Shown here: piece by piece, positions 1 to 64,000 of the stretch | Numbering within the stretch: position 1 is the stretch's first letter | Layout: each line of letters opens with the position of its first letter | Assembly (NCBI RefSeq): GCF_032854445.1 | Contig: NC_088295.1 | Coordinates: forward strand, 870,501-934,500 | DNA from: Liolophura sinensis | Taxonomy: Eukaryota > Mollusca > Polyplacophora > Chitonida > Chitonidae | Length of the DNA: 64,000 bases | Reading direction: 5' to 3' | Made by a program: the position numbers and the translations under genes | Notes under the pieces: generated by a model | What the model was told of the DNA's origin: nothing | Database searches by the model: none | The model's input: the letters and a program-made list of their open reading frames with translations, nothing else

Positions 1-612
1 TCAGCCTATGCTTTGTATTTTGACGTTTGTTAGCCAATACCTTGTGTTTTGACGTTTGTCAGCCACTACTTTGTGTTTTGACGTTTGTCAGCCAATACCT
101 TGTGTTTTGACGTTTGTTAGCCAGTACCTTGTGTTTTGACGTTTGTCAGCCACTACTTTGTGTTTTGACGTTTGTCAGCCACTACCTTGTGTTTTGACGT
201 TTGTCAGTCAATACTTTGTGTTTTGACGTTTGTCAGCCTATGCTTTGTATTTTGACGTTTGTCAGCCAATACTTTATGTTTTGGCGTTTGTTAGCCAATG
301 CTTTATGTTTTGACGTTTGTCAGCCAATACTTTGTGTTTTGGCGTTTGTCAGCCACTACCTTGTGTTTTGACGTTTGTCAGCCACTACTTTATGTTTTGA
401 CTTTTGTTACCCTATTCTTTGTTTTTTGATGTGTGTCAGCCAATACTTTGTGTTTTGACGTTTGTCAGCCACTGCCTTGTGTTTTGACGTTTGTCAGCCA
501 CTACTTTATTTTTTGACGTTTGTCAGCCACTACCTTGTGTTTTGACGTTTGTCAGCCTCTACTTTATGTTTTGACGTTTGTTAGCCTATACTTTGTTTTT
601 TGACGTGTGTCA
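1..612. repeat. 29 bp minisatellite
   Basis: About 21 copies of a 29 base unit with the core TTTTGACGTTTGTCAGCCA run from the left window edge, so the array is cut by the window. Units differ by point changes and an occasional indel, and the last few (from about 400) are more diverged. No long reading frame persists because 29 is not a multiple of three. No function is visible. Confidence 0.95.
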
Positions 613-1683
613 GCTATTTCCTTTGACGCGTGAAAGTGAAGATATATCCCTCTGCTGGCCTGCACCTGATTCTTTTTTAATTTTTTTTTAATGTGAATGC
701 TGAACAAATGTAGCCATTTCATTTCATTTTCAACACCACTCTCGTTGCCCACGAGGTTTGAGAGAAAATGAAATAATGTGGCTGAGATTGGCTTAATAGA
801 ATTAGGGTTATAATTGTGTCCTCTGAAGAGTATATAGAGAAAGTGTTTCAGCTATGGTATTTCTGGATGCATATCTGTGTAAACTGTTTGTCTCACAGTG
901 ACCCAGAGATGGGGAGTTAACGCACCCCTTGGCACTGTCCCCCAGGCTTGTTAGCTTTACACTGGGGCGGGAGTGGGAACACTCATCTTAAAATCTACAT
1001 GCACCCACCACCTTGTTGAAACAGAACCATTGACTCCAGATGGAGATTTATGTTTTTGGCAGATGCTCCTTCCCATTACAGCCCATCGTTTGAACGATTG
1101 ATCCAGGTTCACATGCCATCTACTCTCTCCCCTCAACCCCCTCCCCCCCCCCCTCCCCCTCCCCCTCCATGTAGCATTCTTCACCTTACTTCACCACGAG
1201 ACCATGCTGCTTTGGTTCTCCCTCAACATATGTCAGCGGTAATGACCTGGCGTGTGTCACCTGTTTTATAGGTCGATCGTGTCTATAACCCCTCTCCGCA
1301 CCCACCCCGTTTTTTTCCCCTGCTTTCTGATCAGCCTCCAGGTATTTACTTTGACCACAGCTACATGGGGTATTACCCAATACTTCAACTTGGTTGGGGA
1401 TTTGAACAACCCAGCGTACATAGCAGGCTAGACGGAAAGGTTGCTTCTAACGCTGTTGTCTTTGTTTCTTTGCAAATCTCAACTTTGACATTTACAACCT
1501 GTTGCAGTATTTGTATTACATAGAATCGTGTATGAGCACATTGTAAGCTAATATGAGTTCCATTACAGAGGTGTCCAAAGGGTAAACAAAGTAAGTCGAT
1601 AACGGGAAATATGTGTTGAGGACAACAGTGTATTGTAGAAGGTATTTGTCGTAGCCGGATGCATGGTGCTGTGGAGGTAAATT
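613..1683. other. Gene-free stretch with a C-rich tract
   Basis: No supported gene. A C-rich low-complexity tract lies at about 1137-1170 and gives a spurious proline run in short frames. The rest is unremarkable intergenic or intronic sequence. Confidence 0.6.
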
Positions 1684-2552
1684 CTCAGGTTTCACTTTGT
1701 CCTCATTTTGTATAGCCTCAGCCCAAATCGTGTGGGATTCCCAGATTTCATTTTGTATAGCGTCAGCCCAAATCGTGTGGGATTTCCAGGTCTCATTTTG
1801 TATAGCGTCAACCCTAATCGTGTGGGATTCCCAGGTCTCATTTTGTATAACTTCAGCCCAAGTCGTGTCGGATTCGCAAGTCTCATTTTGTATAGCTTCA
1901 GCCCAAATCGTGCGGGATTCCCAGGTCTCATTTTGTATAGCGCCAGCCCAAATCGTGTCAGATTCGCAGGTCTCATTTTGTACAGCGTCAACCCAAATCG
2001 TGTCAGCTTCCCAGGTCTCAATTTGTATAGCGTCAACCCAAATCGTGTCGGATTACTAGCCCTCATTTTGTATAGCGTCAGCCCAAATCATGCGGGATTC
2101 CCAGGTCTCATTTTGTATAGTTTCAGCCCAAATCGTGTGGAATTCCCAGTCCTCATTTTGTATAGCGTCAGCCCAAATCGTGTCAGCTTCCCAGGTCTCA
2201 TTTTGTATAGCGTCAGCCCAAAGCGTGTCGGATTACTTGTCCTCATTTTGTATAGCGTCAGCCCAAATCGTGTCGGATTCCCAGATCTCATTGTGTATAG
2301 CGTCAGCCCAAATCGTGTGGAATTCCCAGTCCTCATGTAGTATAGCTTCAGCCCAAATCGTGTGAGATTCACAGGTGTCATTTTGTATAGCGTCAGCCCA
2401 AATCGTGTGGGATTCCCAGGTCTCATTTTGTATACCTTCAGCCCAAATCGTGTGGGATTCCCAGGTCTCATTTTGTATACCTTCAGCCCAAATCGTTTGG
2501 GATTCCCAGGTCTCATTTTGTATAGCGTCAGCCCAAATCGTGTCAACTCACA
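1684..2552. repeat. 45 bp minisatellite
   Basis: About 19 copies of a 45 base unit with the core TTTTGTATAGCGTCAGCCCA. Because 45 is divisible by three and the unit lacks stops in several frames, overlapping frames of 72 to 210 codons appear on both strands with 15-residue repeats. Their simultaneous presence on both strands argues that they are by-products of the satellite and not genes. Confidence 0.95.
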
Positions 2553-5500
2553 GATACCTAGGAGTTCGATGCGTGACAAATAAGACTAATTAAAGCAATG
2601 TTAATAATACTCTGAACAGGACAGTATTATTTTATACAATAATATAATATATGTTTGCGCGAGATTTGTTTTGTGAGATGGCATATGCCTTACTATCATC
2701 ACTTAAGAATTCAAAATATGTTTCCTCATATTTCTTTGAACGTCAGCCCAAAATTGCCCAAGTGTTTTCTCGTCCGCGTACGCCATACAAACACGACGCA
2801 GCTGACCCGATGCGCTCTCATTGATTTCTCCAGAGTTACAGAAATCTTACAGCTATTTACTCTGTTACTGGGGAGGCTCGTATCCAGACATCAGATAGAG
2901 TTCCAGAAAACAGATATTGAGCCCGTCAGCTGTCAGTACAGAATCATTGATCTCAGAAACCAGCCTCCTCTTTTCAACCCAAGTGACCTGTTAACTCTCA
3001 CATTGTTTTTTCAAACCCTTGTTTGCTGGCAAAAAAGCCAAATTAGATAAGTAGTCGAGGTCATGGCGTGAATGCTTCCCTACCATTATGAGTAACAATT
3101 AGATAGGCCTACCTACAATGAATGACCTGTGGTTGTATTGCACGTGTTCCTGAAATCACATCATTGACTCTAACAGCGAGAGCGTACCAGCGTGTGGCTA
3201 GTTGGTGTTGACAAATAGCAGGTTCCTCCATCAGCCCGAAATATCTTCCGTCGTTGGGGATAGATCTCGATCAGTGGTGTACACGGAAATAACTGCTACC
3301 AATGAAGAACAGCTAATTTTTCATTCATGTAGCTCTCCATAAGGGTCAAGTATAGTAAATTGACAAAATTGTTTTTTGTCAGGGATGACGCGGATCATTA
3401 GCTCTGTACGATGTCTCATAAAGTTTACCGGATAATACTAGTAAGAGGAGAATTGCGAAGAACCAGTAAATGAGTAGGATTTCAAGAAATAGAAAATGCC
3501 ATGGCTTTTGCTGGGGAACATCTTAGCATTCCAACTAGGCTTTTGCTGGAACATATCTTAGATAATTGTTAAGCAATTTAGCAAAGTTTTTCCTAGTAGG
3601 ATCTTAAACTTCATTGATAACCATTCTAGCCTGGCTTTTCCTGGCAGAGATTCTATTTTGCTTTAGGATTAAGACCTTAACACAGAATTTACATGATAAA
3701 GATCAAATCTAAGCTGGAACCCTTGCAGTTATATAACATTCCTTTAAGCGAGCGTTATTTAAGACTTTTGTGCACGTAGTTTTGAAAATGATTTGGAAGT
3801 GAACTTATATAGCACTTATTCCCTGAGAGCATGACAAAATTCTTTCCCAGGGTCTTTGAAGTACACCATGAATAGGTTAATGGGCGGTTTGTCGAGCTAC
3901 ACATTTAGGTGCAAAATGGAGTAACAACACATCATTTTCTAATGTTCTAATTCGGAATGCCCAGAGAGACGTCGAGAGAGATGTAGGCCATGCGGACACT
4001 GCACTGTGGACGTGTTTTGACCAGACATCCAGTCTGTTTGTCCTCATCAAAGACCATGTGTGTTGACTGAAGGGTGCTAAGTCCCAAGACGTGTTCTGTT
4101 GACAGATAGCCGCGATCCTAGCGGACAGGGTAGACAACTGGTCAAGGTTGTCCTCGTCTGGATTATCACCTGTCAAGGTTTATAACATTAACACTGTCCT
4201 GTCATATCTCTTCGTCTGCATTCATTAGTTGTCTGTCCACATTCCACGGACAATGTCGTGTCATTGATCTGCTACGCAGGAAACATGTACAAAACAGATA
4301 GTCATATTTCATATTTCATATTTTTTCTGATATTTATATTTTATGAAATGTGGCATTTCATAAACATAAAATCGTATGCTTTATGATGACACAAGTTTTG
4401 AATTCAGTTTAGGTCCTCTTAACAGTACATAGAATCAAAAAAAAGGTCAAACACTGGAGTTGTGAGATGGGTAGATGTCATTTAGAAGGTGGATTTTCAA
4501 TAACAGTATAATCGTTATTAGGGTTTAAACTTTCTGGATTCCAGTGCTGAAAGTCAACTCAGACAACTCCAGAAAGTGTAATCCGTTATATCGATAAATT
4601 TGTTACCAGAGTTGTGGTTAATGGGATATTCATTCATGTAGCCCAAACCTAGCCACTCGTACACCAAACCATGTAGACAATCACTACAAGTTCCACAAGA
4701 TTTTGGCTTTCTAGTTTGCTATTTGGACAATGTTTGTTATTGTTATTTTGAAAGAGAGATCAGTGAAACTTGGCCAGTCTTTTTTTCGCATTGTGAATAT
4801 GGCTAGACGCATTTTGTTTAGATTTCCTCTGCGTTAGTCACTTGGCGGGATGCACGGATATCACGTTAAGACCAACAGAACGGTTTGTCTCGATTCTCCT
4901 AGCGTCCCTATTCTAATCACAGCACGCTGCCTTCAGAATGTCTCGCCAAGGCTGTTAATCTAAGGCTAATCCGCCCATGGCACAAGTGCTCCATGATTAA
5001 AGAGGCCTAAATCCACCTTCCTGCTCAAGAAGCTTCGATACACAAAGAAATGTCTTATTTCAAACACCTTTATCGTTTCTCTCCTTCTTGAGAAACTGAT
5101 TTCAGACAATATAGATTTCAAAGATGGAGTTTCGCACCACTTGTTTTTCAACCTCGTAATGTCTAACAATCTCCGGGATATTTAACGGAAACTTATAGTG
5201 CAAGCAACTTTTCACAAAATGATGTGTGTAAAACATATAAAGCAATGAGTGTGTACAACGTCACCGTGGAGATCTTTTACAGAAATGGAACATCTACTCT
5301 CGTCTTAGGTCAGCTCGTCAGCACGCAGACGCATGAATTGTTTTTCAGCAAGATATGTGTACAATCCCATTGCTCATTAATGGCAACCCGTTTCGAACAC
5401 AAGGAATAAGTTGTTTTAATCGATGTTTGTGTCGAACAAAAGTAATATATGTCAAAATACATTGTGTACTGGAAGGTTGACAACTTTCTAGTGAGTTTAT

Positions 5501-5711
5501 CGTTACTTTCAATTCAAGTAAATTTTTAAAGCTTGTAAAATATCTACCAGACCTAGGTCATGTTTGACAAGCTTTATATATTAAGGACCTTCTTCTCCTG
5601 CAGTAAATAGCGGTTTTAACATTTCAAGTTATTCATAACCAGATGAGCTAATAAAGGAGACACAAGCATGCTAAATGGCTGACGTATATGTTGTTTTCGT
5701 CTATTTTGCAG
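2553..5711. other. No supported gene
   Basis: I see no exon with convincing coding character and matching splice signals. An open frame at 2655-3050 (131 codons, plus) and one at 3877-4176 (minus) have no recognisable motif. An imperfect inverted repeat around CTTTCTGGA/TCCAGAAAG lies near 4528-4578. This region may include the promoter or early exons of the proline-rich gene that starts to be visible at 5712. Confidence 0.5.
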
Positions 5712-5811
5712 GTCCTCGGCCGATTACCTTACCATTCCAACGCCACGAATGCCCAACCCGCATCCACCAGATCGAATCCTCGGACGACCTTGACATTGAT
5801 GACATAGATCG
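5712..5811 (+). CDS. Exon of unrecognised proline-rich protein gene
   Basis: A 100 base exon bounded by TTTTGCAG and GGTACGT. It reads open for 32 full codons plus split codons at both ends, and the acidic end (ESSDDLDIDDIDR) joins in phase to the exon at 7118 through the split codon CG|A. Upstream exons must exist because the exon begins in the middle of a codon, but I could not identify them. The family is not recognised. The call rests on splice signals, phase match to the next exon and coding-like composition. Confidence 0.6.
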
Positions 5812-7117
5812 GTACGTCTTTTCTCTAAGCACTCTGATAACGGCCAGCAAAAATGTCATTACTGGGCATACATCATGACAAGACAAACCTTCATTATTTA
5901 CACCCTGTGTAATCCCCCTGGGTCTTGTTGGGAATTACTCATTGTGTTGTCTATCTGTAAATAGTCTGTAACATAGGAATACCAACTGTCGCTCGCCTTA
6001 TATTGGCCTATATCCTTACAATTCCAAGTATGTCAGGTGTCCTTATAAACCAAGCTTCAGCATCTTATCTTCACCAAGTGTCTGAGTCAAAAAGCGAGGA
6101 AAGTTGTCCGTTCTGAAATCCCGTCTACACCGCTGCATTCTCCTGGTGTACTTGACTGCAGAGTTAGGGTGGTCTATAGGCCTTCTCCACAAACACCGAT
6201 TGTTCTCCGCCATTCACCTGCCGCCTTCCTTAGCCGCCAGTAAGACTTTCTGTCACCAGATATGCACATCTAACAATAAAAATATGCGGCCCACCTGCAG
6301 CCCACATATTGTACTTGACGCCTGATATGAACGTTTTTTCACAAAACAAACATTTTAAAACCCTGCTAGGTGGCAAAATTTCAACCTTGACTTTGGAATC
6401 TTAAATTCTTATTTGCCTTAAAATGGTCTTAACTTAAGAAAACCAAGCAAGTTTTACAAAAACAAACGGCGGATGTATTTGCTACTATAATGAATGAATT
6501 GTTTCTAACATTGGGTTATATCACCGATGCCGTTAAGGTTAGAAGGCATGGAAATATTTGAGTCGACATTGTGGCTTACCTAAGTTGCATGTTCATAACG
6601 TGATAACTCACGATCAACTCACGATCAACCCGCGTTATCAACCAGACAAGTATTTAGCAAACACACCGCAGTGCCCCTGAATACATGCCATTAATCAGTT
6701 CTTTTACAAAATATCCAAAACCCAGGAAATCTCAATACTAGACGCTGATTATTTATGTTTAAAATCGCTTTTGTAACGATTATCAACCAGTGCAAGGATC
6801 AGCTACATATAGATGTGTATGTATTTTTTTGGATAATGGTCTGCTGTTTGTATCCATACGTACCCACTCCGATACGGTGAGATCCCCGTGAATTTAGCTA
6901 ATGGGTAAAGTCGGTTTACGGTCCTGCCAGACCCCTTCCCACACTTAATCCCTTCCCTGTATGTGTTCAGTAGCAGATAAGCTTGTCTAGATACGACGAT
7001 TTCTCCATGGCAAATATCAAAAAAAAAAAGAAAAAGTACTTCGCCTGAAAGTCTGTCTGAGATAACTGTTGTTCTTTCTTATTATTGTAACTAATTTGTA
7101 TGAACTTCTACTGTCAG
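5812..7117 (+). other. Intron of the proline-rich protein gene
   Basis: Intron between the exons at 5712-5811 and 7118. It holds no recognisable repeat array, RNA gene or internal coding exon that I can support. A short A-rich run lies at about 7019-7036. Confidence 0.5.
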
Positions 7118-9578
7118 ATTCAATGAGGAGAAGACCCCACTGGTTGTGATTCAAGAATACAACGGCTTCCGGCATGGCAGCAGAAGTGGCTCTCTGGATG
7201 AAATCAAAGAAGAAGAGGAGGATTTGGATTCGGCCTCCATAATGCGTTTCGGTATGATATGGGGAGCCCGGAGGAGTTTACGGGACAGCAGGGTCGGGTG
7301 AGGCGAGGCAGGAGAGGATCCTCGAGCACACTCGAGTCCCAGTCTTCGGGAATCTCCGTCTTTCATAATGAGTCTTGTCGGGGATAGACTTGAGGGTGGG
7401 GCTTACACTGGCCGACCTAAGCTGAGCTTGTCGGAGGAGTCTGGAGCATCTGGTCAGTACGACTCGGGCTGTAAGTCCAGCTTCTCCTCCTCTAACTCGG
7501 AGAGCGAAGATCATGTGCACGAGAGAGGTCATCGCCACAGAGATTCGGATGGTTTCTCTTCGTTCAGCCCGAAAGCACTAGCTCTAGCTTCCGAATTATC
7601 ACAAGCAAAGATCAACTGGGACACTTCAATAATACCAAAACCCCGAAACATATAGACTGTGAAGCCACGAGAAATGCAAAGTGAACCCTTGTAAAAGTGA
7701 TAGCTTACCCTCAATCAACGTCATCCCGAGATAGCATCGGGTCATCGTCACGGGAAAATGATGCCATGGACTATGTGGATCCAATCTACTCCACCGCCGT
7801 GACTTTGTCGCCCATGGCTCCAATAGATCAGTTTCTGAAGAAAACTTGTGAGGTGAACAGGCATACATACCAGAACTCTTCCACAAATGTTCAAATGTAC
7901 TTGATACGTCTACTTCCCGAATTCTTCAGATCGGACGAGTACTGGGAAGACTGTGACTACTACTGGTATCGGTGACAGCCAGCTGGAAACAGGGTCCGTG
8001 ACAGGAACAGAGGCCGTCTACTCCCGAGCATCTCCTAATGTCATCCACGTGGGGGACCCAACCTCTAACTACACCACGGTGATTATTGTCACCAGTGATG
8101 ACACATACGGGAACACACGTATAGAGCTCACACCCCAATGTCCCATGGAAGAGAACCACCATAACGCGGAGGAAACCACCCAGGCCCCAATCCAGGCGCA
8201 CGACTGTGATAGAAATGCTAAAACTGGAAGTTTGTTAAAATCAGTGCATTTTCAGCACGAATCTTCCCATGATGAAGAGGCTGTGAGAGAAGGCTGTCAG
8301 ACAAGCCCCACCGAAGGGGTGGATGTAACCCCCGGGCGGAGGCCCAGTGATATAATCATGTCTTCCAACAAAACTAAGTGCTCTCATGCTCTCCCACAGA
8401 CAGCCCCGGGTAAGCCCAAGGTGCCCCCTCCCCCTCGGATGTCGACGGAGAATGAGTCTGGCCAGTCTTCGTGTAAACCTTCCAGTACCGCCAATAATAA
8501 ATCTTGTCACCCTCCGAAGAGGCCAGACAAACTGCCTGAATGTAAGGAGGCTTATAAAGCGAGCTTAGGTTCCGTTACTGGTGTCCACAGGCGTTGCTCG
8601 GATGTTACCAATATTGATGGCAGACTGAGTAAAGTGTGGACTGGGGCTCCAGTGTCATACAATGACAGCCCTTCCAAAAATGTAGAATGTTCCTCGAAGG
8701 GTGGACGTATAAAGGAGCTACAGCAAGTGTTAATGAAACAGGCTAACCCTTTCTCGCCTGCGGTGAAGAAGCCTCAAGACGATACCCCAGAAAATAATAC
8801 TCGACCTCGATCAACGTCAGCACCACAAGTGATGCCATCAGCTGCTGTCATGCAAATGGCAGCCAGGAAAGCTTCTCTGATCAGCAACGACAGTGGCCCT
8901 AGGTCCCCACCCTGTGTAGATCATAGGCCCCCTGCCCCACCGCCTCCACTCCACACATGCAGCCATGCACCCAATCCTGCCCCGCGTGTTCTACCAGCAC
9001 CACCCCCTCTCCAAACATCCGGGCCACCCCCACGACCCCCTCCGCCAACCACATCTCCTCCTCCTCGCCCGCCACCGCCGGTTTTACCTTCTTCATTCCC
9101 CTTTTCACCACCGCCACCACCGCCACCGCTCCCACCACCCACGTATGTGTCTTCTACCTTGCCTTTGGTGAATCGCAGAAATAATTCCCCCACGGAGTCT
9201 AGCACATCAGGGGGCAGACAGACCGCTAAATACAACGAGAGTGCTATGGGCACGAAAACTGAGCCAGTGGATGACGACACTCGCATTCGCATGGCAGACA
9301 TCAAAAATATGCTTCAGCGAGCCGGAACGTTACCCGGCGAAAGAAACAGAAATTATGGAAGCTTGCCCGATCTTCAGCTTGTTGGTAGAAAAGACAGAGA
9401 CTTGTCATCTTCTAGGACAGGAGGTAGAAAAAGTCGCGATGAGAGCGGAAGGCGGGAAGACCGGAAGAGGGGCGGCAACCGGAAGAGTTCTTCTAAGCCT
9501 AGATCTAGCACTCCTAGTGAGAGAACATCTGTGTCGGGAAGTTCCACCAGGTCCCCCAAATTACCACATAAAAATAAG
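7118..9578 (+). CDS. Large exon of unrecognised proline-rich protein (frame shifts in its first part)
   Basis: The acceptor CTACTGTCAG precedes 7118 and the donor AAG|GTAAGT follows 9578. The first codons continue the previous exon in phase. From about 7953 one frame stays open for over 540 codons: a Ser/Thr-rich part, then a proline-rich block at about 8925-9155 with PPPPPP runs typical of SH3, WW or EVH1 ligands, then a basic Ser/Arg-rich part. Between 7118 and 7975 the coding signal hops between two frames. Segments 7118-7243, 7370-7655 and 7953-9578 share one frame; 7244-7385 and about 7690-7960 use another. The alternation between only two frames suggests single-base indels, either assembly errors or real decay. 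This is probably an intracellular scaffold or cytoskeletal protein by composition only; no family is recognised. Confidence 0.65.
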
Positions 9579-9633
9579 GTAAGTCTGCTTGAAACTGTTT
9601 ACAGAAATACTAGTGCGTTTGTAATCAGGCAAT

Positions 9634-9635
<2 letters not shown>

Positions 9636-9707
<72 letters not shown>
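9636..9707. repeat. TA dinucleotide microsatellite
   Basis: A pure alternating TA run of about 70 bases, just inside the intron after the donor at 9579. It extends an open frame as an Ile-Tyr run, which is an artefact of reading past the donor. Confidence 0.95.
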
Positions 9708-9710
<3 letters not shown>

Positions 9711-11506
9711 AATACAGCTTGAGAGTTCACGATGACTAGCAATGTATTTTTCAGAGGCATCTGGCTAAACTGTCCAAATTAAATTCAAATTATTAACAGA
9801 TAATACATACGCTGTTCATAGTCGAGTTGAAAAGTAATCAGGTGTCAAGTGATAGAAGCATTGTCTGTAATTTTGTATCTAGCATACACCTTTTTCTGAC
9901 AGTGGCCATGGTTTATGATCTGTTGAACATGTTATCTACACTCATTCTACACTAGATTGTAGTACTGGTTTGCAAATTGTTAGAAACAGAGTGAAGTCTT
10001 ACTAAAATGGTAACGACGTTTCATGACTTTATAATCTGTTAGCTTGTGCAACAGAGTGAAATGTCGAGAAATCTAACATTATATTGCCCACAAGCAGAGA
10101 ATAACAATATTATTGTTATTAGGAATTGCATTTTCTGGACATAGCACAAGTGCTAGTGTTGGTAGACCGGCAAATATCACTTCCGGTTTCGAAGCAGTGA
10201 CCTCAGAATCTGGCACCTAATCGCCAGTAATACATGTAAACCGTCTAGGCCATTCCACCAATAGGCCTTCCACAGATACAAGAGGAAGATGTAACTGAGC
10301 AGTAAACATGCAATATCTCCTGACTACCAGAACTACAAACCTCTCCTAGCTGAATATTTCAGATCGGAAGATGTCATTGATGGAGTGGTTTACGGAACAG
10401 TGTAATCGTTATTAGAGATTCTAAGATCCCTGGTTCGAATCCCGCACTTACTCGTAGCAGACACTTAAATCGATTCCATTCTGGAGCCACCAATCTCTTG
10501 ACAAAACGTTTCTAAAACATAGGAAAGAAAATAGAGCTGGATTCCATACCGTATGGCATGGTTGATTTGCCCGTCTTGGTGCACCCAGCTGATTGAGCGC
10601 AGAGGTCGACATGTTCGGTAATGTTTATTTGGAACATTTTCTCACCTGCTAATTATGTGCTAGACTGCCTCTCCCTCCGCTGTTTTCAGAAGTTTAAATT
10701 CGTTTGGTTTAGAAGCAAAACTAGACTTCGTTGTTTGTCTGGAATATTTTTAGAACTTTTGCAGTGTGAAACAGACAAATGCAAATTGCTTTGATATGAA
10801 GAACAAATATTACATACCTGTATGGAATTACGGTGAGTGTATCGGAAATGTGCTCAGTCGATGGTTTTACTTTTGATGGAAATGTTGTAAATTTTGAATA
10901 GTTAAAATAAAAAACCCAAGAGGCAGACATTGTGGGGTATCCATGGCAGCACGTGTTGACGGCGGAGAGGAAGTTATTGTTACCCTCTCGGAATTGGACT
11001 TTTCCCGCTAGCCTCCTAACATTCTATAATTTATCCGTTGGCCGGTCTCTTGCACTGTTTATTTATAACTGTTTGCTGATTTACCTTGATCTTAGAACGG
11101 TTTGCCATGTTCCAGGAATTGATTTCAAAGCCGTGAGGCTGTAATTACAGGCGTGTGTATAGCAATGTTTATGTTTACATTTGGGGAGATGTTGTCGGTC
11201 TTGTGTTCTCTATCGTCACTAGACCATTTGTTTTCTCCCATAAGAGATGAATTGGAAGCATTGTCATAGTTAACGATTGTAGGAGTTGAAAGCAGTATGC
11301 TAATGTCTACACACATCAGTTTCTTTCATGAGTTTTGCTCTCTGAAAAAATGAGCAAAAACCGTCATTACTATTTTTTCGTAGCTCTTCGGAGCTACTCT
11401 TCGGTGAAGATTCGACAGCTGTTTTAATTAGACTCAGGCTGGTGAGTCTTGTAGTATTTGTCGTGAGTAGAGCAGTAGACAGATGTTTTCACCAGTCATG
11501 CAGTAC
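9708..11506 (+). other. Intronic stretch without further genes
   Basis: This is the start of the 12.9 kb intron of the proline-rich gene. No coding exon or mobile element is supported. A tRNA B-box-like motif, GGTTCGAATCCC, occurs near 10430 but no tRNA fold is visible. A compact hairpin at 11380-11397 is listed separately. Confidence 0.5.
11380..11397 (+). other. Hairpin with TTCG loop
   Basis: A perfect 7 bp stem, GTAGCTC/GAGCTAC, closed by a TTCG tetraloop with the C(TTCG)G closing pair, preceded by a T run. The shape is that of a very stable RNA hairpin if transcribed. It sits just upstream of the 44 bp satellite. No homologous RNA family is recognised. Confidence 0.4.
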
Positions 11507-12470
11507 GTGACCATCAGTTTTCATAACATTGCTCACAGACATCTCATATCGTCCCTCTCAGTTTTCATAACATTGCTCACAGATATCTTATATCCTCCCT
11601 CTCAGTTTTCATAACATTGCTCACAGACATCTAATCTCGTCCCTCTCAGTTTTCATAACATTGCTCACAGACATCTCATATCGTCCCTGTCAGTTTTCAT
11701 AACATTGCTCACAGACATCTAATATCGTCACCGTCAATTTTCATAACATTGCTCACAGACATCTCATATCGTCCCTCTCAGTTTTCATAACATTGCTCAC
11801 AGACATCTCATATCGTCCCTCTCAGTTTTCATAACATTGCTCACAGACATCTAATCTCGTCCCTCTCAGTTTTCATAACATTGCTCACAGACATCTAATA
11901 TCGTCACCGTCAATTTTCATAACATTGCTCACAGACATCTCATATCGTCCCTCTCAGTTTTCATAACATTGCTCACAGACATCTAATCTCGTCCCTCTCA
12001 GTTTTCATAACATTGCTCACAGACATCTAATCTCGTCTCTCTCAGTTTTCATAACATTGCTCACAGACATCTAATATCGTCACCGTCAATTTTCATAACA
12101 TTGCTCACAGACATCTCATATCGTCCCTCTCAGTTTTCATAACATTGCTCACAGACATCTAATCTCGTCCCTCTCAGTTTTCATAACATTGCTCACAGAC
12201 ATCTAATCTCGTCCCTCTCAGTTTTCATAACATTGCTCACAGACATCTAATATCGTCCATCTCAGTTTTCATAACATTGCTCACAGACATCTAATATCGT
12301 CACCGTCAATTTTCATAACATTACTCACAGACATCTAATATCGTCCCTCTCAGTTTTCAAAACATTGCTCACAGACATCTCATATCGTCCCTCTCAGTTT
12401 TCAAAACATTGCTGACAGACATCTCATATCGCCCCGCTTCGATTCCATAACATTCCTCACAGGTATCTGA
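11507..12470. repeat. 44 bp minisatellite
   Basis: About 22 copies of a 44 base unit with the core TTTTCATAACATTGCTCACA. Two main unit variants (CTCATATCGTCCCTCT and CTAATATCGTCACCGTCA types) recur in a partly ordered pattern, which suggests multi-unit duplications. It lies in the large intron of the proline-rich gene. Confidence 0.95.
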
Positions 12471-12496
12471 TTTACGGTGGATTCATTTAATTGTAT

Positions 12497-12879
12497 AGTT
12501 ATATATAGGCCCTATACATTTATCTTTAGTTCACCAGATCACAGGCCCTGTATATATATTTAGTGGGGCCTCCGTGGCTCAGTCCGTTAGCGAGCTAGCG
12601 CAGCGTAATGACCCAGGAGCCTCTCACCAATGCGGTCGCTGTGAGTTCAAGTCCAGCTCGTGCTGGCTTCCTCTCCGGCCGTACGTGGGAAGGTCTGCAG
12701 CAACCTGCGGATGGTAGTGGGTTTCCCCGGGCTTTGCCCGGTTTCCTCCCACCATAATGCTGGCCGCCGTCGTATAAGTGAAATATTCTTGAGTACGGCG
12801 TAAAACACCAATCAAATAAATAAATATATGTTTAGTTCACCAGAACCCAGGCCCTGTATATTTATCTTTAGTTCACCAG
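12497..12879. repeat. Left fragment of the 36 bp satellite, split by a SINE and a Harbinger element
   Basis: Three to four units of the 36 base repeat (core CCAGGCCCTGTATATTTATC) that dominates 15503-16675 are found here. They are interrupted by a SINE (about 12564-12826) and abut the left end of the Harbinger element at about 12880. The simplest reading is that both mobile elements landed in a pre-existing short array whose right part later expanded. Confidence 0.85.
12564..12826 (+). mobile_element. tRNA-derived SINE
   Basis: The 5' part resembles a tRNA with an A-box-like GTGGCTCAGTCCGTTAGC and a B-box-like GAGTTCAAGTCC. The central part carries the conserved CCTCCCACCATAATGCTGG segment, and the 3' end has TATTCTTGAGTACGGCGTAA followed by an AAATAAATAAA tail. 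This general SINE type is common in molluscs and brachiopods (from memory). The flanks ATATATATTTAG and ATATATGTTTAG look like a target-site duplication. This is the fullest SINE copy in the window and serves as the reference for the others. Confidence 0.85.
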
Positions 12880-13081
12880 GGCCCGTATTCATAAAGATTC
12901 TTAAGCATTTCTTAACGCTAAAAAATTCTTAAACCCACTAAAAAAATCTTAAATAGCTAACAAATACTTAAGTGCCATTCATAAAAAACTTAACTGTTAA
13001 GAAATTCTTAAATTCTAAGTGTGCCCATGACCACTTTTATCTTTTTCTTAAATTCTTAAGTATTTCTTAAACAACAACAAC

Positions 13082-13422
13082 ATGGCGGCCGCTCAACCAA
13101 ATCGACGCCACTTTAAGGAAAGAAGAGATTGTTTGAACGAATATAATGATAGGGAGCTCTTAGAAAGGTTTCGTCTGGATGCTGCAGGGATTCGGTGTAT
13201 CGAATCACTAGTTAGGGATGACGTTGTAAGTGGATCGAATAGAAATTGTGCACTTACTCCAATGCCGAAAGTGTTGATTACTCTTCGTTTTTGGGCAACT
13301 GGGAAAATGCAGCTATGCAATGGTTATGACATGGGAGTCTCACAGCTGACTGTATCTAGGGCTATCACAGCTACTGTAAGAAGTCTATCTTCAAACCGGC
13401 TAATTGGTCAGTTCATGTTCGC
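13082..13422 (+). pseudogene. Harbinger transposase, N-terminal part
   Basis: Starts with ATG in a MAAAQPNRR context and reads through helix-turn-helix-like sequence typical of PIF/Harbinger transposases (HARBI1 family), including LITLRFWATGKMQ and DMGVSQLTVSRAI. The homology ends at about 13422 after QFMF. The next expected block (FPLT...GAIDGTH) is instead found on the opposite strand at 13850, so the gene is broken by an inversion. It cannot make a complete transposase as it stands. Confidence 0.85.
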
Positions 13423-13850
13423 GATACAAAGCTCAGTTAGGTAATATTTTAATACCTGTTGTAATTTGTTTGAGGGCCGGGTTGTGGCCTGAGGAAAAGG
13501 GTAAGAAGCCAGCGTTTAGATGGGTACCCGCTATCTCCGATCAGATGAGTGTGGATGGGTGTGTGGTGGTTTTCAAAAAGCTGTCTCAGTCCACTTTCAG
13601 CCAGAATTCGAGCGTCATGTGTTGAACCTGGCCATTTTGCGATAATGTCGAGTATGTTGTACTTCGCATCCACAACAATTTGAACGTTATACTGTGGTAA
13701 TGGTGCCGATTAACAAATTCATTTTCATATGTGCTAGGAGCGGTGATTTGTACGTGTGTCCCATCAATAGCCCCAACAATGCCTGGAAACTGGGCAGCAG
13801 CGTAGGACGCTTCCTATTTTTCACGGGTTTCGCGAGCTGTCAGTGGAAAA
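13423..13850 (-). pseudogene. Harbinger transposase, DDE part, inverted
   Basis: Reading the minus strand from about 13850 gives FPLTARETREK, a stop, then AAAQFPGIVGAIDGTHVQI (first catalytic Asp region). After a frame shift follow VVDAKYNI, WPGSTHDARIL and LIGDSGYPSKRW (second catalytic Asp region). The order and spacing match the middle and C-terminal parts of a Harbinger transposase and continue exactly where the plus-strand N-terminal part stops. At least one stop and one frame shift show it is dead. The third acidic residue is not visible. Confidence 0.85.
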
Positions 13851-14307
13851 CATACATATTATATCAAGAATACAGTTATACAACTATAACTGACCCTTTA
13901 AAGAAACTTAAGCTGGTGGGACTTTTAAACAACATATACAACTCAAGTTGAATAAAACATAGTAATTATTGTGAGAAAACCAAAATTGGATTTAGTAACT
14001 TTTTAAACTTGCTTAACACAACATATATCTGAAGCACTGTGATAAATATCAAATTTACTCATTCATTTTAATTTATCATTGCACATCGCATTTTGAGAAA
14101 AATTACTTACTGAGATTCATTAAGTTGAATTAAGGTGGAATCTATGCCATCACCAACTCCCCCAAGACATTGTTCTCCCCTGGAATGGACATTACCACCT
14201 CAGCTATAGCACTTAATGGCTTTAGTGATGGTCCTCCACCTGTAAAATAAAATAGTATATGCCCAAATAATAAGATCTTTCATTGTATTTGATCTCAAAT
14301 CATTTTA

Positions 14308-14378
14308 GGCCAGCTGGACCGCATTGGTGAGAGGCTCCCAGGTCATAGCGCGCTAACCAACTGAGCCACGGAGGCCCC
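14308..14378 (-). mobile_element. Truncated SINE head (tRNA-like part only)
   Basis: On the minus strand this reads GGCCTCCGTGGCTCAGTTGG, then a segment close to the first 70 bases of the SINE at 12564, including GGAGCCTCTCACCAATGCGG. Only the tRNA-like head remains; the body and 3' tail are missing. It lies inside the Harbinger remnant, so it inserted after that element or was moved with it. Confidence 0.75.
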
Positions 14379-15110
14379 ATGATTTGTTTTATGCCATACT
14401 TAACAACGTCTTGGTTATTAGATTAATCCTGACATATTCTAAAATTTCATTTATGACATGAATCGAAATATAGGTCTTTCTGAATCGAAATATAGGTCTT
14501 TCTGAATGAGCCTTTGCCTGTGGTAGTGCTCAGTATAAAAATGATATCTGGCTCATTGATTATTTTACATCTAGCCTCCACAGTTTGGAAGTCTACCTAT
14601 ATTAGAGAAGTACCTAGGCCCACATTTGCATTTTAAATTAAATAAATCAGTTTCCCTCGTACATAAATATCTTTAAGTTTAATAAATGAACTGCTTTCAC
14701 TCACTTTACAAAAATGTAGTCAATAAAGGCCAAGTTCATCATCCTAATTTAATGTGTCGTTCACTTTGATCATTTGCAATATTATTTTTTCCAGTGCACT
14801 ACACTCCATACACCCTCAACTTCAAGAAAGAACTATGGTTTTAATTATACTCTGTGCCATTTTTGTTTTAGTACAATGTTTAAATCCCAGTCAATGTTTA
14901 GCTGCATTTATGAGAGATAATCTAGCCGACAGCTTTCGAATTCCGGGTACAAACGGTTGAATTGGATTAGTTTTCAAAGGCAGTTTCGATGGTTGATTAT
15001 TTCCAAAATAACTCCTGAAACTAAAGTTTAGCGAGACTTGGTCTAATCTTATAATTATAAAATACCGTTACACTATTCCAATTAAATATTTTTCATAAAA
15101 TAATTTAAGT

Positions 15111-15385
15111 TTACCTACCCGTCGCACACTGCGCTTTCTTGTAGGCCGAGATTTCCGATTTGGTTTGGGAGAAAATATTGTGCCACTTTTTCTCCACTTC
15201 TTCTTGTGACCTCTTGGCGGCTGTGAACGAGGCATTCAACCTGTCTTCCATGTAGTTATTTTTCTTTTCTGAGGTCAATCCTGGACCCAGCTTGCCCCTC
15301 AGTATGTCCTTGTGTTGTGCCATGTAATTGGCGAGGCTCAAACGCTCGTCGTTTGACCATTTCAGCTTTCTTTTCCTTTTTTTTC
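15111..15385 (-). pseudogene. Myb/SANT-like second protein of the Harbinger element
   Basis: The minus strand reads [20 protein letters not shown] followed by a helical region and VEKKWHNIFSQTKSEI, the pattern of the Myb/SANT-like DNA-binding protein that accompanies Harbinger transposases (NAIF1-like). An upstream ATG (at about 15394) is out of frame because of an eight-A tract, so a one-base slip there has probably separated the start codon from the domain. The frame stops soon after CATGR, where GTAGGT could also be a splice donor. Confidence 0.7.
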
Positions 15386-15423
15386 CTCCATGTCAGATTG
15401 TGTTTACATCGAAATGTCGTCTG

Positions 15424-15424
<1 letters not shown>

Positions 15425-15502
<78 letters not shown>
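15425..15502. repeat. TA microsatellite
   Basis: An alternating TA run with a single TG interruption, sitting exactly between the Harbinger remnant and the 36 bp satellite. It may have replaced the right end of the transposon. Confidence 0.95.
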
Positions 15503-15506
<4 letters not shown>

Positions 15507-15665
15507 CACTAGAACCCAGGCCCTGTATATTCATCTTTAGTTCACCAGATCCCAGATACTGTATATTTATCTTTAGTTCCCAAAACCCAGGCCCTGTATA
15601 TATATCTTTAGTACACAAGATGCTAGTTCCTGTATATTTATCTTTAGTACACCAAATCCCAGGCC

Positions 15666-15746
<81 letters not shown>

Positions 15747-16675
15747 GGGGCCCTGTATATTTATCTTTAGTTCACCAGGCCCCATGCCCTGTATATTAAT
15801 CTTTAGTTCACCAGAACCCAGGCCCTATATTTATATCTTTAGGTCACTAGAACCCTGGCCCTGTATATTCATCTTTAGTTCACCAGATCACAGGCCCTGT
15901 ATATTTATCTTTAGTTCACCAGGCCCCATGCCCTGTATATTAATATTTAGTTCACCAGAACCCAGGCCCTATATTTATATCTTTAGTTCACCAGGCCCCA
16001 TGCCCTGTATATTAATATTTAGTTCACCAGAACCCAGGCCCTATATTTATATCTTTAGGTCACTAGAACCCATGCCCTGTATATTTATCTTTAGTTCACC
16101 AGAACCCAGGCCCTGTATATTTATCTTTAGTTCACCAGAACCCAGGCCCTGTATATTTATCTTTAGTTCACCAGAACCCAGGCCCTGTATATTTATCTTT
16201 AGTTCACCAGGTCCCAGGGCCCTGTATATTTATCTTTAGTTCACCAGGCCCCATGCCCTGTATATTTATATTTAGTTCACCAGAACCCAGGCCCTATATT
16301 TATATCTTTAGGTCACTAGAACCCTGGCCCTGTATATTCATCTTTTGTTCACCAGATCACAGGCCCTGTATATTTATCTTTAGTTCACCAGAACCCATGC
16401 CCTGTATATTTATCTTTAGTTCACCAGAACCCATGCCCTGTATATTTATCTTTAGTTCACCAGGTCCCAGGGCCCTGTATATTTATCTTTAGTTCACCAG
16501 GCCCCATGCCCTGTATATTAATATTTAGTTCACCAGAACCCAGGCCCTATATTTATATCTTTAGGTCACTAGAACCCTGGCCCTGTATATTCATCTTTAG
16601 TTCACCAGATCACAGGCCCTGTATATTTATCTTTAGTTTACCAGAACCCAGGTACTGTATATTTGTCTTTATTTC
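15503..16675. repeat. 36 bp satellite, main array
   Basis: About 30 units of 36 bases (core CCAGGCCCTGTATATTTATC) with a second TA run at 15668-15743. Several adjacent units repeat as blocks (around 15780-16030, 16240-16380 and 16490-16620 share the same unit order), so multi-unit duplication has occurred. It is open in one frame for long stretches as a 12-residue repeat ([12 protein letters not shown]), most likely not coding. Confidence 0.95.
15668..15743. repeat. TA microsatellite inside the 36 bp array
   Basis: An alternating TA run grown from the GTATATTTAT portion of one satellite unit. Confidence 0.9.
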
Positions 16676-18611
16676 CAGGTTTGATAGGCTCTGTGTATTG
16701 ACTGGAAGTTATGAAGTGTACATTGATGGAGAATGGGAGGGGTCGGGAGTTCCCCGTCTTTGCTTTTTTCTACATGTCCCTAATCTACAGATGTCCTTAT
16801 GTCCACGCGGGAACACAACTCTCTGTCAGCGAAGCTCGTCTGGGTCTTAAGATCTGGCAGTAGGCTGTGCAGTGAGCAAATATGAAATAATTGTACAGAT
16901 TACCAAAGTTATCCCTCTCCATTAAGCTTGGTTACACAAACAATAAAGTAATTACCAGGTAGGTTTGGCTTTCCCGTTGTCGACTCCATGAAATTGGAGA
17001 ATCCTTAATGACACAAGGCCAGATGAGCCATCGGGCCTAATCCGCCTCTCCAAACGTCTAGGGTGGTTACAATTCACCAGTAAATATGGGCGTATGAAAA
17101 CGCTCATTTTGTCTTTAACGAAATCAGCTCTGAGAAAGATTACAAGCTGATTAAGCATAAGTTCAAGTGTTTAAGAGAACGTATATAGCATGTTATCTTT
17201 CCTTTCACTTTGTCTCTATCATGTGAGAGGAGCTTGTGTGCCAGGACTGTCGGTCAACCTGAAGAGGTTTCTTTGTCCAGTATACGATCAGAGTGTGCGT
17301 GACGGCTGTTTCCAAACGTTGTTGATGTACGATCAGACTGTGCAAGATGACTGTTTCAAACGTTGTTGGTGTTTATAGGCCTGCCTTATGCCGTTAACCC
17401 ATATCTTATGGACTGAGTTTAAAGTCTTAATGTCACCCCTGTAAGAAAACTAGAACTGCAAGTGCATTAATTCATTAAGCGCGGTACAGAGTTTGAATTG
17501 CAGTATGTTTTGAAAGTTGGAGTATTTGAAGGTCTTAACTGTCACTGGTTTATGAATCGCGCTATGGCCGGTTTACCTGCTGCAGACATGACAGGAAAAT
17601 TGGGAGGAAATGATTACAGGTTTAAAGTTCCTTATAATGATATGTTGGTTTGGGATAAAAGCCAGTCTGTAATAGCTGTTAATAGCTGCACATAACATAC
17701 AACTGTTAAGATAGTGTGAAAAAATGACGTGGTATGGTAAGGCAGGGAATCAGTCCGAGTGCAAGACACTGTGAGCCTCAGGAAGCGAAACAATCAGACG
17801 ACTTCCAAACCTCCAAGCATACACTGAAACAATGTATTGGTCACAAAATCGAAAAATGGTAGCCTGCTCCAGTCACACTGAAATATCTTTCTTTTTGCAT
17901 TTGCATGTAGAGTGGGGCAAAATCACTGCACCACAAATGTAACTTTCTGAAAAATTATTGAACACGCAGTTATGCGTAAATCAATTAAATACATACGTAA
18001 CAAATGTTCAGCTTTACACTTCCGCTACGCAGATCATGATAATGTTAATGATAGCTAGAGAACCACATGCGTTGTCAAACAGCATTGACGTATGATTTCG
18101 GTATAGTTACCAAACGTTACGTAATACCATAGCTTTACTATTATACATTGTAATTCATGATAACACTTATTTAATCCAAGGGAGCATATATCTTTACTCA
18201 CATAAAACGTGTGTTGACCAAGGGGAAAAAAGAGAACCAGATCGACTCGAACTCTTGCTCGAGGTGCAACCTGTTCTCCATAGGTCACTATACTATGTAC
18301 CTGACAGACTAAGGAAGAAATACGGATTTTAAGCTTGCCAAATTATGACAAAATTGATCACATTATAAAGTTTATGATGTACAAATGAAGACAAATGTTA
18401 ACCGCAACGAAACTTTGACAGCACGTAGAGATACACACGCGAAAGTTTCAGTGTAAATATTTTTCTGGTTAAAGTTGATCTTCATGCTGTAAATTAAAGA
18501 CACAGTGCCTCGACTGTGAACGAACAATTGGCGTTTTTGATCGAGAGCGCATTTGTGCGGGTTATTACTAAGCAACCATCTCTTTTATGGCCATGTATGG
18601 CTTTTGTGAGT
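16676..18611 (+). other. Intronic stretch without supported genes
   Basis: No array or mobile element is recognised. A good acceptor-like TTTATTTCCAG occurs at about 16678, followed by an open frame that lacks a matching donor or recognisable domain, so I do not call an exon. Confidence 0.45.
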
Positions 18612-21600
18612 GATTTGACAGCCTAGTTACTGCCAGGCTGCCGCCATCGCCACATTGAAGCTTAGGAAGGGTTGGCAGTTTAGTTACTGCCAGGGTTACG
18701 CTATCGCCACACTGGAGCTTTGGAAGGGTTGACAGCCTAGTTAGTGCCAGGTTTACGCCATCGCCACATTGGAGCTTTGGAAGGGTTGACAGCCTAGTTA
18801 GTGTCAGGTTTACGCCATCGCCACACTGGAACTTTGGAAGGATTGACAGCCTAGTTAGTGCCAGGGTTACGCCATCGCCACATTGGAGCTTTGGAAGGGT
18901 TGACAGCCTAGTTATTGCCAGGGTTACGCCATCGCCACACTGGAGCTTTGGAAGGGTTGACAGCCCAGTTACTGCCAGGTTTACGCCATCGCCACATTGG
19001 AGCTTTGGAAGGGTTGACAGCCTAGTTAGTGTCAGGTTTACGCCATCGCCATATTACAGCTTAGGAAGGGTTGACAGCCTAGTTACTGCCAGGCTGCCGC
19101 CATCGCCACATTGAAGCTTTGGAAGGGTTGGCAGTTTAGTTACTGCCAGGGTTACGCCATCGCCACATTGGAGTTTTGGAAGGGTTGACAGCCTAGTTAG
19201 TGTCAGGTTTACGCCATCGCCACATTGGAACTTTGGAAGGGTTGACAGCTTAGTTAGTGTCAGGGCCACGCCATCGCCACATTGAAGCTTTGGAAGGGTT
19301 GACAGCCTAGTTAGTGTCAAGTTTACGCCATCGCCACACTGGAGCTTTGGAAGGGTTGACAGCCTAGTTAGTGTCAGGTAGACGCCATCGCCACATTGAA
19401 GCTTTGGAAGGGTTGACAGTTTAGCTAGTGTCAGGTTTACGCCATCGCCATATTAGACCTTTGCAAGGGTTGACAGCCTAGTTACCGCAGGGTAGACGCC
19501 ATCGCCACATTGAAGCTTTGGAAGGGTTGACAGCCTAGTTAGTGTCAGGTAGACGCCATCGCCACACTGGAGCTGTGGAAGGGTTGACAGCCTAGTTAGT
19601 ACCAGGTTTACGCCATCGCCACACTGGAGCTTTAGAAGGTTTGACAACCTAGTTAGTGCCAGCGCTTTGTCATTGCCACATTGAAGCTTTGGAACGGTTG
19701 ACAGCCTAGTTAGTGTCGGGTTTATGCCATCGCCACATTAGAGCTTTGGAAGGGTTGGCAGTTTAGTTACCGCAGGGTAGACGCCATCGCCACACTGAAG
19801 CTTTGGAAAGGTTGACACCCGAGCTAGTGTCACGGCTACGCCATCGCCACATTGGAGCTTTGGAAGGGTTGACAGCCTAGTTAGTGTCAGGGCTACGCCA
19901 TCGCCACACTAGAGCTTTGGAAGGGTTGACAGCCTAGTTACTGCCAGGGTTACGCCATCGCCACATTGGAGCTTTGGAAGGGTTGACAGCCTAGTTAGTG
20001 TCAGGTTTACGCCATCGCCATATTAGAGCTTAGGAAGGGTTGACAGCCTAGTTACTGCCAGGCTGCCGCCATCGCCACATTGAAGCTTTGGAAGGGTTGG
20101 CAGTTTAGTTACTGCCAGGGTTACGCCATCGCCACAATGGAGTTTTGGAAGGGTTGACAGCCTAGTTAGTGTCAGGTTTACGCCATCGCCACATTGGAAC
20201 TTTGGAAGGGTTGACAGCTTAGTTAGTGTCAGGGCCACGCCATCGCCACATTGAAGCTTTGGAAGGGTTGACAGCCTAGTTAGTGTCAAGTTTACGCCAT
20301 CGCCACACTGGAGCTTTGGAAGGGTTGACAGCCTAGTTAGTGTCAGGTAGACGCCATCGCCACATTGAAGCTTTGGAAGGGTTGACAGTTTAGCTAGTGT
20401 CAGGTTTACGCCATCGCCATATTAGACCTTTGCAAGGGTTGACAGCCTAGTTACCGCAGGGTAGACGCCATCGCCACATTGAAGCTTTGGAAGGGTTGAC
20501 AGCCTAGTTAGTGTCAGGTAGACGCCATCGCCACACTGGAGCTGTGGAAGGGTTGACAGCCTAGTTAGTACCAGGTTTACGCCATCGCCACACTGGAGCT
20601 TTAGAAGGTTTGACAACCTAGTTAGTGCCAGCGCTTTGCCATTGCCACATTGAAGCTTTGGAACGGTTGACAGCCTAGTTAGTGTCGGGTTTATGCCATC
20701 GCCACATTAGAGCTTTGGAAGGGTTGGCAGTTTAGTTACCGCAGGGTAGACGCCATCGCCACACTGAAGCTTTGGAAAGGTTGACACCCGAGCTAGTGTC
20801 ACGGCTACGCCATCGTCACATTGGAGCTTTGGAAGGGTTGACAGCCTAGTTAGTGTCAGGGCTACGCCATCGCCACACTAGAGCTTTGGAAGGGTTGACA
20901 GCCTAGTTAGTGTCAGGTTTACCCCATCGCCACATTGAAGCTTTGGAAGGGTTGACAGCCTAGTTAGTGTCAGGTTTACGCCATCGCCGTATTGAAGCTT
21001 TGAAAGAGTTGACAGCTTAGATAGTGTCAGGTTTACGCCATCGCCACATTAGAGCTTGGGAAGGGTTGACAGCCTAGTTACCGCAGGGTAAATGCCATCG
21101 CCACATTGGAGCTTTGGAAGGGTTGACAGCTTAGCTAGTGTCAGGTTTATGCCATCGCCACATTAGGGCTTTGGAAGGGTTAACAGCCTAGTTACCGCAG
21201 GGTAGAAGCCATCGCCACATAGAAGCTTTGGAAGGGTTGACAGCCTAGTTAGTGTCAGGGCTACGCCATCGCCACATTGAAGCTTTGGAAGGGTTGACAG
21301 CTTAGTCAGTGTCAGGTATACGCCATCGCCATATTAGAGCTTTGGAAGGATTGACAACCTAGTTAGTACCAGGTTTACGCCATCGCCATATTAAAGCTTT
21401 TTAAGGGTTGACAACCTAGTTACCGCAGGGTAGACGCCATCGCCACATTGAAACTTTGGAAGGGTTGACAGCCTAGTTAGTGTCAGGTTTACGCCATCGC
21501 CACACTTTAGCTGTGGAAGGGTTGACAGCCTAGTTTGTGTCAGGTTTACGCCATCGCCACATTTAAGCTTTGGAAGGGTTGACAACCTAGTTTTCACAGG

Positions 21601-21675
21601 ACAGGCGCCATCGCCACATTGGAGATTTGGAAGGGTTAACAGCCTAGTTACCGCAGGTCAGACGCCATATCCACC
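18612..21675. repeat. 57 bp satellite
   Basis: About 54 units of 57 bases (core TTTACGCCATCGCCACATTG). As 57 is 19 codons, minus-strand frames with a LTRLSTLPKLQCGDGV repeat appear, broken at intervals. The units contain a higher-order duplication (next entry). It lies in the large intron of the proline-rich gene. Confidence 0.95.
18960..20899. repeat. 969 bp higher-order duplication (17 units) in the 57 bp array
   Basis: The segment from about 18960 to 19929 is repeated almost base for base from about 19930 to 20899. Diagnostic variant units (for example the CATTGCCACATTGAAGC unit at 19672 and 20641) recur exactly 969 bases apart, which is 17 units of 57. Only a few point differences separate the copies, so the duplication is recent. 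Confidence 0.9.
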
Positions 21676-22521
21676 TGCTAGCTAGGTATTGTCAATGATA
21701 AATTTGAGGTGACCAGACTCTGAACATACAAGCTTTGTAAACGCGTGCCGACCAGAAAACTAGAAGCCCTTTGTGGTTGCTGGCAATATTAAAATAGTTT
21801 TTTGAATTGTGTTTTTTTGCCGTAAAGAAGTCTGCAAATTGCAGAAGTAGAAAATTTGGCAGCAAAATTCTCGCGGATATTATCTTTAAGGGTTTTCATG
21901 TTTGTTCTTCTGGGTCTCAGATTTGCGGCCATATTGGATTTTTAGCAAAACCTTTAAATATTTTGAATTTAGTATGTATGTGTAGCGATACTGGTGACGT
22001 GAAGTATGAAATAGACATTAATATCCGGACAATACAATGTTCCTGAAGGACTGTTACAAAGATTATTATGTCGCAATGTACTAAAGCAGAAGCAGAAAAT
22101 TATTCGTGTAGACTGCTTGGAAGCCGTGAAACTGCTGGCAGCTCTAGTGACATTTGCTGTAGAGCAGACAATGGTTAATTGCAAATGTGAGTTTGACAAT
22201 CTCTACACATAAAATGTTATGAAGGGAAGAATTGCTACAGCTCATGCTACAAACGTAGGCCCATGTTGGAGGAAATTATCGAGTGAGTTACAAATACATC
22301 AGTCATTTATAAATGAAAATAGACATTATATAGTCTATTTATATATAGAAAATAGAGTTTATTCAATGAATAAAACGTATTGTTAGCATAATAACCCCAA
22401 ACTGTTAGCATTCGCTGAGTTGGTGATATTCTGTCAGGTGCTCCAATAAATGTAGATGGCACATTCTGTAGAAAGCTAAGTTTAAAACACAAAATGAATG
22501 TGTGTTGTTCTCTACTTTCAG
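21676..22521 (+). other. End of the large intron
   Basis: No supported gene or repeat. The last bases, CTCTACTTTCAG, form a good acceptor for the exon at 22522. Confidence 0.5.
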
Positions 22522-23463
22522 TGTACGGACAGCCCGCGGAGATACGACAGTCCACGCAGGGAGAAACATCACGAGAGTCCAAAGCGTCGTGACAAACACA
22601 GGAACAAGCCACGAAACTCAAGTCATCACGATAGCCCAAGGCGCCCTGACAAAAACCGCACCGACAACTCGAGGTCTCGTGAACATAAAGATGGTTCCAG
22701 AGTTCGCGAGAGTTCACGTCACAACAGTCCACGACCTTGTGACGTCCAACGTCTCGACAGCCCACAAACGCGTGATACCCAACGCCGTGATAGCCCACGT
22801 CCTCGTGATTCCCAACGTCGTGATAGCCCACGCTCTCGTGATACGCAAAGCCTCCATACTCGTGAAAATCAGCGTAACGACAGCCCAAGGCGCCGTGATA
22901 CCCAACACCGTGACAGCCCACGTCCATGTGACATTCAGCGCCAGGACAGTCCTGGACGTCGAGAAAACAAACGTCATGACAGTCCACGACCTCGTGATAA
23001 TCAACGTCGAGACAGTCCTCGTCCACAAAATACCCTACGTCACCATAGCCCGCGACCTCGTGATACTCAGCGTCGTGACAGCGCACGACTTCGTGATACT
23101 CAGCGTCGTGACAGCCCACGACCTCGTGATAATCAGCGTCGTGACAGTTCACGAACTACTGATAACAAACAACACGACAGTCCACGTTCTACTGATGGCA
23201 AACGACACGACAGTCCACGTCCTACTGATAACAAACGGCACGACAGTCCACGTCCGAGGTCTGAGAAATCATGGCGTTCGGGCGAGAAGCCCCGGCGCTG
23301 TGGGAGCCCAAGGCCTCTGCGTCACAATAGCCCGAATAAGGGCAGGACCAAACATAGAACAGAGTCTCCGGCCGTGTCAAAAAGAGATTCGCGTGACAAA
23401 CATTGTGGCAGTCGTGACAAATTGGATAGTTTCCAAAGACCAGCTGTCGTGAAAGTCTCTTGA
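22522..23463 (+). CDS. Terminal exon of the proline-rich gene: Arg/Ser/Asp-rich repeat tail
   Basis: The acceptor ends at 22521 and the frame is phase 0, matching the phase 0 donor at 9578. The exon encodes about 313 residues ending VVKVS and a stop at 23461-23463. Most of it is an 11-residue repeat of the type RRDSPRPRDTQ, rich in Arg, Ser-Pro and Asp. This resembles RS-like or phosphorylatable low-complexity tails, but the family is not recognised. Direct joining of 7118-9578 to this exon is supported by phase and by continuity of the basic Ser/Arg composition; extra small exons in the 12.9 kb intron cannot be excluded. Confidence 0.65.
   Translation, partial: CTDSPRRYDSPRREKHHESPKRRDKHRNKPRNSSHHDSPRRPDKNRTDNSRSREHKDGSRVRESSRHNSPRPCDVQRLDSPQTRDTQRRDSPRPRDSQRRDSPRSRDTQSLHTRENQRNDSPRRRDTQHRDSPRPCDIQRQDSPGRRENKRHDSPRPRDNQRRDSPRPQNTLRHHSPRPRDTQRRDSARLRDTQRRDSPRPRDNQRRDSSRTTDNKQHDSPRSTDGKRHDSPRPTDNKRHDSPRPRSEKSWRSGEKPRRCGSPRPLRHNSPNKGRTKHRTESPAVSKRDSRDKHCGSRDKLDSFQRPAVVKVS
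22720..23260 (+). repeat. 33 bp coding minisatellite
   Basis: About 16 copies of a 33 base unit (core CGTGACAGCCCACGACCTCG) inside the terminal exon, encoding 11 residues per unit. Two other frames are also open through it, a side effect of the repeat. It is the only array in the window that I judge to be in translated sequence. Confidence 0.85.
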
Positions 23464-23867
23464 TAGACACTTAAGGCTAAAATCGTGTACCAGGGGTATT
23501 GCCATCCTACATAAGCCTACTCTGATGCATTGGTTTTCGACATGAAGTTTTCTGTTTGCAAACCTTTCGGTTCCTTGTGTCGGAGTAGGTTTAGGGGGGT
23601 AGGATGAAGAGCACTCATTCCAGAGGTCACACTTTCCAGTGTTTGACAGAAAATGAACAACCAGTCACACCCGCCGGTGTTGTGCCTTCCACAGATAACA
23701 CTGAACGTGTGTTTGGCGGGATATGAACAGTCAGTCACACCTTCAGATGTTCTGCCTCCCAGAAGTAACACAGTATTGGTGAACCATCCACACTTGCGAG
23801 TGCTATCCGCAGACAACCTACTCTCATCTTCAGTGGTGGATTGTGTGCTTGTCTCAGCTTTGCCACT
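23464..23867 (+). other. Probable 3' untranslated region
   Basis: This follows the stop at 23463. Two diverged copies of a roughly 73 base segment (around 23650 and 23723, containing CAGTCACACC) lie here. The first AATAAA, in CAAATAAACAGG, is at about 23918 inside the next repeat; it could be the poly(A) signal, but this is unproven. Confidence 0.4.
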
Positions 23868-24720
23868 GGACAGAAACAAATGAACACTCTGTCTTAACTT
23901 CGTCACTGGACCCAAGCAAATAAACAGGCTGTCTCAACTTTGTCACTGGACAGAAACAAATGAACACTCTGTCTCAACTTCGTCACTGGACCCAAGCAAA
24001 TCAACAGGCTGTCTCAACTTTGTCACTGGACAGAAACAAATGAACACTCTGTCTCAACTTCGTCACTGGACCCAAGCAAATCAACAGGCTGTCTCAACTT
24101 TGTCACTGGACAGAAACAAATGAACACTCTGTCTCAACTTCGTCACTGGACCCAAGCAAATCAACAGGCTGTCTCAACTTTGTCACTGGACAGACACAAA
24201 TGAACACTCTGTCTCAACTTCGTCACTGGACCCAAGCAAATCAACAGGCTGTCTCAACTTCCTCAGATAAATGTCTTAAAAATTGTCTCTGGAGTCAAAT
24301 AAACTGTCTCAACTTCGCCAGTGGACTTAAACCAATGAACACGCTGTCTCTGCTTCGTCAGTGTGCGCAGATGAATGCTTTCAACTTTGTCAATGGACTC
24401 CATCTTGTTGACCGGTCAGCCGTCTGTCTCAACATCGTCACTTGACTTCATCTTATTGACAGGTCAACGGTCTGTCTCAACTTCGTCCCTGGACTTTCTC
24501 TTGTTGAGAGGTCAACACTCTGTCTCAACTTCGTCATTTGACTTCGAGCTTGTCGAAATATCAATGGTCTGTCTCAACTTCGCCACAAGACTTTGTGCTT
24601 GTCAACGGGTCAACGGTCTGTCTCAAATTCGTCACTTGACTTCGTGCTTGTCGATAGGTCAATGGTCTGTCTCAACTTCGCCAGTGGACTTCGTGCTTGT
24701 CGACACGGCACCACTGTGTT
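23868..24720. repeat. 80 bp dimeric minisatellite grading into a 49 bp degenerate one
   Basis: From 23868 to about 24270 an 80 base unit made of two related halves (CTGTCTCAACTTCGTCACTG and CTGTCTCAACTTTGTCACTG cores) repeats five times almost perfectly. From 24270 to 24720 related but diverged units of about 49 bases continue, sharing GTCTCAACTTCGTC. Confidence 0.85.
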
Positions 24721-24739
24721 AATAAAGGCACTAGTAGTC

Positions 24740-26640
24740 TCCATGGTCTATAGAGGACATTCTTATGTGTCATCATTCTCCACTGAGGACATGGTCATTT
24801 GTCATCAGTGGCTAATGAGGACGTGGCTGTTTCTCATCAGTGTCTACTGAGGACGTGGTCATTTGTCATCAATGTCTACTGAGGACGAGTTGGTAGAGCG
24901 TCCGCTTCAGGAGCGGTAGATCCAGGATCAATCCTGGGTCGATTCGCACCTAACACTTTAAAAAAGGGTTCAGCATGAAGGGGGTAGTGCAACGACTGTC
25001 TGAACCGTATCCATATAAGGGCCCGGGCGGGGCGGCTTACTTGCCTTCGGCAAGTCCTCTCAGTGAAGCAGCACTAGATGAAAGAGCGGTGGAAATCCCT
25101 CCTGCAACAAGAAGGTACATTACATTCACCCTAAGGATTCCTTCGTCGTCATATGACCGAAAAATTGTTGAGCACGACGTTAAACCCCAAGCACTCACTC
25201 ACTCACTCTACTGAGGACGTCATCATTGTCATCAGTGTCTACTGAGGACGTGGTCATTTATCATCAATGTCTACTGAGGATGTGGCCATTTGACACCAAT
25301 GTATACTGAGGACATGGTCATCAATGTCAACTGAGGATGTGGTCATTTGTCATCAGTGTCTACTGAGGACGTGGTCATTTGTCATCAATGTCTACTGAAG
25401 ATGTGGTCATTTGTCATCAATGTCTACTGAGGACGTGGTCATTTGTCATCAGTGTCTAATGAGGACGTGGTCATTGTCATCAGTGTCTACTGAGGATGTG
25501 GTCATTTGTCATCAGTGTCTACTGAGGATATGGTCATTTGTCATCAGTGTCTAATGAGGATGTGGTCATTTGTCATCAATGTCTACTGAGGACGTGGTCA
25601 TTTGTCATCTATGTCTACTGAGGACGTGGTCATTTGTCATCAATGTCTACTGAGGATGTGATCATTTGTCATCAATGTCTACTGAGGATGTGGTCATTTG
25701 TCATCAATGTCTACTGAGGACGTGGTCATTGTCATCAATGTCTACTGAGGACGTGGTCATTTGTCATCAATGTCTACTGAGGACGTGGTCATTTGTCATC
25801 AGTGTCTACTGAGGATGTGATCATTTGTCATCAATGTCTACTGAGGACGTGGTCATTTGTCATCAGTGTCTAATGAGGACGTGGTCATTGTCATCAATGT
25901 CTACTGAGGATGTGGTCATTTGTCATCAATGTCTACTGAGGACGTGGTCATTTGTCATCAATGTCTACTGAGGACGTGGTCATTTGTCATCAATGTCTAC
26001 TGAGGACGTGGTCATTGTCATCAATGTCTACTGAGGACGTGGTCATTTGTCATCAATGTCTACTGAAGATGTGGTCATTTGTCATCAATGTCTACTGAGG
26101 ATGTGATCATTTGTCATCAGTGTCTACTGAGGACGTGGTCATTTGTCATCAGTGTCTAATGAGGACGTGGTCATTGTCATCAATGTCTACTGAGGATGTG
26201 GTCATTGTCATCAATGTCTACTGAGGACGTGGTCATTTGTCATCAGTGTCTAATGAGACGTGGTCATTGTGATCAATGTCTACTGAGGATGTGGTCATTT
26301 GTCATCAGTGTCTACTGAGGATGTGGTCATTTGTCATCATTGTCTACTGAGCACGTGATCATTGTCATCAGTGTCTAATGAGGACGTGGTCATTGTCATC
26401 AATGTCTTATTTGTCATCATTCTCCACTGAGGACATTCTTATTTGCCATCAATGTCTGCAGTGGGCATTCTCGTATCCATCATTATATGCAGAGAACATT
26501 TTCATATGTCACCATTACCTACAGAGGATATTCTCATATTTCATCATTACTTATAAAGGATATTTTCATATGTCATCATTGCCTACGGAGAACATTCTCA
26601 TTTGTCATCATTGGACTTTCTCGAAAACTGATTTATGAAC
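24740..26640. repeat. 32 bp minisatellite
   Basis: About 50 copies of a unit of 30-32 bases (core TCTACTGAGGACGTGGTCAT). It is interrupted by a SINE at 24888-25208. After about 26400 the units become diverged (CTACAGAGGATATTCTCATA type) and fade out. Confidence 0.9.
24888..25208 (+). mobile_element. Second type of tRNA-derived SINE nested in the 32 bp array
   Basis: The head has an A-box-like AGTTGGTAGAGCG and a B-box-like GGTCGATTCGC, a body including the inverted repeat CTTGCC-TTC-GGCAAG, and a 3' end TTGTTGAGCACGACGTTAAA followed by a CACTCACTCAC tail. It is distinct from the SINE at 12564. The sequence TACTGAGGACG borders both ends and is the likely target duplication, although the host satellite contains it too. 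Confidence 0.85.
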
Positions 26641-26689
26641 ATATTACATGTATATCATCCGAAAGAATACTTGAACTTGGAACTTAAAT

Positions 26690-27665
26690 AGACGGATGAA
26701 CATCCAATGTTACAAACTTAACTTGACACTTAGATGGATGTTACAACCTCATCTTGACTCTCAAATGGATGAACATCTAATGTTACAAACTGAACTTGAC
26801 ACTCAGACGGATGAACATCGAATGTTACAACCTGACCTTGACTCTCAGAGAGATGAACAGCCAATGTTACAACCCAGATTAACTCTCAGACGGATAAACA
26901 GCCAATGTTACAACTTGAACTTGACTTTCATACGGATGAACATGCAATGTCACAACTTGAACTTGACACTCAGACGGATGAACATCCAATATTACAACCT
27001 GAATTTGACACTCACACGGATGAACAGCCAATGTTACAACCCCAGCTTAACTCTCAGACGGATGAATAGCCAATGTTACAACTTGAACTTGAACTCAGAC
27101 GGATCAACAGCCAATGTTACAACCCCTGTTTAACTCTTAGACAGATGAACATCTAATGTTACAACTTGAACTTGACTTTCAGTCGGATGAATAGCCAAAG
27201 TTACAACTTGAATTTGACACTCAGAGGGATGGACATCCAATGTTACAACTTGAACTTGACACTCAAACGGATGAACATCCAATGTTACAACTTGAACTTG
27301 ACTTTCAGACGGATGGACATCCAATGTTACAACTTGAACTTGACTTTCAGTCGGATGAACATCTAATGTTACAACTTGAATTTGACACTCAGACGGATGA
27401 ACATCCAATGTTACAACTTGAACTTGACACTCAGACGGATGAACATCCAATGTTACAACTTGAACTTGACACTCAAACGGATGAACATCCAATGTTACAA
27501 CTTGAACTTGACTTTTAGACGGATGAACATCCAATGTTACAACTTGAACTTGACTTTTAGACTTATGTACATCCAATGTTACAACCCCAGCTTTTTCTCT
27601 CAGACGGAGGGACATCCAATGTTACAACCCCAGCTTAACTCTCAGACGGATGGACATCCAGTGTC
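26690..27665. repeat. 42 bp minisatellite
   Basis: About 23 copies of a 42 base unit (core CCAATGTTACAACTTGAACT). As 42 is 14 codons, frames are open on both strands. I regard these frames as by-products of the satellite. Confidence 0.95.
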
Positions 27666-30629
27666 AGTTGTATCTAGGGAATCCCATATTGTTGGCAGAA
27701 TAATTACTCATCAGGTGCATGGATTATGGATTAATGAACATATGTAGCGGAGTAGGCTTCGCTCTGTTGGTTGATCAAACTGCATCCGCTCAGAGCCGCT
27801 AAGCCGTAAAGGATGGCAGGCCTATAGCCTAGAAATGATGCTGATTTTGTCAGTGATCGTCCACGAATCCCAGCTGACCAAGGCACTAGGTGTGGAAGCC
27901 TCACTTCTGTACAGGCCTGTTATCATAATATGTTTTTAACACCTTCCATATCCTATTCCAGGGCATATTGTTTATCTAGTTACAGGTGTGGTCGTTTTTA
28001 CATTAATCGTTTTCGAAATTGACAAGTATAATTAAGGTGTACTAATTGTATGGAATCAAAGGCTGGAAGACACCTTCACGATGATTCTTTTGCTGATGGA
28101 AAAAATTATATTCCCAATGCATTCATTATAGCTTGGTCCTCGTAGAGTTCAAGGAAGGACAAATATTGATTTATCTACATGTATTAGCTTGTTAAATGAT
28201 CGTGACATCGAACTACCACTGATTACTTACTTCTATGATTTCCGTACAAATGTCCAACTATTTTGCAATCCTGTATTCCTGCAGTCGTAATATCCAAGAC
28301 TTAATATTTACCACAAATATATCTATGTACCCATTTAGTGAATATTCCAATATGTCTTACGCACCTATATCACGGTTTCATGATAAATACTTCATGTAAA
28401 TGACATACTATTTATCCCTATGTGTAAATATTACTGCATATATTTGTATATAAGTGGCATGACGAACCCGATCGTCTCTAACTGAAGGTGGATCTAACGA
28501 AAACGGGAACTAGCCATCCCGTGGAGAAGGGGCAGGTGTGGGTGGTTAAAGGGATCACGCATTGTCTTGGAAGACCAATTTTGTACTCTTCAAATAAACA
28601 GTGTTTATTTTAATGCTCATTTTCGTTTGTGTATCTTGTGCATACTGTGGGAGGGGGATTATGACCAACACTTCACACAACAACGTTTTTAGTGTCAACC
28701 GAGACATTAGTGTTACCATAAGCTAAAGAACGATTGGTAAACAGCACTTCTCTAGCCATCATCGCAATATATCTAATCCACTACATCGTACAACATAGGT
28801 AATATCCTCGCTACTTATTGGAGCCTAAGGCCTAACTGATCTCGAGGATAATTTCTTTACTACTCTGTTTAAAACCTATATAAATTCCGGCATTATTCAC
28901 ATAATGAAGTTCGTCCGCTTAATTCATGGACTGAAAGAAGGTTTCAAAAGGTTTTCCTGAGTTTGCTGCTGTTCAAAGGCTGTTGAAGCCTGTCCATATA
29001 GAAGCAGTTTCCGCGTGCCTGTAATTGTCATGGAACGTAGATGAGAGAAGGGGCCTGGGAAAATGCTCGAGTAGGAAACCCACAGCCTGTAAACTGCCCG
29101 AAGGATTAACTTGATCTTAGCATCTGACTTCTCTTGTCAACATTGCCACATTGAGAAAAACTGGGATAGAGTGTTTGAAAGATTTATGTGGCCTTAGAAA
29201 CAAGCACCGGTTTGGCAGTCTGCCTCGTCTATGTCTGTGTGCGCTGAGGCCCAGACCTACCTGTGCAGGACAGTCGCACTTCTTAACATGGCGATAGGGC
29301 CGTCACGTGCATGCCGATGTGGTCTGACCGGAAAAACCCGCCGCATAGTTTCTGCCGGTATTCTCCACAAGTGGCGCATGCTGGATACGTTCCGGATCAA
29401 CCCGGTGAAAATTAAGCCGAGAGAAATACGCCATTTCCCCGACATTTCTGGCAGGGATCGACGATTCTGACACAAGTAACAACCTACCTGCTTTAAACTT
29501 TTGCTAAAGGCAATCGTAGGGGAAGGATAGTGATTAAAACTTAGCCTTCAAATCGGTACGCAAACAACTGGCGGGAAGTAGTTAATAGAGGTCAACACTT
29601 GTCACATCACTCGATGCGCAAATCCAGAATAGCCCTTTTTGTGCATTACACTGGAAAAGTGCAAACTGCGAAATTAAATATAGAGTTTTAATCACCCGTC
29701 AATACTTACTTCGTAGGAATGGATGGAACGTGGTTTTTGTGTCATAGCCTTCTGAAATTGATTTGCCCATGTGCTCATAGAACAACTGGACAATAGATTT
29801 ACAACACAGGTGTGATATCACGTGGAGTCTTCCTCTCGTTTCCGAATAAACTACAAAAAATTGGTAAAGGTGGCAGTTAATACCTTATCGGGAGAAAAAC
29901 GTAGAGAAGAATATATTGTTAGAGTGTAGTTCAGGATACACGGAGATGTTTGGCGAGATGCGCCAGTAGCAGTGTAATGAGCTTATCAAACATTTGCTGA
30001 CCCGTCGCATGTAAGTACTGAGGCTTAGCTCAATTTTAGAGATATTTTGAGTTTTGATCAAACTTTCATGACTCGAATCTTCTCGAATACGATATATATG
30101 CTGCCTTTAGGCAGTGTACATGTGATAGGCGCGCAACCAGCGACGGTTTATGTACCGCTTTAGTATACCCGGACTCTCGTTCAAATCCCCTTCCTCACAA
30201 CATAATGCAAATACACAGAAAATACAGCAACCTGTATTCCAAAACTCACCTCAAAATTATTAGTTTACCTGAACTCCATGATTAATTCCGTAAACATCTA
30301 ATAAGCATAACGAAGAGCAAAAATGTCAGATACTCGAGGAAGGGTTTTGAAAGAACACACATTTATGAAGACAGAACGTGGAATTTTGCACTCCAGTCCT
30401 GACGTGTTTAATCAAGTTTTGGTGGGCGTCGTACTTCAAAGGTTCTGTCATTTTTGCTCCGTAGTCTGTCAGGTGATTCATCAGTCAGGTAGCCTTCGGT
30501 TACCTGACATGTAAAAGTTGTTTTCGTTTTCCTCCATCGACAAAACTGACGGCCAGAGTATTCGTAAATGGTGTATGCAACAAAAAGCATAAAATAACAT
30601 AAAATAAATAAATGCACCTAAACACGTAC
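27666..30629. other. Intergenic stretch, one possible solo LTR
   Basis: No gene is supported. At 28448 TATATAAG, at 28594 AATAAA and at 28655 GGGAGGGGG occur in the order expected of an LTR, but no terminal or target-site repeats could be defined. A CpG-rich patch at 29231-29470 is open on both strands (79 and 72 codons) without a recognised domain. A B-box-like TCGTTCAAATCCCC lies at about 30179. Confidence 0.35.
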
Positions 30630-31690
30630 TTTATTGGGCCCATCTCATATATCTAAACACACTCCATGTAAGCCGATATTATATGTCTAAACACATGCCT
30701 CATGTACGCCGGTGCCATACACCTGATCAAGTAAATCATTTAGACCCATGTTTTATATCAAAACATGTACATCATGTAAGCCGATGTCATACATCTAAAC
30801 ACATATTTTATATCTAGGACGTTGTCATACATCTGAACACGTATTTCCTATCTAGGCCGATGTCATACATCTAAATACGTGTTTCATTTCTAGTCCAATG
30901 CCATACGTCTAAACACGTATCTAGGTCGATGTCATACATCTAAAGATACATTTCATATCTGGGCTGGTGTCATACATCTAAACACATATTTCATATCTAG
31001 GCCGATGTCATACATCTAAACACATATCTACGCCGATGTCTTATATTTAAACACGTATTTCATACCTAGGCCGATGTCATACATCTAAATACATATTTCA
31101 TATCTAGGCCGGTGTCATACATCTGAACACATATTTCATATCTAGGCTGATGTCATACATCTAAACACGTATTTCATATCTAGGCAGATGTTTTCCATCT
31201 AAACACGTATTTCATATCTAGGTCGGTGTCATACATCTGAACACATATTTCATATCTATGCTGATGTCATACATCTAGACACGTATTTCATATCTGGATC
31301 AATGTTTTACATCTAAACACATATTTCATACCTAGGCCAATGTCTTACATCTAAACACGTATTTCATATCTATGCAGATGTTTTCCATCTAAACACGTAT
31401 TTCATATCTAGGTCGGTGTCATATATCTGAACACATATTTCATATCTAGGCTGATGTCATGCATCTAGACACGCATTTCATATCTGGATCGATGTTTTAC
31501 ATCTAAACACGTATTTCATATCTAGGCCGATGTCTTACATCTAAACACGTATTTCATATCTGGATCGATGTTTTACATCTAAACACGTATTTCATATCTA
31601 GGCCGATGTTTTACATCTAAACAAGTATTTCATACCTCGGCCGATGTCTTACATCTAAACACATATTTCTTACATCGAAAAACGTATTTT
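30630..31690. repeat. 38 bp minisatellite
   Basis: About 28 copies of a unit near 38 bases (core CATCTAAACACGTATTTCAT) with frequent short deletions in the first third and more regular units after 31000. Confidence 0.9.
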
Positions 31691-33330
31691 CCATAGGTCT
31701 AACGAAGACAAGTGTGGGGAATCTTGACACCCTACTCTTGTCTGACCTACCTGTACACGTAAAAGAATATTACGTCACATACAGTCATATTCCGCGAATC
31801 TCTAAAAGTCACGTGAATGACCTGGTGAACTGGTAATATGACCTTGTTTTATGGCGGTGTCATCAAACACAGTTTATGTTACACGGTATGAAACTGTGCT
31901 CCTGTGTGACTTCAAACAGACCATTAAGGGAAAGGTAACAAGCCAGGGCATTCGGTCGTCAGTATCGCGTGAAATGTCCTCACTGTTTACACCACTGCCA
32001 CCACTAGCAAATTTTCTGGAGTCACGGTGATGAGGCAGGAAGTGATTTCAGATGCATTCTCTTCATCTAAAGTATGTAAAGCATGGTCTTAACCTAAACC
32101 TTAAACAATTTTATTGATGAACGCTGATTAAACAGTCCCTTGTGTTGACAAAAGTAGTGAGATGAAGCCTAAAAAAATCTACGTGAGTCTCACGGGCTCC
32201 AAAGGTCAAGCTTGTCTAGTGGTGGCAGTGATGTAAAGTCAGCGTAGAGAGAGGCACATGCGCTGAAAGGAGAATGTGCTTTGTGAGGGTCTCCCAGACG
32301 ATACCTGATAAGTGATCTGCCGTGAGACGTGCAGTCTCTTGTCATTTGTATATTGTCGTTGGAGGAAAATAATTTTGCTTATAGTGCGATGATCTCATTG
32401 AGGAAACATAGTGACGTGTTTTTTTGTTTTTTTTTCATTTGGATGTTTTCGTTAACAACTTATTGTAGAGAGCTCTTTACACTCTAAGAAGCATAATTGC
32501 ACAGTACATATGACCGGTATGGGCCATACAGCACAGAACATTCGCTAGGTGTACATTTGCTCTGTCATGTGCAAAATTATATCCTAACTAACGCCTGTCC
32601 CAGCGTCCATAATAATGGTGATAATACATCATGAGACACTCTTTATTCGACAAGATAATACTTGCCATGGCCAAAAAAGCGACAAAGGAATATAAAAACG
32701 TATTGAATTTGTATATCAAAATTGCAACAGCACAACTTAATTGTGCGCTGCACGTGTTGGCAGCCTGCTCATTGAGATAGTCACTTCAGCTGCGTACCTG
32801 TACAGGCATACACACTACATGTAACTCCAGCCGAAATCGAAACCAGCTCGTATGTGCTTCGGCTTTAGAAATTAAACAGTATTCGATGCAGTGCGGTTGC
32901 GGAGAACACAAAAAGCCAGATTTATGCCAATGGTTGTATGTAAGCCTGTAACAGTGTGTTCCTGAACAATATTCAGGGCCCAATGCCATGCAGTTCATAC
33001 GCTCTTGTGCTTCTGTAGCCCACCTAACTAGGCCAGGCATTGTGCTTGTCCAGTGACAGTTGGGTAATCTTCACGGAGAAACAGCACTGTGGGTATGTAT
33101 ACTCTATGAGTACGCACAGTCGGGCACAGTCTGCACTAATATATGTATATGTATGTGATACGTGTAAGCCTGTACTTGATCACAGTAGACGTCAAATGAC
33201 GACAGACTTGTGAGGGGCTGTTCCTTGTGAAGGTTCCTACCTGAGGATCTTGATTTGGCTTATTTGGCCTGACCATTTCGCGACTTTATTCCAGCTGAGT
33301 TGTTTCCTCATTGACTCTCCATTGTTTCAG
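31691..33330. other. Region upstream of the calpain coding exons
   Basis: No array or gene is supported. The calpain promoter and any 5' untranslated exon should lie here, because the first calpain coding exon is preceded by an acceptor-like CATTGTTTCAG at about 33330, but I cannot locate them. Confidence 0.4.
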
Positions 33331-33344
33331 CGTCACAGGCAGTT

Positions 33345-36300
33345 ATGTTTTACCATTATCCGCCAAGTGCCCCGGACGAGGTAGACTCGGGGCACATGTT
33401 AGGGGCGAACTTAGGGCGTGGCACCGAATACAAGGACCCGTATTTCCCGGCCAGTGGGCGATCGCTTAACTTCAGAGGGAACACACCCCCAGGATTCGTC
33501 TGGAAGAGGCCTCATGTAAGTAACAGTCAGATCCGTGTTCTATAGACCACCTGTGAACCCATTCCCTGACATATTACTTCTACACTCATAACGATGTATC
33601 CTGTCGCATGCTACTACACGCACTGCACAAGTCTCCTCCACGCTATAGGGCGAGGGGGCTTTATATGATTTTCATAGAACACGGAGCAAGATATACACAC
33701 TGTGCAGCACATAAAAAATCAATTTTTCTGCTCCAGTGACGTCAGATGACAGCGGAAGGTAGCATATAGCCTACCACTTCTGGTTTCTAAATAGGGTTCT
33801 GAAGGCATTACGGACGACGGCAGGTAATAGGCACCAGTTCTGGTTTCTGGTCTGGGCTCTGTGAGAAGTACGGACGGCGGCAGGTAATATGTGCCAGTTC
33901 AGGCTTCTGGTCTGAGCTCTGTGGGAAGTACGGACAGCAGCAGGCAATATGTACCAGTTCTGGTTTCTGGTCCGTGCTCTGTAGGAAGTACGGACGGCGG
34001 CTGGTAATATGCACCAGTTCTGGTTTCTAGTCTGGGCCCTGTAGGAAGTACGGACGGCGGCTGGTAATATGTACCAGTTCTGGTTTCTAGTCTGAGCTCT
34101 GTAGGAAGTACGGACGGCGGCTGGTAATATGTACCAGTTCTGGTTTCTGGTCTGGGCTCTGTAGGAAGTACGGACGGCGGCAGGTAATATGAACCAGTTC
34201 TGGTTTTTGGTCTGAGCTCCGTAGGAAGTACGGACGGCGGCTGGTAATATGTACCAGTTCTGGTTTCTGGTCTGGGCTCTGTAGGAAGTACGGACGGCGG
34301 CTGGTAATATGTATCATTTCTGGTTTCTAGTCTGGGCTCTGTGCGAAGTACGTACTGCGGCTGGTAATATGAACCAGTTCTGGTTTCTAGTCTGGGCTCT
34401 GTAGGAAGTACGGACGGCGGCAGGTAATATGAACCAGTTCTGGTTTCTGGTCTGGGCTCTGTAGGAAGTACGGACGGCGGCTGGTAATATGAACCAGTTC
34501 TGGTTTTTGGTCTGAGCTCTGTAGGAAGTACGGACGGCGGCTGGTAATATGTACCAGTTCTGGTTTCTGGTCTGGGCTCTGTAGGAAGTACGGACGTAGG
34601 TAGACAATATGTACCAGTTCTGGTTTCTAGTCTGGGCTCTGTAGGAAGTACGGACGGCGGCTGGTAATATGAACCAGTTCAGGCTTCTGGTCTGGGCTCT
34701 GTAGGAAGTATGGACGGCGGCAGGTAATATGTATCATTTCTGGTTTCTAGTCTGGGCTCTGTAGGAAGTACGGACGGCGGCTGGTAATATGTACCAGTTC
34801 TGGTTTCTAGCCTGGGCTCTGTAGGAAGTACGGACGGCGGCTGGTAATATGAACCAGTTCTGGTTTTTGGTCTGGGCTCCGTGGGAAGTACGAACGGCGG
34901 CTGGTAATATGTACTAGTTCTGGTTTCTAGTCTGAGCTCTGTAGGAAGTACGGACGGCGGCTGGTAATATGAACCAGTTCTGGTTTTTGGTCTGGGCTCC
35001 GTGGGAAGTACGGACGGCGGCAGGTAATATGTACCAGTTCTGGTTTCTGGTCTGGGCTCTGTGAGAAGTACGTACTGCGGCAGATCGTATGTACCAGGGT
35101 CTGGTTTCTGGTCTGGGTTCTATACGGAGTAAAGAAGGCTTCAGGTAATGTACACCAGTTCTGATCTGGGCTCTGTGCGAAGTACGGACGGAAACAGGCA
35201 ATATGTATCAGTTCTGGTTTCTGGCCTGAGCTCTGTTGGAAGTACGGACGACGGCAGGTGATACGTACCAGTTCCAGTCTGTGCTCTGTGCGGAGTACTG
35301 ACGTAGCATGATGACGATAGTGTTCAACGACACAACCCCCAGAGAATTTTCACTGCATTTATCACTACGTTCACTTCTAAATCACTACGTTGGTAGGTTG
35401 CTAGCATAGGGGAAGATGGGTCATCATAAAATAGTTTATAAACAATGCAAAAATGTAAAAAAAAATAAAGCGCTGAACGTAATGGTGTCTGCAGGCAACC
35501 ATGATTTTTGTAATTACTTCAAATTCATCACCGTTATACCGTCTCTATCCTGTATTGGGTAGGAAGTCTTTGGCAGGGAGCGTCTGTTATAGTAGCTTAT
35601 GGTGTACACAAGATGACGAGAACTGGAAAGTTGGCCAGCTGGAAAAAGAGTAAAAGAGTGTTGTCAACTGCAATTTACGCAACAACTGTTATATATTTGA
35701 ATGTCTATTACAAAGGTACTGCCTCACATTTTGTTGCAGGAGATTTATACTAATCCAGTGTTTATTGAGGACGATGCTACACAATATGACATTGCCCAAG
35801 GAGAACTTGGTGAGAACAATTTCGATGTTTACATCACAAATCACAAACTATAGTGTTATGGGCATGATGGAAACGATTGTGGGTCACAAATCTAATTTAG
35901 GCTTCCTATATAGACGTATTTATAACATTTTGTCTGACTGTCGTAAAAGACAGGATAATATAAAGAGATGAGTAGATTTACAGAAGGATATATTCCGTTT
36001 CTAACTTTTTGCATCAAAAAACACGCTGTTCCTGTTTTCTGTGGCGAATCTGTTAATAATTAATTCGTTGCCCATTTTTTGCCATTTTGTTCCAGGAAAT
36101 TGCTGGTTCATGGGAGCGGCAGCGTCAATCGCGGCCACAAACCGGAAGTTGCTCACGAGAGTCATCATGCCCGTGAAGCAAGGCTTTGGCAGAGACTACA
36201 CAGGTAGATGTTGCTACAGAGCATCTGCTATAGAGTCAGCAGCCATTCCATTCTTTAAAAAAAAGACATTTTCATTTGAATGTTGTTTGAAGCCAAATTC

Positions 36301-39300
36301 TCAAGAGTCCTTCATGTTGTCACTGATATACCATCGCTGTCAATATAATGGATGGAGGATGGAACGCCTGGGGGTAAACCACAGACCTTTGTCAACTTAC
36401 TAACGATCTTTCCCACATATGGCGTAGAGATATGCATCCCATAATGGTGGAAGACATGTGGTCTTCAACGGACGTAAGAGTGGACAAACGGGCACCGGAG
36501 CATCGTCCACTGCTCTTTGTCACCAAAGCCCCAGCGACTGAAACATAAGCATCTTTATTAACTAAAGTTTTCTGTCTGTTCACTGTCACGTGGTATCCAC
36601 CTGAGTTATTGTACAGTTAGATCATCATTTTATTTCAAGAAAATAATTACATGACACAAAATGGCGCTACGTCCCTTGATAATTATTAGTATTAGTTTTA
36701 GAAATTGTAATATTCAACTATTTACATACCGTATTTTAAAGTCACAAATAAAGTGTCTTATTTAATATTCTACGTATACCTGTTCTCGTCTTCTTGGACA
36801 TTTCAGGTCGTTTTGTGTTCCAGTTCTGGCAATACGACCGCTGGATGAAGGTTGCCATTGACGACCGCCTCCCCACCTACAGGGGTCAGCTGGTATACGC
36901 TCACAACAAGAAGAATCCACGGGAGTTTTGGTGTGCGCTCCTGGAAAAGGCGTTTGCTAAGTACGTACGGGCACCTATGCTCTAACCCATGTTAGAGATT
37001 CTGTGTTCATTCCGTTGTCGTCGCATTGAAAAAAGTTAAGTAACAAAATATTGGAAATAATAAATTGTCTCCTACCTGTAAGTTTCCTCCCGCCAGAAGG
37101 CATTTTCCAGAAAATCTTGAAAAGGCATGAATGCTCATTTCGTTGTGGCTTAATTAAATGTATATCATTGTCCACTGGTTTACTAAACTGACGCCTTTAC
37201 TCAGCCTGTATGACATTCTGTCACCTATAGCAGCTCAGTGGAAGCAACTAGAGCTTTTGAACGGTTTCAGATTGTATGGTTGCTACGAAGCGCTTTCGGG
37301 CGGGCGGATCCACCACGCCTTCGTGGATATGAGCGGAGGGATATCTGAGTGCATCTCCCTCCAGCCAGACAAAGTAGTGCACGAGGCCCAGGAGCTCTTC
37401 ACCCTGCTTCAGAGGACACTCACGATGAATTCGCTCCTCGGCGGAAGCATCTTTGTACTATTTCCTTGTTAACATTAGACCTACTCTTTAAATTACGCCA
37501 GTATGGTAGTACCCTGCAATGCAATTTAAAGTTTTAGTTCCTGTTCTAAATATACTTAATGAGCGGCTTATCAGACACCATGTTATGAAAGATAATGTCG
37601 GTAAAGCATTTCTTCCAATGGAACGTTTTATCCTACCGCGAAGAAAGATTGAGACATTTAAGATATAGTCCTAGTCGCTTGTGAGAAATAAAGAGACATA
37701 TTCCAGTCAGTATTTTATAGGGAAGGTAAAAAAGTTTCCATGTAACTCTTTCTCTACGTAAACACCAAAATATCCCCGAACAAGTATGGGCTCAGCTGAT
37801 CTGTTTTTACTTCTGCTTCAGAAATCCGACAAAACAGCTACCAGAGAAATTCAGCGAGTCAATGGTTTGTACGAAGGGCATGCTTACAGCATTACCAAGC
37901 TTCAATCTGTGGTAATTGGTCTCCTTCTAATAAAACCTTGCAGCGATGAACTCCATACAGAATGCTTCATAGCTGACAAAACGCTGAAATCCTTACATTA
38001 TAAACTGTTAATATTTATAACAATCAATCAGGAAGCCACCAGTGGCATCGGTGTAGTAATCAATCAACTGCTTGTTCTTCACAGACGGACAAGTACGGCA
38101 AAACGCACAACCTACTGAGGCTAAGGAACCCTTGGGGACAGAGGGAGTGGAAAGGATCCTGGAGCGACAGGTGGGTCAGGCTTAACCTTTCTCACACTAC
38201 ACTTTGGGCTCGGGGAAACTTTAGTTTGAGCCATTTCCGAAGAGCATCAGTGTTGATACTCTTTATGTGTCAATATTAAAGTCGACTTAGTTCGGCGACA
38301 ACTCTGGAACATCTGCAGCTGAGTTACTTAGTGCCACCATATCCTCTTTAGAACTGCTTTTATTAAATTCATGTCGTTTGTAGGTCTCATCATCTTACAC
38401 TGCTTTTGCGAAAAAAAAATCAATAATTTCAACAATATTGCATGGCAGCAGGAGGCTGATCTTTGATATTTTCCCCCAAACATATTGTGCCTTTAAGCAT
38501 ATGAGACTAAGATTTCTCTCCATTGACTGCCATGCGATTATCGGCTGTTGGGAGCTTTTCCTCATTTATCTACTAAGCGTTGTTTTTGTTCAGTGGTATA
38601 ATTTTAACGGGACACTGAAGATCTTCTGCTCATTAGATCATTACATCGGTTATACGAATACGGGTGTGTTGATTTTCCTTAAAACAGCTCGTACATTTGG
38701 AACAGCCTGAATGAAGAAGATGTTGATGATTTGAGACGTAAAGACGACGAAGGTGAATTTTGGTATGTTCACCTTTGTTTCGGCTCCTCATTATAGACTG
38801 CACTTAGCTCAGATTGTTGAATAATTTCCTAGTTTAATGTCGAATTGTATGTCCAGTGCGACATTCACCAGCAGCATCATCATATTACGAAGCCTATAGC
38901 GAAGGGTAAACCTTTTTGATAGCAACATGGTGTTATTGCGTTAAAATCTGGTTTGTCTGGTCTAAACAAAACCTAGCAACAACCATACTGCATGACAATG
39001 CCACTCAATGTATTTCAGAACAGTGGCAATAGGCAGTAACACATGTTTTAAAATTTGATGGAAATGATTATAGTACAAAACGTATTTGGATGATTAGTTG
39101 GTGATAGATGTTTATACGTGCTAATTTTCTGTTGAGAGCGTTTTGATCTGATGTATACGTGCGTCATCCCAGATAAGGCTAACAATTACGTCATTGCTTA
39201 TATACTCCAGTGAATTCTGTGAATAAAATCAGGTGTGAAGGCGCCATTTTGCTATCCTGTTTGCGTAGGCCTAAAGATCCGATTTTCGTGAAATGCTTAA

Positions 39301-39631
39301 ATTTTGCTCTTTACGTGCCACGTGCTATCTGTCGTGTGCCAAATTGTGTATGGACAACTTGAAGGACTCCTACGTACATGTGTCAGCGAACCCGGCTTTT
39401 ACCAGCAGTGCCTTGCGACAAACGATGGGTGACATCATATATTGTCCTAGGAGAAACCGGAATAAACCTGAATTGAAATTGTTTTGGGTGCATGTCTTTG
39501 TATATTAAGACTGCTTAATATTTGATGTTATTTACAGGATTAATATGGACGACTTTATCGCTAATTTTGACGAAATCGAAATGACACATCTTACTCCGGA
39601 TGCCTTGACAAATGAGGTCGCCCAAGACATG
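33345..39631 (+). CDS. Calpain exons 1-9: N-terminus and catalytic core
   Basis: The N-terminal 57 residues include [13 protein letters not shown] and GFVWKRPH, the usual approach to the core. PC1 spans roughly residues 58-193 with the catalytic [29 protein letters not shown] and [22 protein letters not shown]2 follows with [25 protein letters not shown] (His), [19 protein letters not shown] (Asn) and [15 protein letters not shown]. The consensus GDCW is GNCW here; the Asp to Asn change next to the catalytic Cys is conservative. All key residues look intact, so an active protease is expected. Confidence 0.92.
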
Positions 39632-42600
39632 GTAAGCATCTCTCCTGGCTTCACCCCATTCTTATCTCTATTATATACACACTGTATATTATGATATGGG
39701 AAAGAATCTGTCAATCGATCTCCAGAAATACTCTATAAGAGAAAAGATCACGATGGTTCACTCTTAAGATCTTAAAAACCTTTACTTTGTGACAACCCCA
39801 CCGCCTTTTTTACTTGCCAAAAGCACCGACTTTTCTACATGACAAAACCACCGACTTTTATAGATGAGAAAAAGCGCTGCATTAAATGAGAACACGCTTG
39901 AACTTTGCAGGAAAAAAAGATTTGGGAAACTGAAGTGCACAAGGATGCCTGGATCCGCGGAGTGTCAGCCGGGGGTTGTGGGAACCCCCCAGATAAAGGT
40001 GAGTACATAACCATGTCTGGGGAGGTGCAACCCGAGGGTTGTGTCCCATCCGCCCCAGTTAATGTCGAGTATATAGCCATGCCCGAGGAGGTGTCTGCTA
40101 GGGATTGCGTGGACGCCCCTACATAAAGATGAGTGGATATGACTGAGTCGGGAGGGGAAGTCCGGCGCGTCAGCCAGGGTGGGGAAGCCCCACATAAAGG
40201 CGAGTATATAGCCTAACGGAGGAAGTGGGTGGAGCCAGTTGGGGTTGTGAGAACTCCAGAGATAAAGGTGAGTATAAGCCTAGCCGGTTGTGTGTGTGCT
40301 GGGTCAGCCGGGGATTGTTGGAACCCCTCAGAAAAAGGTGAGGATATATTCCAGTCTATGGGAGGAGGATGTCAGCCGGAGATTAACCTCACACCCCACA
40401 AGGATTTATCCATGTCTAGGGGGTGTCCGCCGGGAGCTATGGGAGCCCCTTCAGCAGGTGCCCACATCATGACGCGCGTATACGCCTTCAGTAGGCGCCT
40501 ACATTATGACATGTGTATACGCCTTCATTAGGCGCCTACCTTACATTGGTGGTCTGTTCATTTCAACTCGCTGGTTTTGCAATTAGGTTGTGACCTTTTT
40601 GAAATGTTTTTTTTTATCTATTTTACAACCCAATAAAGAAGGATTCCTTTATACCAAAGTCGTCAGGTTTTACGGTGAAGGAAATATCGGACTGTCTGCC
40701 ACACCTTTTCAGGTATAAATGACAAATCATGTCACATGAGGTTATATCCGAATCGGTGGGTGCTAAGAAATACCAAGTGCAAAGTTCCCTAGCAAAAGTC
40801 TAACGTGTTACTTTTTATTTGCAGAGTTGTACTGGAAGAACCCACAGTTCCGGCTGAATCTGGACCCAGCCACTGATGGAAGCACGGTGGTGATATCGCT
40901 GATGGAGGTTATGACTGACAGGAACGCTGACGTCTACATCGGCTTTGATATTTATGAGGTCAGTTCCTTGGTATTCAAATTTGAGGGTAATTTTTTACTG
41001 TACGTCATCTCTGTAATTTTTGTCGTATTGGTCCGAATCGGTCATGTGATTAGGCCATAAGGTTTTCAGTATACCCTATGGTACAAACACACGTGGGGTT
41101 TCCTTGAAACCGTACAGTATACACACACACACTTGAGGTTTTCATGATACTGTACAGTGCACACCCAAGTGAGGTTTCCTTGATACCATACAGTACACAC
41201 CCACGTGAGGTTTTCTTGATACCGTGCAGTACACATCCACGTGAGGTTCTCTTGATACCGTACATCACACACCCACGTGAGGTTTTCTTGATACCCTACA
41301 GTATACACACACCCATGTGAGGTTTTTTTGACATTGTACAGTACACAGCCACGTGTTTGTTGCTCACAGCTGAAACCGGGTTACACCGAAGAACCCCTCG
41401 GAGAGGATTATGAAAGTCGGGCTCTCACCCTCAAAAAGAGAAGTGGGAGCTTTAGTCCTAATCGTGAGGTGACCTTGAGATTTGACCTCAAGCCGGGTAA
41501 TTACGTCATCATCCCGTCTACATACCGTCCTCATCAAGAGTCAGAGTTCTTCCTGAAAATATTCACAGAGAAGAAAACGCGGTCTTGGTAAGTCAGTTGT
41601 CATTGATCAGATGTATTCTAGTTTCCTTTCATACTCCCTTTATTAAAGCCATTCAGTATCAATTCATAGTTAAAATTATTCAACAATTGTTGTCAAACTC
41701 AATTGTTGGCTTATCACCGAACGTTATATGTTGTGTACTGAAGATTGCTTTCACCATGATATTCCTCTTGACCCTAAACATATCTTGATCTGAAGATTGC
41801 TTTCACCATGATATTCCTCCTGACCCTAAACATCCACCTTGTCTGATGATTGCTTTGGCATTATTTCTGTCTCACACTACTCCTAACTCGGATGATTGCT
41901 TTGGCATTATTTCTATCTCACACAACTCCTAACATGGATGATTGCTTTGGCATTCTTTCTATCTTACACAACTCCTGACACACATGATTGCTTTGGCATT
42001 ATTTCTATCTCAAACAACTCCTGATATACATGATTGCTTTGGCATTATTTCTATCTCACACAACTCCTGACACACATGATTGCTTTGGCATTATTTCTAT
42101 CTCACACAACTCCTGACACGGATGATTGCTTTGACATTATTTCTTAGTTAACATTTCATTATGGTTATTATTTTTTTGTTTCTTAAACTTGCAGGGCATT
42201 GAATTGGGACCTGTTTTCGGAGGTAAGCAACTCCCTCTTTTTCTCTTCTTACAGTGGAGCCAAAACGACAATACACCCATACAATAACATTTTACAGATA
42301 ATATTGAAATCTAAAACTTTCATAATTTTGGCGATATAGTTGTAGACTACATAAATGGTTTCATTTTAGATCGTGTTTTTATAAACGGGACTAAACAAGG
42401 ACTTTTGTGTGAATTGGCAGATTGGCGAGGAGAGCACAGAGGACGAAATAGAAGTCTTGTTCACTCGGATTGTCGGTTCGGGCAAAGTTGCGGACGCCGA
42501 AAATCTCCGAGACATCCTGACTAAAGCTAAACACAACAGTAAGTCCTGCTTGCATGACTACAGCTAAACACAGTAGAAAATCCTGCTTGTATGACTCAAA

Positions 42601-45600
42601 GTAAACACAGCAGTAAATCCTGCTTGCATGATTACAGCTAAACACAGTCGTTAGTATTCCTTGCACGAGTTGGGATAGCTTTTCAGGAAGTATTATCACT
42701 ACCAAATCATTCGGAACAACCACACCAAAACACAATGTGATACCCCTTGTGATTATCGCATGCTAACAGAACTTCCATTAGTATACTTTAATACCTTGTA
42801 ATTCTGCCTTTGTCTCCTTTCTCTCCTCTCAGACTGGGGACAAAGTGACGGCTTTTCCTTGGAGACTTGTCGCAGCCTTCTCGCCGCAAATGACGTATCC
42901 TTAAACATCCAAGCGAAGATTTTTATTGATGTCATAGTTAAACGTCTTGTAACTTAGAGAAGTATGCAATATTCGTCACTTTAGCAGTAACAGGTCACTA
43001 AATGCCACGTATTATCAGGGACAAATCCGTAATCGGCCGTGACATCGTAACAATGAGGATGCCTACGTACGTCTCATTCATATAGTCCCAATATTCTGCC
43101 CATTTGAAAGATGATATAAAGCCTCGGTAATACTTTGTGTGATATTGTTCGCTCCAAGAAGAGGATGGTAGTTTGGAAGGGATTGGGACAAACATAGTTC
43201 AGGTTTGGGGAAAACTGTTTTTGATGATCGTTCAGGTATCTTGAACGGTAGTCCTTGGTTTTCCTTTTGGGTGGGCGGGGGTGGATACAACATTCAGTTT
43301 CTGTGAAATCATTTGAATTCCTCCTCACAAAGGTAGCTGACCACCAGTATCAGGAAACATCATCCGGGCATTTTTGTCATAACAATAATTCACATTTATG
43401 ACGCATTTTTCATTGTTTTGTGACCAACTTATATCCTAAATGCGGTATTCCTTAACGTGTACATCAGTTCAAGTCTAGAGAGGGTGAGATAGACGTGGCC
43501 ACTGTGAGAGCTATCTGGAGGGACATTAACACATGGAGGGTAAGACATCACTGTTATGGGGCGGGGAAATGTTGTGAAGGGTTTAAGATTTGTCCAAGAT
43601 TAATGTCCACTGTTACATCCTTCTGACCATTCTTCAACCGTCTCGAAGCGGCCACACCCTGTCACGTTTTATGGACGATTATGGTTAGAGTTACAGTGTT
43701 GTGAGTTTCGGAATATCGGGTCTTATTTCGTGCCTTTTACATCACGTTCCCGTCAACGACTGACCATGTTCACACTGCTTGACGCTCACATTTCTGTCTT
43801 GGACTGGGCGGGTTATTGAAAAGTAAATTAAAAGTTAAAAGCTGTACATCTAGGATGTGTTCCTGATACTCCGACTTGAGAGGCCAGAGGGTACTTGTAT
43901 GTCTAAGTCTAGAAGTAGCCCTCGGATCTATGATTAGGACTGCTGTTCACATCCTGAGATTATACTCCATTCAGTTCACCCAAATGACAGCTGATTCTTC
44001 CTTGTAACCAGAATGCGTACAACACCTTGATGCAAACCAAAGGGAGACCGGTGGACACGTACGATCTGCGAGACCTCTACAAAATAGTAGGTGAGTTTAC
44101 TGCGAGAGTTGTCGAAGTCGTGCGTGATTTTACTACGAGAGCTTTGCAGTGGGTCAGCTGACAGTGAGAGCTGTGATGTGGGTGAGTTTTCTGCCGGAAC
44201 TGTACAAATAATTGGTGAGTTTACTGTCAGAGCCCTATAAAGAATGGATGAGTTTACTCCCAGAGCTGTACAAAAATGGGTGGTTTTACTATCAGAGCTA
44301 TACAAACATAGAAGCCGTGGGTGAGTTTACTGCTAGAGCTGTACAAGACCTGAAAAACAGCTGGTGAGTTTATTGCCGAAGCTGTACAAACAGCTGGTGA
44401 GTTTACTGCCACAGCTGTATAAACAGTGGGTGAGTTTACTGCCATAGCTGTACAAACAGTGGGTGAGTTTACAGTCAGAGTTGAACTAACAGTTGGCTGT
44501 TTTACTTCCTGAGGTATACAAGCGGTGGGTGGGTTTAATGCCACAGCTATATAAACAGTGAGTGAGTTTATTATCAGAGTTGTACAAACAGTGGGTGAGT
44601 TTACTGCCGGAGCTATACAAGCAGTGGATGAGTTTACTGCCAGAGGGCAACAAACAGTGGGTGAGATTATTGCTCGAGCAAGTTTACTGTGAGAGCTGTA
44701 TAAACAGAAGGAACGTTTACCGTGAGAGCGGGGACTTCCGTGGCAAAGTGGTTAGCCATCGCGGCGCAATGACCCAGGAGCCTCTCAACAGGCGGTCTCT
44801 GTGAGCCCAGAATCCTTGTCGGGGGTTTCCTCCATATTGCAGACCAAAAATCAAATAAATGAATAAATAAATAAAGAAAATACCGTGAGAGCTGTACAAA
44901 CATAATGTACCGATTGGTTTATTGTGAGATCTGTACATGCAGAAGGTGGATTCATAGCAAAAGCCGTACAGAACAGTGAGTTTACTGTTACAGATATACA
45001 CACAGTGGGTAGGTATACCGTGGGAGCTGTACTAAACAGTGAGTTTACTGTTACACATGTACACACAGGGGGTAAGTATAACGTGCGAGATGTACAAAAC
45101 ATCGTGTAAGTATTAAGCTGTGCGAACAGTTTGCAAGCAGCGAAGCAAAATGTGCCGCCTTTATAACTTCTCCATGTCATCTTCCTCGGGAAGGATTCAT
45201 TGAGTAATACAACATAAATCTCTTCCTCACCGTCACTGCACGTATATGCTGGGCTTACAAAGTTATATACGTTGGTGTTTTGTTGGCAGGACTCCCTGTT
45301 GGCAAGGACCCGCTGCGTTCCATAGCTCGCCGTTATGGGGGACGATCGGGGCGGATAGCGTTTGAGGACTTCGTGACCAGCTTGGCTCGGATACAGTACA
45401 TCAGGAGTGTGTATTATATAATGCATTTGTTCTTCGTCATAACTCCTCATAATTATTAACCCAGCTACCCATTTTAGGCATTCCTTGATTATATTCATGT
45501 CAAATTCCACACATTAGTATAGATGGCGCATTTACGCGTCAAATCAAATAGTCGGCAAACCATTACCGAAACTATAGCTCTACTTAACACAAATGTCATC

Positions 45601-46372
45601 TCATTGCCCAAAGCAGTTTTGTCAGCCAAGCATATTTTTGGAGCTGCTATTTCTGCCACTTCAGTCACATTTACTGTAATTCTTCCCTCTTTTTAGCCTC
45701 AGGCCGACACTGTTAGAATATAATAGGGCATATTCTGATGGTAGGTATGTAATGTGTGCACGGATTGCACGACTTCTCCGCAGTTAACGTATTAGCTCAC
45801 AGAGACATTCATACATGCCATATATGTAGCTCATTTCGGGAGCATTAATCACACTCAAACGTGTTTGTCGTGGCCAACTTCACAATTTTGTCTGACCCCT
45901 GTATTTTGTAGCCAAGCACGTGCTTGACCTCATTACACCCCTGACATCGTATCATTCCAGAATCATTCCGCCAAATTCGTCGACAGACGTCTGTCAACAA
46001 CACTATCACATTGGATATGTCACAGGTATCAACTACCTCAACTCTCCTTATCAAATGTTTGTTAGTTTATATCAGTTTTACGCAATAACCAGTTCCATTT
46101 AATTGCGTATTTCGCCAATATTCCGATTATCACTAAAGCATATATATGATTGTAGAACTTGACGTCCGCCACAAAGCTTACAGTGTGTACGTAACGTTAA
46201 CAGTTCCATTCGCATGAGTTTTCTTTATCCATGCATACATTTGTACTAAGGTCAGTCTGTACTACTAATTATGTCTGTATTGTTTTCAGTGGATGGAGAC
46301 GTGCCTGTACCAGTGACGTGTGAGGCAATCAACAGAGGCCATCTTTGTTATCCCGAAACAGGAAAATGTTGA
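33345..46372 (+). CDS. Calpain (calcium-dependent type cysteine protease), 19 exons
   Basis: Exons: 33345-33515, 35740-35809, 36096-36203, 36807-36960, 37271-37454, 37822-37911, 38085-38170, 38688-38762, 39538-39631, 39911-39998, 40825-40958, 41370-41587, 42195-42222, 42421-42538, 42833-42894, 43468-43539, 44012-44090, 45290-45406, 46290-46372. All junctions are GT-AG and all phases agree, giving 2031 bases or 676 residues. The order is short N-terminus, protease core PC1 and PC2, C2-like beta-sandwich, penta-EF-hand-like region. The catalytic triad is present: Cys83 in LGNCWF, His in GHAYSIT, Asn in RNPWG. Family members cut cytosolic and cytoskeletal substrates in response to calcium. The start could lie upstream, as the frame stays open to the acceptor at 33330. 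The C-terminus is odd (see the PEF entry). Confidence 0.93.
33790..35300. repeat. 60 bp minisatellite in calpain intron 1
   Basis: About 25 copies of a 60 base unit (core GGAAGTACGGACGGCGGCTG) with very regular length. Minus-strand frames with 20-residue repeats are by-products. It is not derived from the neighbouring exon. Confidence 0.95.
39911..42222 (+). CDS. Calpain exons 10-13: C2-like beta-sandwich domain
   Basis: It opens with [16 protein letters not shown] and [13 protein letters not shown], the canonical start of calpain domain III. It continues with [12 protein letters not shown] and closes with [20 protein letters not shown] and [11 protein letters not shown], the hallmark end of the domain. 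Exon 13 (28 bases, [10 protein letters not shown]) is very short. The acidic linker to the EF-hand region is shorter than in vertebrate calpains 1 and 2. Three intronic arrays (39961-40450, 41060-41360, 41740-42150) sit between or beside these exons. Confidence 0.9.
39961..40450 (+). repeat. About 65 bp repeats copied from the calpain exon 10/intron boundary
   Basis: The last bases of exon 10 and its donor (GTCAGCCGGGGGTTGTGGGA ... GATAAAG|GTGAGTA) recur downstream in seven or so diverged units, best seen at about 40170-40215, 40229-40275 and 40305-40350. Donor equivalents read AAAGGCGAGT, AAAGGTGAGT and AAAAGGTGAGG, so a few remain splice-competent. Reading past the real donor meets a stop at about 40125. 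Confidence 0.85.
41060..41360 (+). repeat. 36 bp minisatellite abutting the calpain exon 12 acceptor
   Basis: About eight units of 36 bases (core CCACGTGAGGTTTTCTTGAT). The last unit runs into the polypyrimidine tract and acceptor of exon 12. Each unit carries CACGTG. Confidence 0.85.
41740..42150 (+). repeat. 46 bp minisatellite in calpain intron 12
   Basis: About nine units of 46 bases (core GATTGCTTTGGCATTATTTC), the first two more diverged, between exons 12 and 13. Confidence 0.85.
42421..46372 (+). CDS. Calpain exons 14-19: degenerate penta-EF-hand region
   Basis: The helical pattern of the PEF domain is clear ([81 protein letters not shown]). The loops that should bind calcium lack most Asp/Glu/Asn ligands, for example [12 protein letters not shown] and [12 protein letters not shown]. 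After IQYIR the expected fifth EF-hand is absent; the last exon adds 28 unrelated-looking codons including VPVPVTCEA and the stop. Calcium sensing through this domain is therefore probably weak or lost. An alternative final exon cannot be excluded, but the splice phase of the one given is perfect. Confidence 0.85.
42515..42655 (+). repeat. 37 bp repeats copied from the calpain exon 14/intron boundary
   Basis: The boundary GCTAAACACAACA|GTAAGTCCTGCTTGC recurs three more times (around 42563, 42598 and 42637). In the copies the donor has decayed: GTAGAAAAT, GTAAATCC and GTCGTTAG. Only the genuine boundary keeps GTAAGT. Confidence 0.85.
44070..45110 (+). repeat. 33 bp minisatellite grown from the calpain exon 17/intron boundary
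   Basis: The boundary GACCTCTACAAAATAGTAG|GTGAGTTTACTGC is followed by about 25-30 related units with consensus GAGCTGTACAAACAGTGG|GTGAGTTTACTGCCA. Many keep a donor-like GGGTGAGTTT. A SINE interrupts the array at 44730-44880. Reading on from the true exon meets a stop at 44159-44161. Confidence 0.9.
44730..44880 (+). mobile_element. Short SINE nested in the exon-17-derived array
   Basis: The head CCGTGGCAAAGTGGTTAGCC and GACCCAGGAGCCTCTCAACA matches the 12564 SINE family; the body is internally deleted and the tail is ATCAAATAAATGAATAAATA. It is flanked by TACCGTGAGAGC at 44718-44729 and 44881-44892, a clear 12 base target duplication. Confidence 0.85.
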
Positions 46373-46642
46373 AGAACAGATATATGTAATTTGAGAAAAC
46401 CTCATTTTCCCTACCTCTGCTCGGAGAACGAGTAGTCTTCAGCCATCTGCCTTCATTTGACGCTTATCCAGATGTCATTCTATGCACACGTGTTCCCCAC
46501 TAACCATCGCGTGCAATTCCTCATTGGCATCTAAGGTTCTAGGCCCGGAATGCAGAATATAGGTCATTATGCAGTTGACGATCTTTCTTTTCTATACCTT
46601 TCCATACCAGGTAAACTCCACTTGGGTTGCGAAATGTAGAAA

Positions 46643-46648
46643 AATAAA
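46643..46648 (+). terminator. Calpain poly(A) signal
   Basis: AATAAA, 270 bases after the calpain stop codon, is the first canonical signal downstream and the likely end of the transcript. Confidence 0.6.
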
Positions 46649-46914
46649 GCTTCAGAATATGCTTGAAAACATCTGAGTTTAGCGTATAATTGTTTCTGTT
46701 CTCCACAAGGCATCTTCCCCAGCGCTATTTATGTGTACTTGTTCCTACATAAGACACATTACAATTAGAGCTAACAGACCTGTGTTACAGGACAATTACG
46801 TCACTGGAAATAGTGTGATCCTGCAAGATACTTCTACTACCAAGATCAGACAACATTCAGGGTAACGGGTTTCAAGGTGGACTGAAGCTAGCATGACTAA
46901 TATCTCACTCATCA

Positions 46915-47905
46915 AGGCCTACCGAACACCAAGATCTACTAACATCCGACACACCCAAGACCACCAACATCCCTCCCACCCAAGACCACCAACATCCAAC
47001 ATACCCAGGACCACTAACATCCCACACACCCATAAGCACTAACATCCTACACACCCAGGACCACTAACATCCCACACACCCAGGACCACTTACATCCCTC
47101 ACACCCAGGACCACTAACATCCAACACACCCAGGACCACTAACATCCCACACACCCATAAGCACTAACATCCTACACACCCAGGACCACTTACATCCCTC
47201 ACACCCAGGACCACTAACATCCCACACACCCACGGCCACTAACATCCCTCACACCCAGGACCACTAACATCCCACACATCCAGGACCACTAACATCCCAC
47301 ACACCCATAAGCACTAACATCCTACACACCCAGGAACACTAACATCCCACACACCCATAAGCACTAACATCCTACACACCCAAGACCACCAACATCCTAC
47401 ACACACAGGACCACTAACATCCCACACACCCATAAGCACTAACATCCTACACACCCAGGACCACTAACATCCCACACACCCATAAGCACCAACATCCTAC
47501 ACACCCAGGACCACTAACATCCCACACACCCATAAGCACTAACATCCTACACACCCAGGACCACTAACATCCCACACACCCATAAGCACTAACATCCTAC
47601 ACACCCAGGACCACTAACATCCCACACACCCATAAGCACTAACATCCTACACACCCAGGACCACTAACATCCTACACACCCAGGACCACTAACATCCCAC
47701 ACACCCAGGACCACTAACATCCCACACACCCAGGACCACTTACATCCCTCACACCCAGGACCACTAACATCCAACACACCCACGGCCACTAACATCCCTC
47801 ACACCCAGGACCACTAACATCCCACACATCCAGGACCACTAACATCCCACACACCCATAAGCACTAACATCCCACACACCCATAAGCACTAACATCCTAC
47901 ACTCC
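46915..47905. repeat. 25/50 bp minisatellite between convergent genes
   Basis: Units of 25 bases alternate between CAGGACCACTAACATCC and CATAAGCACTAACATCC types, giving a 50 base dimer in the central part. It lies between the 3' ends of calpain (plus) and RRP7A (minus). Confidence 0.95.
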
Positions 47906-48134
47906 AGTTTACAGAGTCTTCAGACCGATATTGATCTGATTTTAGGTTTGGCCATGGATGGTCCCAAACGAATGTTAGAGCACGCTGCATTTAAAAACTT
48001 GATGCAGTGTGTCATGGCGCTTGGGATAAAAGCTATTTATATACGTTTTCACGGCCTTGCAGACACTTACGTTTCTTATCTTTTCATCTGTGGATTTTTT
48101 GTAAGCACAATGTTGATCTGTTATTTCCCTGGTC

Positions 48135-48188
48135 GCATGGGTCTAAGATGCCTTCTGCATCTTAGACCCATGCATCTTAGACCCATGC
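48135..48188. other. Perfect 16 bp hairpin plus adjacent duplicate arm
   Basis: GCATGGGTCTAAGATG at 48135-48150 and its exact complement CATCTTAGACCCATGC at 48158-48173 flank a 7 base loop. A further copy of the right arm follows directly (48174-48188), then part of the loop. It lies beyond the RRP7A poly(A) signal. Origin unknown. Confidence 0.8.
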
Positions 48189-48412
48189 CTTCTGCATCTT
48201 AGAAGGCGAATTCCTGTACTGACAGCCGAGACATATTTGACAGGGGCAGGTAAGTGCATCAGGTTTGTAGCACGCGCTGACGTTGGATTGGAGCCATCCA
48301 TGGCCGAACAAAATTTGGCTAAACATAACGTCAGAGCAATCTCGGACCAACAGGGTTCTCATCACAGAAATAATCACAAACTCTCTATGTTTAAACTGAT
48401 GCATGCAATGTT

Positions 48413-48418
48413 ATTTAT
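48413..48418 (-). terminator. RRP7A: RRP7A poly(A) signal
   Basis: TTTATT on plus, hence AATAAA on minus, about 50 bases after the RRP7A stop codon. This gives a very short 3' untranslated region. Confidence 0.65.
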
Positions 48419-48467
48419 TCTCCTGAAATACAGTAAATGAAAATAATCAATAATCTGTAGAAGATCA

Positions 48468-51400
48468 TCAATATGGTCTGAACTTCCTGGCCTGTTTCAT
48501 CAAAGCTATCTTTTGTTTGTCTTCTTCAAACTTCTGTCTTAAGGTGGCAATATCTGGAAAAGTGATGAAAACCTTGAGTTCTGCACATATTATAGCAAGG
48601 AGTTACCCACAGATTATAGCAAGGAGTTACGCACATATTATAGCAAGTCAGGAATACCTATATAAATATTCTCCAAAAACAAAATGTCAGGACAAGTATA
48701 GAGTACACTCAACATATTCTCTTGTGCAAAGTTACTTCAGATCAGGGTTAGAAACTTAAGTTTACTCAATGTCAAACAAATATCACTGTCAGCATCAGAT
48801 CAGCAACAAAATGTCAGGACAAGTATAGAGTACACTCAACATATTCTCTTGTGAAAAATACCTCCGATCAGGGTTAGAAACTTGAGTTTACTCAAGGTCA
48901 AATATCACTGTCAGCATCAGATCAGCAACAAAATGTCAGGACAAGTATAGAGTACACTCAACATATCCTCTTTTGCATAGATACCTCAGATTGGTGTTAG
49001 AAACATAAGTTTACTCAATGTCAAACAAATATCACTGTCAGCATCAGATCAGCAACAAAATGTCAGGACAAGTATAGAGTACACTCAACATATTCTCTTG
49101 TGCAAAGATACCTCCGATCAGGGTTAGAAACTTGAGTTTACTCAATGTCAAACAAATATCACTGTCAGCATCAGATCAGCAACAAAATGTCAGGACAAGT
49201 ATAGAGTACACTCAACATATTCTCTTTTGCATAGATACCTCAAATTGGGGTTAGAAACTTGAGTTTACTCAATGTCAAACAAATATCACTGTCAGCATCA
49301 GATCAGCAACAAAATGTCAGGACAAGTATAGAGTACACTCAACATATTCTCTTTTGCACAGATACCTCAGATCAGGATTAGAAACTTGAGTTTACTCAAG
49401 GTCAAACAAATATCACTGTCAGCATCAGATCAGCAACAAAATGTCAGGACAAGTATAGAGTACACTCAACATATTCTCTTTTGCATAAATACCTCAGATT
49501 TTGGTTAGAAACTTGAGTTTACTCAATGTCAAACAAATATCACTGTCAGCATCAGATCAGCAACAAAATGTCAGGACAAGTATAGAGTACACAACATATT
49601 CTCTTGTGCAAAGATACCTCAGATTGGGGTTAGAAACTTGAGTTTACTCAATGTCAAAAAAATATCACTGTCAGCATCAGATCAGCAACAAAATGTCAGG
49701 ACAAGTATAGAGTACACTCAACATATTCTCTTTAGCATAGATACCCCAGATTGGGGTTAGAAACTTGAGTTTACTCAATGTCCAACAAATATCACTGTCA
49801 GCATCAGATCAGCAACAAAATGTCAGGACAAGTATAGAGTACACTCAACACATTCTCTTTTGTATAGATACTTCCGATCAGGGTTAGAAACTTGAGTTTA
49901 CTCAAGGTCAAACAAATATCACTGTCAGCATCAGATCAGCAACAAAATGTCAGGACAAGTATAGAGTACACTCAACATATTCTCTTTTGCACAGATACCT
50001 CCGATCAGGATTAGAAACTTGAGTTTACTCAATGTCAAACAAATATCACTGTCAGCATCAGATCAGCAACAAAATGTCAGGACAAGTATAGAGTACACAA
50101 CATATTCTCTTTTGCATAGATACTTCAGATCAGGATCAGAAACTTGAGTTTACTCAATGTCAAACAAATATCACTGTCAGCATCAGATCAGCAACAAAAT
50201 GTCAGGACAAGTATAGAGTACACAACATATTCTCTTTTGCATAGATACTTCAGATCAGGATCAGAAACTTGAGTTTACTCAATGTCAAACAAATATCACT
50301 GTCAGCATCAGATCAGCAACAAAATGTCAGGACAAGTATAGAGTACACAACATATTCTCTTGTGCAAAGATACCTAAGATTGGGGTTAGAAACTTGAGTT
50401 TACTCAAGGTCAAATATCACTGTCAGCATCAGATCAGCAACAAAATGTCAGGACAAGTATAGAGTACACTCAACATATTCTCTTTTGCACAGATACCTCC
50501 GATCAGGGTTAGAAACTTGAGTTTACTCAAGGTCAAACAAATATCACTGTCAGCATCAGATCAGCAACAAAATGTCAGGACAAGTATAGAGTACACTCAA
50601 CATATTCTCTTGTGCACATATACCTCCGATCAGGGTTAGAAACTTGAGTTTACTCAAGGTCAAACAAATATCACTGTCAGCATCAGATCAGCAACAAAAT
50701 GTCAGGACAAGTATAGAGTACACTCAACATATTCTCTTTTGTATAGATACTTCCGATCAGGGTTAGAAACTTGAGTTTACTCAATGTCAAACAAATATCA
50801 CTGTCAGCATCAGATCAGCAACAAAATGTCAGGACAAGTATAGAGTACACTCAACACATTCTCTTGTGCACATATACCTCCGATCAGGGTTAGAAACTTG
50901 AGTTTACTCAAGGTCAAACAAATATCACTGTCAGCATCAGATCAGCAACAAAATGTCAGGACAAGTATAGAGTACACTCAACATATTCTCTTTTGTATAG
51001 ATACTTCCAATCAGGGTTAGAAACTTGAGTTTACTCAAGGTCAAACAAATATCACTGTCAGCATCAGATCAGCAACAAAATGTCAGGACAAGTATAGAGT
51101 ACACTCAACATATTCTCTTTTGCACAGATACCTCAGATCAGGATTAGAAACTTGAGTTTACTCAATGTCAAACAAATATCACTGTCAGCATCAGATCAGC
51201 AACAAAATGTCAGGACAAGTATAGAGTACACTCAACATATTCTCTTGTGCACATATACCTCCGATCAGGGTTAGAAACTTGAGTTTACTCAATGTCAAAC
51301 AAATATCACTGTCATCATCAGATCAGCAACAAAATGTCAGGACAAGTATAGAGTACACTCAACATATTCTCTTGTGCACATATACCTCCGATCAGGGTTA

Positions 51401-54400
51401 GAAACTTGAGTTTACTCAAGGTCAAATATCACTGTCAGCATCAGTTCAATGAGAAAAAGCACCAGAAAGCCATTGTCACACTAGTTTCACTGCATTTCTT
51501 GGGAACATGAGACTGCGGAGGGTTAGGGTTAGCCTGAACCAACAGACTACTACATGTGCAGTTCTTGGATATACATATAGTGTTCAAGCATGCATAATTG
51601 CATATCAAATAGTCTGTCAAAGACAAAACATGGAGAAGAAAAAATACTTACGCTCCATTTTAGACTCTCTCAACTGGAATGAATAGAAGTTTAGCAGTTC
51701 CTGAAAATACAATCATTTTCATGAGATTAAAAGAAAAAAAAATTCCTGAAGCACAAAATTTTATAAATCGGCTCTATAAAAATATCAACAAATCAAGCAA
51801 ATGTAATCACACAACGGACAAAATTTCAAAAGAGCTGTAGTTTCTGCATTTGTACAAATAAAAAGGACTGATTATATTAGTAAATGTAACTTATAGTTTT
51901 AATTTATTTCTTTATTTGATTGATGTTTTACGCCATACTCAAGAATATTTCGCTGATACAACTGCGGCCAGCATTATGGTCAGCTGAAACGGGGCAGAGC
52001 CAGAGGAAAACACATGACCATCCGCAGGTTGCTGGCAGACCCTTACAGCTTTAAAATACAACAAAGTCTGAAACAAGGGTCAGCTTGCTGAGGGAATTGT
52101 ACATTGTCTTCCAAACAGTTCACATAAACCGTCACCTTTTCTTTCCGCTTTTTCTTCTCTTTGACATTAATTCGTTTTTCATGGACCTCTGTTCTGGGAG
52201 CACCTTTATTTTTCCCATGTCTGGTCACCGTCACCCAGCCGTCCTCATCTGGAACTCCCTCATTCTCTTTGGCTTTTTGAAGTTCCTTATAATTTAAAGA
52301 GATACTATATTACAATCATTTCATGTAAAGGTATCTATGAAGTATGGCTATCAGACATTAGGTCTGGGTTCAATAAAACCCCTGATTACAGTTTCCTTGG
52401 GCCATTTTCTTTGTTTTGCGTTCTCTGAAGACCACATGTCCTCAACCGATAGTTTAAGCTTAAATTTCATGTGGGGAAATTACATTACAAAATTCAATTA
52501 AATATGAAAACCAAGCAAACCACGAAACAGACAGACAATCGTCAAAAAACAAAAATCACAATGTTGGTCAATGATCAATCCAATGACTTACCAATAAGAG
52601 TTATGAATGCTGGTAACAAACCACTGACAACACCTGTAATACGGTAATGTTAGGACAGGTATTTCTGACTGGAATCCATCACTGAGAAGGTCACTATTGG
52701 GGAGCTGCATCCCCAATAAACTACTTGTAATAAAAGACAATGTATGGTTACCTCCTCTTGGTTCTGGTCAAACTTTGTCATAAAATCCTCAATTTCAGCC
52801 TGCAGCTCCCGGGTGTCTACCCCTGCTCCAACCTCTAAGTACTGCTGCTTCCACTCTGGAACGAAGTAAAAGAGTATGAGCATACCTCAGTAATATACAT
52901 GAACACAAGGGCATAACCAAGAACAAAGATTTGTCAACTGAATGTACATGTAACATATACAGTTCCCTACCTGAAAACAGTTTCCTACCAAAGACAAATA
53001 ATTTGCGGCCAATCCTGTGCTTAACATAAGAAAAGTTTTATTTAATCATACTCCGCAATTTCTATGTAATTTATGGACTCAGTGGCTTGAGTCAGCTCTT
53101 CATCACTGTCTTTCCTTATACGTTAAATGTTTGGGGATTTTCAGCAAAGCCATCAATCTCTTTGATGACTTTTGGGACAGCCAGCAAAGCAATCAATCTC
53201 TTTGATGACTTTTGGGACAACCAGCAAAGCCATCAATCTCTTTGATGACTTTCGGGATAGCCAGCAAAGCCATCAATCTCTTTGATGACTTTCGAGACAA
53301 GCAGCAAAGCCATCAATCTCTTTGATGACTTTCGGGACAAGGAGCAAAGCCATCAATCTCTTTGATGACTTTTGGGACAACCAGCAAAGCCATCAATCTC
53401 TTTGATGACTTTTGGGACAACCAGCGAAGCCATCAATCTCTTTGATGACTTTCGAGACAAGCAGCAAAGCCATCAATCTCTTTGATGACTTTCGGGACAA
53501 GCAGCAAAGCCATCAATCTCTTTGATGACTTTCGAGACAGCCAGCAAAGCCATCAATCTCTTTGATGACTTTCGAGACAACCAGCAAAGCCATCAATCTC
53601 TTTGATGACTTTCGAGACAACCAGCAAAGCCATCAATCTCTTTGATGACTTTCGGGACACGCAGCAAAGCCATCAATCTCTTTGATGACTTTCGAGACAG
53701 CCAGCAAAGCCATCAATCTCTTTGATGACTTTCGAGACAACCAGCAAAGCCATCAATCTCTTTGATGACTTTCAAGACAACCAGCAAAGCCATCAATCTC
53801 TTTGATGACTTTCGAGACAACCAGCAAAGCCATCAATCTCTTTGATGACTTTCGAGACAACCAGCAAAGCCATCAATCTCTTTGATGACTTTCTGGACAA
53901 CCAGCAAAGCCATCAATCTCTTTGATGACTTTCAAGACAACCAGCAAAGCCATCAATCTCTTTGATGACTTTCGAGACAAGCAGCAAAGCCATTAATCTC
54001 TTTGGTGACTTTTCAGAGGAAAAGTTTATGGATGGATAAGTCAGACAAAAATCAATCTGCAGATTACAATGTTGACGACACAAGGACAACCTCACTCACT
54101 TTTGATCCCGGTCAGCAAGGGATGATCGACTGTGGACAGTGTCCGGGCTTTCTCAAACGGGATACTTTTTGCTTTTGCTATGGATCCTGGACTCCTGAAC
54201 ACTACGTATGCTACCCTAAATCCCTTCAAATGTAAACAAAAAAAAAATAGATAAATAATAAAATGTTACATATTTCAAAATCTCAGTAGATGAGCTACAT
54301 TCCATCAACAATTTACATGCACTTAAAAGAATATACAGATTTTTACTAAGAATACACTTATCATAGTTTGAAATTGTTAGCCAAATACAAAACTAAATTT

Positions 54401-57400
54401 CACTGCTAACGCATCAAACCGGGGTTGAAGTTGGTATTTCCCGCCTATAGCTGTGTGGCGTGACTTTTCTCCAACCACATTGTGTCTTTATGCACTGTGA
54501 TATAAACAAGTTGATTAGAAAGCATACACTATTCCTCATCACCAATACATTGTAGCTAGACCATTCATCATGTACATTAAGATGTGCCAAATGTAGTCTA
54601 AAGGTCTTTGGACAATTTTTTAAGGAATCCTATTTCCTCAAACAACCTTGCCAACTTGCCTGCTCGGCCAGGCACAAGCATTTCTATTGCGGATCAGCAG
54701 TGTGTCCAGCATCCTATTTCCTCAAACAACCTTGCTAACTTGCCTGCTCGGCCAGGCACATACATTTCTATCGCCGATCAGCAGTGTATCCAGCATCCTA
54801 TTTCCTCAAACAACCTTGCCAACTTAACTGCTCGGCCACGCAAGTACATTTCTATCGCCGATCAGCAGTGTGTCCAGCATCCTATTTCCTCAAACAACCT
54901 TGCCAACTTGCCTGCTCGGCCAGGCAAGTACATTTCTATCGCCGATCAGCAGTGTATCCAGCATCCTATTTCCTCAAACAATCTTGCCAACTTGCCTGCT
55001 CGGCCAGGCACACGCATTTCTATCACCGATCAACAGTATACCCAGCATCCTATTTCCTCAAACAACCTTGCCAACTTGCCTGCTCGACCAGGCACACGCA
55101 TTTCTATCACCAGTCAGCAGTGTATCCAGCATCCTATTTCCTCAAACAACCTTGCCAACTTGCCTGCTCGGCCAGGCAAGTACATTTCTATCACCAATCA
55201 ACAGTATATCCAGCATCCTATTTCCTCAAACAATCTTGCCAACTTGCCTGCTTGGCCAGGCACACGCATTTCTATCACCAGTCAGCAGTGTATCCAGCAT
55301 CCTATTTCCTCAAACAACCTTGCCAACTTGCCTGCTCGGCCAGGCACATGCATTTCTATCACCGATCAACAGTATATCCAGCATCCTATTTCCTCAAACA
55401 ACCTTGCCAACTTGCCTGCTTGGCCAGGCACACGCATTTCTATCACCAATCAACAGTATATCCAGCATCCTATTTCCTCAAACAATCTTGCCAACTTGCC
55501 TGCTCGGCCAGGCCCGTACATTTCTATTACCGATCAGCAGTGTATCCAGCATCCTATTTCCTCAAACAACCTTGCCAACTTGCCTGCTCGGCCAGGCACA
55601 CGCATTTCTATCACCGATCAACAGTATATCCAGCATCCTATTTCATCAAACAACCTTGCCAACTTGCCTGCTCGGCCAGGCACATACATTTCTATCACCG
55701 ATCAACAGTATATCCAGCATCCTATTTCCTCAAACAACCTTGCCAACTTGCCTGCTCAGCCAGGCAAGTACATTTCTATCGCCAATCAACAGTATATCCA
55801 GCATCCTATTTCCTCAAACAATCTTGCCAACCTCGGCCAGGCACACGCATTTCTATCACCAATCAGCAGTGTATCCAGCATCCTATTTACTAAAACAACC
55901 TTGCCAACCATGAAGGTTAACAAAAACCCATGGGCTTTGTAGTCTAAATTGGCTGCTATAAAGGCCCACCTATGAAGGTTAACAAAAACCCATGGGCTTT
56001 GCAGTCTAAACTGTCTGCTATAAAGGCCCACCTATGAAGGTTAACAGGAGCATGCGGGCTTTGCAGTCTAAATAGGACAAGCGATAAGAGGCAGTTAGTA
56101 GAAAATATATTTCTGTGGGGGACTGAAGTGGAAAATGAGCGTAAACCAGATACACATATATACATTGTGTGCTCCATGATCACATCTGTACACAGAGTTT
56201 TTGATTGATTGTTATCGTGAATGTATCTATCCAGATTTGGAATGCTCCAATAAAATGTGTGTCTTAATTTCAAGAAAGAATTGTTTAAAGAAGAAGGCTT
56301 AAAGCAAGAAGATTTCTACAATATACTAGCATTAATTCACAGTTTGCAGGACAGATCCTTTGTTTCGTGTCCAACTGTTCTATTTTTAAATCCCTAAATG
56401 TTATATGAGTTTCAGTACAAAAAAACATTCTAGGCAAGTGAAAATATTTTTCTGGTCAAGCATTTTTAGGATTCTGGTTGCCCTGATGGCAACAAACTGA
56501 AAACGTTAAGTTACACCACTGCATGTTACAAATATGAATATGAACATGTCTGGCTCTTACGTCACTGTTGGAATGTTTCCTGTATGTCACTACAAAGGTA
56601 GTTTCTTACTTTGACCAGTGCAGACTCCGGAAAATACTTTGATCTGTTAATTACAGGTGGGTCTGATGTTGGCGATGTGTGAAAGTAGACATGCTGGACT
56701 TTTCCACAGTCAGAAAATAGCCTCTTGAAACACTCCTGAAAGGTGTAAGGAAACAGAGGAAGATGATCCACACATCTGATTTTACCTCAACACAATACAG
56801 CAGTATCTTTAGACTTTATCACACAACAGTATCTTACCTCATCACAACACAGCAGTATCTTACCACATCACAATACAGCAGTATCTTACCTCATCACAAT
56901 ACAACAGTATCTTTATACTTCATCACAACACAGCAGTATCTTTATACCTCATCACAACACAGCAGTATCTTACCTCATCATAATATAGCAGTATCTTACC
57001 TCATCACAATACAGCAGTATCTTACCTCATCACAACACAGCAGTATCTTACATCACCACAATACAGCAGTATCTTATACCTCATCACAATACAGCAGTAT
57101 CTTTAGACTTTATCACACAACAGTATCTTACCTCATCACACCACAGCAGTATCTTACCTCATCACAACACAGCAATATCTTACATCATCACAATACAGCA
57201 GTATCTTACCTCATCACAACACAGCAGGATCTTATACCTCATCACAACACAGCAGTATCTTACACCTCATCACAATACAGCAGTATCTTACCTCATCACA
57301 ACACAGCAGTATCTTACCTCACCACAATACAGCAGGATCTTATACCTCATCACAACACAGCAGTGTCTTACCACATCACAACACAACAGTATCTTACCTC

Positions 57401-60400
57401 ATCACAATACAGCAGTATCTTACCTCACCACAATACAGCAGGGTCTTATATCATCACAATACAGCAGTATCTTACCTCACCACAATACAGCAGGATCTTA
57501 TACCTCATCACAACACAGCAGTATCTTACCTCATCACAACAGAGCAGTATCTTACCTCATCACAATACAGCAGTATCTTACCTCATCACAATACAGCAGT
57601 GTCTTACTGCATCACAATATAGCAGTATCTTACCTCATCACAACACAGCAGTATCTTACCTCATCACAATACAGCAGGATCTCATACCTCATCACGATAC
57701 AACAGTATCTTACCTCATCATAATACAGCAGTATCTTTATACCTCATCACAACACAGCAGTATCTTACCTCATCACAACACAGCAGTATCTTACCTCACC
57801 ACAATACAGCAGGATCTTATACCTCACCACAACACAGCAGTATCTTACCTCATCATAATATAGCAGTATCTTATACCTCATCACAACACAGCAGTATCTT
57901 ACCTCATCACAATACAGCAGTATCTTACCTCATCACAATACAGCAGTATCTTACATCACCACAATACAGCAGGATCTTATACCTCATCACAACACAGCAG
58001 TATCTTACCTCATCACAACACAACAGTATCTTACCTCATCACAACACAGCAGTATCTTACCTCATCACAATACAGCAGTATCTTATACCTCATCACAACA
58101 CAGCGGTATCTTATACCTCATCACAACACAGCAGTATCTTACCTCATCATAATATAGCAGTATCTTATACCTCATCACAACACAGCAGTATCTTACCTCA
58201 TCACAATACAGCAGTATCTTACCTCATCACAATACAGCAGTATCTTACCTCATCACAATACAGCAGTATCTTACCTCATCACAATACAGCAGTATCTTTT
58301 ATCTTACCTCATCACAACACAGCAGTATCTTACCTCATCACAACACAGCAGTATCTTACCTCATCATAATATAGCAGTATCTTATACCTCATCACAACAC
58401 AGCAGTATCTTACCTCATCACAATACAGCAGTATCTTACCTCATCATAATATAGCAGTATCTTACCTCATCAAAATACAGCAATATCTTACCTCATCACA
58501 ATATAACAGTATCTTACCTCAGCACAAGACAGCAGTACCTTATACCTCATCACAACACAGCAGTATCTTACCTCATCACAATACAGCAGTATCTTACTTC
58601 ATCACAACACAGCAAAATCTTACCTCATCACAATACAGAAAAATCTTACCTCATCACAATACAGCAGTATCTTATATCATCACAATACAGCAGTATCTTA
58701 CTGCATCACAATATAGCAGTATCTTACTGCATCACAATATAGCAGTATCTTACCTCATCACAACACAGCAGTATCTTATACCTCATCACAACACAACAGA
58801 ATCTTACCTCATCACAACACAGCAATATCTTACACCTCATCACAATACAGCAATATCTTACCTCATCACAACACAGCAGTGTCTTACCTCACCACAATAC
58901 AGCAGTATCTTACCTCATCACATTACAACAGTATCTTACCTCATCACAATACAGCAGTATCGTACCTCATCGCAATACAGCAGTATCTTACCTCATCACA
59001 ACACAGCAGTATCTTACCTCATCACAATAAAACAGTATCTTTATACCTCATCACAACACAGCAGTATCTTACCTCATCACAACACAGCAGTATCTTACCT
59101 CATCACAATACAGCAGTATCTTACCTTATCACAAAAACAACAGTATCTTTATACCTCATCACAATACAGCATTATCTTACCTCATCACAATATGGTGGAA
59201 CACCCACAACAAACAAAGTTCTGTCTTTCGGTTTACAAGAACTGCTTTCTCTGACAGAATGTTCCTTTAAGTACAACTGATGGCAAGCTTTACTTCTTTC
59301 ACTGAATTTCACTTGTATGACTGAAACATCAAAACAGAAAATGTAGATGAATATATTTTATCAATATTTGTGGTACCAGGTTTAATTTTCTACATACAGA
59401 ATTCCATTGGCTTTAAGGCTCAAGAATATTTTGAATATTTACAATTTTACATTCCAAACTATAGGTGAAATATCTACTGTTCAAAGAGGGATATAATGAG
59501 TTAACTTGAACTGTTGTTCCTTTTGTGTGGAGGAAACTAGACTGTGCTTAGCATTAAAGGTGGAAAAAGCATAAAAATTACAAAAGGTTCAGATGAGTGC
59601 AAAAAGTTAGATGTAACTTTTTTCCCCAACTTTTCTTTAAAGAGAAAAAAAAGACACTTCAAAATACTTTTGGTAAGGTGGATACATGTATTTGAGATAA
59701 CCTCTTGGTATTTATTGTCTGTGTAATAATGCCATAAATGAGGATGCATTACATGTTTAATATATCTGCACTAGAATTTGGTCTTCTCATCTACAAATGT
59801 ATTCAACCTGGGGTTTGATCATATTTGTATTTTCAATATCCTTTGGCAGTGCTTTGGCAGGATACTGGTCAAACATTCCTCTTATGCTATTAAGTTGGAA
59901 GGCAGGATGTCTCCAGCTGGAACAGCATGTACTTGTGAGATAACTGACAGCACCAGAAAGCCCAGTCATATTTTTTTTCCATGTGCTCAAAAGGTTGGAG
60001 AAAAGTTGTCAGAAAGAAAAGGTAATTCTGAAGAGTGGTAACTCTCATTTGATCAATGCAGTTGAGAGAGTTATAGAGAAAAACAGCCACAGATGTCCAA
60101 TTTGCAGCGAGGATGATTTATTGCAGTTTCACAGATGCATCACTCCCCCCCCCCAGCAAAAATATACTTTCAAGACTACACTGCTCAAATGAGAGTTACT
60201 ACACTCTAGACAGTTAGAGTTACCCCACATTATTCTGTACATGTAGTTCACTGAAATTAAATGTTGAGGTTTTCAACAATTTCTGATATTTTTATGCCTC
60301 ACTGTTTAATCATTGAATTAAAAAAAACAGTTGGTTCATTCTGCACGGCACTTTGCTGAAAGAAGTGGGCCATTAAATCCACTTTAAAATGGCTGCACAT

Positions 60401-61584
60401 GCCAATTTCTGGTGTGTATTAATGAGAATAGAGCCTTTCTTCCCACTCCTGCAAGTGTAAACCCATTCCCAAATTCAAATATTGTTGAAGTCTACAGAAA
60501 AACTTCTTCGTCACAATAACTCTGTGCGGTCATGGCGAGTCAGGTGTACTAAAATTTCAGCACCATGCACCAAAAGATACAGAAATCAATCTAACAAGAC
60601 ATGATCATGCTTCAAATGGCAAGTTTAGAGATTTCATCAGTCATTATGGATGTAGAATAGACAGAACAATTTGCCCAGCCTGTCAAGCAAGAAAAATCAA
60701 TTCTAAACGCTCCTGCCTAGGTTTGTGGCTATCATGGGCACATCTGTTTCGTTACCCATGTTTTCAGTCCGTGTCCTCAGACAGAATCCAGACTTTGGAT
60801 GCACCCATATTTCGCGCATGCTCACTGCAATTTTACTAAGAGTCAACGCTTTATTAGACATCCTAACTAGTCCGAAATGGATTTAATCATATATGAGTGA
60901 TTGAAAGCATCATTTTCATCAACAGACATTGGTGTGTGCTGCTTTTTTTAGACTGAATTAATGAGACTGACTGGATTCAGTTCAATGATTAAACACTGTG
61001 GTAGGTAAATATCAGAAATTGCTGAAAATAGACCTTGATGTTTAATTATACTGAGTTATTATATGACACCAGGCCAACCAGTCCTGTCTTCTTGCAGTAA
61101 CAAGTACCATTTTTAAAGTCTTTGACATGACCCGACCTGGGTCTGATCCCGGGTTTTATGAGTTCGAGTTAATGCGATTAGGCGAAAGAAGCGGTCTACT
61201 AGAAAAGCCTGTAATAAAACCACGGCACTGTGTAGTGAATCGTACAAGCGTAAAGGCAATACAATGCTGAGAATTGACTGTACCTACATCTAAATTCTAA
61301 CACTGATACAGGTGAACAAAGTTAAATTAACAAGCATTCTACATGTACAGCTGTACAGGTACACATGTAAGCCTAGAAGGTTGAAGGCTAGATGATGATG
61401 GCCATGCTATGCCGATTACAGTGAACAATGACAGACAACATCAATATCACTTGTTTAGCAATATACATATGGTAGTTCTGGACAAGCCTGTTTAACCTGT
61501 CCTAAGGAAAACAGTTAAATCTTTGCTAAATTGACCTGTAAATCCTTGGATGATTACAACACCATGTGCTTCTGAGTTTGCCAT
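48468..61584 (-). CDS. RRP7A: Ribosomal RNA-processing protein 7 homolog A, 8 exons
   Basis: Minus-strand exons in order: 61536-61584, 59181-59320, 56610-56735, 54100-54223, 52752-52855, 52136-52285, 51652-51700, 48468-48553. All junctions are GT-AG and all phases agree, giving 828 bases or 275 residues; human RRP7A has 280. Matching signatures are VKFSERSKACHQLYL, RTLFVVGVPPYCDE, GFRVAYVVFR, GVPDEDGWVTVTRHG, KELLNFYSFQLRESKME and the C-terminal MKQARKFRPY. RRP7 proteins act in the nucleolus in the small-subunit processome for 18S rRNA maturation. Residues about 50-145 form the RRM-like domain; the C-terminal part is a basic helical tail. The ATG at 61584 gives MANSEAHG and lies 16 codons before the conserved start. 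Introns hold four large satellites. The 52136 exon uses a weaker donor, GTGACG. Confidence 0.95.
48575..51440. repeat. 127 bp satellite in the last RRP7A intron
   Basis: About 22 units of 127 bases (core AACAAAATGTCAGGACAAGT), some with 3-5 base deletions. Units fall into subtypes by a variable CTTTTGCATAGATACC/CTTGTGCAAAGATACC segment. A small 27 base triplet (TTATAGCAAGGAGTTAC) lies at 48585-48650, next to the final exon. Confidence 0.95.
51905..52044 (-). mobile_element. 5'-truncated SINE
   Basis: The minus strand shows the SINE 3' half: CCTGCGG-like ACCTGCGGATGGTC, CCATAATGCTGGCCGC, then AATATTCTTGAGTATGGCGT and an ATCAAATAAAG tail. It lies in the RRP7A intron between the 52136 and 51652 exons, in the same orientation as the gene. 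Confidence 0.8.
53140..54010. repeat. 40 bp minisatellite in RRP7A intron 4
   Basis: About 22 copies of a 40 base unit (core AAAGCCATCAATCTCTTTGA) of almost constant length. It ends about 90 bases from the exon at 54100. Confidence 0.95.
54635..55890. repeat. 84 bp satellite in RRP7A intron 3, open in three plus frames
   Basis: About 15 copies of an 84 base unit (core CATCCTATTTCCTCAAACAA). As 84 is 28 codons and the unit lacks stops, the three plus frames are open for 444, 369 and 347 codons. The plus strand is antisense to RRP7A. No splice or promoter evidence for an antisense gene is visible, so I list it as a repeat. Confidence 0.95.
55908..56075. repeat. 62 bp tandem repeat, 2.6 copies
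   Basis: Units of 62 bases sharing CATGGGCTTTGCAGTCTAAA and CACCTATGAAGGTTAACA lie beside the 84 bp array in RRP7A intron 3. Confidence 0.9.
56785..59180 (-). repeat. 26 bp minisatellite grown from the RRP7A exon 2/intron boundary
   Basis: On minus, exon 2 ends CCATATTGTGATGAG and the intron begins GTAAGATAATGCTG. The next 2.4 kb is about 90 copies of TATTGTGATGAG|GTAAGATACTGCTG, that is 12 exon bases (Tyr-Cys-Asp-Glu) and 14 intron bases. Most units keep GAG|GTAAGA; a minority have GAG|GTATAA with a 2 base gain. The array starts at the genuine donor with no spacer. A TAA lies seven bases into the intron in the exon frame, so use of any later donor would truncate the protein. Confidence 0.95.
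59545..59850 (+). repeat. Dispersed repeat copy A in RRP7A intron 1
   Basis: The block at 59762-59850 (GCACTAGAATTTGGTCTTCT ...) matches 62940-63020 on the same strand at roughly 80 percent by eye. The block at 59545-59740 matches 63110-63310 on the opposite strand (shared ACCTCTTGGTAT-type segments). It is an unclassified interspersed repeat or a rearranged segmental copy. Confidence 0.65.
60030..60208. mobile_element. MITE-like element with terminal inverted repeats
   Basis: GTAACTCTCATTTGA at 60038-60052 is the exact complement of TCAAATGAGAGTTAC at 60185-60199, and similarity extends to about 30 bases with small gaps. The inside contains an open frame with HRCPICSEDDLLQFHRC and a run of ten C. 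The size suggests a short non-autonomous DNA element, family not recognised. Confidence 0.55.
60489..60839 (+). other. Cysteine-containing open segment of unknown origin
   Basis: 116 codons open between stops, without an initiating ATG at its start, containing LCGHGESGV, TRHDHASNGKFRDF and CRIDRTICPACQARK. The CxxC pair with flanking Cys looks like a zinc ribbon, and a similar CPxC motif lies 400 bases upstream inside the MITE-like element. It may be a decayed transposon or captured exon in RRP7A intron 1, antisense to the gene. No family is recognised. Confidence 0.3.
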
Positions 61585-62614
61585 TTTGTTGATTGCCCTC
61601 TCCTCTGTGGCGGATGTATCCAACATTCCCCGATAATGTGGATATAATACCGTAACGCTCCGCACATCGGAGAATGAGATGCAGACTATCCGTTGCATTG
61701 TGGGTATGATCTAAATTCCTCTCCTGCAACAACAACAACAAAAACAAACTGGCACTTGCTGGTGAAGATCAGTGACGTTTGGCTTCTTCTCTTGTTCTAT
61801 CCACCCTTCCATCGCAGATGGTTTCTCTTACCAACTTTATAAGAAGGTAATGTATTGTTTACAGTAATTTTTGGACAGCAAAAACGTAATTTTTGTGTTG
61901 GCAAAAATAAATACAGGAGGCAGTAATGTTAATCAGTTATGCACTGAGACTGTTTCATGTTCATAAATCTGAGTGTAACTGGGCAGACTCTCCCTTGATT
62001 CTGCTGCTTAGCAACAGTGTAGTAGTTAGATGAATGAGTCCAGAGAATAAATGTGTAACTCAGAACACCTAACGATAAAAGAAGGCCTATCACGTGCTGT
62101 CCTGCTCATGTAGTTACTCTGGTGTCCTTTTGACTCCGATCAGTTTCTGTGCGTAAGTATTACCAGTATATTCCAGTGAGTAGCCCTGAAAGACTTCAAC
62201 TTCTTTTCTACACATGCCTAGGCCGAGATTGTTCTGACTTTAATTTTGGCAAAATTTTGTCCTGCCACATTGGCCCTAAACCAACGACAGAGAGCACTAC
62301 ATTAAAAAAAAGTGATGCAAGTACTTGCCCTTACACTGTTATAAGTTAATGTATACAAGAAGATTAATCGACAGTGCCATTTATTGATGTAGAAAGCCGC
62401 TTAATGAAGTTCTTGCAAAATGAGCGCATTCTAGGGGAAAGCATTTCAGTTATCATGACATTGCGGAACATGTAGTATGTGTGACATGTACTTAAATGAG
62501 GACTCAGAATATGGTCTGCTTTTAGGTACTGACTGACAGACAAGGCCTAGTAAAACTAACAAAGCTTATGGTGGACTCAACCATAAATCCTTGTGAACTT
62601 TCAGCAAGTTGTAG

Positions 62615-62838
62615 TACAACCAGCTTAGCTCAGTGATCTGGGTGCCTCTCATCGATGCAGTCCAGCAAGTTCAGGTCATGTTGGCTTCTTCTCCAGTAGT
62701 ATGTTGGAAAGTCTGCCAGCAACTTGTGCGTGTGGGTTTCCACAGAGTAGTTTCCTTCAACCACAATGCTGTCATCATATGAGCAAAGTATTCTTGAGTA
62801 CATGTAAAACATCAGTTAAATGAATAAGTAAATAAGTA
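62615..62838 (+). mobile_element. Old diverged SINE
   Basis: Shows CTTAGCTCAGTGATCTGG, GGTGCCTCTCATCGATGCAG, ACCACAATGCTGTCATCATA and AGTATTCTTGAGTACATGTA in the same order as the SINE at 12564, followed by an AAATGAATAAGTAAATAAG tail. It is clearly older than the other copies. Confidence 0.8.
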
Positions 62839-62857
62839 TTATTATGTAAGATACTGA

Positions 62858-62926
62858 GCACTGTATTGTGTAGAGGTAAGATACTGCTGTATTGTGATGA
62901 AGTAAGATCCTGCTGTATTGTGATGT
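62858..62926 (+). repeat. Stray fragment of the RRP7A exon-2-derived 26 bp repeat, opposite orientation
   Basis: Two to three units of the form TGTATTGTGATGAAGTAAGA occur on plus, the reverse orientation of the main array at 56785-59180. It lies directly after the SINE tail and before dispersed copy B. Confidence 0.8.
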
Positions 62927-62939
62927 TCAGTAAATATTT

Positions 62940-63312
62940 TTGCACTAGAATTGGCCTTTTCACACAACAAATGTGTTTAACCTGGATTTTGACCATATTT
63001 ATATTTTCAATATATTCATAAATATTATCATAATTCAGAATAAATGCATGTGTTTGGATATAAACAATTTACATTCAAATGAATTTATTAGGTATGTGTC
63101 ACATAGTTATTTAGAACATTATTATGTAAAGACGATATATACCAAGAGGTGGTCCCAAATACCCACCATAATAAAATATTTTCAAATACCCTTTTCTCCT
63201 GGAAGAAATAAAAAATTGAAAAAGGCCATATTTGCAAATAAGTTTCATCTAATTTTGACATCATTTTGATTTTTTCTCCTTCTTCAATAGTTCTTGTCAG
63301 CTTTCTTTTCAT
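62940..63312. repeat. Dispersed repeat copy B
   Basis: 62940-63020 matches 59762-59850 in the same orientation; 63110-63310 matches 59545-59740 in reverse orientation. The relative inversion of the two blocks between the copies suggests a palindromic element or a rearranged duplication. Confidence 0.6.
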
Positions 63313-63775
63313 GACAAACTTCCATTGACCATTCTGATATCAGACTATGCATTGTGAGAAGATCTATTTTGCTTGTCATACTGGAGAATTCAGACCATAC
63401 TTCATGAAGATTAGTTCCTAAACTTGCCTGCGTTCCTATGTCACAGCCTGAGGCTTATTCTGATATGTGAAAGGGATACCTGGGGTTTTAATTACTGATG
63501 CTTTGTGCGTGTAATTAGTGTAATTAGTACTGCAGACTGGGCTATAAACTATGCACAGCTATTGATTAATTCTTGTTCCAGGTTTTCATAATGCAGTTTG
63601 ACATAAATTCCAGTGTTTAGGAACACCTGTAAATTGTACTTCGATTAATTATAAGTATGCCTTATTGCCAACTAGTAAATAGTTTGTGTTTTCTGTGCAG
63701 GAAGATGTTGGAGAGCTAGCGGTGTAAGCCTGTGTGTGAAGGGAGACTACTCTGCTAACAGCACCAGGTGACCAC

Positions 63776-63885
63776 ATGAGCGAGCCTATGGTGTTCAGCG
63801 CTCAGAGAGAGGTACAACTACGCTTTCTCTGTCCGGAAGATATCGGTGATGTGAAGAAGCTGTGTGCAGAGTGGTTTCCTATTGA
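63776..63885 (+). CDS. NAA60: N-alpha-acetyltransferase 60, first coding exon (partial)
   Basis: An acceptor at 63700 (TTTTCTGTGCAG) opens an exon whose ATG at 63776 reads MSEPMVFSAQREVQLRFLCP and then DIGDVKKLCAEWFPIE, ending at the donor GA|GTGAGTAA after 63885. This matches the N-terminus of NAA60 (vertebrate LRLLCHDDIDTVKHLCGDWFPIE). NAA60/NatF is a Golgi-associated GNAT-fold enzyme that acetylates N-termini of membrane proteins facing the cytosol. The remaining exons lie beyond the window. The match spans only 36 codons but is colinear and ends at the family-typical FPIE motif. Confidence 0.85.
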
Positions 63886-64000
63886 GTGAGTAACCTCATT
63901 GATGATAAAAATATCATGTCCATGCACTTGGCAGCTTATCACTTATCCAAAAACATGGTTGCCACTCATCTTATTACCACATCTGTGTGATGACTGGGAA

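Follow-up and report, generated by a model that had tools for sequence, protein, structure and literature searches.

A minisatellite across an exon–intron boundary of RRP7A in the chiton Liolophura sinensis fits the mirages described in lancelets

Introduction

Mirages are tandem repeats that lie across exon–intron boundaries, and the available parts of two reports on lancelets describe them at donors and acceptors of Adh3, the globins BflGb6 and BflGb9, PGBD5 and troponin C, with AG/GT in many units, edge units that are less homogenised and splicing that is regular; the BflGb6 mirage comprises 6 units in one haplotype and 3 in another (PMC3087553, PMC3902484). In tandem-duplication intron gain, as set out in the accessible sections of its source, a duplicated AGGT segment creates splice signals, with ATP2A1, fission yeast and potato RdRp as examples, and in two fission yeast genes, where a 24-bp AGGT segment is present several times, an intron extends across four or two of the copies (PMC4974935). 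Finally, the consulted portion of a study on human segmental duplications proposes that boundary minisatellites, there called variable internal tandem repeats, may form novel introns; these have 30-bp units, with 4 repeats on average, and occur in recent primate paralogues (PMC2812944).

Here we describe an array in RRP7A of Liolophura sinensis, located in a stretch of 64,000 nucleotides that we refer to as the window. Its structure fits that of mirages, minisatellites spanning exon–intron boundaries, and places this lancelet class in Mollusca. Three further mirages were found in a calpain gene of the same window, and donors of CCT genes were surveyed elsewhere in the genome. The first-pass annotation had recognised neither the class nor its recurrence in this genome.

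Results

The identification of the gene as RRP7A was confirmed by a match of exon 2 to human RRP7A (7mq8, E 4.6e-10) and by the 100% identity, over 99% of the query length, of the spliced query to a deposited L. sinensis RRP7A-like protein. On the minus strand the donor GT of exon 2 begins at 59180 and exon 3 at 56735, and the deposited protein model joins VPPYCDE to ECFKRLF, which corresponds to use of the first donor at the exon 2 boundary given in the first-pass annotation. The features are listed in Table 1.

Table 1. Coordinates of the RRP7A and calpain features in the window.
Feature	Positions	Strand	Description
RRP7A exon 2	59181..59320	-	its final 12 bases, TATTGTGATGAG (YCDE), form the exonic portion of the unit
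RRP7A intron 2	56736..59180	-	2,445 bp, filled nearly completely by the array
RRP7A exon 3	56610..56735	-	begins ECFKRLF
26-bp minisatellite in RRP7A	56782..59192	-	91 junction copies, 53 with GAG|GTAAGA; a 28-bp variant with a TA insert has spread
Stray inverted piece of the RRP7A array	62861..62925	+	2.5 units, at most 94% identity to array segments
Calpain mirage, donor 39999	39963..40400	+	CCAGATAAAG|GTGAGTAC; degenerate units of ~64-71 bp, five downstream copies
Calpain mirage, donor 42539	42518..42647	+	AAACACAACA|GTAAGTCC; 37-bp unit, 3.5 copies
Calpain mirage, donor 44091	44070..45101	+	TACAAAATAGTAG|GTGAGTTTAC; degenerate 33-bp units, 16 downstream junction-like sites listed
In-frame 78-nt segment of the third calpain mirage	44994..45071	+	flanked by ACAG| and |GTAAGT

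About 90 tandem copies had been proposed for intron 2, in agreement with the 90.6 copies of period 26 that TRF reported for 56782-59192 and with the 91 junctions (90 units and a 7-nt stub) found by wraparound alignment. The unit consists of the final 12 bases of exon 2 and the initial 14 bases of intron 2, as had been claimed and as the boundary identity in the junction alignment confirms, and thus has, across a junction that the deposited protein uses, the exon and intron bases that characterise a mirage. The array was said to begin exactly at the donor; its start is in fact 12 bases inside exon 2, at 59192. In the wraparound alignment 67 of the 91 units measured 26 bp and 16 measured 28 bp. 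The junction 9-mer was GAG|GTAAGA in 53/91 (58%), so that the statement that most copies keep it is correct as a majority, GAG|GTATAA in 17/91 and another sequence in 21/91. The second characteristic of mirages, AG/GT in many units, is therefore present as well, and GT is kept by 87 of 89 downstream copies when a copy is counted as a junction with at least 17 of 28 positions matched. The last donor copy is degenerate, GAG|GTAAAATC, and lies approximately 50 bp from the acceptor. The stray inverted piece lies upstream of RRP7A, approximately 1.3 kb from the start codon. An Rfam scan of 51000-64000 gave no match.

At the calpain mirage of donor 39999, four downstream copies reached 17/28 identity and two kept GT, and at donor 44091 only 2 of the 16 listed sites reached 17/28 identity to the authentic junction in an ungapped comparison. 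The deposited calpain models use the first copy at all three mirage junctions. A deposited calpain-9-like isoform contains the in-frame segment of the third mirage as 26 residues, which suggests that a mirage unit may have been taken up as an exon, a candidate case of exon birth.

Among 40 sampled CCT stretches three donors, two in CCT3 and one in CCT5, carried ladders, and a mirror-image ladder was present at 1 of 40 CCT acceptors. This sample comprised 40 of 50 matches (three long open frames, three C-terminal matches and four more were omitted), with donors not confirmed individually in each stretch and with 20 of the 40 acceptor stretches spanning only 140 bp of intron. Together with the window, 7/62 donors (22 in the window, 40 CCT stretches) and 1/61 acceptors (21 and 40, respectively) were positive, a difference that was not significant (p 0.06, or 0.11 without RRP7A). 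The sequence covered at the calpain and CCT donor ladders has copies on the intron side only. A further CCT3 array (L055) was not counted, as it begins approximately 10 to 13 bases into the intron and has no exon bases. Among the best ten matches listed in a CCT3 protein search no chiton protein was named.

A right-hand copy only was present at 57 of 4,000 random genomic points with a 360-bp reach and at 92 of 4,000 with a 2,500-bp reach. Compared to these points the donors without RRP7A (6/61) were enriched (p 0.0002 and 0.003, respectively), at a threshold that was chosen after the hits had been seen. The CCT donors alone (3/40) were borderline (p 0.019 or 0.064), two of the three being in one gene; all three junctions passed the random-point test exactly and that of L055 failed it. 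Since arrays occupy more than a third of the window, an earlier background test inside it was uninformative.

Minisatellites made up 13.2% of 190 kb sampled from the genome. A strong donor was present in 9 of 67 array consensuses, with 6.4 expected, and most minisatellites had none, so a general enrichment of donors in arrays was not supported. Genome-wide, AGGTAAG triples (2,182 compared to 1,040 for the reversed pattern) and CAGGTAAGT pairs (370 compared to 237) are counts of matches and not of loci, and were given little weight. A few arrays dominated the genome-wide ladder counts among the matches listed. Six donor-ladder loci elsewhere were fetched; in one (L040) an exon-like segment preceded the first donor, and in the other five no obvious exon was seen at the array edge.

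Discussion

The RRP7A ladder very probably arose by a tandem duplication across the junction followed by minisatellite expansion, and was tolerated as the exon-proximal donor is used. In the initial step a small tandem duplication would have captured the 12 exon and 14 intron bases. The unit probably derives from the exon, since the exon end is conserved in animals: the 12 bases encode part of VPPYC-x-E, a motif that shows good conservation in an alignment of 11 animal proteins. At full identity the exon 2 stretch was found once, in one assembly from which haplotypic duplicates had been purged. Slippage or unequal exchange may then have raised the number to about 90 copies, with variants such as the TA insert spreading and the edges less homogenised. 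This expansion is supported by the unit pattern, with edge units farther from the medoid than middle units (2.9 compared to 2.1 edits). As the deposited protein model indicates, the exon-proximal donor would be spliced and the other copies would stay intronic, so that the copy number would hardly touch the protein. The same process probably acts at other donors of the genome, and occasionally a unit could be taken up as an exon, as the deposited calpain isoform suggests.

Frequent use of downstream donors, enough to give isoforms that depend on copy number, we consider unlikely. In RRP7A the in-frame TAA that had been noted seven bases into the intron is present at +7 to +9 and ends the frame after two codons, so use of a later donor would probably lead to decay. 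The earlier statement that a full protein results from the first donor alone is correct for RRP7A. In CCT3, with its 66-bp units, it fails: the downstream donors are in frame, the reading frame remains open over 144 codons beyond the donor, and 10 of the downstream donors reach the same score as the authentic one, as computed with a donor frequency table. Isoforms of this kind are also suggested by the 78 nt of mirage in the calpain isoform. However, the deposited RRP7A and calpain models use the first donor at every mirage junction, and lancelet mirages are reported, in the part of the source at hand, not to disturb splicing (PMC3087553).

For the near-identical decoy donors of the first-pass annotation, scoring with the same frequency table gave 54 of the 89 downstream RRP7A copies a value equal to or above that of the authentic donor. 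This gives some weight to a functional ladder, in which at least 50 strong U1 sites would hold U1 snRNP and slow splicing, regulate RRP7A output or prevent premature polyadenylation, the last corresponding to U1 telescripting, the protection of transcripts from such polyadenylation. Pooled over cells, donor-core positions did differ less from the unit (25/816 compared to 104/1,525, p 9e-5), but the p value was 0.09 once the single polymorphic column (-11) had been left out, and donor columns showed no extra conservation per column over other columns (Mann–Whitney p 0.36). Selection on the donor cores is thus not clearly supported, the weak GTATAA form at 17 junctions also speaks against a function, and we regard this explanation as quite improbable. 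With donor columns no more conserved than others and with deposited models that use the first copy, the first-pass suggestions of U1 titration, slowed splicing and truncation that depends on copy number found no support.

It is very improbable that the exon end derives from an older intronic satellite or that the two match by chance, even in a genome this rich in minisatellites. GAGGTAAGA occurs 54 times in the exon 2 end and intron 2, the authentic site included, and elsewhere in the window 0 times on the minus and once on the plus strand, and these counts exclude a chance match; all 12 exon bases match and encode residues conserved in animals, and six further donors show ladders, with exon parts of approximately 16 to 93 bp. 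An assembly artefact, for which the HiFi coverage of only 14x could be cited, is hardly credible given the diversity of the copies, with 44 distinct units among 84 parsed, and the recurrence of the pattern on another contig (C8) and far off on the same contig.

It is tentatively conceivable, although we rather doubt it, that minisatellites at exon–intron boundaries shape the evolution of gene structure throughout the genome of this chiton, with several percent of donors followed by nearly identical decoys, introns growing from their 5' edge and units occasionally exonised into proteins, as the intron and exon gain model proposed for the lancelet globins running in a mollusc.

Splice-site choice is usually studied in constructs with few competing sites. 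RRP7A intron 2 is a natural test of this choice, as more than 50 of its donors match the score of the authentic site, and the other laddered introns add 3 to about 16 further copies, in frame in CCT3, whereas the RRP7A frame is broken at once. RNA-seq from five L. sinensis tissues exists (digestive gland, foot, gill, gonad and heart), and a rule by which the exon-proximal site prevails could be read directly from these data. The findings also widen mirages from lancelets to molluscs and hint that such structures may arise in any genome rich in minisatellites.

As far as the cited portions of the literature describe them, the known systems differ from the chiton arrays in the following ways. 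The human variable internal tandem repeats are not described there as donor ladders (PMC2812944). In tandem-duplication intron gain exonic copies give rise to a new intron, whereas in the chiton the intron grows at its border with a unit that includes intron bases, and the calpain insert would be a gain of an exon. The chiton RRP7A array is most like the lancelet mirages, as it spans an exon–intron boundary, has AG/GT in many units and is less homogenised at its edges. It differs from what is described for them in its approximately 90 copies, compared to 6 and 3 in BflGb6, in the deposited chiton calpain model with an exonised unit, and in its host, a mollusc instead of a cephalochordate, which is a difference of distribution and not of definition.

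The RRP7A array and its likely origin

The unit of the 26-bp minisatellite in RRP7A consists of TATTGTGATGAG, the final 12 exon bases, followed by GTAAGATACTGCTG, the initial 14 intron bases, exactly as the first-pass annotation had described. Because the unit includes these last exon bases, the array begins 12 bases inside exon 2, and not at the donor as had been claimed. In a wraparound alignment, 53 of the 91 array junctions read GAG/GTAAGA, in agreement with the earlier statement that most copies keep it, 17 read GAG/GTATAA and 21 were others. With the donor GT from 59180 and exon 3 from 56735, intron 2 is 2,445 bp long.

A 44-residue stretch of exon 2 running up to VPPYC matched human RRP7A (E 4.6e-10), and the spliced query was 100% identical to a protein of the chiton Liolophura sinensis with 99% of the query covered. 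In a Pfam scan of five exon frames, one cleared the threshold for the RRP7 C-terminal family and two hit RRP7 families at sub-threshold scores. Of the remaining two, which gave no Pfam match, one matched human RRP7A among PDB sequences (E 0.0038).

Features of boundary-spanning arrays (mirages) and associated sequences
Feature	Position	Strand	Unit or size	Remarks
RRP7A minisatellite	56782-59192	minus-strand gene	26 bp	intron 2; 90.6 copies
RRP7A exon 2	59320-59181	minus		match to human RRP7A
Inverted RRP7A array fragment	62861-62925		65 bp	~1.3 kb upstream of RRP7A start codon
Calpain mirage	donor 39999	plus	~64-71 bp
Calpain mirage	donor 42539	plus	37 bp
Calpain mirage	donor 44091	plus	33 bp	degenerate
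Calpain insert	44994-45071		78 nt	mirage units; ACAG before, GTAAGT after
CCT3 mirage			66 bp	44 exon bases
Second CCT3 mirage			60 bp
CCT5 mirage			109 bp	~93 exon bases
CCT3 acceptor ladder (locus L102)	C8:53412442-53412842	minus	41 bp	ten near-identical 3' splice-site ends

The 12 exon bases of the unit encode YCDE, and among 11 animal RRP7A proteins P-P-Y was invariant and C and E nearly invariant. As residues of the YCDE region are conserved across animal RRP7A, exon 2 is, judged from sequence, most probably the source and the array its derivative. An exact search of the 609-Mb assembly with one unit found 14 places, every one within the array. Edge units differed from the medoid by 2.9 edits and middle units by 2.1, and a TA-insert variant was present in many units, both in line with minisatellite turnover. 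Units farther apart were not clearly less similar to each other.

The inverted array fragment sits between RRP7A and a plus-strand gene, which we take to be NAA60-like and for which Pfam gave no match. It lies near a stretch that resembles, by eye, the dispersed repeat of RRP7A intron 1 (59554-59684), which had 39 further matches (71-77% identity) among 40 scored in the genome.

Donor ladders in other genes

Three further donors in the window, all in its calpain gene, were each followed by copies of themselves. This makes four of the window's 22 donors positive, and none of its 21 acceptors. In CCT chaperonin exons, a sample picked regardless of repeats, 3 of 40 donor-side stretches had the anatomy of the RRP7A array, two in CCT3 and one in CCT5; the search itself identified only the CCT family, and we assume these names from the human proteins. 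The authentic splice site was the first copy in all seven donor cases, with the copies confined to the intron side within the sequence seen. One of the 40 acceptor-side stretches gave a candidate mirror case, L102, in which units end like TGATGTATTTATGTACAG and the true acceptor is the last of ten.

Elsewhere, locus L040 (C1:1841500-1842900) holds a donor ladder with an exon-like segment of ~43 bp ahead of it, and a very long 36-bp array at C1:93392582-93394859 has CAG/GTAAGT in many units.

At random points from 190 kb of the genome, a copy solely on the right was present in 57 of 4,000 cases with 360-bp reach and in 92 of 4,000 with 2,500-bp reach. Donors other than that of RRP7A exceeded this background (6/61; p 0.0002 and 0.003, respectively), at a threshold chosen after the hits were known. 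The CCT donors alone, from stretches initially scanned at many offsets, exceeded it weakly (p 0.019 or 0.064), and all three junctions passed the identical point test (right scores 95, 78 and 100; left 20, 18 and 18). A greater frequency of ladders at donors than at acceptors is suggestive only (7/62 versus 1/61, p 0.06; p 0.11 without RRP7A). Minisatellites at large are not donor-rich: a strong donor was found in 9 of 67 array consensuses versus 6.4 in shuffles. Therefore, arrays located on donors are a minority, and the majority are ordinary.

Listed tandem arrays cover 23,124 of the 64,000 bases of the window, and arrays of period at least 10 make up 13.2% of 190 kb of other genome stretches. 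The window also has, on the minus strand, a DDE_Tnp_4 transposase-like frame (13452-13709, in the region 13052-13813) and a Myb/SANT-like frame (15114-15392), which together presumably resemble a Harbinger element. The repeat table in the excerpted genome paper (PMC11068029) lists 'Other (simple repeat, microsatellite, RNA)' at 0.08% and unclassified repeats at 14.04%.

Splice choice, selection and a candidate new exon

The deposited RRP7A protein, a database model, has VPPYCDE joined to ECFKRLF and thus uses the first donor; the model of calpain-9-like isoform X2 does so at all three mirage junctions. Choice of the exon-proximal donor would make array length almost neutral for the protein, and arrays whose later donors win would be removed by purifying selection. 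Column by column, the donor core showed no higher conservation than the remainder of the RRP7A unit (p 0.36). Pooled across cells it appeared more conserved (p 9e-5), with p 0.09 after removal of the single most polymorphic column. Given the per-column result and that after column removal, there is no clear evidence that selection favours or disfavours the RRP7A decoy donors.

The claim that only the first RRP7A donor yields a full-length protein was borne out, with an exon-frame TAA at +7 to +9 in the first unit and a stop after two codons from any later donor. CCT3 has ten later donors that score the same as the first, and its frame has no stop for 144 codons. Comparing the two genes would make it possible to tell splice choice apart from the decay of faulty transcripts.

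Isoform X2, which lacks one exon of our calpain gene model, carries 26 extra residues, encoded by 44994-45071, that neither a second L. sinensis calpain nor a Haliotis calpain has. In this database model mirage units appear to have been taken up as a candidate new exon, a putative exon birth. The lancelet globin paper, in its excerpted text, proposes that mirage units may become real exons, thereby making new introns (PMC3087553).

Comparison with known systems

Among the literature matches listed, judged mostly by title or opening lines and exclusive of subscription papers and preprints, we recognised no such repeats outside lancelets, bar two cases. In the available extracts, these are human segmental-duplication repeats (PMC2812944) and intron gain by tandem duplication, including multi-copy AGGT segments in fission yeast (PMC4974935). 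The L. sinensis genome paper (PMC11068029; species name corrected in PMC12441733) does not mention the arrays in its excerpted text, and a search of its main text gave no words starting with 'tandem' or 'satellite'. The RRP7A ladder is much longer than those given for lancelet globin genes in the excerpts of PMC3087553. The same excerpts report that mirages leave splicing undisturbed, with which the first-donor models of RRP7A and calpain agree. The lancelet mirages are the precise precedent for the RRP7A ladder, which is a known kind of repeat, now in another phylum.
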